A DNA stretch of 35,722 bases from Candidatus Omnitrophota bacterium (lineage in GTDB: Bacteria; Omnitrophota; Gorgyraeia; Zapsychrales; Fredricksoniimonadaceae): positions 1 to 35,722 of the forward strand of contig JABDCU010000018.1 in assembly GCA_013287965.1 (NCBI GenBank), in the 5' to 3' direction. Below the pieces are notes generated by a model. That model saw only the letters and a program-made list of their open reading frames with translations. It had not been told where the DNA came from and searched no databases. Below, one piece after another: positions 1-35,722 of the stretch. The translations under genes and the position numbers were made by a program. Numbering within the stretch: the first letter of the stretch is position 1; each line of letters opens with the position of its first letter.

Positions 1-37
1 CGATTTAAATCAGGCGTGGGTTGATTACTTGCAATGA
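1..37 (+). CDS. 3' end of an upstream gene, probably murG (partial)
   Basis: The first bases read in one frame as DLNQAWVDYLQ followed by TGA at 35-37. This stop overlaps the murC start codon in an ATGA arrangement, the usual sign of translational coupling. In many bacteria murG directly precedes murC in the division and cell wall cluster, so murG (UDP-GlcNAc transferase forming lipid II) is the likely identity. Only eleven residues are visible, so the name is inferred from context alone. Confidence 0.5.
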   Translation, partial: DLNQAWVDYLQ

Positions 38-1416
38 AAAAACATTATCATTTGATCGGTATCGGCGGCATCGGCATGGGGACCTTGGCTTCCTTGCTTT
101 TGGACCAGGGGCATTCTGTCAGCGGTTCTGACCTGAAGGACAATGAACTGATCTTGGGGTTACGCAAAAAAGGGGCGACGGTCACGATCGGCCACCATAC
201 CAGCAATGTCAAGGACGCTGATTACGTGGTTTACTCATCCGCTGTCCGCGTGAACAATCCGGAACTGATGGAATCAGAGAGCCGCAATATCCCCGTGTTA
301 CAGAGGGCGCAAGTGCTGGCCCAATTGGTCAACCAACAGACCGCCATCACGATCGCCGGCGCTCACGGTAAAACAACGACGACGTCCATGGTCTCAAGCC
401 TTTTAATTAACGCAGGGCTCAAGCCCACCACGGCCATCGGCGGGACCATCAATAACTCGGTCGCGTATAATGCTAATTTAGGGGCAGGTAAATATTTTGT
501 GGCTGAAGTGGATGAAAGTGACGGCACCTTCCTTTATTTTAATCCGCATTACTCGATCATTACCAATATGGATTTTGAGCACGTGGATTTTTATAAGAAT
601 TGGGAAGGCATTACCGAAGCTTATGCCAAGTTTATCGCCCGCACGCACAAGGACGGGTGTTTGATCGTTTGCGGCGAGGACAAGAAGCTGCTGGAGCTGG
701 CACGCCGCCAGAAGGTCAATACTGTTACCTATGGCATGAGCGACCAGCAGGAGGTGTACGCGGCGCGTATCGTGACGGATGGGTTTCAATCTTCTTTTTC
801 CTGCTATACCCTTAAGGGCAAGTTGGGGGATTTTGAGCTTAACGTGCCCGGCAGGCATAATATTTTAAACGCGTTGGCCTGCATCAGCGTAGGGTTGCAG
901 TTGGGCATTTCTTATGAAGTCATGAACAAGACGCTTAAAAATTTTACCGGGGTCAAACGCCGTTTTCAATTAAAGGGCCGCGTGAATGAGGTGATGGTCA
1001 TTGATGATTACGGCCATCATCCCACCGAGATCGCGGCGACCCTTAACGCGGCGCGGCTATTCGCGCCCAAACGGCTCATCACTGTATTTCAACCGCACCG
1101 GTATTCCCGGACTAAATTCCTGTTGAATGAATTTGTCGGATCTTTGGGGCTTAGCGATGAATTGATACTGACTGATATTTATGCAGCCAGCGAGAAGGTC
1201 TCTGAGGGCGTCGGGGTCAAGGTCTTGTTCGCGGAATTACAAAAAACACTGGGCCCCAGGGCCACTTTTCTAAAAAAAGAAAATATCATCAAATATTTGC
1301 AGGACCACGTCCAGCCAGGCGATATGGTGCTTTTCCTGGGGGCCGGGGACATTTATCATCTTTCAGATGAATTGGTCGGGACATTGTCATGCGCAGTGAA
1401 TCATATGGGACAATAG
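34..1416 (+). CDS. murC: UDP-N-acetylmuramate--L-alanine ligase MurC
   Basis: This cytoplasmic enzyme adds L-alanine to UDP-MurNAc using ATP, the first step in building the peptidoglycan stem peptide. The 460-residue length is normal for MurC. The N-terminus has the nucleotide-sugar binding glycine-rich motif GIGGIGMG (about residues 8-15). The Mur-ligase P-loop GAHGKTTTTSM lies near residue 109, and the DESDGTF motif follows near residue 160. A C-terminal Mur ligase domain with QPHRYSRT is present. The ATG at 34 overlaps the stop of the previous gene and the 3' end overlaps ddl by 28 bp, so the genes are probably co-transcribed. Base use matches the neighbours and nothing appears broken. Confidence 0.96.
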   Translation: MKKHYHLIGIGGIGMGTLASLLLDQGHSVSGSDLKDNELILGLRKKGATVTIGHHTSNVKDADYVVYSSAVRVNNPELMESESRNIPVLQRAQVLAQLVNQQTAITIAGAHGKTTTTSMVSSLLINAGLKPTTAIGGTINNSVAYNANLGAGKYFVAEVDESDGTFLYFNPHYSIITNMDFEHVDFYKNWEGITEAYAKFIARTHKDGCLIVCGEDKKLLELARRQKVNTVTYGMSDQQEVYAARIVTDGFQSSFSCYTLKGKLGDFELNVPGRHNILNALACISVGLQLGISYEVMNKTLKNFTGVKRRFQLKGRVNEVMVIDDYGHHPTEIAATLNAARLFAPKRLITVFQPHRYSRTKFLLNEFVGSLGLSDELILTDIYAASEKVSEGVGVKVLFAELQKTLGPRATFLKKENIIKYLQDHVQPGDMVLFLGAGDIYHLSDELVGTLSCAVNHMGQ

Positions 1417-2339
1417 GTGTATTAATGGGAGGCTACTCCTCGGAGCGGGAAATTTCCCTGCGTTCCGGCCAGGCCGTGGCTGATGCTTTGTCCCAGGAAG
1501 GCCACCGTGTTTTACCGCTGGATATTACGACGGATGACCCTGCCGCGATCATCCGGCAGCTTCAAGAGATCCCTTTGGACATTGCCTTCATCGCCTTGCA
1601 CGGCCGTTTGGGAGAGGATGGCACGATCCAGGGCATTTTAGAAAAACTTGATATTCCTTATACCGGCTCAGGTGTCAAAGCCAGCCAAATGGCTTTTAAC
1701 AAAATTTTGACCCAAGAGGCCCTCAAGAGCGCCGGTTTACCGGTGCCGGCGCATTATTGCATCACCGACGCAAGAGGTGTCGATTTTAAAACCGTCTGGG
1801 CGCAGATCAAATCAACACCCCTGGTGGTCAAGCCCGCCTGCGAGGGTTCCAGCATCGGGGTGCATGTCGTGCGCCACCCTTCGGAGTGGGAACCGGCTTT
1901 TAAAAATGCTTTAAGCTTTGGGCCGCAGGTCATCATTGAGGAGTTTGTCAAAGGTCGTGAATTCACCGCCGGGATCTTTGACCGTGAGGCCTTGCCCTTA
2001 GTTGAGATCGTCCTTAAGTCTAATTTTTTCAGTTTTACCGCCAAGTACCAAAAAGGGGCGACCGAATACATTTGCCCGGCCCAGGTCCCTGAAAATTTGG
2101 GCCGCAAGATCAAGGAACTGTCCTTGAGTGCGTACGATGTTTTAGGCTGCGAGGGGTTTGCAAGGGTGGATCTGCGTGTTGATGAAAATGAGCAGCCTTT
2201 TATTTTAGAGGTCAATACCATCCCTGGATTTACAGGGACAAGCCTTTTTCCCAAAGCCGCCCGTGAGGCGGGGTATAGTTTTGTGCAAGTCTGTGAAAAA
2301 CTTTTGGACCTGGCGTATGGCAAAAAAATCCAACGTTAA
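1389..2339 (+). CDS. ddl: D-alanine--D-alanine ligase
   Basis: This ATP-grasp ligase makes the D-Ala-D-Ala dipeptide for peptidoglycan precursors in the cytoplasm. The 316-residue protein has the N-terminal Ddl motif GGYSSEREISLRSG. It also has HGRLGEDGTIQGILE, the ATP-grasp strand VVKPACEGSSIGV, and the metal and substrate segment EVNTIPGFT near residue 275. The ATG at 1389 lies 28 bp inside murC and is the first in-frame ATG. The reading frame overlaps ftsQ by 23 bp. In many genomes murB lies between murC and ddl; here it is absent and must be elsewhere if present. Confidence 0.95.
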   Translation: MRSESYGTIGVLMGGYSSEREISLRSGQAVADALSQEGHRVLPLDITTDDPAAIIRQLQEIPLDIAFIALHGRLGEDGTIQGILEKLDIPYTGSGVKASQMAFNKILTQEALKSAGLPVPAHYCITDARGVDFKTVWAQIKSTPLVVKPACEGSSIGVHVVRHPSEWEPAFKNALSFGPQVIIEEFVKGREFTAGIFDREALPLVEIVLKSNFFSFTAKYQKGATEYICPAQVPENLGRKIKELSLSAYDVLGCEGFARVDLRVDENEQPFILEVNTIPGFTGTSLFPKAAREAGYSFVQVCEKLLDLAYGKKIQR

Positions 2340-3087
2340 TATCTCCAGGATCGCGGTGATCCGTACCATTGTTTTTTTATTCATCGGTTTCGTCCTCTTT
2401 ACCGTCTATGTCAATACCGTTGAATTCCTCAAGAGCTCACCCCTGTTTGAAGTCAAGGACGTGATGATCGACCGGTCGATCCAATTTATCGACCTGCGCG
2501 CCTTGAAGGACCTTAAGGGTACGAATATTTTCAGGGTCGATATCAATAAGATCGACCGCCAGATCGCCGAGCGGTATCCGTATATCGCGCAATTAAGGGT
2601 GGTGCGCCAATTGCCGGACCGCATTTTGATCCTTGCTAAAAAGCGGGAGCCCTTGATGCAGATCTATTATAAGAAAAAATATTTGCTCCTGGACACGGAA
2701 GGCGTGGCTCTATATTACACCCTGCAGCCCGCTCTCTTGCCGCAGGTGTACGGCATTCCCCTTGAACGCAGCTGGTTATTTTTAGGGGGGCATTTGCGCG
2801 GCCAGGAATTGAGCAAGGTCGTGGATATCCTTAACATGTTCAAGGCATCCCCGTATTTACGGCGATGGCGCATCCACGCCGTGCAAGCGGGTAATCTCTC
2901 GAAGATCGACCTGTTGGTTGGTGAAAATATGCATGTCATCCTTGACCAGGACGATACACAGGATAAGATAGAGTTATTGCAGATGCTGATATCCGCCAAT
3001 AGGATCAATTTGGACCAAGTGAAGTACATTGACTTAAGGTTCAAGGAACCGGTTATAGCTAATAATGTGGAAAATACCAAGGAATGA
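2317..3087 (+). CDS. ftsQ: cell division protein FtsQ/DivIB family
   Basis: FtsQ is a bitopic inner membrane protein that recruits and regulates the FtsBL-FtsWI septal synthesis complex. The 256-residue protein starts with a short cytoplasmic stretch (MAKKSNVNIS). One membrane segment follows (about residues 14-32, TIVFLFIGFVLFTVYV). Next comes a POTRA-like region with 'FEVKDVMI ... YPYIAQLRVVRQLPDRI' and the FtsQ/DivIB domain. I chose the ATG at 2317 over upstream in-frame starts because it puts a typical positively charged N-terminus before the membrane helix. It overlaps ddl by 23 bp. Position between ddl and ftsA supports the name strongly; sequence conservation in this family is low. Confidence 0.9.
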   Translation: MAKKSNVNISRIAVIRTIVFLFIGFVLFTVYVNTVEFLKSSPLFEVKDVMIDRSIQFIDLRALKDLKGTNIFRVDINKIDRQIAERYPYIAQLRVVRQLPDRILILAKKREPLMQIYYKKKYLLLDTEGVALYYTLQPALLPQVYGIPLERSWLFLGGHLRGQELSKVVDILNMFKASPYLRRWRIHAVQAGNLSKIDLLVGENMHVILDQDDTQDKIELLQMLISANRINLDQVKYIDLRFKEPVIANNVENTKE

Positions 3088-3090
3088 CGG

Positions 3091-4314
3091 ATGTTTAAAA
3101 AGATGGCACAGTTGCAATATTTTTGCGGGCTGGACTTAGGCACGCACACCATGAAGGCCAGCATTGTCCGGCTCACGGATGAGGACAATCTGGACTTGCT
3201 GGGTGTCTTTGAGACCCGGGCAACGGGTTTTAAAGGAAATTCCATCAGTGATATCACGGAACTGGCTGAATGCATCCAGCGCACGGTGCAGGGGGTCATG
3301 CAAAAGACCGGCATCAAGGTCCATGCCGTGCAGTTGGGCGTCAGCGGGAGCTTTTTGACGACCCGCCGTTCTTCGGCGGTCATCCCATTGGTTGACAGCG
3401 GCACCAAGGTGATCTCCAAATTTGACCTGCGTAAAGTGGAGGCCCAGGCCAAATTACTGGGCGTGTCTTTAGATGAAGAGATCATCCATGATTTTCCGCA
3501 ATGGTACAAGATCGATGATATCAACACGTCGATCAACCCCGCGGGATTGATCGGCCGCAAAATTGAGACCAGTCTTTTATTATTGACAGCCCAAGCCTCG
3601 CGCGTGCGCAATTTGACCAAGGCCGTGCATCAGGCCGGATTTGAGGTCAGTAGCGTTGCTTTTGGCGGGTACGCGGCCAGTGATGTGGCCATTGATAAGG
3701 CGGATAAAACGTTGGGCTGTGCCCTGGTTGATATCGGGGCTAATATCACCTCTGTTATCTTTTTTAAGAACGGCATTGTGGGCGACGTCCAATTCATTCC
3801 CTGGGGCGGGAATTATGTGACCCAAAGCATTGCCGAGCGTTTGAGCCTGACCGTTGATCTGGCTGAAGAGATCAAGAAAACACACGCCGTGGCCAATCCC
3901 AAGGAAGTTACCGGTGAGATATTGGTCAAGCGTGATAAAGGTTATATCCCTATCCGTCGGGAAGCGGTGTGCGAAGCGGTCAATTGGGAAATAGAGAATT
4001 TTTTGACCCATCTGGAAACCGTTGTTAAGGGATCGCATCTGTACCACCAACTGAATAAAGGGATCGTGATGGTGGGAGGCGGCGCTTTATTGCCGGGCGC
4101 CATTGAGCGCATTGAAGAGCGCATTAACACGCCGGTGCGCATGGGTGCGGCCACTCCGGGCTTGAATAACGCGGCCGTGTACGCGGCCAGCATCGGCTTG
4201 GGCAGGATGCATTATTTGAAAAAGAAAGAAGAGGGCATTGGCATCAAAACACCGTTGAATTTCAAAGACAAAATTGTTAATAGTGTAAAAGAGTTATGTC
4301 AGGAGTACTTTTAA
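3091..4314 (+). CDS. ftsA: cell division protein FtsA
   Basis: FtsA is an actin-like ATPase that tethers FtsZ filaments to the membrane and recruits divisome proteins. The 407-residue protein has the actin-family phosphate 1 motif GLDLGTHTMKASI near residue 11. The phosphate 2 motif LVDIGANITSVIFFKNG lies near residue 212, and the adenosine motif IVMVGGGALLPG near residue 325. The last residues (FKDKIVNSVKELCQEYF) form an amphipathic helix, as expected for the membrane-targeting tail. It follows ftsQ by three bases. ftsZ usually follows but is not here: the next gene lies on the other strand after a REP hairpin. Confidence 0.95.
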   Translation: MFKKMAQLQYFCGLDLGTHTMKASIVRLTDEDNLDLLGVFETRATGFKGNSISDITELAECIQRTVQGVMQKTGIKVHAVQLGVSGSFLTTRRSSAVIPLVDSGTKVISKFDLRKVEAQAKLLGVSLDEEIIHDFPQWYKIDDINTSINPAGLIGRKIETSLLLLTAQASRVRNLTKAVHQAGFEVSSVAFGGYAASDVAIDKADKTLGCALVDIGANITSVIFFKNGIVGDVQFIPWGGNYVTQSIAERLSLTVDLAEEIKKTHAVANPKEVTGEILVKRDKGYIPIRREAVCEAVNWEIENFLTHLETVVKGSHLYHQLNKGIVMVGGGALLPGAIERIEERINTPVRMGAATPGLNNAAVYAASIGLGRMHYLKKKEEGIGIKTPLNFKDKIVNSVKELCQEYF

Positions 4315-4315
4315 A

Positions 4316-4342
4316 TGGATTCCCGCTTTCGCGGGAATGACA
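4316..4342 (+). repeat. REP-type palindrome, copy A
   Basis: A perfect 8-bp stem ATTCCCGC (4319-4326) with loop TTTC and GCGGGAAT (4331-4338) lies 2 bp after the ftsA stop, flanked by TGG and GACA. The same unit recurs at 13520 and, in variant form, at 13336 and 17941. It sits at the convergent end of ftsA and the minus-strand membrane gene. It could act as a weak bidirectional transcript end, but there is no T-run. Confidence 0.85.
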
Positions 4343-4352
4343 ATTAACGAGT

Positions 4353-4739
4353 TCAATTTTCTTGTGATTTATTGTCGGAACGGCGTTTGCTTAAATTGAA
4401 TTCGATGTTCTTGAGGACGTTGCGCAGGCGGGAGTTGCTGTTGATGATATTGAGCAGCCCTAAGGCGATCAATATCAGGAGCATCACGATCAATATGGAG
4501 TTAAAGGATTGGGCCAATAATAATTGATCGGCAACATTGTTCTTTGGGACATCAAAACTGGCATTAAGGACCTTTAAGGCATTAATAAAAGCGAACAGGA
4601 AGATGATCGCCAGGATAGCTTCAAACAAGATGATATAAAAATGGCGGCCCATCCACTGCGCGGCGCGGTTGTCCCATTGCTTGACCTTGTTGGCGAAATC
4701 ATTGTAAGCCATAAGTATTATTGTAAGAACGGATGACAT
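4353..4739 (-). CDS. small two-helix membrane protein of unknown function
   Basis: I do not recognise this protein. It is up to 128 residues long with two predicted membrane helices, FYIILFEAILAIIFLFAFINAL and SILIVMLLILIALGLLNII, separated by a polar loop. The C-terminal tail is charged (LSKRRSDNKSQEN) and probably cytoplasmic. The start is uncertain: an ATG at 4712 gives MAYNDFANKV and avoids overlap with the divergent lipoprotein gene, while the ATG at 4739 gives nine more hydrophobic residues. Neither has a convincing ribosome binding site. It converges on ftsA and diverges from the gene at 4738. Confidence 0.75.
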   Translation of the reverse strand: MSSVLTIILMAYNDFANKVKQWDNRAAQWMGRHFYIILFEAILAIIFLFAFINALKVLNASFDVPKNNVADQLLLAQSFNSILIVMLLILIALGLLNIINSNSRLRNVLKNIEFNLSKRRSDNKSQEN

Positions 4740-5229
4740 GAAAGCAATATGTTTCTTATTAAGTTGTGTCCTGCTTTCCGGATGCGTTACCGGCCCCGGC
4801 GCCAGCGGGACCTTGGGTTATAGTCATGACCGTCGTGTGGTCATTGTGGGGGAGAAGGTGTCGCAGGAGATCGCGGTGTATTACCAGCGCCGGTATGATG
4901 CCATGGTTTGGTTTACACCGACCCAGGGCTTGGTGAAAGATTCAGCGCAGGTCATCCTTAAAGGCCTGGGGCCTTCCCCGGCGATGCGGTCATTGATCAA
5001 TGAACTCAAAAGCATTAATTATAGTCTTGGGCCTTGGGAGATCATCGTCCCGGGAATAGCGGAAGGTTATTTTTTAGCGACACTTAAAGACATGGAAACA
5101 GGGTCTTTGGCCCAGGCCCGCGGGGACATTGTACTGACTCACTCTAAAGCCAATAAAGATGTGGAAGCCCAGGTGGCGCGCGTTACCAATAATAATTTTT
5201 TTGTGACCTACGAATTCCAGAAATATTAA
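4738..5229 (+). CDS. putative outer-membrane or periplasmic lipoprotein
   Basis: The 163-residue protein begins with a lipoprotein signal peptide, MKAICFLLSCVLLSGCVTG, with lipobox LSGC and the acylated cysteine near residue 16. The mature part is a small soluble domain without a recognised family motif. The function is unknown. The start overlaps the longest form of the divergent membrane gene by 2 bp, and the stop is only 4 bp from the end of the convergent small secreted gene. The tight packing suggests little room for independent terminators. Confidence 0.85.
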   Translation: MKAICFLLSCVLLSGCVTGPGASGTLGYSHDRRVVIVGEKVSQEIAVYYQRRYDAMVWFTPTQGLVKDSAQVILKGLGPSPAMRSLINELKSINYSLGPWEIIVPGIAEGYFLATLKDMETGSLAQARGDIVLTHSKANKDVEAQVARVTNNNFFVTYEFQKY

Positions 5230-5233
5230 ATTC

Positions 5234-5488
5234 TTATTTTTGATGCTCGGCCTGATAACGTGCTTTATTGGCCGCGCGCACCTGGTCAAAATAGGCGTTG
5301 ACTTCCGGATGAGACCTTAAAAAAGCATCCACCTCATCTTTCATCTGCTTATTGAAAGCAGCCTGTTTGGCAGCTTCTTCCTGTTGGAAAGCGACCCATG
5401 AGGCCGGCGGCTGCGGGATTGCCTGGGCAAAAGAGACCACAGGCAAGAGCATCATTGAAGCCATTAGTGCCAGGGACATTTTTTTCAT
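5234..5488 (-). CDS. small secreted protein with signal peptide
   Basis: The predicted 84-residue product has a Sec signal peptide (MKKMSLALMASMMLLPVVSFAQA) with a likely cleavage after AQA or SFA. A hydrophilic, helix-prone mature part of about 60 residues follows, ending AEHQK. I chose the ATG at 5488 because a purine-rich ribosome binding site AAAGGA sits just upstream; an in-frame ATG at 5506 would add six residues. It lies directly downstream of a 35-residue membrane protein gene on the same strand and is probably in one transcript with it. The function is unknown. Confidence 0.8.
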   Translation of the reverse strand: MKKMSLALMASMMLLPVVSFAQAIPQPPASWVAFQQEEAAKQAAFNKQMKDEVDAFLRSHPEVNAYFDQVRAANKARYQAEHQK

Positions 5489-5507
5489 ATCATTTCCTTT
5501 CGTCATA

Positions 5508-5615
5508 TTAATGATGTTTTATTAAATACATCACTGTCAAGACCACTGCAACAATGATCAATCCTGTTATATATCCTGAGAGCAATTGCAAAAATTTATT
5601 TGGCTTGCCGGCCAT
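5508..5615 (-). CDS. 35-residue single-pass membrane peptide
   Basis: This small frame reads MAGKPNKFLQLLSGYITG, then a hydrophobic helix (IIVAVVLTVMYLI), ending KHH and TAA. It has a strong ribosome binding site, AAGGAG, eight bases before the ATG, which argues that it is translated. It is followed within 20 bp by the start of the small secreted protein gene, so the two probably form an operon. A good TATAAT box lies about 40 bp upstream. The function is unknown. Confidence 0.7.
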   Translation of the reverse strand: MAGKPNKFLQLLSGYITGLIIVAVVLTVMYLIKHH

Positions 5616-5655
5616 ATGATCTTCTCCTTGCGGCTTTTTGTCAGCGATGGTGCTA

Positions 5656-5661
5656 ATTATA
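5656..5661 (-). promoter_or_regulatory. probable -10 box of the small membrane/secreted operon
   Basis: The minus strand carries a perfect TATAAT with the preceding bases GTGA. It lies 41 bases before the ATG of the 35-residue peptide, giving a leader of about 34 bases. No good -35 hexamer is seen at the right distance, so the assignment is tentative. Confidence 0.45.
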
Positions 5662-5717
5662 TCACTTATTCAAGGCCGAAGGCTATCATTTCCCGGTCTT
5701 TTTTCTAAAAAACCTAC

Positions 5718-5746
5718 TTGACAAATATACTACTAGGTAGTACACT
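5718..5746 (+). promoter_or_regulatory. toxin-antitoxin promoter with palindromic operator
   Basis: TTGACA at 5718-5723 and TACACT at 5741-5746 are separated by 17 bp, a near-ideal sigma70-type promoter. The spacer holds a 15-bp palindrome, TACTACTAGGTAGTA (5728-5742). A looser copy, TACTTAGTGGTA, lies about 18 bp further on (5759-5770). Antitoxins of the XRE type usually repress their own operon, so these are candidate operators for the HTH protein at 6163; this is inference. Confidence 0.7.
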
Positions 5747-5780
5747 TCAATTGTATATTACTTAGTGGTATAGGCACCGA

Positions 5781-6158
5781 ATGTATTATTTAAAAAATTA
5801 ATATTTCTATCGTTGGGCCAAGAAACAAGGCATCACAGACAAGGTGCTTTCAGATGCAATAGAAGAATTCGAAAGCGGATTATACGAGGCGAATTTAGGT
5901 AACCATTTGTACAAAAAGCGGATCGCCCTGGCCGGACGCGGCAAAAGTGGAGGGGCTCGAACAATATTATTCTATCAGCAAGGCAAGAAATTAATTTTTT
6001 GCCATGGGTTCGAGAAAAGTGATCAAAGCAATTTAAGCAGTTTCGAAGTTAAATTTTTTAATAAATTATCGGACAGTTATCAACATTTACCGGAAGAAGA
6101 AGTTATTAAAATGATCAGAAATGACAGGTTTTTTAGAATTTCTAGAACGGAGAGTTAA
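5781..6158 (+). pseudogene. RelE-family toxin with premature stop codon
   Basis: From the ATG at 5781 the frame reads MYYLKN, then TAA (5799-5801), then continues as YFYRWAKKQGITDKVLSDAIEEFESGL to the stop at 6158. The continuation fits the RelE-like toxin family (PF06296 type): the 'F..WAKK.GI.D..L..A..E...GL' start and the core YKKRIALAGRGKSGGARTILFY are both present. The lost residue would be expected to be a lysine (AAA to TAA), a one-base change. A shorter product could start at GTG 5844, but it would lack the first strand and helix. The toxin is an mRNA interferase in its family; here it is probably inactive or truncated. The matched antitoxin follows after four bases. Confidence 0.75.
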
Positions 6159-6162
6159 TCAT

Positions 6163-6468
6163 ATGAGAAACAGTATTAGAGATATGGTTTTGGAATCCAT
6201 GGAAGATCTTTATAAAAATGGTTCGATAGATGAAATAACCATTCGTGAAGTCAGGGCTTTGGCCATGGAGGATATTAAATCATATCCCCCGAGAGCAATT
6301 GTGCGACTTCGTAGAAAGCTTAAACTGAGCCAAGCAGCCTTAGCCAGATTCATTAATACGAGTGTGCAAACAATTCAAAGCTGGGAGCAGGGCGTCAAGA
6401 AACCTTCTGGAACGGCCCTCAAGTTGCTGCATATTATTGATGAGAAAGGCTTGTCAGCGGTCATTTAA
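6163..6468 (+). CDS. XRE/HigA-type helix-turn-helix antitoxin
   Basis: The 101-residue protein has an N-terminal helical region and a Cro/C1-type helix-turn-helix. The HTH core is RLRRKLKLSQAALARFINTSVQTIQSWEQGVKKPSGTA, about residues 46-83. This is the usual antitoxin partner of RelE/HigB-like toxins and should bind both toxin and operator. I chose ATG 6163 because GGAGAG lies just upstream and the gap to the toxin stop is four bases; an in-frame ATG at 6121 would overlap the toxin. A strong terminator follows. The antitoxin frame is intact although the toxin frame is not. Confidence 0.88.
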   Translation: MRNSIRDMVLESMEDLYKNGSIDEITIREVRALAMEDIKSYPPRAIVRLRRKLKLSQAALARFINTSVQTIQSWEQGVKKPSGTALKLLHIIDEKGLSAVI

Positions 6469-6520
6469 TAGAAGCCATTGATTTAAAGCGTTTAAATAAA
6501 GATCAAGAGATGAATTATTT

Positions 6521-6551
6521 GCCTGCCAGTAAGATTGGCAGGCATTTTTTT
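6521..6551 (+). terminator. rho-independent terminator after the antitoxin gene
   Basis: The stem GCCTGCCA (6521-6528) pairs with TGGCAGGC (6536-6543) across a 7-base loop, and a run of seven T follows after one A. It ends the toxin-antitoxin transcript and isolates it from the giant gene downstream. Confidence 0.88.
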
Positions 6552-6588
6552 ATTTATCGATGAGGAATTGTTAAGGAATTGCTTTCCT

Positions 6589-6671
6589 AAAGTATGCCTT
6601 AAGGCCTTGAAAATCATTGGTTTATGGTAAAAAATAAAATTTGCTTTTGGGTTATTCATATGGCATACTTT
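6589..6671 (+). promoter_or_regulatory. inverted repeat in the leader of the giant gene
   Basis: AAAGTATGCC (6589-6598) is exactly complementary to GGCATACTTT (6662-6671), with 63 AT-rich bases between. The right arm ends 39 bp before the ATG of the gene at 6711. It may be a paired operator or the base of a long leader hairpin. The gene has a ribosome binding site AAAGGA at 6699-6704. I see no clear promoter hexamers, so the role is open. Confidence 0.4.
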
Positions 6672-6710
6672 CACCATACCTAGAATTTTTATCAATTCCA
6701 AAGGAAAAGC

Positions 6711-9700
6711 ATGTTTAAACGTGTCATAGCAACGCTGCTTTGCGTTACTTTTTCTTTTAGTAATCTCCAGTTGTCCCAAGCTCAGGATTTTAGCGTTAAT
6801 CAGCTTCCTCTGCCTGGCACCATGGTAGGAGAGTCCGCGCCGTTTTCACCTTTGGCCTTAAAAGGCCTTGTTGTTAATCTTCAAAAACCCTTAGAATTCC
6901 AATTCATTGTTGATACCGGAAAGGGGCCGCAGGACACTGCCACCATCAAAGATCAAGCTAATCAATTGGTTAAATATTTTTTGGCAGGCCTGACCATCCC
7001 TGAAGGTGATCTATGGGTCAATTTATCTCCTTATGAGAAGAGCCGTATGGTCCCTGCGGCGTTGGGTCAAACAGATCTAGGCAGGGATTTATTGGCCCAA
7101 GACTACATTCTCAAGCAGTTGACCGCTTCCCTAATATATCCCGAAAAAGATTTAGGCAAGGCATTTTGGAGCAGGGTGTACGCAAAAGCCCAACAGCAAT
7201 TCGGCACAACCAATGTGCCGGTCAATACCTTTAATAAGGTATGGATCCTTCCTGATCAGGCGCAAGTTTTCGAGAACGTCAATGCCGCCTATGTGACCAA
7301 ATCAACCTTGAAGGTCATGTTAGATGAAGACTATCTGGCACTTCATAAACATACGACCCAAAATAACGGCACTGATTCAATAGGATCTCAAATCGTTCGC
7401 GAAATCGTCCTCCCTGAAATAACCAAAGAAGTCAACACCGGCAAAAACTTTGCCCCGTTACGCCAAATCTATCAAGCACTCATCTTGGCCAAATGGTATA
7501 AGGAAACTATTCAAAACGGGCTTTTGGATGCTATTTATACCAATAAAAATAAAATCGCTGGCGTCAATCTAAATGATCCTGCGGTTAAAGAGCAAATTTA
7601 TGAGCGTTACCTAAAGGCCTATAAGAAGGGTGCGTTTAACTACATTAAGGAAGACCCAACGCCCGAAGGCCAAGTTGTGCCGAGGAAGTATTTTTCGGGG
7701 GGAGCATATTTTGCTGGTTACTATCATCTTGATAAAATTCACGACAGTAATGCTATGATTTCTGCAAGGAAATTAGTGGCAGGGGCACTGTTATTATTGA
7801 CCTTTATTTTGGGACCAGCAGTAAATCCAGTCTTAGCGCAAAATAATATTTCTCCTCAGGCATTTGGCGGTCCTGTGACCCAATCTCCTTCAGTATCTCC
7901 GTTGGAATTTTCTATCCCGTTGCCACAAGGGAAAATCACAACTTATAGGGAAGCGCCTCCGGCTAATACTATTCAATCAAATTATAAATATATCGATCAA
8001 ATACCCTTTGGTGATGGTTTTCATGTCCAAAAAGGATTGACGTACGCCTTTTCATTAGAAGGCAAATCGTTTGTAGATAATAAGAAGATAATTAAAGGGA
8101 AGGTACTGCTTGTCATTGAAGTAGTTTACAAATATGAGAAAGGTAAATCTGATAAAAGCTATCGTATCATTGTGGTGCCCGATGATGGAGGTCCCAGATA
8201 TTTAAAGATAGAGGAAACAAAAACGCATAAAAATGTGGTTTTGGTGGATAAAGCCATGTCGCAGGCACTGCCAAAACAAACTTCATATGTGGCGATGAAC
8301 GGACAGGTTCTATTGCCTCAGGAATCGACGACCGTGCATGTGGGGAAATGGCAAGATAAGGAAGCAACGCCCGTTGTACACATTCAATATGGCGGCAAAG
8401 AATATACACTTATTGTCTGGGAAGTGGGGAAGGATGAATTAAGAGGTCCCTATACTCCCGGACTTACAATAAAAGATATCAATGATCAGTTGCGGCAAAA
8501 GAAGATCTCAGCAAAGATTGTGTACGAGCCAGGCGGTGATTTATATGTACAGAATATATCTACGGAACAACAAAATCTGATTTTAGCCTCCCCCACTCGC
8601 ATGGCTTTTCTCAATGATAAATTCGTCCAATTTAATGCGGCGATGACAATAAAAGAAGAGAAAATGCAAAAGGCCTTAGCTTACATAGTTTGGAAAAAAG
8701 GAAGAATTAAACCACAGGAAAATAGTTTACTCAGAAGAATATTATCCGGGGAAGCCGCATATAGTCAGCTACCCGATGAAATCCGTGATGATCCGTCATT
8801 TAAAAGAACCTTTGTTTGCGCAAAGTTGATAATAGAAAGCGATGGTGGGCTTTCGGATTATTCCTTGGGAGTCATAGATATATTTCTTGAAGGCAATATT
8901 CATCGACAGGTTGTATTAGATGAATTGATCAGAAATGGGAGAATTCTTGAAAGGGCAGAACATCTTCTCGAAAGGGCCGTGCAATTAATGCAAAATCCCG
9001 ATGCGGAGATGAAGGTAGAAGAGTATCAGAGGATAGCTGATTCTCTTTTGTATAGTGAATATACGGGTTCAAGCCCGGAGAAAGATCAGGCTAAACTATT
9101 GGCATTGCGTAAATTGACAAAGCGTGTAACAGAAAAGATCGAAGAAGTTAAGGGAACAAGCGTTGTTTCTGAAGAAGAAATAAATAATGTTATGCAGCAT
9201 CTTAATGCCAAAACTGAGGAGTATAGCGAAGGGGGAAAATATACGTTTAAGATTAGAATAGATGCGGCGATGTTAGACGGTCTTAAGAAAATCATCTCAA
9301 GAAGAAAAGCACTTATAGGAATCGGGGCAGGAGCTGTAATAATAAAACAAGGTCTTAGTGAAATCTTTTTACCTTATAAAGGGATAGCAGGAAAAATAGT
9401 GATATTACCGGATAGCAGTCATTTTGATATAACAAAAGAGACTGAAATCCTTATCCATGGGGCCAATGAAAATAATATTCCTAAGAGTTTTAGTGGTATG
9501 GCCCAAGAAGCCGTGAGCAGGGGTAAAAATTTTCTTGTCTATGCCTATGATCAAAATAGTTCCATGGACGATTGGGTGGGTGATTTAATAAAAATCGTTG
9601 AGAAGTTGAAGTTGATGGCAAAGGAACAAGGTGCTGATCCGGAGAATATTGCATATATTCCATATTCAATGGGAGCGGATATTTTTTGGTATGCAGTTTT

Positions 9701-12700
9701 GAAGGAACCAAATTTATTTACGAATGTTCAAGTAAAGCAAATGGCTCCGGCTATTGGTGGCGCTCAAGAAGCAAGGGTACTCCCAAGTGTATGGCTACAA
9801 GAGCGGCTCGTTAAGTTTGGCGTTCCTTTCTTGGCCAGCAATGGCGATATTCAATTAACAAGGGTTTTACACCCTGAGGGGAAAGTAAAAATATTCGAGG
9901 ACCTTAATGTTTGTAATTTTCTTTTAAATACGGTGGGAGTGAGCAATGTCCAAACTTTTTCGCCGGATGTAGATACCGTCGTCATAGCAACTAATAGTCC
10001 ACTTCTTGGTAAGGTGACAAAGTATCCAGGTGTGGCGCATGAAAAGATCGCGGAAGACCCTCGTGTCATTCAAGCGGTCTTCGATCAGGCGATGAATGCG
10101 AATAAAATTTCTCGGCGTTTGTTTTTAAAAGGGGCCGCAGGATCACTGATGGCTCCAATGTTTCCTGGGTTTGCGTCGTCCCAAGACCTTTCTTATGAAT
10201 CTCTTTCATCAATGTCTGACCAAGAGTTGATCGCTATTATCAAAGATATAGCTGATAAAAATACGACACACTTTGATGTCATTCTTTCAAAAACGTATTT
10301 ATTCGCATCGGTTGTATTACAAGAAAGATATCGACAAAAACCAGATGCCAGGGCTGGTATAAGAAAAGGATTGATTGATGTTATGGATGATAAGAAAAAC
10401 ACTTACCTCACGACAGGGATCATGTTTCATCTGTTACGGCAATTGACAGCGGATGAGCCAAACGTTTTACTGGATTTATATAAGCGGAATCTTGCTGGCT
10501 ATGATCAGGAGTATTTATACCTTAAACAAATTTTTGAAAGCCCAATATTTTTGCGTAAGAACATTACAGAAGCAGAGGCCCGGGTGGCTTTAAACGGGCT
10601 GATATCTTCCTCCAGGAAGATTTTCGCAAGTTATAAAACAGCTGGAATAAAATTTAAGAGCCCTCTTTATAAAATTTTGCGGGCGGAACATTATTCATCC
10701 AGTATTTTCTTCCTGGTCCATCGTTACGTTAATTTCTTTATCCGGCAGCAAGACCGTATGAAATTAAAAGCCGATCAAATGCCCGGATTAAAAGTAACAT
10801 CAGCCAGCCAGATAAGGCAGAAACTCAAGGACGTTTTTGTAAATTCACAATCCGTTGGTGTTAGTGCAGGTATAGAAAATGCTAATGCAGGAGGGTATTT
10901 GAACCCTGGTTACCTGGCTCATGTTCAGGATCTAATAGAATTTTATGATATTCTCTGGCATGAATATGGACATAATGATGTTGATGATCAGGCCCCCTGG
11001 CTCCAAGAATCAATGGATAAAAATATCAGGAATGGTGAGCGTCTTCAAAATTTGCAAGGAATACATGAGTTAGGCGGCGACATTGAGGCAGTGGTCATCT
11101 CGATGATGGAAGGGGCCGGGGAGAAGGCTTATTTGAAATTCTTAAGCTCTCTTGAAAGATCTGTTGCTGACGGTGAGATCAATGAACAATTTCAGATTTT
11201 TGATTTGCTTGCAGATGAAAAGCCAAAGGAAATAGTGCCCGAAGAGCTTTATTCCAAATTTATTAATATAACAAATATGGAAGCCCATGCGTTTTCAAGG
11301 GGGTTTTTATCATGGCTTGTATCCACCAGTCCAGGGCATGGAGGGATTTTGCGTGATTTTACAGATTGGGTGCTCCTGTATGTTTCTTATAACGAAGTCC
11401 TTGATGAGTTTGGTAAAATCCCAGGAGGCCCTGTCGTAGGAGATGATTTTTTTATGAAATTTAAAGACAGGGTCGTTGAAAAATATAAGCAAAAAAGAAG
11501 CCAGAGAAAAACCCTGCCCCCTAAACTCGGCGGGATTTATCCTAATATCATATTGAATGCGCAAAGATTTCAGATGATTGATGCGGCGATGACAAATAAG
11601 AAATCGGCCGGTTCCAACAAAACGAAATCAAACAAAAAAGCCTTGAAGGCGAGTGGCCAACAAAAGACTTTTGACCCAAGCAGAAGGACATTCTTAAAGA
11701 AAGGCGGTGTTTGGGTGACAGGTGGGGTTCTGGCGACGGCTGTTTTCGGAGGAGGGGGATATTGGTGGTGGAACCGATCATCTGTCCCTTTAACTTCTAC
11801 TGCCGAATGGCCTGTGAATTTTCATTTTATTTTTAATGCTCATGCAGGGGCCATCGACAATCAACAAATCGCGGATGCATGGGCGAAAGTGACCCCAGGC
11901 CAGCCTATCATATGGTTTATGGAGGATATTCGTGACGTTAATTTTCTTCTTTCTGGTGTTAGAGAAAGTATTCGACTTCTCTCTCCATCAGACCGCCAAC
12001 GTTTTTTTGCGGAGATGGGATGGGGCGCTGGAACGTCAGTTGCAGACGCGATGGAGCAGCTGGATAAAGACGAAAGATTATTTGTTAATGCCAAAGGGGA
12101 AGAAATTCTTACGAGCGGCTATATTAGAGAGCGGATCAATTTTTATATGAGATATTTTAGCCTTATGAAGCAACAATTTGTCCTTAATCCATTTGATCCG
12201 GTTACGCAAGAAAACATGCCATTAGTAAAAGCCTATCCGATATATAAGCCGAGAATTGAAATAGAAGGCGTTAGTCTGGAAGCAGCTGTTGAGCAATTGG
12301 CAAGTGAGCAGTTTCAGAAAGAAGCCTATAATGCTCTTTTAAAAGAAAAAAATGAGGAAAAGTATTTTTACAATATGGAAAAATATTTGGAGGCAGACTT
12401 TAGGTTTAATCAGTTGCGGGATAAAAACGTGGTCGAACAATTACAGGCCATTGCCCGTAACCCGCAGAATAAAGGGACGACTATTATTGTCAGTCGGGGT
12501 GACTGGCATTACATCACATTACGGGACGATATTGAAACGTTCCGTCAAAAAACGAATGGAGTAACGCTTGATTTGCAAAGCAATCCACAACAAGATACTC
12601 AAAAAATTAGAATCAGAGATTTTGTTGAGTTAAGCCATTTCAGAAATGGTGTATATCATACAAATGATCCTATAGATAAAGACCAATTAAAACGCATACT

Positions 12701-13319
12701 TATTGAAGATATTTTATCTAGAAGTTTTAGCGCTTCTTTTACAGGGTCTAAATTCCAATTATATAAGTTCCCCGAAAAAGAAGGTCCATCAGCTTATCAT
12801 CAAGCAATACGTGTAATTTTATCAGGTTTAACGGGGGATACGCTTGACGAGTTTATTAGTTCAATACAAAATAACCCTTTTGGGCCGGATGCTGATTATT
12901 TTGCATTGGCTGTTTATATAATTGAACAGCTGAGAAAATTTAATAGAGTCACAGAGGATGAGTTACAAAGACTGTTCCTTAGGGTTTCTTTGCTTGATAA
13001 AGGAAATTTGGCCGAAATTGATGTCGAAATGCCTAATGGAAAGATCCAAAAGTTTGGCTTTCCCTATAAGCATACTGGAGGTAACCGCGCTATGATTGAG
13101 AACGAAAAAGGCGGTATTGATCTTAACCAGATCAACGTCCTTCGGGGTGGCAGGAAGGTGCTTGTCCAATTTGACCCGGCCCAGCTTAATGAATTAGAAC
13201 AAAGTGATTTTAGAGGCTTTACTCCAGTGATCACCGGTTTTCAATATATCTCAAGTCCCTTCCCGTTACTCGGCATCAATCGTCCTGCCAAAGATTCGGT
13301 TTTGCTCGCAAAAGCGTAG
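6711..13319 (+). CDS. giant exported multi-module (polyprotein-like) protein, Omnitrophota type
   Basis: The 2202-residue product starts with a Sec signal peptide (cleavage near SQAQ, residue 25). Residues 26-340 match a region I recall from large Omnitrophota proteins (LWVNLSPYEKSR, GRDLLAQDYILKQLTASL, FNKVWI, PRKYFSGG). A second signal-like helix lies at 350-375. Residues 880-1120 resemble an alpha/beta hydrolase (LIHGANENN, PYSMG in place of GxSxG, late His). A zinc-peptidase-like HEYGH sits at 1417-1421 with HELGGD at 1452-1457. Twin-arginine motifs occur at 864-865, 1135-1136 (SRRLFLKG) and 1658-1659 (SRRTFLKK, then a hydrophobic helix). A motif [D/N]xAM recurs at 347-349, 642, 851, 1125, 1624 and 2125. 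The C-terminus has GGIDLN. The gene looks AT-richer than its neighbours. The function is unknown; the frame itself is certain. Confidence 0.9.
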   Translation: MFKRVIATLLCVTFSFSNLQLSQAQDFSVNQLPLPGTMVGESAPFSPLALKGLVVNLQKPLEFQFIVDTGKGPQDTATIKDQANQLVKYFLAGLTIPEGDLWVNLSPYEKSRMVPAALGQTDLGRDLLAQDYILKQLTASLIYPEKDLGKAFWSRVYAKAQQQFGTTNVPVNTFNKVWILPDQAQVFENVNAAYVTKSTLKVMLDEDYLALHKHTTQNNGTDSIGSQIVREIVLPEITKEVNTGKNFAPLRQIYQALILAKWYKETIQNGLLDAIYTNKNKIAGVNLNDPAVKEQIYERYLKAYKKGAFNYIKEDPTPEGQVVPRKYFSGGAYFAGYYHLDKIHDSNAMISARKLVAGALLLLTFILGPAVNPVLAQNNISPQAFGGPVTQSPSVSPLEFSIPLPQGKITTYREAPPANTIQSNYKYIDQIPFGDGFHVQKGLTYAFSLEGKSFVDNKKIIKGKVLLVIEVVYKYEKGKSDKSYRIIVVPDDGGPRYLKIEETKTHKNVVLVDKAMSQALPKQTSYVAMNGQVLLPQESTTVHVGKWQDKEATPVVHIQYGGKEYTLIVWEVGKDELRGPYTPGLTIKDINDQLRQKKISAKIVYEPGGDLYVQNISTEQQNLILASPTRMAFLNDKFVQFNAAMTIKEEKMQKALAYIVWKKGRIKPQENSLLRRILSGEAAYSQLPDEIRDDPSFKRTFVCAKLIIESDGGLSDYSLGVIDIFLEGNIHRQVVLDELIRNGRILERAEHLLERAVQLMQNPDAEMKVEEYQRIADSLLYSEYTGSSPEKDQAKLLALRKLTKRVTEKIEEVKGTSVVSEEEINNVMQHLNAKTEEYSEGGKYTFKIRIDAAMLDGLKKIISRRKALIGIGAGAVIIKQGLSEIFLPYKGIAGKIVILPDSSHFDITKETEILIHGANENNIPKSFSGMAQEAVSRGKNFLVYAYDQNSSMDDWVGDLIKIVEKLKLMAKEQGADPENIAYIPYSMGADIFWYAVLKEPNLFTNVQVKQMAPAIGGAQEARVLPSVWLQERLVKFGVPFLASNGDIQLTRVLHPEGKVKIFEDLNVCNFLLNTVGVSNVQTFSPDVDTVVIATNSPLLGKVTKYPGVAHEKIAEDPRVIQAVFDQAMNANKISRRLFLKGAAGSLMAPMFPGFASSQDLSYESLSSMSDQELIAIIKDIADKNTTHFDVILSKTYLFASVVLQERYRQKPDARAGIRKGLIDVMDDKKNTYLTTGIMFHLLRQLTADEPNVLLDLYKRNLAGYDQEYLYLKQIFESPIFLRKNITEAEARVALNGLISSSRKIFASYKTAGIKFKSPLYKILRAEHYSSSIFFLVHRYVNFFIRQQDRMKLKADQMPGLKVTSASQIRQKLKDVFVNSQSVGVSAGIENANAGGYLNPGYLAHVQDLIEFYDILWHEYGHNDVDDQAPWLQESMDKNIRNGERLQNLQGIHELGGDIEAVVISMMEGAGEKAYLKFLSSLERSVADGEINEQFQIFDLLADEKPKEIVPEELYSKFINITNMEAHAFSRGFLSWLVSTSPGHGGILRDFTDWVLLYVSYNEVLDEFGKIPGGPVVGDDFFMKFKDRVVEKYKQKRSQRKTLPPKLGGIYPNIILNAQRFQMIDAAMTNKKSAGSNKTKSNKKALKASGQQKTFDPSRRTFLKKGGVWVTGGVLATAVFGGGGYWWWNRSSVPLTSTAEWPVNFHFIFNAHAGAIDNQQIADAWAKVTPGQPIIWFMEDIRDVNFLLSGVRESIRLLSPSDRQRFFAEMGWGAGTSVADAMEQLDKDERLFVNAKGEEILTSGYIRERINFYMRYFSLMKQQFVLNPFDPVTQENMPLVKAYPIYKPRIEIEGVSLEAAVEQLASEQFQKEAYNALLKEKNEEKYFYNMEKYLEADFRFNQLRDKNVVEQLQAIARNPQNKGTTIIVSRGDWHYITLRDDIETFRQKTNGVTLDLQSNPQQDTQKIRIRDFVELSHFRNGVYHTNDPIDKDQLKRILIEDILSRSFSASFTGSKFQLYKFPEKEGPSAYHQAIRVILSGLTGDTLDEFISSIQNNPFGPDADYFALAVYIIEQLRKFNRVTEDELQRLFLRVSLLDKGNLAEIDVEMPNGKIQKFGFPYKHTGGNRAMIENEKGGIDLNQINVLRGGRKVLVQFDPAQLNELEQSDFRGFTPVITGFQYISSPFPLLGINRPAKDSVLLAKA

Positions 13320-13335
13320 TTTTAAATCAATAAAA

Positions 13336-13390
13336 TGGATTCCCGGAGCAACTGCGAATGTCCGGCATGAGGACCTTTCGCGGGAATGAC
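13336..13390 (+). repeat. REP-type palindrome, long variant, copy B
   Basis: This copy keeps the outer arms (TGGATTCCCG at 13336-13345 and CGCGGGAATGAC at 13379-13390) but has a longer interior containing GTCCGGCATGAGGACC. It lies 16 bp after the giant gene and 40 bp before tRNA-Arg. It could form the transcript end of the giant gene, but no T-run is present. Confidence 0.75.
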
Positions 13391-13430
13391 AGTGGTAAGA
13401 GACCCTCGTTTTGTGGTAGTATGTCATTCT

Positions 13431-13504
13431 GCGCCTGTAGCTCAACTGGATAGAGCATTAGTCTTCGGAACTAAGGGTTGCAAGTTCGAGTCTTGCCAGG
13501 CGCG
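13431..13504 (+). tRNA. tRNA-Arg (anticodon TCG)
   Basis: The 74-base sequence folds into a standard cloverleaf. The acceptor is GCGCCTG/CAGGCGC, the D-stem GCTC/GAGC, the anticodon stem TTAGT/ACTAA with loop CTTCGGA, and the T-stem GCAAG/CTTGC with loop TTCGAGT. The anticodon at 13465-13467 is TCG, reading CGA and possibly other CGN codons. The discriminator base is G, as usual for Arg tRNAs. No CCA is encoded. It lies between two REP palindromes. Confidence 0.95.
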
Positions 13505-13519
13505 TTTAAATATTGATAA

Positions 13520-13546
13520 TGGATTCCCGCTTTCGCGGGAATGACA
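13520..13546 (+). repeat. REP-type palindrome, copy C
   Basis: This is identical in its core to copy A: ATTCCCGC, TTTC, GCGGGAAT, with flanks TGG and GACA. It lies 15 bp after tRNA-Arg and just before the ribosome binding site of the HNH-like gene. On the minus strand it yields the peptide CHSRESGNPL, which is a well-known false-gene signature of this repeat class. Confidence 0.88.
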
Positions 13547-13561
13547 AAATGGGAGACATGG

Positions 13562-14482
13562 ATGGCTAAAACTGTTAAAAAGTGCGGTAAGAAATGTTAC
13601 GGCTGCGGCAGGCGGCCGGTTTTTTCCATCCACTCCATTTATTGCCGTATATGTGACCGCCTTGCCTTTCGCATGAAAGAAAGAAGGTTTCCGCCTGAGG
13701 CCGTGAAAGCGGTTTGGGAATATATACGCGCCTATGACTACCGGTGTTTTTACACCAAGATGCTCCTTGAGATGGACGATATCAAAAGCCCGTGGTTTTG
13801 CGTTTTTGACCATTTAATACCTCTTGACTCAAGGAGGATCGTGCTGACATCGGCCTTGATCAATGAGATGAAAACAGCCCTTTCTGTCAGGGAGTTTTGG
13901 TATTTTGTCCTGCAGTTGGCTGATCTTATAGTGAAGGGCAAGAGTATAAAAAAGATAAGGCTGGCCCATTGGCGTCAACAATATGCCGGGGAAAAACAGC
14001 AGGGCGGCGCGGGGGAGATTTGCCTGGCGCAACCGAAATGGAAGGGAAAGCACAAGAAATGCTGCCAATGCGGCAAGCCGGTTTTTACTTTGCGTTCTAA
14101 ATATTGCTTGCGGTGTTCGCGCTTTAACCATCGCATGGAGATAAAAGGGTTTTCACCCGAGGCCATGGAGGAGATCCGCCTGCACATTAGGACCAATGGT
14201 TATGTGTGTGCTTTGACCGGCCTGCCCCTGGAGATGGATGATTACCGAAGCCCATGGTATTGTGTTTTTAATTATTTGACGCCCGGGGACCATTCCAAGG
14301 TCGTGCTGACCTGTGCCTTATTTAATGAGATGAAAACTGATCTTTCCATCAAGGAATTCTGGTACTACATCAGGCAATTGGCCAATTATTTCAGGCACGG
14401 CACAAAAATAAGAAAGAAAGAGCTGGTTTACTGGTACAGGTTGACACCCCAAGAGCTGTATCTTAAAAGTCTTCGAGACTAA
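13562..14482 (+). CDS. duplicated zinc-ribbon/HNH-like protein of unknown function
   Basis: The 306-residue protein consists of two homologous halves (about 12-125 and 167-280). Each has two CxxC pairs (C12/C15 with C28/C31; C167/C170 with C182/C185). Each then has a domain with 'C..T..PLEMDD..SPW.CVF' and 'VLT.AL.NEMKT.LS..EFW'. The first half keeps D83-H84 and N101, in the order seen in HNH (beta-beta-alpha metal) nucleases; the second has N237-Y238 in place of the Asp-His pair. One half may be catalytic and the other a binding or structural copy. I chose ATG 13562, which has GGGAG six bases upstream; an earlier ATG at 13541 lies inside the REP. Similarity to HNH nucleases is inferred from motif order only. 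Confidence 0.8.
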   Translation: MAKTVKKCGKKCYGCGRRPVFSIHSIYCRICDRLAFRMKERRFPPEAVKAVWEYIRAYDYRCFYTKMLLEMDDIKSPWFCVFDHLIPLDSRRIVLTSALINEMKTALSVREFWYFVLQLADLIVKGKSIKKIRLAHWRQQYAGEKQQGGAGEICLAQPKWKGKHKKCCQCGKPVFTLRSKYCLRCSRFNHRMEIKGFSPEAMEEIRLHIRTNGYVCALTGLPLEMDDYRSPWYCVFNYLTPGDHSKVVLTCALFNEMKTDLSIKEFWYYIRQLANYFRHGTKIRKKELVYWYRLTPQELYLKSLRD

Positions 14483-14530
14483 TAATCATTTTTGTCTTTA
14501 CTTTAAAGTGACTTTTGATATAGTTTGGGC

Positions 14531-15622
14531 GTGACAGTGGAAACTTCTTTAAATAATACTCCTTTAGCAGATGTGCATGTGGCCTTGGGTGCCAAAATGG
14601 TGGGCTTTGGCGGCTGGAACATGCCTTTGCAATATGAGAGCATCCTCGCCGAGTGGGAATATAACCGCAAAACAGTTTCCCTTTTTGACTGCTCCCACAT
14701 GGGGGAGTTCATGATCAAGGGCGATGCGGTTGCTTGTGGTTTGGACCGCATCGTGGTCCAGACGATCGTGGACATGCCTGTTAATACCTGCCGTTATGGT
14801 GCCATGCTCAATGAAAATGGCGGGGTCATTGATGACCTGATCGTTTACCGCAAAGGCCCGGAAGACTGGATGGTCGTAGTTAACGCGGCTAATATAGAGA
14901 AGGACGCGGCACACTTTCGTGCCCACTTGAATGCCAACGCCCGGTTTGAAGATGCTTCCTTTAAAACAGCCAAGCTGGACCTGCAGGGGCCGCGATCGCG
15001 CGACGTATTAAAAGTGTTAGTGCCCGGCATAGAGCAATTGACCTATTATGCTTTTGGCCAATTTCAGATAGCAGGGACGCCTTGCCTGATCAGCCGTACC
15101 GGTTACACCGGCGAGCTGGGCTATGAAATTTACTGCCCTTGGGAAAAGTGTAAAGAAATCTGGCAAAATATTTTGGACAATGATACAGTAAAACCAACAG
15201 GTTTAGGTGTGCGTGATGTCTTGCGTGTGGAGATGTGCTACAGCCTTTACGGCCACGAACTTGATGAGACGATATCCCCGCTGGAAGCAGGACTGGATAA
15301 ATTTATTGACGGGAATAAAGATTTTATCGGGCGCAAGGCGGTGTCAGCGCGGCCGCCCCAACGTACCATTGGTTGCTTTACCAGCACCTCGCGTAAAAGT
15401 CCCAGGGCAGGGAATAAGATTTTTGATGCCGCGGGCAATGATATTGGGGTGGTGACCAGCGGTACTTTTTCACCCGCGTTACAGGCCGGTATTGGCATAG
15501 GATTCATGAGCCGCCACAGCAAAGAGGCTGGGGGGCAAGTTTTTTTCGGTGATGAGAAAAATAAAGCTGCGGCCATTGTTGCCAAAAGGCCTTTTTATAA
15601 AAATGGATCTTTAAAAGCGTAA
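14531..15622 (+). CDS. gcvT: glycine cleavage system T protein (aminomethyltransferase)
   Basis: GcvT transfers the methylene group from the aminomethyl-lipoyl H protein to tetrahydrofolate, releasing ammonia. The roughly 363-residue length is typical. Family motifs are present in order: GGWNMPLQY, FDCSHMGE, GVIDDLIVYR, LQGPRSRDVL, SRTGYTGELGYEIY, GLGVRDVLRVE with GHELDETISPLEAGL, and FIGRKA. The start is uncertain: GTG 14531, GTG 14537 or TTG 14525, none with a clear ribosome binding site. A TATAGT at 14519-14524 is close enough that a leaderless message is possible. The gene heads a gcvT-gcvH-gcvPA cluster with a 12-bp gap to gcvH. Confidence 0.95.
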   Translation: MTVETSLNNTPLADVHVALGAKMVGFGGWNMPLQYESILAEWEYNRKTVSLFDCSHMGEFMIKGDAVACGLDRIVVQTIVDMPVNTCRYGAMLNENGGVIDDLIVYRKGPEDWMVVVNAANIEKDAAHFRAHLNANARFEDASFKTAKLDLQGPRSRDVLKVLVPGIEQLTYYAFGQFQIAGTPCLISRTGYTGELGYEIYCPWEKCKEIWQNILDNDTVKPTGLGVRDVLRVEMCYSLYGHELDETISPLEAGLDKFIDGNKDFIGRKAVSARPPQRTIGCFTSTSRKSPRAGNKIFDAAGNDIGVVTSGTFSPALQAGIGIGFMSRHSKEAGGQVFFGDEKNKAAAIVAKRPFYKNGSLKA

Positions 15623-15634
15623 CAGGAGAAGGGT

Positions 15635-16021
15635 ATGGAGATCGAAGAAAATTTTCTTTATACGAAAGAACATGAATGGGTTTCTATCGAGGACAATATC
15701 GCCACCATGGGCATCAGTGATTACGCCCAGGAAGCGTTGGGCGATGTGACCTATGTCGAGCTGCCCGAGGAAGAAACGGAAGTGGAACAGTTCGAGCAGT
15801 TTGTTTCCGTCGAGTCGGTCAAGGCGGCCAGTGATATTTTTGCGCCCATGGGCGGCAAGGTGATCGAAGTCAACCGCAAACTGGAAGACACGCCGGGACT
15901 GATCAACAAGGACTGTTACGGCAAAGGCTGGATCGCCAAGATCGACGTGCGTGACATGGATGAAAGCACCAATCTCATGAGCGCAGAAGAATACCGCAAC
16001 TTTTTAGAATCCTTGCATTGA
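15635..16021 (+). CDS. gcvH: glycine cleavage system H protein
   Basis: GcvH is the lipoylated shuttle that carries the aminomethyl group between P, T and L proteins. The 128-residue protein has the expected biotinyl/lipoyl fold signature. The lipoyl-lysine motif is SVESVKAASD with Lys63, and MGISDYAQEALGDVTYVELP lies upstream of it. A good ribosome binding site, AGGAGA, precedes the ATG. It sits 12 bp after gcvT and 10 bp before gcvPA, so the three genes are probably one operon. The lipoate-ligase family gene at 19468 is a candidate for modifying Lys63. Confidence 0.97.
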   Translation: MEIEENFLYTKEHEWVSIEDNIATMGISDYAQEALGDVTYVELPEEETEVEQFEQFVSVESVKAASDIFAPMGGKVIEVNRKLEDTPGLINKDCYGKGWIAKIDVRDMDESTNLMSAEEYRNFLESLH

Positions 16022-16031
16022 CAAAAACCCA

Positions 16032-17369
16032 ATGAACCCTTATATCACCAACACCCCCCAAGAAGTTGAGCAGATGCTAAAGAGCGTCGGCGTCAAAAAT
16101 ATTGACGCCCTTTTTGCCGACATCAAGCCGGAGCATAGGCCCAAATCATTTGACCTGGCCGCCGGCCTTTCAGAATATGAAGTCGTGCGCCGCGTGACAG
16201 CCCTGTCCTTAAAAAATAATGTCCACGTTGTTCCTTTTATCGGCGGGGGATATTACGACCACTATATCCCGACGGCGGTGCCGGCCTTGACTTCCCGCGG
16301 AGAATTTTATACGGCGTATACCCCTTATCAGCCGGAATGCGCGCAAGGGACCTTGCAGGCCTTGTTTGAGTATCAAAGCTCTATCTGTGCCTTGACCGGC
16401 ATGGAAGTTTCCAATGCCTCTTTGTATGACGGGGGAACAGCCCTTTATGAAGCCATGATGATGGCCATCCGTATTACCGGGCGCGATAAGGTGATCATGG
16501 ACGGCGGGGTTTCTCCTATTTACCGCAAAATTTTAAAAACATACACGCATCATTTGTCTTATGAATTTCAGGAAACACCTGTGGTGCACGGACAAAGCAG
16601 CCGGGAAGAAATATATAAACTTTTAGACAAGGGCACTGCGGTCGTTATTTTGCAGAACCCTAATTTTTTTGGGGCCATTGATGACCTGACGGACATCATT
16701 GAGAAAGCCCATAGCGTTGGGGCATTGGTCATTGTCAGCGTGTATCCGATCTCATTAGGATTATTGAAAACACCGGCGGAGATGGGTGCTGATATTGTCA
16801 CCGGCGAAGGACAGTCCCTGGGATTGCCGCTTAATTTTGGCGGGCCTTATTTAGGGTTCATGGCTGCCCGTAAGAAATTTATACGCAAAATGCCTGGCCG
16901 CATCGTCGGGGAAACCGTGGATTCCAAGGGCAATCGCTGTTTCGTTAACACCTTGCAGGCGCGTGAACAGCATATCCGCCGGGAAAAAGCCACGTCTAAT
17001 ATTTGCACGAATGTTTCTTTGTGCGCGCTTCAGGCCGCGATCTTTATGGCAGTGATCGGCAAAAACGGATTGAAAGAAATGGCGCAGTTGAATTTGGACA
17101 AGGCGGAATATGCCAAGCAGCTTCTGGCTAAGATCAAGGGTGTTGAGGTCAAGCGCAGCGCGCCGACGTTTAATGAGTTTACGGTGCATTTGCCGAAGGA
17201 CGCCTCAGAGGTGGTTGCGGCCATGATGAAGAAAGGTTTCGCGGCAGGGTTTCCGCTGGGCCGGTATTATCCGGGCATGGAACGATATTTGTTGGTCGCT
17301 GTTACGGAAAAGCGGACCCGCGAAGAGATTGAACGGTACGCGAAGGCGTTGCAGGAAGTGTTGGAGTGA
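16032..17369 (+). CDS. gcvPA: glycine dehydrogenase (decarboxylating) subunit 1
   Basis: This is the N-terminal half-type subunit of the split P protein, which with GcvPB forms the PLP-dependent glycine decarboxylase. The 445-residue length is normal for GcvPA. Visible family segments are YTPYQPECAQGTLQALFEYQ, MEVSNASLYDGGTALYEA, GEGQSLGLPLNFGGPYLGFMA, MPGRIVGETVD, and the REQHIRREKATSNICTN motif. The ATG lies 10 bp after gcvH. Unlike the usual arrangement, gcvPB does not follow directly: 633 bp with a tRNA, a hairpin element and a REP separate them. Confidence 0.96.
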   Translation: MNPYITNTPQEVEQMLKSVGVKNIDALFADIKPEHRPKSFDLAAGLSEYEVVRRVTALSLKNNVHVVPFIGGGYYDHYIPTAVPALTSRGEFYTAYTPYQPECAQGTLQALFEYQSSICALTGMEVSNASLYDGGTALYEAMMMAIRITGRDKVIMDGGVSPIYRKILKTYTHHLSYEFQETPVVHGQSSREEIYKLLDKGTAVVILQNPNFFGAIDDLTDIIEKAHSVGALVIVSVYPISLGLLKTPAEMGADIVTGEGQSLGLPLNFGGPYLGFMAARKKFIRKMPGRIVGETVDSKGNRCFVNTLQAREQHIRREKATSNICTNVSLCALQAAIFMAVIGKNGLKEMAQLNLDKAEYAKQLLAKIKGVEVKRSAPTFNEFTVHLPKDASEVVAAMMKKGFAAGFPLGRYYPGMERYLLVAVTEKRTREEIERYAKALQEVLE

Positions 17370-17375
17370 TAGCTC

Positions 17376-17408
17376 AAAAAAGAAGGGCAAGATTTTCATC
17401 TTGCCCTT
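17376..17408 (-). terminator. strong hairpin, terminator for the minus-strand tRNA and possibly gcvPA
   Basis: An 11-bp perfect stem AAGGGCAAGAT (17383-17393) and ATCTTGCCCTT (17398-17408) has a TTTC loop. On the minus strand it is followed after one base by six T (17381-17376), so it fits a terminator for the tRNA-Gly transcript. On the plus strand it lies 13 bp after the gcvPA stop but has no T-run. Confidence 0.8.
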
Positions 17409-17531
17409 GTCATCCTGTAGCTTAATGGATGTCTGTTTTGCCGAATCTATTGAAAGAATATCATGTGGAGACGAGGTTGTCAATTTTTAAAGTGCGGGAA
17501 TGTGGATGGCTGTTTGCTGTCCGATCCACAT

Positions 17532-17606
17532 TCCCTTCAGACGCCCCTGGCGGGATTCGAACCCGCATACACCGTTTCGGCAAAACAGAGCTTTATCCAG
17601 ATTAAG
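17532..17606 (-). tRNA. tRNA-Gly (anticodon GCC), atypical body
   Basis: The minus strand folds as a cloverleaf. The acceptor is GCCCCTG/CAGGGGC, the D-stem GCTT/AAGC, the anticodon stem CTGTT/AACGG (one T-G pair) with loop TTGCCGA, and the T-stem GCGGG/CCCGC with loop TTCGAAT. The anticodon GCC assigns it to glycine. Two features are unusual for bacterial tRNA-Gly: discriminator base G instead of T, and G instead of A after the anticodon. These recall Arg tRNAs. It lies between gcvPA and gcvPB, antisense to them, with its own promoter and terminator. Confidence 0.85.
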
Positions 17607-17651
17607 CTACAGGGGCTGTCTTATAGTGATTATTAGTCAATTTATTATTTG

Positions 17652-17681
17652 ATAATATATCAAATATAATGATTTTGTCAA
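17652..17681 (-). promoter_or_regulatory. probable promoter of tRNA-Gly
   Basis: On the minus strand TTGACA (17681-17676) is followed 18 bases later by TATTAT (17657-17652), or 16 bases later by TATATT. This puts the start roughly 40 bases before the tRNA. A 17-bp palindrome TTTGATA-ATA-TATCAAA (17648-17664) overlaps the -10 region and could be an operator. Confidence 0.55.
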
Positions 17682-17761
17682 TGTTTTAATTTTAGATAAG
17701 TTGGAATGGTCTGAATTACGATGTAAGTGATAAATTTGTTCTTTGAGCAATACGTATTGAA

Positions 17762-17919
17762 AAAGACTTTGGAAACAATTTTTGAGACCACTGGAGGCCC
17801 GACAGCCTACGTCGCCGATCAGAAAAACCTGCACCAAGACCGTGTGTTTTTCTGAGATATTAGAAAAGGCTGGCGGAAAAAGCCGACCGTGGTCGAAAAA
17901 ATTCGTTTTCAAAGTCTTT
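17762..17919 (-). mobile_element. MITE-like long hairpin element, copy 1
   Basis: The element is one long imperfect inverted repeat of 158 bp. Its ends are AAAGACTTT (17762-17770) and AAAGTCTTT (17911-17919), and an inner hairpin is bounded by TCAGAAAAA and TTTTTCTGA. Its reverse complement aligns along nearly its whole length with 22235-22400, sharing blocks such as ACGAATTTTTTC, CTTTTTCCGCCA, CTTTTCTAAT and CAAAAATTGTTTCCAA. It has no transposase frame. It could be a non-autonomous transposon or a structured RNA/DNA repeat. Confidence 0.75.
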
Positions 17920-17940
17920 ACATGCAGTATAAGACATAGA

Positions 17941-17967
17941 TGGGTTGCCGCTTTCGCGGGAATGACA
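17941..17967 (+). repeat. REP-type palindrome, diverged copy D
   Basis: This copy has TGGGTTGCCGC instead of TGGATTCCCGC in the left arm, so the stem carries mismatches, while the right arm GCGGGAATGACA is intact. It lies 21 bp after hairpin element copy 1 and 35 bp before gcvPB. Confidence 0.75.
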
Positions 17968-18002
17968 TGAATTAAGGTTACGGTGGGTGTCTACTTAATT
18001 AT

Positions 18003-19478
18003 ATGGAATTAATTTTTGAAAGATCGATAGCAGGGCGCAAGGGGTTTGATTTTGGTAAATCCGATGTGCCTGTCCATGCGAAAATCGCGCCTAAATATGC
18101 GCGCACGGAAGATGCGCCTTTGCCGGAAGTTTCTGAACTGGACGTGACCCGTCATTATACCCGCTTATCGCAGAAAAATTTCTCCATTGATACGCATTTT
18201 TATCCGCTGGGCTCATGCACCATGAAATACAATCCCAAATTTACCGAGGCCCTGGCGCGCCTGTCCGGGTTTACCGACCTGCATCCTTTGTTGGCCCAGC
18301 TTTCCGGCGGTGAACAATGGACACAAGGAGCGCTGCAAATTTTGTATGAGTTGGAGCAATGGATGGGGGAGATGACAGGCTTTAGTAACTTTACCATGCA
18401 ACCCCTGGCCGGCGCCCACGGTGAATTGACCGGCATCATGCTCATGGCCGCGTATCATCGCTCCCGCGGCAACTCCAAGAAAAAATATGTCATCATTCCT
18501 GACTCCGCGCACGGCACCAACCCTGCCTCTGCCGCGGTGGCAGGTTATGAAACGATCTCCATCCCTTCCAACAAAGACGGGGGCATGGACTTGGAAGCGC
18601 TTAAAGCAGCTGTCAACGAAGAGACCGCCGGGCTGATGATGACGGTACCCAGCACCTATGGGGCCTTTGAAGGGAACATCAGTGAAATTTCCAAGATCAT
18701 CCACGCGGTTGACGGCATCATGTATTATGACGGGGCCAATTTAAACGCGGTCTTGGGCCGATGCCGTCCGGGTGATGTCGGCTTTGACGTGATGCATATC
18801 AATACGCACAAGACTTTCACGACCCCTCATGGGGGCGGCGGCCCGGGTGCCGGACCCGTCGGTGTTAATGAAAAATTGGCCAAGTTCCTGCCGATCTCGC
18901 GCGTGGTCAAGCGCAGTGACGGTATTTATGCCTTGGATTATAATTATGCCGAATCCATCGGTTATATCGCCTCTTTTTACGGTAATTTCGGACTTTTGGT
19001 GCGGGCGTACGCGTATATGCTGATGTTAGGCAGGGAAGGGTTGATCGACACGTCCAATCACGCGGTGCTTAACGCCAATTACATCATGAAAAAACTTGAA
19101 CCTTATTATAAAATTTGTTTTGACCGCATCTGCATGCATGAAAGTGTTTTTTCCGCCTCCAGGCAGGCCCAGCGCGGGGTGCATGCCATTGACATTGCCA
19201 AATTTTTGATCGACCAGCAGATCCATCCGCCGACGGTGTATTTCCCCATCAGTGTCCCTGAGGCGATCATGATCGAGCCGACTGAGACAGAGTCCAAGCA
19301 GACCATGGATCATTTTATCGCCAAGATGATCGAGGCGGATAAATTGTCTCAAACTGACCCCGCGGCTTTCAGGGAATTCCCTAAGACCATGCCGATCACC
19401 CGTCCGGATGAAGTCAAGGCCGCGCGGGACATCAAAACCAGTTTCTTTTTGGCACCATCTCCCACGGATGCAATTTAG
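18003..19478 (+). CDS. gcvPB: glycine dehydrogenase (decarboxylating) subunit 2
   Basis: This is the PLP-binding half of the split P protein. The 491-residue length is typical. The PLP-lysine motif NTHKTFTTPHGGGGPGAGPVG is present with Lys270. Other family segments are FYPLGSCTMKYNPK near residue 66, PDSAHGTNPASAA near residue 165, YDGANLNAVLG, and IEPTETESKQ near the C-terminus. No strong ribosome binding site is visible before ATG 18003. Because 633 bp separate it from gcvPA and contain a minus-strand tRNA, it probably needs its own promoter, which I could not identify. Its end overlaps the next gene by 11 bp. Confidence 0.96.
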   Translation: MELIFERSIAGRKGFDFGKSDVPVHAKIAPKYARTEDAPLPEVSELDVTRHYTRLSQKNFSIDTHFYPLGSCTMKYNPKFTEALARLSGFTDLHPLLAQLSGGEQWTQGALQILYELEQWMGEMTGFSNFTMQPLAGAHGELTGIMLMAAYHRSRGNSKKKYVIIPDSAHGTNPASAAVAGYETISIPSNKDGGMDLEALKAAVNEETAGLMMTVPSTYGAFEGNISEISKIIHAVDGIMYYDGANLNAVLGRCRPGDVGFDVMHINTHKTFTTPHGGGGPGAGPVGVNEKLAKFLPISRVVKRSDGIYALDYNYAESIGYIASFYGNFGLLVRAYAYMLMLGREGLIDTSNHAVLNANYIMKKLEPYYKICFDRICMHESVFSASRQAQRGVHAIDIAKFLIDQQIHPPTVYFPISVPEAIMIEPTETESKQTMDHFIAKMIEADKLSQTDPAAFREFPKTMPITRPDEVKAARDIKTSFFLAPSPTDAI

Positions 19479-20154
19479 AGATATTTCTTTTCCCACCCCG
19501 CAGGAAAATATTGCCTTTGACGAGGTTTTATTGCAGATGGCGGAAAAGCATGAGGCCGGTGAGTACCTGCGCTTTTGGGAATCTCCTGGAATTTTTATTG
19601 TGCTTGGCCGCATCGGTCGCGCGGAAATTGATATCAATGCCATCCATGCCCAAAAAGACAATATTCCGGTACTTAGGCGTTCTTCAGGCGGGGGAACGGT
19701 TGTTCAAGGGCCGGGCTGTTTAAACTATACCCTGGTCCTTTCGAAGCAAAAGCACCCTGAACTCAATGATTTACGCAAATCATATGAATGGATCAGTGCT
19801 AAAGTCGTTAAAGCCTTGGGCGCCGCAGGGGTGGAGGCGTATTTCAAGCCTACGTCAGACCTGGCCACAGGCCCGCAAGAGAAAAAATTCTCCGGCAATG
19901 CCCAGCGCCGGGCCAAGCACTATATTTTGCATCATGGTACCATCCTTTACAAGTTCGATTTGGCGCTTATCAGCCGCTATTTGAAGATGCCCCAAGACAT
20001 TCCTGAATACCGCAAAGCCCGGCCGCATACGGATTTTGTCACCAATGTCCCCATTGACCCTCAAGTTTTTAAAAAGCACCTGGCGCAGGGCTTTGGCGCA
20101 TCAGCCTTGCAAGCCCCCAGCGCAGAAGAGCTTTCGTTCCTGAAAAATTTTTAG
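19468..20154 (+). CDS. lipoate--protein ligase / octanoyltransferase family protein
   Basis: The 228-residue protein belongs to the BPL/LplA/LipB catalytic fold. It shows the family motif RRSSGGGTVVQGPGCLNYTLVL (about residues 70-90). It also has KKFSGNAQRR, holding the expected active-site lysine, followed by HHGTILYKFDL. The ATG at 19468 overlaps the gcvPB stop by 11 bp, so it is translationally coupled to the glycine cleavage genes. It very likely supplies the lipoyl group for GcvH. It has no LplA C-terminal accessory domain, so LipM-like octanoyl transfer or a single-domain ligase are both possible; the sequence alone does not decide. Confidence 0.88.
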   Translation: MQFRDISFPTPQENIAFDEVLLQMAEKHEAGEYLRFWESPGIFIVLGRIGRAEIDINAIHAQKDNIPVLRRSSGGGTVVQGPGCLNYTLVLSKQKHPELNDLRKSYEWISAKVVKALGAAGVEAYFKPTSDLATGPQEKKFSGNAQRRAKHYILHHGTILYKFDLALISRYLKMPQDIPEYRKARPHTDFVTNVPIDPQVFKKHLAQGFGASALQAPSAEELSFLKNF

Positions 20155-20195
20155 ATATTTAATGATATTTAATTTAAATTTGATAATATAGGAGC

Positions 20196-21431
20196 ATGCC
20201 TGCAAGGATCCCCTGTCTTTTTTTGCTGATCGTAAGTTTTTGTGCCTTGTCCCTGCCGGTTTCAGCCGGCCCTGTGGTAAACAATCCTGATTACAAACAA
20301 TACACCGATTATTTTGAGAAAGTCTATAAAGTCTTCGAAGATAATTATTATCTGGTCCCTGACCGCAATACCTATGACCGTTTTTTGAAGAAATGGAAAA
20401 GCGATATATACGCACAGCTTAAAAGCGAGCACAAAAGCGATGATTATGTCCGCTGGCGCAGTTCCTGGTATTTGGTGAATGCCTTAAAGTCTAAGGACGA
20501 TGAATTTACCGGATTTTGGCCTCCGGGCAAATCAGTGGCTGCCTTTCACCATGATGTACTTGCCCAGAAAGTGGACCTGGGGATCGAAGGCAAGAAAAAT
20601 GATCTTGGGTTTGTGGTGACCCGCTTAGAAAGGCACGCGGATGCTTTTGCTAAAGGTTTGCGGGAAGGTGACATTATCCTGCAGATCGACGGAGTTCCGC
20701 TGGGGCCCATGGTCCAGGAGGCCATTGAAGCCAAGTTAACGCCGGTGATAAAAACACATGTCAAAATATCCTATCTCAGCGGCGAGACCAAGCTGCCCAA
20801 CAGCATTGATGTTGTCAGCCAAGAGTATTTTAAGCAGACGGTTTTTATGCATCAGGTGCCTGTGGAGGGGGTTTTTTGTTTGGAGATCACTCACTTTAAC
20901 GAAATGACCCCGCAGGACATGGATTATTTTTTAAGCGTCATAAGGCCGCAAAACCCCAAAGGTCTGGTCCTGGACCTGCGGGACAATCCCGGCGGCCAAG
21001 TGGGGGGCGCGGTGGAGATCGCCTCTTACTTTTTGAAGGCCGGGGAATTCGCGTACTTCCAGAAGCGTAATGAACCTAAATATGAACTGACTATTCCTGA
21101 TGTCGGGGCCCAATACCTGATCACCTGTCCTATCGTCATCCTTGTCGATGCCGGCACCGGCTCTGCCGCTGAACTTTTTAGCGGTATCATGCAGTATCAT
21201 GGCAGGGCCTATGTCTTGGGGGTCAACACCGCAGGCCAGATCCTGCTTAAAAGATCATTCCCCGTGGGAGATGGTGCCGAGATAGCCATGGTGATGGCCC
21301 GCGGGTATTATCCCAACGGGCGTATGTTTGGTTTTGACGGTATAACCCCCAATAAAATAATCAGCGATGCGCCCAAGGACGGGCTGATCAATTTGGCCGC
21401 GGCCTTGATTGCCATGAAAGCGGGGCAGTGA
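20196..21431 (+). CDS. S41-family carboxy-terminal processing protease-like protein
   Basis: The 411-residue protein has a signal peptide (MPARIPCLFLLIVSFCALSLPVSAGP) and should act in the periplasm. A PDZ domain spans about residues 130-200 (GLREGDIILQIDGVPLG). The tail-specific protease core follows: GLVLDLRDNPGGQVGGAVEIAS and GTGSAAELFSG, with the presumed nucleophile Ser323. The usual catalytic lysine after the 'GE.T.GK' strand is not in place: the segment here is GVNTAGQILLKRS. The enzyme may use a different catalytic set, as in the IRBP/tricorn branch, or be inactive. It heads a run of genes with a 2-bp gap to a tiny membrane ORF. Confidence 0.88.
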   Translation: MPARIPCLFLLIVSFCALSLPVSAGPVVNNPDYKQYTDYFEKVYKVFEDNYYLVPDRNTYDRFLKKWKSDIYAQLKSEHKSDDYVRWRSSWYLVNALKSKDDEFTGFWPPGKSVAAFHHDVLAQKVDLGIEGKKNDLGFVVTRLERHADAFAKGLREGDIILQIDGVPLGPMVQEAIEAKLTPVIKTHVKISYLSGETKLPNSIDVVSQEYFKQTVFMHQVPVEGVFCLEITHFNEMTPQDMDYFLSVIRPQNPKGLVLDLRDNPGGQVGGAVEIASYFLKAGEFAYFQKRNEPKYELTIPDVGAQYLITCPIVILVDAGTGSAAELFSGIMQYHGRAYVLGVNTAGQILLKRSFPVGDGAEIAMVMARGYYPNGRMFGFDGITPNKIISDAPKDGLINLAAALIAMKAGQ

Positions 21432-21433
21432 TC

Positions 21434-21532
21434 ATGGTCTTCATTTTAATTGCCGTTAATATCTTTTTTACTGTTGTGGCGGTTTTCTTTTTGAAAAAAT
21501 TTTGGGACAAGGAATTGAGAGACACGAAGTGA
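21434..21532 (+). CDS. 32-residue single-pass membrane peptide
   Basis: The frame begins at ATG 21434, reads MVFILIAVNIFFTVVAVFFL then KKFWDKELRDTK, and stops at TGA 21530-21532. It starts 2 bp after the protease stop, and its own stop overlaps the GTG start of the glycosyltransferase in a GTGA arrangement. This tight coupling on both sides supports real translation. It is one hydrophobic helix with a charged tail; the function is unknown. Confidence 0.6.
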   Translation: MVFILIAVNIFFTVVAVFFLKKFWDKELRDTK

Positions 21533-22233
21533 GTACTGCGGATAAAAAAATCTTGGCCATTGTCCCTGCTTTTAATGAGTGCGGGAACATCGGCCGCACT
21601 GTCAAAGAGATCCGTCAGCAATCAAAAGACGTTGATATCCTGGTCATTGATGACGGCTCTTGGGATGATACTGCCAATGAGGCCAGGGCAGCCGGAGGCA
21701 TGGTGGTTTCTTTGCCGTTTAATTTGGGGATCGGGGCCGCGGTGCAGACAGGATTTCAGTACGCCCAAAAGCATGGCTATGAGATCGCTGTGCAGATCGA
21801 CGGCGATGGCCAGCATGACGCGTCTTTTTTGGAAAAAATCGTTGGACCTTTACGCCGTGGTGAGGCGGACATGGTTGTCGGCAGCCGCTTTTTGGAAAAA
21901 ACAGGCGGGTTTCAATCATCGTTCGGCCGCCGGGTGGGGATCAATTTTTTTGTGCATTTGATCAATGGGTTGACAGGGGTCAAGATCAATGACCCGACTT
22001 CCGGTTTCCGGGCCTACAATCAAAAAATGATCGTTTTATTTTCCGGATACTATCCGCAGGATTTTCCTGAACCTGAAGCCATTGTCGTGGCCCAGCAGGC
22101 CGGGGCGCGTATTGTTGAATTACCGGTCGTGATGCGCGCCAGGGAAGCGGGGAGTTCTTCCATCCGTTATTTTAAGACGTTGTACTACATGGTCAAAGTA
22201 ACGTTGGCTATTTGTTTGCATATGATCCGATAG
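21529..22233 (+). CDS. family 2 glycosyltransferase, polyprenyl-phosphate sugar transferase type
   Basis: The 234-residue protein has the GT2 fold of the DPM1/polyprenyl-phosphate group. The N-terminal strand is ILAIVPAFNE, followed by VIDDGSWDDT. The sugar-nucleotide metal motif is QIDGDGQHD near residue 94, and NDPTSGFRAY lies near residue 164. It has no clear membrane helices, though the C-terminal TLYYMVKVTLAICLHMI may associate with the membrane. I chose GTG 21529 because it overlaps the preceding small ORF's stop and gives a normal family start; a longer form from TTG 21502 is less likely. It probably transfers a sugar to a lipid carrier or surface glycan. Confidence 0.9.
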   Translation: MSTADKKILAIVPAFNECGNIGRTVKEIRQQSKDVDILVIDDGSWDDTANEARAAGGMVVSLPFNLGIGAAVQTGFQYAQKHGYEIAVQIDGDGQHDASFLEKIVGPLRRGEADMVVGSRFLEKTGGFQSSFGRRVGINFFVHLINGLTGVKINDPTSGFRAYNQKMIVLFSGYYPQDFPEPEAIVVAQQAGARIVELPVVMRAREAGSSSIRYFKTLYYMVKVTLAICLHMIR

Positions 22234-22234
22234 C

Positions 22235-22400
22235 GAGCATAGATGTTGGAAACGAATTTTTTCAACCACGCTGGTCTTTTTCCGCCAATCTTTTCTAATC
22301 TATCAGAAAGACAACGGCCTTCGGCCTGTCTTTCTGAATCGGTGGTGTAGATTGGCGGGACCAGAGTGGTATTCAAAAATTGTTTCCAACATCTATGCTC
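22235..22400 (+). mobile_element. MITE-like long hairpin element, copy 2
   Basis: This 166-bp imperfect palindrome has exactly complementary 19-bp ends, GAGCATAGATGTTGGAAAC (22235-22253) and GTTTCCAACATCTATGCTC (22382-22400). An inner hairpin TCAGAAAGAC...GTCTTTCTGA flanks GGCCTTCGGCC. It is homologous to the element at 17762-17919 in opposite orientation. It starts one base after the glycosyltransferase stop and ends 18 bp before the next start, so it splits an otherwise tight operon. The transcript would carry a large hairpin here. Confidence 0.8.
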
Positions 22401-22418
22401 TACACAGAAGAGGTGAGA

Positions 22419-22766
22419 ATGAATATCCATATTGTGGCGATGGTTGTTTCAGTGGCGATTTTTTTATTTGTCGTTGAACTCGTCCGCAGGCGGCGGCTGA
22501 CGTTTAAGTATGCGATCGGCTGGCTTTTGGTCTCTGCCGGAGCGATTTTTTTCGCGGTGTTTTACAAATTACTTTTTGCCTGCGCGGCGTTTCTTGGTTT
22601 TGAACTGCCCAGTAATTTTATTTTCTTCGCGTTGTTTTGCGTGTTCGTTACTTTAAGCCTTCTGCTGACAGTGTTTTTGTGCCAGCAAAACAGCCGCAAC
22701 GACATCATGGCGCAAAAGATCGCATTACTTGAGTTGGAGCTTGAGAAGTTGAAGAAAAAATTGTAA
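22419..22766 (+). CDS. DUF2304 membrane protein
   Basis: The 115-residue protein starts MNIHIVAMVVSVAIFLFVVELVRRRRLTFKYAIGWL, the characteristic DUF2304 pattern. It has three membrane helices and a final short coiled-coil (IALLELELEKLKKKL). The ATG at 22419 has the ribosome binding site GAGGTGAG. DUF2304 proteins commonly sit beside GT2 glycosyltransferases and may be small accessory membrane subunits, as the neighbourhood here also suggests. The stop overlaps the next start as TAATG. Confidence 0.88.
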   Translation: MNIHIVAMVVSVAIFLFVVELVRRRRLTFKYAIGWLLVSAGAIFFAVFYKLLFACAAFLGFELPSNFIFFALFCVFVTLSLLLTVFLCQQNSRNDIMAQKIALLELELEKLKKKL

Positions 22767-23746
22767 TGGACTCTATTTGCATCAGCGTTATTATCCCGGC
22801 GTACAATGCCTCTACCACCATCGGCAAGGCGCTTGAAGCGCTATCCAAACAAAATTGTTTCCAACCCTTTGAAGTGATCGTGGTGGACGACGGCTCCGTT
22901 GACAACACGGGCGACATTGTCCGCTCATTCGCATCGGTCAAATATGTCCGTCAGGACAACGCCGGTCCGGCTGCCGCGCGTAATCACGGCGCGAAATTGG
23001 CACAGGGTGAATTTTTGGCTTTTACTGATTCTGACTGCATCCCGCACGAGGATTGGCTTTCACAATTGATGGCAGGCATGAGCCAGCAACAGGTGGGTGT
23101 TGTCGCCGGATCTTACGGGATCGCCAACCCGGAAAGCCGCCTGGCCCGCTGTGTTTATCAAGAGATCCTCTGGCGCCACACGCATCTAATGCCGGATTTC
23201 CCCAACTCTTTTGGCAGCTATAATTTTTGCGTCAGGAAAAATGTCTTTGACGCGGTAGGAGCTTTCAATCCCGCTTACCGCCGCGCCAGTGGAGAGGACA
23301 ATGACCTTAGTTATAAGATCAGAAGATCAGGCTGGCGGATCTATTTTGCGCGCAAAGCCCTTGTGGACCATTATCATCCAACCCAAGTGCTTAAATATTT
23401 GAAAGAACAATTCCGTCACGGCTTCTGGCGGGTAAAAATGTACCGCGACCATCCGGCCATGATGCGCGGGGATGGATATACATTCTGGAAGGACATCATT
23501 GAGATGCCTTTAGGTTTCATTTTTTTAGGGGGGCTGGCCTTAAGTGCATTGCAGGGCATGAGATTGGGCGATGCGGTCTGTTATATTTTATTACCTTTTC
23601 TGGTTTTTGAAATTTTATGCGCGTTTGTCATGACGCGTTGTTTTTTTGGGGGGATTTTCTTCGGATTTGTACTTTTTGCAAGGGCCATCAGCCGCCTTCT
23701 TGGTTTCTCGACGGGAATTTTGGCGTTATTGCCCCCAAAAAAGTGA
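22766..23746 (+). CDS. family 2 glycosyltransferase with C-terminal membrane helices
   Basis: The 326-residue protein has the GT2 N-terminal strand VIIPAYNASTTIGKALEAL, VVDDGSVDNT, a DxD-type motif in FTDSDCIPHEDW, and the acceptor-side motif ASGEDNDLSYKIRRSGWRI. Two to three hydrophobic helices near residues 250-315 would anchor it in the membrane. It is translationally coupled to the DUF2304 gene. It likely adds a sugar to a surface polysaccharide or glycolipid; the substrate cannot be read from the sequence. Confidence 0.9.
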   Translation: MDSICISVIIPAYNASTTIGKALEALSKQNCFQPFEVIVVDDGSVDNTGDIVRSFASVKYVRQDNAGPAAARNHGAKLAQGEFLAFTDSDCIPHEDWLSQLMAGMSQQQVGVVAGSYGIANPESRLARCVYQEILWRHTHLMPDFPNSFGSYNFCVRKNVFDAVGAFNPAYRRASGEDNDLSYKIRRSGWRIYFARKALVDHYHPTQVLKYLKEQFRHGFWRVKMYRDHPAMMRGDGYTFWKDIIEMPLGFIFLGGLALSALQGMRLGDAVCYILLPFLVFEILCAFVMTRCFFGGIFFGFVLFARAISRLLGFSTGILALLPPKK

Positions 23747-23765
23747 AAAATATTTGAATAATTCC

Positions 23766-23793
23766 TTGATACACCTTGCTCCTATGTTAATAT
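23766..23793 (+). promoter_or_regulatory. probable promoter of the secretin operon
   Basis: TTGATA (23766-23771) and TAATAT (23788-23793) are 16 bp apart in an AT-rich gap of 139 bp following the glycosyltransferase. The start would leave a leader of about 85 bases before the ATG at 23886. No terminator is evident between the glycosyltransferase and this site. Confidence 0.55.
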
Positions 23794-23885
23794 GATAAGG
23801 ATAAAAGAAAAAAGTTCTAAGAAGTTGCCGTTATTATATTTAAAAATCTAAATCCTTGACGGAAAACTGACACAGGTTTGTCCTT

Positions 23886-24464
23886 ATGGCCAAAGAATCC
23901 GCAGAAGAAAAGTTGCTGAAGATGATGCAAAAATCCTCACCTTCCGCCGCTGCCAAGCCGCCGGCGTCCCCTAAAAAGAAATTCCAGTTCACCTTCAGTG
24001 TCGGCCTTTTAAACACGCTTTTATTTTTCGGCATCATTGCCTGCATCATCGCCCTGGCCCTTGAGATGCACAATGGTTTTTCATTGCTTGGTCAGCCGGT
24101 TGAATTTACTCTCGGGTCCAAAACAGGTCCTTCATTGTCTGATGTCGCCTTGCCCTCACTCCAAAGCGCTGATTATTATCTGAAGCAGATCAACGAGCGT
24201 AATATTTTTAAACCGTACGTCGCTAAAACGGCTGTAAAAGCGGCAGCACAAGGCCTGGTGCAGCAGATGGCCAAGTATAAACTGGTGGGCATCTCGTGGC
24301 TGGATCTACCGGAAACAGCTTCGATCATGATCGAAGACATACAGAAAAAAACAACTTTCTTTCTTAAGCAAGGTGAACAATTAGAAGGCGTCACTGTCAA
24401 GACCATCTATACGGATAGAGCGGTCTTCAGTCACGAAAATGAGGAGATAACAATCAAGCTATGA
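23886..24464 (+). CDS. GspC-like inner-membrane secretion protein
   Basis: The 192-residue protein has a short cytoplasmic N-terminus rich in Pro, Ala and Lys, then one membrane helix (about 42-60). A periplasmic domain typical of GspC homology regions follows: 'LKQINERNIFKPY', 'LVGISWLDLPETASIMIEDIQKKTTFFLKQGEQLEGVTVKTI', 'DRAVF'. In type II secretion systems this protein links the inner-membrane platform to the secretin. It has no PDZ or coiled-coil extension. Its stop overlaps the secretin start as ATGA, which supports the assignment. Other T2SS genes (GspE, F, G and so on) are not in the window. Confidence 0.82.
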   Translation: MAKESAEEKLLKMMQKSSPSAAAKPPASPKKKFQFTFSVGLLNTLLFFGIIACIIALALEMHNGFSLLGQPVEFTLGSKTGPSLSDVALPSLQSADYYLKQINERNIFKPYVAKTAVKAAAQGLVQQMAKYKLVGISWLDLPETASIMIEDIQKKTTFFLKQGEQLEGVTVKTIYTDRAVFSHENEEITIKL

Positions 24465-26131
24465 GCAAACACATTCCCTTCCCCAAGTTCCTGATTATTT
24501 TTTTGATCGGCCTTACCGGCTCGATCGCGTATTTCACGTTTGCCAAAGCGCAAACGGACGATGAGGGGGCCCAGGCGATCAAGCCCATCATGATGACGGA
24601 GCCAAAGGACTCGTTAGAGGACCGGATGGCCCGCAAGATCACGCTCGATGTGCGCGACATGAACATCGTGGACGTGATCAAATTCCTTGCCCAAAAGGGG
24701 GAATTTAACGTCATCATTTCCCCGTCGGTGGAGGGCCGAAGCACGGTGCTCCTTCACGACGTGGACATCAAGGACGCCCTGGACATTGTGATCATGTCCA
24801 ATAAATTGGCGTACCATATTGATGATGATATCGTCCAGATCATGGGCGCGGGTGAATACGAGTCCATGTACGGCAAACAGTTTAACGATAAGACACAGGT
24901 GAGCATCATCCATCTGCAATATGCCAAGCCCAGTTATGTGCTGGCGGCACTTGACAATATACGCAGCAACCGCGGCAAGATCATCATTGACGAAGACACC
25001 GGTTCCGTGGTTTTAGTGGACACTCCCCAGTCAATCATCGCGATGAAAAAAATGATCGCGCAGATCGAGCAGCCGCTGGACACCATGGTTTTTGACCTGA
25101 AATACGCCAAAGCGGATGTGATCGCTGAAAAATTGCGCACCCGTATCGATGCCAAGGCCGTGGGTACCATTACCGCGGATGAGCGTTCCAATGAGATCCT
25201 GGTACGCGTGTTCCCGGGACGCCGTGATGAAGTGCAAAAGGTCATCAGCAGTTTGGACGTCCCCACCAAAGAAGTTTTGATCGAGGCCCGCGTCCTGCAG
25301 GTCGAATTTAACCCCACCTTTGATGTCGGGATGGACATCACAGCCCCGATAGTCAGCGGCGGAAAGCATCCATTCAGTCTGCAGAGTGTGGCCCTCGGTG
25401 AGAATGCCGGTTTGGACGCCTCGGCCCCGTCCGGTTCCTCAGCAAGTTTAGCGTCGACCTTCGGCAGGATCGGCGTGGGTAATATGAACGGCGGTGCTTT
25501 TACAGCGGCCATACGCGCTTTAAAGCAGGTCAGCGATACCAAGATCCTTTCCACTCCCCAGATCCTGGTGACCAATAATGAAGAGGCCAAGATCCATATC
25601 GGGGACACTGTTCCTTATATTGTGGCCACCACCAATGGTACGGGAGAAAACGCGATCACCTCTGATGACGTGCGTTTCGTTGATGTCGGCATCAAATTAA
25701 GCGTCATCCCGACTATCAATGATGACGGTATGATCACCATGAAGCTGACCCCGGAAATTTCTGAAGTGGTTAAATCAGTCACTTCCGCTGAAGGCAGCAC
25801 CATCCCCGAAGTGGACAAGACCGAAGTGGAAACCTCGGTCATGGTCAAGGACGGACAGACCATTGTCCTGGCCGGCTTGCGCAATCAAAATAAAGTGCAT
25901 ACGAAACATGGTGTCCCCGGACTGATGGACATTCCTTTCATAGGCGGGGCCTTCTCGCGCACTTCCGACGCGATCACCAACCAGGAGATCATTATTTTGA
26001 TCACTCCCCATATTGTTAAAGGCGGCGATGGTTATGAAAAACCGATAGGTACCATCAAAGGGGCCAAAACATATAACGACAGTGTTCAACCGGAAGAGCC
26101 TGCTGCAGCGGCGGGCGCCGGAGCCAAATAA
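24461..26131 (+). CDS. secretin (GspD/PilQ family outer-membrane channel)
   Basis: The 556-residue protein has an N-terminal membrane or signal segment (about 8-28). An N0/STN-like domain follows (LDVRDMNIVDVIKFLAQKGEFNVIISPSVEG). Two N-domains come next, one containing LKYAKADVIAEKLRTRI, and then the C-terminal secretin core: LIEARVLQVEF, ILSTPQILVTNNEEAKIHIGDTVPY, VGIKLSVIPTI, and MVKDGQTIVLAGLRN...GVPGLMDIPFIGGAFS, IILITPHIV. It forms a gated outer-membrane channel. The tail ends in an Ala-rich stretch. It follows the GspC-like gene by direct overlap and precedes a TPR gene, so it probably exports proteins encoded downstream. Confidence 0.94.
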   Translation: MSKHIPFPKFLIIFLIGLTGSIAYFTFAKAQTDDEGAQAIKPIMMTEPKDSLEDRMARKITLDVRDMNIVDVIKFLAQKGEFNVIISPSVEGRSTVLLHDVDIKDALDIVIMSNKLAYHIDDDIVQIMGAGEYESMYGKQFNDKTQVSIIHLQYAKPSYVLAALDNIRSNRGKIIIDEDTGSVVLVDTPQSIIAMKKMIAQIEQPLDTMVFDLKYAKADVIAEKLRTRIDAKAVGTITADERSNEILVRVFPGRRDEVQKVISSLDVPTKEVLIEARVLQVEFNPTFDVGMDITAPIVSGGKHPFSLQSVALGENAGLDASAPSGSSASLASTFGRIGVGNMNGGAFTAAIRALKQVSDTKILSTPQILVTNNEEAKIHIGDTVPYIVATTNGTGENAITSDDVRFVDVGIKLSVIPTINDDGMITMKLTPEISEVVKSVTSAEGSTIPEVDKTEVETSVMVKDGQTIVLAGLRNQNKVHTKHGVPGLMDIPFIGGAFSRTSDAITNQEIIILITPHIVKGGDGYEKPIGTIKGAKTYNDSVQPEEPAAAAGAGAK

Positions 26132-26154
26132 TCCCAAGGACGGAGATCAAACTT

Positions 26155-26952
26155 ATGGGCAAATTATGTAAAGAATTCTTAAGTAGAGTTAAACCCGCGG
26201 CGCTAAAGAGATGGGGTGTTTCCTTAGGCGTGATTTTTATTTTTGCCCTTGGAGGAAACGCTCCCCGCGCGCATGCCCAGGATGCCGCAGATGTGGCGCC
26301 GCCCCAGCAGACCGTGGGCAGTGCTGCTGATGAATCACAGGCTGAACGCGAGGAATTTGTCAAGGAGATCCGCCGGGTGGAAAATCTTAATAAGAAATAT
26401 ACCCAGGAGATCCAGGACATCCGCTCCCTTTTGGCTGACAAAGATGCTGATTACCAAAAACGCATGCAGGACCTGGAAGATAAATTGGCAGCCCAGCAGG
26501 ATGACAGCTCTAAAAAGGAAGTCACCCAGGAGCAGAGCCAGGCCACGACCCAGGAACTGGAAGCCAAGACCAATGAAATGCTCTCTAAAGGCGGGGACAT
26601 GGACCCGCAGGACCAGAATTTCAGGGCAGAGCTGGCCAAGGCCCACTACAACATGGGAAATATTTATTTCCAGCGCGGCGAGTATCAGCGGGCCGTCGTG
26701 GAATATTACCAGGCAGTGGACCTGACGCCCAATGACCCGGACACCCATTACAATCTGGCCTTTGTCAGCGGCGAGTATTTAGGCGACCAGGAAACCGCCC
26801 TTAAGCATTATCAATGGTATCTGTACCTGAAACCTGACGCGGCGGATGTGGACACTGTCAAAGAAAAGATCATACAGGCCAAGTTCTCTTTGCGCAGCAA
26901 AATTGAATCCCCATTGGAACAAAATGACGGTAATTTTAATTTAACCCGTTAG
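26155..26952 (+). CDS. exported coiled-coil/TPR protein
   Basis: The 265-residue protein has a signal peptide-like N-terminus (VSLGVIFIFALGGNAPRAHAQ). A coiled-coil region of about residues 55-145 is rich in Gln, Lys and Glu. Two or three TPR units follow (AHYNMGNIYFQRGEYQRAVVEYYQAVDLTPNDPDTHYNLAFVSGEYLGDQETALKHYQWYLYLKP). Such proteins are scaffolds; next to a secretin, a pilotin or assembly role is plausible but not shown. It lies 23 bp after the secretin gene with the purine-rich stretch AAGGACGGAGA upstream of the ATG. Confidence 0.85.
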   Translation: MGKLCKEFLSRVKPAALKRWGVSLGVIFIFALGGNAPRAHAQDAADVAPPQQTVGSAADESQAEREEFVKEIRRVENLNKKYTQEIQDIRSLLADKDADYQKRMQDLEDKLAAQQDDSSKKEVTQEQSQATTQELEAKTNEMLSKGGDMDPQDQNFRAELAKAHYNMGNIYFQRGEYQRAVVEYYQAVDLTPNDPDTHYNLAFVSGEYLGDQETALKHYQWYLYLKPDAADVDTVKEKIIQAKFSLRSKIESPLEQNDGNFNLTR

Positions 26953-26964
26953 AAGCATTTTTTT

Positions 26965-28539
26965 ATGACCGAAAACTTCGGAAAAATTTTGATGGCTGTA
27001 GTGTTGGGGTGTATTTTCAGCGTGCCATGTTATGCGAATAATCTGTCGATAACGAATGTGGCTTTAGGGACCCGCGACCCCAATTTGCACACGGTCGTGG
27101 TGTCTTTTAATGTCAGCTGGCAGAATTCCTGGCGCAATAAGATCAATTATGATGCTGCCTGGCTGACCGTGCGCTTGAACAACAGCCAGGTGACGCCCAC
27201 TAATGAAATATTGTGCCAGGTCACGGCCACCGGTTTAAATCCAGCCGGTACTTCAGCGGGAAATGGTGCTAATTTGCAAATTTATGTCCCTGGTGACGCG
27301 GCCGGCGCCTTTTTGCAGCCTTCCGGCACTGGTTTTGTCGGTAATATAAATACCCAAAATGTGCAGTTGACCGTTAATTACCAGAACTGCGGCTTTAGCA
27401 ATAATGACCAGATCTACGCGAATGTTTTGGGCCTGGAAATGGTCTTTATTCCCCAAGGTTCTTTTTACGCGGGTGACTATAACACCAGTGTCGCTTCCTT
27501 AAATAGCGGCTCAGCGGATGCTAATCCCTGGAATATTTCCAGTGAAAACCCCATTCCTGTGACTGACGCGACTTCCCATGGCTATCAGTATGTTTCCGCG
27601 GGGAACCCGGGAGAATTTGCCACAGGCGCCTCATTTACCATTCCGGCTGCCTTCCCTAAAGGATATAGCGCCTTTTACGCGATGAAGTATGAAATAAGTG
27701 AAGGTGAATGGGTGCAATTTGCCAATTCTTTGCCGGCTGCCAGCCGCCTTAAGCATGACCTGGCAGACAATAATCATAAAAATTCTAATAGTGTCCAATA
27801 TAGAAATACTATCAGCTGTTCCGGTACTCCTGTGGTGTGTTCCACCTTAAGGCCGGCGCGGGCACTGAGCTATTTAAGCTGGATGGACTTGGCGGCCTTT
27901 TTAGATTGGGATGCTTTGCGCCCCATGACAGAATTAGAATTTGAAAAAATGGCCCGCGGCCCGCTTCTTCCGAATGCTGGTGAATATGTTTGGGGAAACC
28001 AGACTATCACCTCAGCGGGTGTGATCAGCGGCACAACGGAAGACGGTACAGAGACCACCACTACGTCCAATGCTAATGCCAATTATAATAATTCGACTTT
28101 TAGCGGCGGGGATGCATCCCAAGGGGTTGGCTTTAATCTTGGGCCTTTGCGCGGCGGTATTTTTGCCGGCCCTAATGCTACAAGAACGAGTGCCGGTGCT
28201 TCTTATTATGGGGTCATGGACTTAGGGGGAAATTTGAAAGAACGTGTCGTAACTATCGGCAATAACACAGGATTGCTTTTTACCGGAAGCGAAGGCACCG
28301 GGATCCTTAATACAACGGCCGGTTTTGAAGGTAATGCCAATATAACCGGCTGGCCGGGCATGGATGTGCAGCCTTTAAACGGGGTGACCGGGGCCGCAGG
28401 TTCAGGATTTCGCGGCGGTTCCTGGGCAGATGGCGCTGATTATTTAAGGACATCGGACCGTACTGAAGCGGCGTTGAGTTCAACAGCCGCGCTGGATACT
28501 TTTGGAGGCAGGGGTGTTAGGACTTATGACGGCAGTTAA
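26965..28539 (+). CDS. exported FGE-sulfatase-fold protein 1
   Basis: The 524-residue protein has a signal peptide ending near CYANN. A beta-rich domain of about 150 residues follows with the motif NSWRNKINYDAAWLTVRL. Then comes an FGE-sulfatase (SUMF1/EgtB/PvdO-like) domain from EMVFIPQGSFYAGD: FTIPAAFPKGYSAFYAMKYEISEGEWVQFAN, LSYLSWMDLAAFLDWDALRPMTELEFEKMARG, GEYVWGN, YYGVMDLGGNLKERVV, GSGFRGGSW. The formylglycine-generating cysteine pair near the C-terminus is absent: the segment reads YLRTSDRTEAAL. It is therefore unlikely to be a true formylglycine-generating enzyme and more likely a binding or structural C-type-lectin-like protein. A paralogue follows directly. Confidence 0.9.
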   Translation: MTENFGKILMAVVLGCIFSVPCYANNLSITNVALGTRDPNLHTVVVSFNVSWQNSWRNKINYDAAWLTVRLNNSQVTPTNEILCQVTATGLNPAGTSAGNGANLQIYVPGDAAGAFLQPSGTGFVGNINTQNVQLTVNYQNCGFSNNDQIYANVLGLEMVFIPQGSFYAGDYNTSVASLNSGSADANPWNISSENPIPVTDATSHGYQYVSAGNPGEFATGASFTIPAAFPKGYSAFYAMKYEISEGEWVQFANSLPAASRLKHDLADNNHKNSNSVQYRNTISCSGTPVVCSTLRPARALSYLSWMDLAAFLDWDALRPMTELEFEKMARGPLLPNAGEYVWGNQTITSAGVISGTTEDGTETTTTSNANANYNNSTFSGGDASQGVGFNLGPLRGGIFAGPNATRTSAGASYYGVMDLGGNLKERVVTIGNNTGLLFTGSEGTGILNTTAGFEGNANITGWPGMDVQPLNGVTGAAGSGFRGGSWADGADYLRTSDRTEAALSSTAALDTFGGRGVRTYDGS

Positions 28540-30179
28540 AAATATTTTTATGGCGGTTGTTTTTTGCCTTACTGCGTGTTGTGCGGCATGGGCCAGTAAT
28601 TTGCAATTAAGCAATTTGGATGAAGTCAGCGCCAACACGGCGGCTGGCACCATCACCTTTTCTTGTAATTTGACACAGGACAACAGCTGGCGCACGCAAA
28701 CCAACTTCGACGCTGTTTGGGTTTTTATGAAATATTCGACGGACGGCGGGGCAACATGGAAGCACGCTTCGATGGCAGGATCCGGTGTCAATCCGGCCGG
28801 CTTTTCCATCCCCACGCAATTCCAGAGCCAATTTGAGATCTTTGTTCCTTCTGATCAAAAAGGATTTTTTGTGCAAAGGTCAGGCCAGGCCGTGGGAAGT
28901 GTTGCTTTGACAGGTGTCCAATTTGTTTGGAATTATGGTTTGGACGGGGTTTCAGCGGCAATGGCCCAGGCAGCGAATACCTTGCATACCATTTATGGCA
29001 TTGAAATGGTCTATATTCCTCAAGGTGCTTTTTACGCGGGGGATGGGTCTTCGAACAGTTCAACAGAATATGCTTTCACGCAGGGCAGCACGGTCACAAC
29101 CCCATGGTATATTCAAAATGAAAATGCCATCCAGACGACGGGGGGGGGCGAGTGCCACTTATTATTATCAAAATACCGGGGCCAAGGGCGATGAATTCTC
29201 CAGCGGGGCTTCATTTTTGGTACCGGCTTCTTTTCCTAAAGGTTTTGGGGCTTTTTATTTAATGAAATATGAATTGACCGAAGGCCAATGGGTGGCGTTT
29301 TTTAATACGCTTTCCGCGACGGCCAAGCCGTATCGTGATATCACTTCAGGCGGCGCGCGGGTGGGCGGCAAGAATTCCCAGGGTGTTGTTAATCGCAATA
29401 CTATTTCCTGGAATTCCGCGATACCGACCTCTGAGGCGACGACATTAAGGCCTTCGCGTCCGGTCAGCTATGTGTCCTGGCCTGATGTGGCGGCTTATGC
29501 CGAGTGGGCAGGTCTTCGTCCGATCACTGAATTGGAATATGAAAAAGCGGCGCGCGGCACGGACATTCCGGCTACTCCGGGTGAATTTGTTTGGGGCACA
29601 ACAGCGCTCACAGCGCCGAGCCCCGGCGACATTGTTCCCGGCACGGATGAAAATGGCGCGGAAACCTTGAGCGATACGGCGAATATCAATAATAACTCGC
29701 TTCCCTGGACTTCGGGTGACGGCCGCAGCGGCGGGATCGCCGCCGGGCAAGCAGGGCCTTTGCGTGTCGGTATTTTCGCGGCGAGCACCACTAATTCCAC
29801 CAATCCCCGTGTCAGCAGTGGTGCCGGATTTTACGGCAACATGGAACTTTCCGGGAATTTGGCAGAGCCGGTGGTGACCGTGGGCAGGCCTGAGGGACTT
29901 GGTTTTCAGGGTACGGATGGCACAGGGACCTTGACCTCTTTAGGTTTTGCCACCAATACGGATTGGCCGGGCATAGATTCGAACAATGCCAATGGGGTGG
30001 ATGGCACCGTCGGCATCGGCTATCGGGGCGGGGATTTTCAGTCGCCTGGCTCGATCATTTATGCGACGTCCGCGAGGCCCTACGCGGCCAAAGATCCGGA
30101 TTCACAGAGTTGTTTAGAGCGGTATGATCCAAGTTGTGGTGTTTTTCAAGGCGGTCGTTTAGGTAGAAATGCGTCATAG
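28526..30179 (+). CDS. exported FGE-sulfatase-fold protein 2, frameshifted at a poly-G run
   Basis: This paralogue of the previous gene is split into two frames. The first reads from ATG 28526 through a signal peptide, the NSWRTQTNFDAVWVFMKY beta domain and the start of the FGE domain, then ends at 29194 with CHLLLSKYRGQGR. The second frame carries the rest of the FGE domain to 30179 (SFLVPASFPKGFGAFYLMKYELTEGQW ... GYRGG). The switch falls at nine G (29140-29148). Removal of one G restores a protein of about 550 residues aligned with its neighbour throughout. It may be slipped-strand phase variation or a sequencing error. The start overlaps the upstream stop by 14 bp. No canonical active-site cysteines are visible. 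Confidence 0.85.
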
Positions 30180-30188
30180 AAATATTGA

Positions 30189-33100
30189 ATGTCTTATAAA
30201 AACCAGCGTTTAAAAATGAATTCAAGACACTGCCCATGGAAAATTTTTGCCTTTTTGGCATTTTTCATGGGCGGAGCTTTCGTTTCCGTAGGCTTTGCGC
30301 AATACAGCGGCGGGGACCAAACCACCGGTGATGCGCAGTCTTCCATCGGCAGTGATATCTACAGCGGCGGATCGCAGAATAATTCTCCCTATTCCACTTC
30401 AGGATCACAGGGGGCCTTGTCTTATGGAACGCCGGTTAAGCTTGCCTTTATAACCAGCCCGTCCGATACCAATCACTCGATTCCATTTTCACGTCAGCCA
30501 GTCGTGGCTGTTGAAGATGCTTATGGTAATGTCGTTGCTAATGACAATACCGATCAGGTGACAGTAGCTATCTTAAGTAATCCTGGTAATGGTACTTTGT
30601 TGGGTACAACTACGGTTCAAGTTGTCAATGGTCTGGCCCAATTTACCAATTTGGCCATTAATACGTCCGGCCAATTGTATTCTCTTCAAGCCACATCCGG
30701 CACGCTTACTCCCGGAACATCTGCACCTTTTACTATAAACCCTGGTACCGGCCCTAAAGCTGCTGCTATTTGGAGTAATAGTAATAGTGCCTATTACATT
30801 TATGTATGGGTTGAGAATGATAACGCAAGATTAGCTTTTGATGATCCTACTAATAGTGATACATGTTCTGTAAAAATTTATAATCCGGGTGGTACTGTGA
30901 ATACTACCTTAGGCACAGCTTCTTTTACAGCTAATGGCCCCGCTGAAGTCCCTCCTAATACTTGTATATCAACCAGTACATGGACACCAGGAGCTGCTTC
31001 CTCAGGTGCTTTAGCTAATGGTTATACGGCTACGGTAACGGTAACTGGAACGACACCTTGTAATAGTGGTTGTACCGCTACGATTCCTTTCCCATTAACC
31101 GGCAGCGGAACAGTTATTCAAGATTCTCTCGGGAACACCATCAACTGGCAGGATATCGGGGCCATCAAAGCTACTCTTAACTGGCAGGATATTAAGGCCA
31201 TCAAAGCCAGTACCGATAACATCTGTTGGACAGATATTGCAACTCTAAAGACCAATGTCTCTTCAATTATAACAACCCTTGGTAATACTATCGGCAAAAC
31301 AGGTATTAACTGGGATGACTTCAATGTGCAAACTAATGTTGGCATTAATTGGAAAGACATTGCTGCATTGACGGTGAAAGGTGTCAACTGGGCTGATTTT
31401 ACCGTCCTTTCCAATATCGGTGTTAATTGGGGGAATTTTAGCGTTTTAACAAAAAGCGGGATCAATTGGTCGGACCTCCAAAAGATGCATAGTTTGGGCA
31501 TCAACTGGAATGACTTTGCTGTTCTTTCCAAAGCCGGTATCAATTGGGATGATCTGGCCATCATGGGTAAGACAGGCATTAACTGGTATGACATGACGAT
31601 CATAACCACTGCCGGCGTTGTCTGGTCTACAGGGATCAATTGGTATGACCTGGCGGCTTTGAGTAGTGTTGGTGTCAATTGGTCAGATCTGACGGTCTTG
31701 TCGGTCAATAATATCAATTGGTATGATCTTCGTGTGATGAGTGATGTCGGGATCAATTGGTATGATTTTAATGTTTTAACCAGGACAGGCATTAATTGGA
31801 ATGATTTTGGAGTAATGGGGAAGATAGGCATTAACTGGGGTGATTTTGGAGTATTGAGCAAGACAGGGATCAATTGGAATGACTTTGGGGTACTTTCTAA
31901 GGCAGGTGTCAATTGGTATGACATGAACGTGTTGACTCGCACGGGCATTAATTGGAATGATTTCGGGGTGCTTTCTAAGGTAGGAGTGAACTGGTATGAC
32001 ATGAACGTGTTGACCAAATCAGGAATTAACTGGAATGATTTTGGGGTGCTGAGCCGCACAGGCATTAACTGGAGTGATTTTGGGGTATTGAGCAAGACAG
32101 GGATCAATTGGTCTGATTTTGGGGTATTAAGCAAGGCAGGAATAAATTGGAATGATTTGAATGTTTTAAGCCGTACAGGTATCAATTGGTCTGATTTTGG
32201 AGTGCTAAGTAAGATAGGTGTGAATTGGTCGGATATGAACGTGTTGACCCGTTCGGGAATTAATTGGAATGATTTTGGGGTACTTTCTAAAGTAGGAGTG
32301 AATTGGTATGACATGAACGTGTTGACTCGCACAGGCGTTAACTGGAATGATTTTGGGGTATTAACCAAGGCAGGAGTGAATTGGAATGACTTTGGGGTCT
32401 TAAGCAAGACAGGTGTCAACTGGAATGATATTGATGTGGTCAGTCGTATCGGAATTAATTGGAGTGATTTTGGGATATTAAGCAAGGTGGGTGTTAATTG
32501 GTACGACATGAATGTGTTGACCCGCACGGGGCTGAATTGGAATGATTTTCAAGTCATAAGCCATACAGGCATTAACTGGAATGATTTTGGGGTGTTAAGC
32601 AAGGCAGGTATTAATTGGAATGACATGAACGTGTTGACCCGCACAGGACTCAATTGGAATGACCTTCAAGTATTAACAACGACGGGAATTAACTGGAGTG
32701 ATTTGGGCAGTTTCGTGAATACATTATCTGAAGCAGGTATCAACTGGAGCGATCTGGCGGTGATGACCAAGACAGGTATGAATTGGTCGGATCTGTCAGT
32801 ATTGACCAAGACGGGTATCAACTGGAATGATTTTGGAGTGATGGGTCGTGCAGGCATTAATTGGAATGACTTTGGAGTGTTAAGCAAGACAGGCATTAAC
32901 TGGAGCGACGTGTACGTGGTCAGCCGCACAGGCATCAACTGGAATGATTTTGGGGTACTTTCTAAGGTAGGGGTCAATTGGTATGACATGAATGTTTTGA
33001 CCCGCACCGGTGTTAATTGGAATGATTTGGACGTCCTTTCCAGGGTAGGAGTGAATTGGTACGACATGAACGTGTTGACCCGTAACGGGATCAACTGGAA

Positions 33101-35722
33101 TGATTTTGGGGTGTTAAGTAAGGCAGGTGTTAATTGGAATGATTTTGGGGTTTTAGGCAAGACAGGGATCAACTGGAGTGATTTTGGGGTATTAAGCCGT
33201 ATGGGCGTTAACTGGAATGACTTTGGGGTATTAACCAAGGCAGGTGTTAATTGGAACGACTTGGGGACACTTTCCAAGGTGGGTGTCAATTGGTATGACA
33301 TGAACGTGTTAACACGTAACGGGATCAACTGGAATGACTTTGGAGTAATGAGCAAGGTAGGGGTGAATTGGTATGACATGAATGTCTTAAGCCGGACTGG
33401 AATTAATTGGAATGACATTAATGTTGTTAGCCGGACCGGAATTAACTGGAATGATTTTGGGGTAATGAGTAAGGCAGGGGTCAATTGGAATGATTTTGGA
33501 GTGTTGAGTACTTCTGGGATCAACTGGAGTGACATGAACGTGTTGACCCGTATAGGCGTTAATTGGAGTGACTTTGGAGTAATGAGTAAGACAGGTGTTA
33601 ATTGGAATGATTTCGGGGTACTTTCCAAGGTAGGAGTGAATTGGAATGATATGAATGTGTTGACTCGCACCGGCGTTAATTGGAGCGACCTGGGAGTGCT
33701 TTCTAAGGTAGGAGTGAATTGGTACGACATGAATGTGTTGACCCGTAACGGGATCAACTGGAATGATTTTGGGGTATTAAGTAAGGCAGGCGTGAATTGG
33801 AATGACATGAACGTGTTGACCAAGACGGGCATTAACTGGAGTGATTTTGGAGTGTTAAGCAAGACAGGGATCAACTGGAATGATTTTGGAGTGATGGGTA
33901 AGGTGGGAATTAATTGGAACGACTTTGGGGTACTCTCTAAGGTAGGAGTGAATTGGAATGATATGAACGTATTAACGCGTACGGGCATTAACTGGAATGA
34001 TTTTGGGGTACTTTCCAAGGTAGGCGTTAATTGGTATGACATGAACGTGTTGACCCGTACGGGTGTTAATTGGAGTGATTTGAACGTGCTTTCCAGGATA
34101 GGTGTGAATTGGTACGACATGAACGTCTTGACCCGCACGGGTGTTAATTGGAATGATTTTGGGGTACTTTCCAGGGTAGGTGTCAATTGGTATGACATGA
34201 ATGTGTTGACACATAACGGGATTAACTGGAATGATTTTGGAGTATTAACTAAGGCAGGAGTTAACTGGAATGATTTTGGGGTCTTAAGCAAGACAGGTAT
34301 CAACTGGAATGATATCAATGTGGTTAGCCGCACGGGAATTAATTGGAGCGATTTTGGAGTGCTGAGCAAGACAGGAATCAACTGGAGTGACTTTGGGGTA
34401 CTCTCTAAGGTAGGAGTGAATTGGAATGATATGAACGTTTTAACGCGTACGGGCATTAACTGGAATGATTTCGGGGTACTTTCTAAGGTGGGTGTCAATT
34501 GGTATGACATGAATGTTTTGACCCGTACCGGTGTTAATTGGAATGATTTGAACGTGCTTTCCAGAATTGGAGTGAATTGGAATGACATGAATGTTTTGAC
34601 CCGCACAGGCATTAACTGGAGCGATTTTGGGGTCATGAGCAGGACAGGAATCAACTGGAATGATTTTGGAGTCTTAAGTAAGACAGGGGTCAATTGGAAT
34701 GATATGTATGTGTTAAGTCGTACAGGAGTCAACTGGAGTGATTTCGGAGTATTAAGTACTATAGGCATTAATTGGAATGATTTGGGAGTGTTGAGCAAGA
34801 TAGGGGTCAATTGGAATGATATGAACGTGGTAAGCCGCACAGGGATCAATTGGAATGATTTTGGGGTGCTTTCGAAGGTGGGAGTAAATTGGTATGACAT
34901 GAACGTCTTGACCCGTACCGGTGTTAATTGGAATGATTTGGGAGTGCTTTCTAAGGTAGGTGTCAATTGGTATGACATGAATGTGCTGACACATAACGGG
35001 ATCAACTGGAACGATTTTGGGGTCTTAACTAAGGCAGGAGTTAACTGGAATGATTTTGGGGTTTTAAGCAAGACGGGTATCAACTGGAATGATATCAATG
35101 TGGTTAGCCGCACGGGAATTAATTGGAGCGACTTTGGAGTATTAAGCAGGACAGGTATTAACTGGAATGATTTTGGAGTGTTAAGCAAGACAGGTGTCAA
35201 TTGGAATGACTTAAATGTATTGACCCGCATAGGTGTTAATTGGGGTGATTTTGGGGTCTTAAGCAAGGTGGGAGTGAATTGGTATGACATGAATGTTTTA
35301 ACACGCGTCGGAGTGAATTGGAATGACATGAATGTGTTAACGCGCACGGGCATTAATTGGAATGATTTTGGAGTTCTAAGTAAGGCGGGAGTGAATTGGA
35401 ATGATATGAATGTGTTAACGCGCACGGGCATTAATTGGAATGATTTTGGAGTGCTAAGTAAGGCGGGAGTGAATTGGAATGACATGAACGTGTTGACCCG
35501 TATCGGTATTAATTGGAATGACTTGAACGTGCTTTCTAGGATTGGAGTGAATTGGAATGACATGAATGTGTTAACGCGCACGGGCATTAATTGGAATGAT
35601 TTTGGAGTGTTAAGCAAGACAGGTGTCAACTGGAATGACTTTGGAGTATTGAGCAAGGCAGGTGTCAACTGGAATGATATCAATGTGGTTAGCCGTACGG
35701 GAATTAATTGGAATGATTTTGG
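30189..35722 (+). CDS. giant exported protein with 13-residue NW-repeats (partial, runs off window)
   Basis: The frame starts at ATG 30189 (alternative 30216) and stays open for 1844 codons to the window end. A signal peptide (WKIFAFLAFFMGGAFVSVGFAQ) is followed by a Ser/Gly-rich stretch. Next is an Ig-like domain at about 77-180, with QPVVAVEDAYGN, VTVAIL, GTLLGTTTVQVVNGLAQFTNL. A second beta-rich Thr/Asn region follows to about 310. Degenerate repeats begin near residue 315 (TINWQDIGAIKA), and regular 13-residue units run from 31302 to the end. I know of no named family for the repeat. The N-terminal part is visibly richer in A/T than the FGE genes. It is probably a surface or secreted fibre; its association with the upstream secretin is inferred from order. 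Confidence 0.92.
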   Translation, partial: MSYKNQRLKMNSRHCPWKIFAFLAFFMGGAFVSVGFAQYSGGDQTTGDAQSSIGSDIYSGGSQNNSPYSTSGSQGALSYGTPVKLAFITSPSDTNHSIPFSRQPVVAVEDAYGNVVANDNTDQVTVAILSNPGNGTLLGTTTVQVVNGLAQFTNLAINTSGQLYSLQATSGTLTPGTSAPFTINPGTGPKAAAIWSNSNSAYYIYVWVENDNARLAFDDPTNSDTCSVKIYNPGGTVNTTLGTASFTANGPAEVPPNTCISTSTWTPGAASSGALANGYTATVTVTGTTPCNSGCTATIPFPLTGSGTVIQDSLGNTINWQDIGAIKATLNWQDIKAIKASTDNICWTDIATLKTNVSSIITTLGNTIGKTGINWDDFNVQTNVGINWKDIAALTVKGVNWADFTVLSNIGVNWGNFSVLTKSGINWSDLQKMHSLGINWNDFAVLSKAGINWDDLAIMGKTGINWYDMTIITTAGVVWSTGINWYDLAALSSVGVNWSDLTVLSVNNINWYDLRVMSDVGINWYDFNVLTRTGINWNDFGVMGKIGINWGDFGVLSKTGINWNDFGVLSKAGVNWYDMNVLTRTGINWNDFGVLSKVGVNWYDMNVLTKSGINWNDFGVLSRTGINWSDFGVLSKTGINWSDFGVLSKAGINWNDLNVLSRTGINWSDFGVLSKIGVNWSDMNVLTRSGINWNDFGVLSKVGVNWYDMNVLTRTGVNWNDFGVLTKAGVNWNDFGVLSKTGVNWNDIDVVSRIGINWSDFGILSKVGVNWYDMNVLTRTGLNWNDFQVISHTGINWNDFGVLSKAGINWNDMNVLTRTGLNWNDLQVLTTTGINWSDLGSFVNTLSEAGINWSDLAVMTKTGMNWSDLSVLTKTGINWNDFGVMGRAGINWNDFGVLSKTGINWSDVYVVSRTGINWNDFGVLSKVGVNWYDMNVLTRTGVNWNDLDVLSRVGVNWYDMNVLTRNGINWNDFGVLSKAGVNWNDFGVLGKTGINWSDFGVLSRMGVNWNDFGVLTKAGVNWNDLGTLSKVGVNWYDMNVLTRNGINWNDFGVMSKVGVNWYDMNVLSRTGINWNDINVVSRTGINWNDFGVMSKAGVNWNDFGVLSTSGINWSDMNVLTRIGVNWSDFGVMSKTGVNWNDFGVLSKVGVNWNDMNVLTRTGVNWSDLGVLSKVGVNWYDMNVLTRNGINWNDFGVLSKAGVNWNDMNVLTKTGINWSDFGVLSKTGINWNDFGVMGKVGINWNDFGVLSKVGVNWNDMNVLTRTGINWNDFGVLSKVGVNWYDMNVLTRTGVNWSDLNVLSRIGVNWYDMNVLTRTGVNWNDFGVLSRVGVNWYDMNVLTHNGINWNDFGVLTKAGVNWNDFGVLSKTGINWNDINVVSRTGINWSDFGVLSKTGINWSDFGVLSKVGVNWNDMNVLTRTGINWNDFGVLSKVGVNWYDMNVLTRTGVNWNDLNVLSRIGVNWNDMNVLTRTGINWSDFGVMSRTGINWNDFGVLSKTGVNWNDMYVLSRTGVNWSDFGVLSTIGINWNDLGVLSKIGVNWNDMNVVSRTGINWNDFGVLSKVGVNWYDMNVLTRTGVNWNDLGVLSKVGVNWYDMNVLTHNGINWNDFGVLTKAGVNWNDFGVLSKTGINWNDINVVSRTGINWSDFGVLSRTGINWNDFGVLSKTGVNWNDLNVLTRIGVNWGDFGVLSKVGVNWYDMNVLTRVGVNWNDMNVLTRTGINWNDFGVLSKAGVNWNDMNVLTRTGINWNDFGVLSKAGVNWNDMNVLTRIGINWNDLNVLSRIGVNWNDMNVLTRTGINWNDFGVLSKTGVNWNDFGVLSKAGVNWNDINVVSRTGINWNDF
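31302..35722 (+). repeat. 39-bp coding tandem repeat array (over 110 units)
   Basis: The unit is 39 bp and encodes G-[IV]-N-W-[NYS]-D-[FML]-[GN]-V-[LMV]-[ST]-[KR]-x. Two main types alternate: 'GINWNDFGVLSKx' and 'GVNWYDMNVLTRx', giving a 78-bp higher-order period in places. The array continues past the window. Breaks in register occur near 31615 (extra GVVWST) and near 32700 (LGSFVNTLSEA), both multiples of three. Degenerate units occupy 31131-31301. The reverse strand has long open frames here purely because the unit has no stops in that frame. Confidence 0.96.

Follow-up and report, generated by a model that had tools for sequence, protein, structure and literature searches.

Joining several different proteins in one polyprotein is typical of viruses and of a few eukaryotic systems, and we know of no bacterium described as doing so genome-wide. 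The plastid-targeted polyproteins of Euglena, which comprise LHC, the RuBisCO small subunit and chloroplast PGK, begin with an N-terminal targeting region; a conserved linker peptide connects the mature units behind it, which proteolysis sets free, with a second isoform for the cytosol (PMC7729029). MARTX (multifunctional autoprocessing RTX) toxins are secreted bacterial chains of great length in which the ends are conserved and the modules between them can be exchanged and are cut out (PMC6315884, PMC2900308). Glycolytic enzymes in one frame are represented by PGK-TIM of T. maritima (PMC7729029) and by eukaryotic TPI-GAPDH (PMC3527533). Within Omnitrophota itself, one report describes giant ORFs of Omnitrophota and Velamenicoccia of more than 20 kb with few annotated domains, which were proposed to encode adhesins or predation proteins (PMC10066038).

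The giant genes analysed here, starting from a window of 35,722 nucleotides (the whole stretch of DNA under analysis) of a Candidatus Omnitrophota bacterium (GCA_013287965.1 JABDCU010000018.1:1-35722), are best explained, with a probability of roughly three in four, as bacterial polyprotein genes, each specifying a head that is exported, a cargo of one or more complete proteins and a C-terminal tail, connected by short linkers in which [D/N/S]-x-A-M stands. They share with the Euglena chains the N-terminal targeting region, the mature units, the conserved linker, a predicted release by proteolysis and PGK among the cargoes. The Euglena system is unlike them in being eukaryotic, in repeating copies of one protein per chain and in using a decapeptide linker, whereas the Omnitrophota giants join unrelated proteins by a four-residue mark in a bacterium. 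To our knowledge, no conserved tail is known from the Euglena polyproteins. MARTX toxins differ in their RTX repeats and built-in cysteine protease domain, for neither of which a Pfam match was found in the window protein or about 30 relatives scanned, while the Omnitrophota cargo includes glycolytic enzymes. PGK-TIM and TPI-GAPDH consist of two enzymes, stay uncut and bifunctional, and have no junction code, head or tail. The giant ORFs of the published report are likewise very long and from the same phylum, but the accessible part of that report mentions neither the head-tail family nor the junction motif, and a literature search on polyproteins in Omnitrophota returned nothing relevant.

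In the window, an ORF at 6711..13319 on the + strand, the strand of all features given below, runs for 2,202 codons without interruption. An earlier note had proposed that six motifs divide the product into seven parts of about 75 to 500 residues; all six lie exactly where it placed them, and the parts measure 348, 296, 209, 274, 499, 501 and 75 aa. A seventh motif, DKA/M inside part 2 (aa 513-516; 8247..8258; the slash marks the predicted cut), was absent from that list and may be a further junction. The seven [DNS]xAM compare with 0.51 expected from composition (Poisson P ~1e-6), and none of 3,000 shuffles reached this number.

Part 1, the head (6711..7754), comprises a Sec-type signal peptide and a domain of about 330 aa ending in PRKYFSGG (aa 324-331). 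Junction 1, SNA/M (aa 346-349; 7746..7757), is followed immediately by a Sec-type signal-like sequence, MISARKLVAGALLLLTFILGPAVNPVLAQ, with which part 2 (aa 349-644; 7755..8642) begins before continuing into an orphan domain. Junction 2, NAA/M (aa 642-645; 8634..8645), precedes part 3 (aa 645-853; 8643..9269), which is soluble and without an export signal. After junction 3, DAA/M (aa 851-854; 9261..9272), part 4 (aa 854-1127; 9270..10091) carries RRKALIGIGAGA, a weaker, Tat-like signal (SRRKALIG, 863-870), and an alpha/beta-hydrolase-like domain, a reading made by eye from ILIHGA (913) and PYSMGA (984). Junction 4, DQA/M (aa 1125-1128; 10083..10094), leads into part 5 (aa 1128-1626; 10092..11588), which carries the putative Tat signal MNANKISRRLFLKGAAGS, with SRRLFLKG (Pfam TAT_signal, E = 0.0065, short of the curated cut-off), and HEYGH (1417-1421), a possible zinc-metallopeptidase motif. 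Part 6 (aa 1627-2127; 11589..13091), behind junction 5, DAA/M (aa 1624-1627; 11580..11591), is an orphan domain with the Tat-like twin-arginine sequence SRRTFLKK at 1657, 30 aa into the part, and junction 6, NRA/M (aa 2125-2128; 13083..13094), gives way to part 7, the tail (aa 2128-2202; 13092..13316), a C-terminal domain with GGIDLN at 2134-2139. Searches of the window protein against Pfam and NCBIfam gave nothing except weak Tat signals, part 6 matching TIGR02811 at a score under the cut-off; part 5 had no relative in the PDB at E<=1, and parts 2-6 had no homologue in 32 family genomes apart from one distant relative of part 4 (G295, E 5.4e-6). The cargo of the window gene is orphan, with no standalone protein for comparison, so that the exact ends of its parts are predicted ones.

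The window genome contains at least 14 polyprotein-type genes, and a search of it with a 63-residue tail stretch returned 14 matches, nearly all in ORFs of 640-2,600 aa. Most of the fetched paralogues follow a common plan of signal peptide and head of about 330 aa, variable middle and GGID[LF]N tail. Their heads, ending in PRKYFSGG, are 54-92% identical to the window head, and the middles of family members are mostly unrelated to one another; the alignments comprised 10 paralogues (A1) and 85 homologues at 46-92% identity (A3) for the head, and 14 paralogues (A2) for the tail. A member from another genome (L026) shares 87% identity with the head of the window protein and 62% with its tail, and no match to the middle segments of the window protein was found. 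A head scan of public genomes gave at least 499 confirmed relatives, counts here and below being drawn from metagenome-assembled genomes; among the matches listed, the 78 head loci kept are nearly all labelled Omnitrophota. Of 35 genomes sampled from the same order, 33 carried the tail, as did six further genomes of the class. The AF2 model of the head has a mean pLDDT of 82, and searches of the head found no Pfam or NCBIfam family and, by fold, no PDB match at E<=0.001. The [DN]PAM inside the tail (e.g., FDPAMI) is a portion of the tail domain and not a junction, and was excluded from the middle counts and from the logo.

The sequences show the motif to be a specific junction mark under constraint, placed between modules and often at the natural ends of complete proteins. 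Across 55 Omnitrophota genomes, [DN]xAM occurred 312 times in the middles against 31.4 expected; some loci overlap, and this main count was redone with overlaps removed. Permutations of the same residues occurred 15-98 times, compared with 322 for [DN]xAM, and a scan of all gapped triplets in the middles of motif-bearing genomes ranked D.AM first (z = 43.7). Other proteins on the same contigs contained 16 D.AM, where the density of the giants would give 305, and avoidance of D.AM in them was not seen (0.73x, similar to other polar residues at that place). Conservation is restricted to P3, P1 and P1'; a weak bias is seen at P4 (P/S/A), P2 (A/Q), P2' (T/N) and P3' (S/A/T). When [DN] was kept, substitutes for A or M remained near background (about 1x vs 18x), indicating that the mark is not a decaying scar and, on this evidence, is currently under selection. 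The P1 codon GCN is GCG-biased (43% vs 30% in other giant AM pairs); all four Ala codons nevertheless occur and P3 Asp uses both of its codons, suggesting that the mark is read as protein rather than as a DNA-level signal.

The earlier note would have been refuted by a motif not conserved at borders in homologues; put to this test, its reading held, as the top gapped triplet in the middles of giant relatives avoids domains and homologous modules and often coincides with natural protein ends. None of 17 Pfam spans contains the motif. In 45 alignments between homologous modules of different giants, the motif fell inside 7 times where chance would give 34.5, and it stood at 16 alignment ends where chance would give 4.8. 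These border tests cover the modules that have relatives or Pfam domains, which make up a minority of the cargo. A HATPase domain ends 3 aa before a motif Met, and ADK, response regulator and transaldolase domains start 9, 11 and 22 aa after one, respectively; transaldolase is also among the complete enzymes whose natural end adjoins the motif. Orthologous junctions retain the motif at 35-39% identity, and those flanking a GlpX-like module are conserved at 39%, the label being given by eye because a PDB search with this cargo (L016) found no match. Besides response regulator and transaldolase domains, the cargo comprises adenylate kinase, GNAT, histidine kinase, HAD, HEAT, LOG, methyltransferase, protein kinase and UDP-glucose pyrophosphorylase-like domains as well as phosphoserine aminotransferase. 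Many middles contain long motif-free stretches.

Complete proteins in one frame were confirmed for GAPDH, PGK and enolase in one giant (L135) and for PGI and phosphohexomutase (PGM), in this order, in another (L078). The former, of 2,991 aa, comprises a head, an unassigned part, GAPDH, DQA/M, PGK, DQA/M, enolase, DKA/M, a short part, DQA/M, a part similar to FBP aldolase, DQA/M and the tail. Its PGK aligned with PDB 1php from residue 3 to the last (394), followed by just ADQA before the A/M bond, and its GAPDH aligned to residue 330 of 334, followed by 10 aa; inspection by eye suggests that active-site motifs, among them ASCTTN and SHRSGET, have been retained. A second chain of the same genome combines a phosphofructokinase-like part, assigned by eye, with PGI. 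PGK and enolase adjoin in two genera with the junction at the identical place. An AF2 model of this pair from six sequences gave a confident PGK, junction residues 449-453 with pLDDT <50 and a weak enolase part, which renders it only mildly informative. A standalone PGK is present in most of 54 genomes of the order; PGK inside a giant frame occurs in about nine, mostly in addition to the standalone one; in G110 the giant copy is the only one found. PGI occurs as a long type when embedded and a shorter type when standalone. At several embedded PGKs, one or both ends are without the motif.

In some lineages, the head-tail giants are without DxAM and their middles are enriched in SSP (61 vs 3.6 expected, z = 30), mostly followed by V or I; giants of still other lineages have neither mark. 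The same PGI module, 63% identical, ends ANADKA/M in L078 and QPSSSP/V in L143, in register. This switch would suit a protease whose specificity has changed, and it counts against a relic of start codons. The idea of the earlier note that precursor proteins were joined with their start methionine retained accordingly fits the DxAM lineages but not all, as sister lineages have SSP/V or SSP/I at the same place.

The same note had described sequences resembling export signals after several junctions, which is the case for parts 2, 4, 5 and 6 of the window protein and not for parts 3 and 7. TatC is encoded in the window genome. Export signals directly behind junctions occur in several genera: besides the window protein, Sec-type signals follow junctions in L015 and JABDFL, Tat-type signals in L017 and G071, and a lipoprotein-type signal (LSGC) in CAIUQE; a distant homologue of part 4 in a congeneric genome likewise lies behind a junction, DNA/M, succeeded by RRDLFRG and a lipobox-like AGCSG. 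Hydrophobic stretches after junctions number 28 against 12.7, a count that includes about ten tail matches and therefore serves only as a list of examples. Since Sec, Tat and lipoprotein signals normally act at an N-terminus, cytoplasmic cutting is the simplest reading of their position. In the best reading of these sequences, the chain would be cut between A and M by a putative endopeptidase, probably in the cytoplasm and co- or post-translationally, and each released cargo would begin with Met and end in DxA. Cutting there would allow any part that bears a Sec, Tat or lipoprotein signal of its own to be exported afterwards and soluble enzymes to be retained inside.

The N-terminal signal on the heads could also export the whole chain, in which case the junctions would be cut across the membrane, whether in the periplasm, at the surface, in a vesicle or inside a host or prey, with the second enzyme set serving another compartment. 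Parallels are found in the Euglena plastid polyproteins and MARTX toxins, and this order of events accords with conserved ends and exchangeable cargo, with the embedded PGK as an extra copy beside the standalone one in most carrier genomes, with an embedded PGI similarly unlike the short standalone type, and with the epibiotic or predatory life proposed for Omnitrophota (PMC10066038). Export signals straight after junctions, however, are sensible only with cytoplasmic cutting, and ATP- or NAD-dependent enzymes would be idle in the periplasm, which makes export before cutting unlikely. It is more doubtful still that the chain stays uncut as one covalent multi-enzyme assembly in which [DN]xAM is merely a linker or docking motif. 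Cutting itself is deduced, and fused glycolytic enzymes exist elsewhere, as in PGK-TIM of T. maritima (PMC7729029); yet strict A and M with free flanks would be unusual in a linker, and the in-register swap from DxAM to SSP[V/I], the unrelated cargo mix and the export signals within the chain are at odds with such an assembly.

Two readings that place the weight on the Met codon fare worse. If the junctions were scars, each Met being the old start codon of genes joined in frame and having no present function, some cargo should have Met where its natural N-terminus lies, as is found. The P3 residue of the window genome is D, N or S with Gly nearly absent, and its Ser codons are AGY in 19 of 19 cases, which looks like descent from Asp via Asn codons and would suit such scars. 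Decay, however, would leave neighbours at every position, and A and M have none; the DxA before Met would be left unexplained, and SSP[V/I] contains no start codon, so that we consider scars highly improbable. Internal translation starts yielding the parts separately can be given hardly any credence: every DxAM junction has an ATG, but a Shine-Dalgarno sequence precedes 6% of junction ATGs, compared with 37% of head starts and 9% of other internal ATGs, GTG and TTG are not enriched at the junction place (0.76x and 0.88x), the DxA constraint is unexplained, and the SSP[V/I] lineages have no ATG there. The unenriched A and M variants together with junction ATGs devoid of Shine-Dalgarno sequences thus argue against both fusion relics and internal starts.

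Extending the polyprotein reading to the whole order is more tentative, at somewhat less than even odds: many of the accessory proteins, among them a second glycolytic set in some species, would be made as polyproteins with shared heads and tails, a dedicated protease would read a code that switched from DxA/M to SSP/V, code and protease having co-evolved, and the liberated set may be meant for a compartment or a partner cell. If the predicted cutting is true, it would be a new way for bacteria to express genes and account for some of the giant ORFs that have been puzzling in Omnitrophota. It would also predict that a protease recognizing specific sequences exists with two natural specificities, and raise the question of why glycolytic enzymes are made in this way alongside normal copies.

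At the [DNS]xAM sites, the proposed polyprotein junctions with a putative cut between A and M, the shift of the P3 residue from Asp to Asn and Ser is found mainly in the genus of the window. Every P3 Ser at such sites in the window genome is encoded by an AGY codon (19/19), and Gly is almost missing from P3 in this genome.

Immediately 5' of the giant gene, a toxin-antitoxin pair occupies 5844-6468 (+), comprising a RelE-family toxin (Pfam RelE match, 1.6e-28) and an MqsA-like HTH antitoxin (HTH_3). A second giant ORF (30189-35720, +; >1,840 aa) runs open off the window end; most of its length is taken up by 'TGINWNDFGVLSK'-type short repeats, and DxAM is absent from the portion inside the window. 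The long antisense ORF at 32666-35722 (-) is probably a shadow of these repeats.

Among the compared genomes, G308 carries a phosphoglycerate kinase (PGK)-like domain (contig C56, about 20398-21483) within an 8,222-aa open frame, the longest giant encountered in the analysis. In G110, the only PGK detected lies in a giant gene (contig C77, 10843-11966), where its end is broken across several frames, and none was found in the 88% complete genome G224; sequencing error or decay may account for the state of PGK in both.

Several paralogue heads, the N-terminal domains of the giant-gene relatives L017, L018, and L022, contain extra stretches inserted in frame, 'VIPAKAGIQ' and 'RHSERSEES' among them, which look like translated palindromic repeat elements sited in variable head loops.

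Follow-up and report, generated by a model that had tools for sequence, protein, structure and literature searches.

A giant gene of 13-residue Trp-Asp repeats in the Omnitrophota and its place before an F-type ATPase and pilus-type gene cluster in relatives

Very large surface proteins are part of the gliding machinery of Mycoplasma mobile. For the movement itself, an F1-like ATPase has been proposed as the driver (PMC8406192, PMC11864180, available parts of both). In the Omnitrophota, a second, non-respiratory F-type ATPase lies at most 10 kb from type-4 pilus genes on 57 of the 66 contigs with both, and its alpha subunit groups with the mollicute type-2 and type-3 ATPases; the available sections of that study present this enzyme as a puzzle (PMC10066038). 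They treat the giant open reading frames of the phylum as a separate, poorly conserved trait that is hard to interpret (Seymour et al. 2023, PMC10066038).

The stretch of DNA analyzed here, called the window, is an entire contig (G000:C18, 35,722 bases). It probably carries the front part of a giant secreted component of this 'symbiotic' F-type ATPase/type-4-pilus-like locus of the Omnitrophota. The main new point concerns the body of that component: in one clade of alpha subunits, an array of 13-residue units appears to replace another giant body. The published locus thus seems to accommodate at least two interchangeable bodies, the array being one of them.

The array gene and its 13-residue unit

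The open reading frame at 30189-35722 (+) starts with an ATG at 30189 and runs over 1844 codons, stop-free to the end of the window. As the window is the whole contig, this array frame was cut by the assembly: it is the 5' part of a giant gene, unfinished as first described. By a hydropathy scan, residues 1-37 (30189-30299), with a hydrophobic stretch at residues 19-37, fit the predicted signal peptide. The non-repeat N-terminal region that follows (30300-31136) is conserved in relatives, with an identity of 36-62% over most of its length in the same genus and G013; in G016 and G026 the identity is 47-48% and confined to a part. The original prediction placed one Ig-like domain here, which found no support: region 30276-31139 matches no Pfam family at E <= 0.01 and no PDB sequence at E <= 1.

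Three irregular Trp-Asp units (31137-31268) precede the array proper (31302-35722), composed of 113 full-length units and a partial one with the consensus G-[IV]-N-W-x-D-[FML]-x-V-[LM]-[ST]-[KR]-x. The frame contains 121 tryptophans, and 111 of the 120 Trp-Trp spacings are of 13 residues. When residues 371-1844 are shuffled, this number drops to a mean of 3.4, with a maximum of 11 in 2000 trials. The nine other spacings are distributed ahead of the repeats (178, 12, 58 and 55), among the irregular first units (12, 15 and 28) and within the array (6 and 17). The giant Trp-repeat gene and its more than 110 copies are therefore confirmed; the 'strictly' 13-residue period holds for the array proper except at the two last-named places, and one of the full-length units, which start at residue 372, overlaps its neighbor at the spacing of 6. 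The start of the unit and its Asp are nearly invariant, as had been noticed: Gly1 and Asn3 are each present in 112 of the 113 units and Asp6 in 111, Trp4 being invariant by construction, because the units were located by their Trp.

Two types of unit alternate in the window array: type-B units are neighbors once, against 8.1 times in shuffles (P = 1e-4), and unit identity is 0.66 at lag 2 versus 0.58 at lag 1. A general 26-residue double unit was rejected, as 13 other array pieces have nothing comparable. On the opposite strand, a frame of 1018 codons is open at 32666-35722 (-), apparently a by-product of the codon pattern of the array. Elsewhere in the window, positions 6711-13319 encode a protein of 2202 residues whose start resembles a signal peptide; no Pfam family matches it over cut-off.

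At the DNA level, 110 of 112 units are distinct, and they encode 74 protein variants. Comparison of all 6216 unit pairs, whose synonymous sites are saturated, gives a dN/dS of 0.087. Six-unit blocks reach 93% DNA identity, showing that blocks of units were duplicated. From 42 non-redundant six-unit pairs (DNA identity >= 76%), the 25 most similar, chosen for that similarity, give pooled values of dS 0.92 and dN 0.078, a ratio of 0.085, and the closest pair has a dS of 0.37 and a dN of 0.016. Codon agreement between single units is near random (0.444 vs. 0.412); an early reading, that the DNA memory of duplications is lost, was dropped because of the six-unit blocks. The array could also have arisen from satellite DNA without a role for the protein, or be a frame in decay, given the tandem DNA repeats of 39 bases and multiples thereof and the antisense strand open over 1018 codons. 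This is scarcely credible in view of the ratio of about 0.085 at unsaturated dS, the 110 DNA forms that reduce to 74 in protein, and the frame of a relative that runs over 10,972 codons without a stop. The sequence comparison agrees with the earlier proposal that the protein is under selection: the low dN/dS between six-unit blocks indicates that selection preserves the protein pattern of the array after duplication.

No convincing relative of the 13-residue unit was identified among Pfam, NCBIfam, PHROGs or PDB sequences, in line with the original prediction, which had named a match to a characterized family as the outcome that would speak against it. Formally, two such matches exist: with the whole frame, Lysostaphin_N (PF25533) and Pox_A31 are both above their Pfam cut-offs. 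They are judged to be effects of the repeat period, since, of five arrays in which the units had been permuted or reversed, four match unrelated families over cut-off, and a fully shuffled array matches none in Pfam. The repeats of lysostaphin have a period of 13 residues as well, and membership of the array in this N-terminal repeat family would be backed by the 77.9 bits of the whole frame against a cut-off of 60. Yet a stretch of 30 units scores 37 bits, missing that cut-off, and Pox_A31, judged unrelated, is likewise above its own; membership is very improbable. As PF25533 itself was matched by none of the five permuted or reversed arrays, the disproof is incomplete. Matches to CbiE and RimP (NCBIfam, below cut-off) and to phrog_33062 (PHROGs, 44 bits) were distrusted, like the best PDB match of the array profile (E 0.0012), a chain with a 13-residue repeating stretch that is presumably a tandem Myc tag. 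Among viral contigs, no relative was confirmed.

Gene order in the window and in relatives

Upstream of the array gene, all on the forward strand, the window encodes a small protein (23886-24464) with a weak GspC-like match (E 0.007, far below cut-off), a secretin (24461-26131; PF00263, 162 bits, over cut-off, with the NCBIfam models PilQ and GspD below theirs), a TPR protein (26155-26952), for which PilW and Tgl are the nearest NCBIfam models, below cut-off, and two FGE-fold genes (PF03781; 26965-28539 and 28547-30104). The second of these is a single frame in G003 and two frames in the window, meeting near 29142 (the open reading frame at 28914-30179 is the 3' part); this split is either an assembly error or a broken copy. 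The same upstream order was found within the stretches fetched from G003, G006, G002, G004, G013, G026 and G016. These secretin, TPR and FGE-fold neighbors, together with protein B and the F-type ATPase of the relatives, tell more about function than the repeat itself.

In its own assembly (1.52 Mb, 50 contigs, 69.5% complete), array matches are confined to the window contig. The array is present in 34 of 55 genomes, this one included, and in 54 of 384 genomes drawn across the phylum. Assignment to the Omnitrophota, suggested from the start, is borne out by the names of 16 records with array loci: 14 are Omnitrophota, Omnitrophica or Omnitrophus, one is Gastranaerophilales and one simply 'bacterium'. 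The Gastranaerophilales record (L037, JAQUYY010000182.1) is a 4.3-kb low-coverage array contig, perhaps misbinned Omnitrophota DNA.

Most of the fetched array contigs break within the array. The sole complete array gene, on G016:C70, has a frame of 10,972 codons, that is 10,958 residues from the first Met, with 794 Trp-centered units after residue 400; this relative supports the suspicion that the full gene of the window may be far longer than the visible part. For the genus of the window, array pieces of 4037 and 1976 codons were found in G003, and of 3161 and 3267 codons in G006, each pair seemingly belonging to one gene. Behind the array follow about 235 C-terminal residues, which a low-confidence model shows as helical and which end at the stop with the motif [KE][TS][WY][FY]E (for example, VVVKTWFESEE).

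Directly behind the giant gene, the relatives encode protein B, of about 440 residues and with two related domains, a signal-peptide-like N-terminal segment, one C-terminal membrane segment and a short charged tail. The order that follows, read in G003, G002 and G016, is alpha, epsilon, c-like, a second small two-helix protein, b-delta, gamma and beta, and then PilB/GspE-like, GspF-like, peptidase-like, pseudopilin-like, GspK, PilM/PilN and PilO-like genes. The cluster contains the genes of all five F1-type subunits and a c-like protein of 76 residues (PF00137, 27.7 bits vs. a cut-off of 24). Epsilon is exactly at its limit (27.0 bits, cut-off 27), and the b-delta protein has an OSCP match over cut-off and a b match below. 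Alpha exceeds the cut-off of the atpA model TIGR00962 (510.5 vs. 484.45 bits) and stays below that of the gliding model NF045863 of the MMOB1660 family (389.6 vs. 600 bits).

No a subunit (PF00119) was found in the cluster. Of 11 genomes searched, eight with the array contain exactly one match, always on a different contig from the array; G010 and G011, both array-less, also contain one apiece, and in G034, which has the array, there is none. Two different small two-helix proteins were observed per cluster in the nine clusters viewed (L049 9072-9556 and equivalents), the second with a Glu in helix 2 in eight of the nine, the exception being G013; G116 and G103 have only one such protein.

Among the pilus-type genes of the relatives, T2SSE, T2SSF, T2SSK, PilM and PilN are over their Pfam cut-offs; PilO (21.9 vs. 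22), T2SSJ and N_methyl are just or clearly below, as is the pseudopilin-like protein. The pilus- or T2SS-type genes that define the Omnitrophota locus were hence found, the secretin in the window and the rest in relatives. One contig, G016:C70, carries the complete array gene together with secretin, TPR and two FGE-fold genes upstream of it, and B, the ATPase, PilB/GspE-like, GspF-like, GspK and PilM/PilN genes downstream. The G026 assembly lacks the ATPase half of the cluster. On another contig (L112, G005:C72, 3-476), three array units fuse in frame into the end of a b-delta-like sequence, followed by gamma; this junction is probably a misassembly, or a deletion between the array and the ATPase genes.

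Linkage to the ATPase and exchange of the giant body

A strong match to B was found in 28 of the 55 genomes, and in all 28 an alpha gene lies behind it, sharing its contig and strand. Sequence upstream of B is available in 26 of them, where the C-terminal motif is present in every case and array units in 25; the G008 contig starts within the C-terminal region, and the two remaining contigs start in B. In the 55 genomes, array and array-type alpha occur together in 28, array alone in six, alpha alone in two and neither in 19 (p = 1.1e-7). The corresponding numbers for the 384 genomes are 44, 10, 6 and 324 (p = 2e-41), alpha being counted at E <= 1e-170, a threshold fixed after the data had been seen; both tables were counted by hand.

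Of the 10 array-only genomes among the 384, eight end inside the array at the C-terminal-side contig end (contig-end cases: G000, G015, G026, G034, G042, G055, G074 and G373), and G085 has an alpha of the array clade just beyond the threshold of 1e-170. The alpha-only genomes are G008, G028, G107, G355, G221 and G284; for the first two, the contig starts no further upstream than the C-terminal region or B. The assembly of the window itself, 69.5% complete, yielded neither B nor array-type alpha. The tenth array-only genome, G371 (L213, G371:C120), is a real exception: its array gene has the C-terminal motif at its end and is followed by other genes, with no B or alpha in the approximately 4.4 kb of contig behind it (tblastn, 1e-3). 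Hence, an array gene need not be followed by the ATPase, and the 26 upstream ends are blind to such cases, because they were chosen through B. By eye, the genes behind the G371 array are two small CBS-domain-like ones and the start of a membrane-pyrophosphatase-like one.

A quick maximum-likelihood tree of alpha was calculated from 70 chosen rows (42 from array genomes, 25 other cluster alphas and three respiratory ones). The 67 cluster alphas and the three respiratory ones lie on separate sides of the tree, so that the relatives possess the distinct second alpha of the published locus. Every one of the 42 array rows falls, together with six others, in a single clade of 48 rows (SH-aLRT 100). 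The array label changes six times on this tree, compared to a shuffle mean of 22.2, and none of 500 shuffles was as low. One genus, g250, is mixed: G059 has the array and an array-type alpha, and G119, G115 and G072 have no array and another alpha type. The link between array and alpha is therefore not simple taxonomy.

The loci without the array are mostly occupied as well. In 20 of 23 such loci (20 with enough contig upstream of alpha and three others), another giant protein takes the place before alpha. In 14 of the 23, a giant repeat protein and the B domain form one frame, of which 1297 to 5459 codons lie on the contigs and which closes with a membrane segment followed by a short tail; in five (G243, G274, G218, G051 and G308), B is separate from a giant frame of which 2633 to 5061 codons lie on the contigs. 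The frame of the 20th giant, in G334, is broken by masked bases and counted with neither form. Neither form was seen in G108, G127 and G125, the last two being single-contig genomes in which the 13 kb (G127) and 11 kb (G125) before alpha contain no giant frame with B. These giants share with the array gene the place before alpha and a B domain at or behind the C-terminus, and differ in their other body and in B being mostly fused. The one body tested, of G040, has Ig-like repeats (PF10342, 33.2 bits, cut-off 24.6); it is matched more than once by 17 of the 20 non-array giants and once by G144, G274 and G099. The fused genes suggest that giant protein and B work together.

The giant protein could, nevertheless, be a passive adhesin or coat that the pilus-type genes export and that spreads on the surface, without the ATPase ever acting on it. 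The available parts of the literature suggest that giant Omnitrophota frames encode adhesins, coats or weapons at the cell surface (PMC10066038, PMC12057145); moreover, the cluster holds the secretin, PilB/GspE-like, GspF-like, GspK and PilM/N genes that export would use, and the G371 array gene has neither B nor the ATPase behind it. Such a purely passive role is nonetheless unlikely, if worth serious attention, as the giant/B pair stands directly before alpha in the 26 B-anchored loci and in 20 of the 23 non-array loci, and the type of alpha tracks the type of body in the sampled tree.

Putative role and comparison with known systems

The gene order of the relatives suggests a long surface fiber, part of a machine that grips or moves on other cells. 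Its basis lies at the level of sequence: gene order, co-occurrence, fused and split forms, selection and predicted membrane segments. Each 13-residue unit would fold into a single short helix, so that the array makes up a long stalk. The C-terminus of the giant protein would dock on B in the inner membrane, a step proposed because giant and B domain are one polypeptide in relatives with the other body. The N-terminus may exit the cell through the secretin encoded upstream, and the stalk may attach to other cells or surfaces. Its base would adjoin the ATPase, which may power export, retraction or movement.

Two AlphaFold models, both of low confidence (pLDDT 38.6 and 43.0), place a helix in each of 16 units (array model) and in most units (second model). 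In addition, N-x-x-D at positions 3-6 and the Gly at the joint may act as helix caps. A beta-solenoid or other beta structure is possible, though the less expected outcome: hydrophobic residues alternate at positions 13, 2 and 4, and the hydrophobic moment at 140-180 degrees equals that at 100-120 for parts of the unit, against the helices of the two models and the cap-like residues. The role as a surface fiber would be unchanged and is compatible with either fold.

A bolder version of the fiber proposal is that a rotary F-type motor lacking its own proton channel hydrolyzes ATP to turn, pull or extend a giant fiber, which is held at its C-terminal end by B in the inner membrane and threaded through the secretin. 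This is speculative and rather doubtful; if true, it would describe a leg- or winch-like device with exchangeable bodies, by which a two-membrane cell grips prey or hosts. Independently of such a motor, a recurring gene order links the giant frames to the second F-type ATPase and to a membrane-anchored partner, B, which is kept while the giant body varies. This tie makes the role of the giant proteins and of the extra ATPases testable with short, expressible parts, pairing B either with the giant C-terminal region or with subunits of the ATPase.

The closest described system is the locus of Seymour et al., a 'symbiotic' type-2/3 F-type ATPase with a type-4a pilus, which shares with the array locus the second F-type ATPase beside pilus-type genes, the giant frames and the phylum. 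In its available parts, that article places no giant frame in the ATPase locus and describes neither the 13-residue unit, nor B, nor giants fused to B or split from it (Seymour et al. 2023, PMC10066038). No description of these three was found in the accessible parts of the open-access literature searched. With M. mobile, the array locus has in common very large proteins, at the surface there and probably here, and, as far as the available parts of the gliding literature go, an F1-like ATPase, proposed there to drive movement. Unlike that of M. mobile in these sources, the array cluster keeps epsilon, c-like and b-delta proteins, its alpha scores below the gliding-family cut-off (NF045863), and a secretin and pilus-type genes adjoin it.
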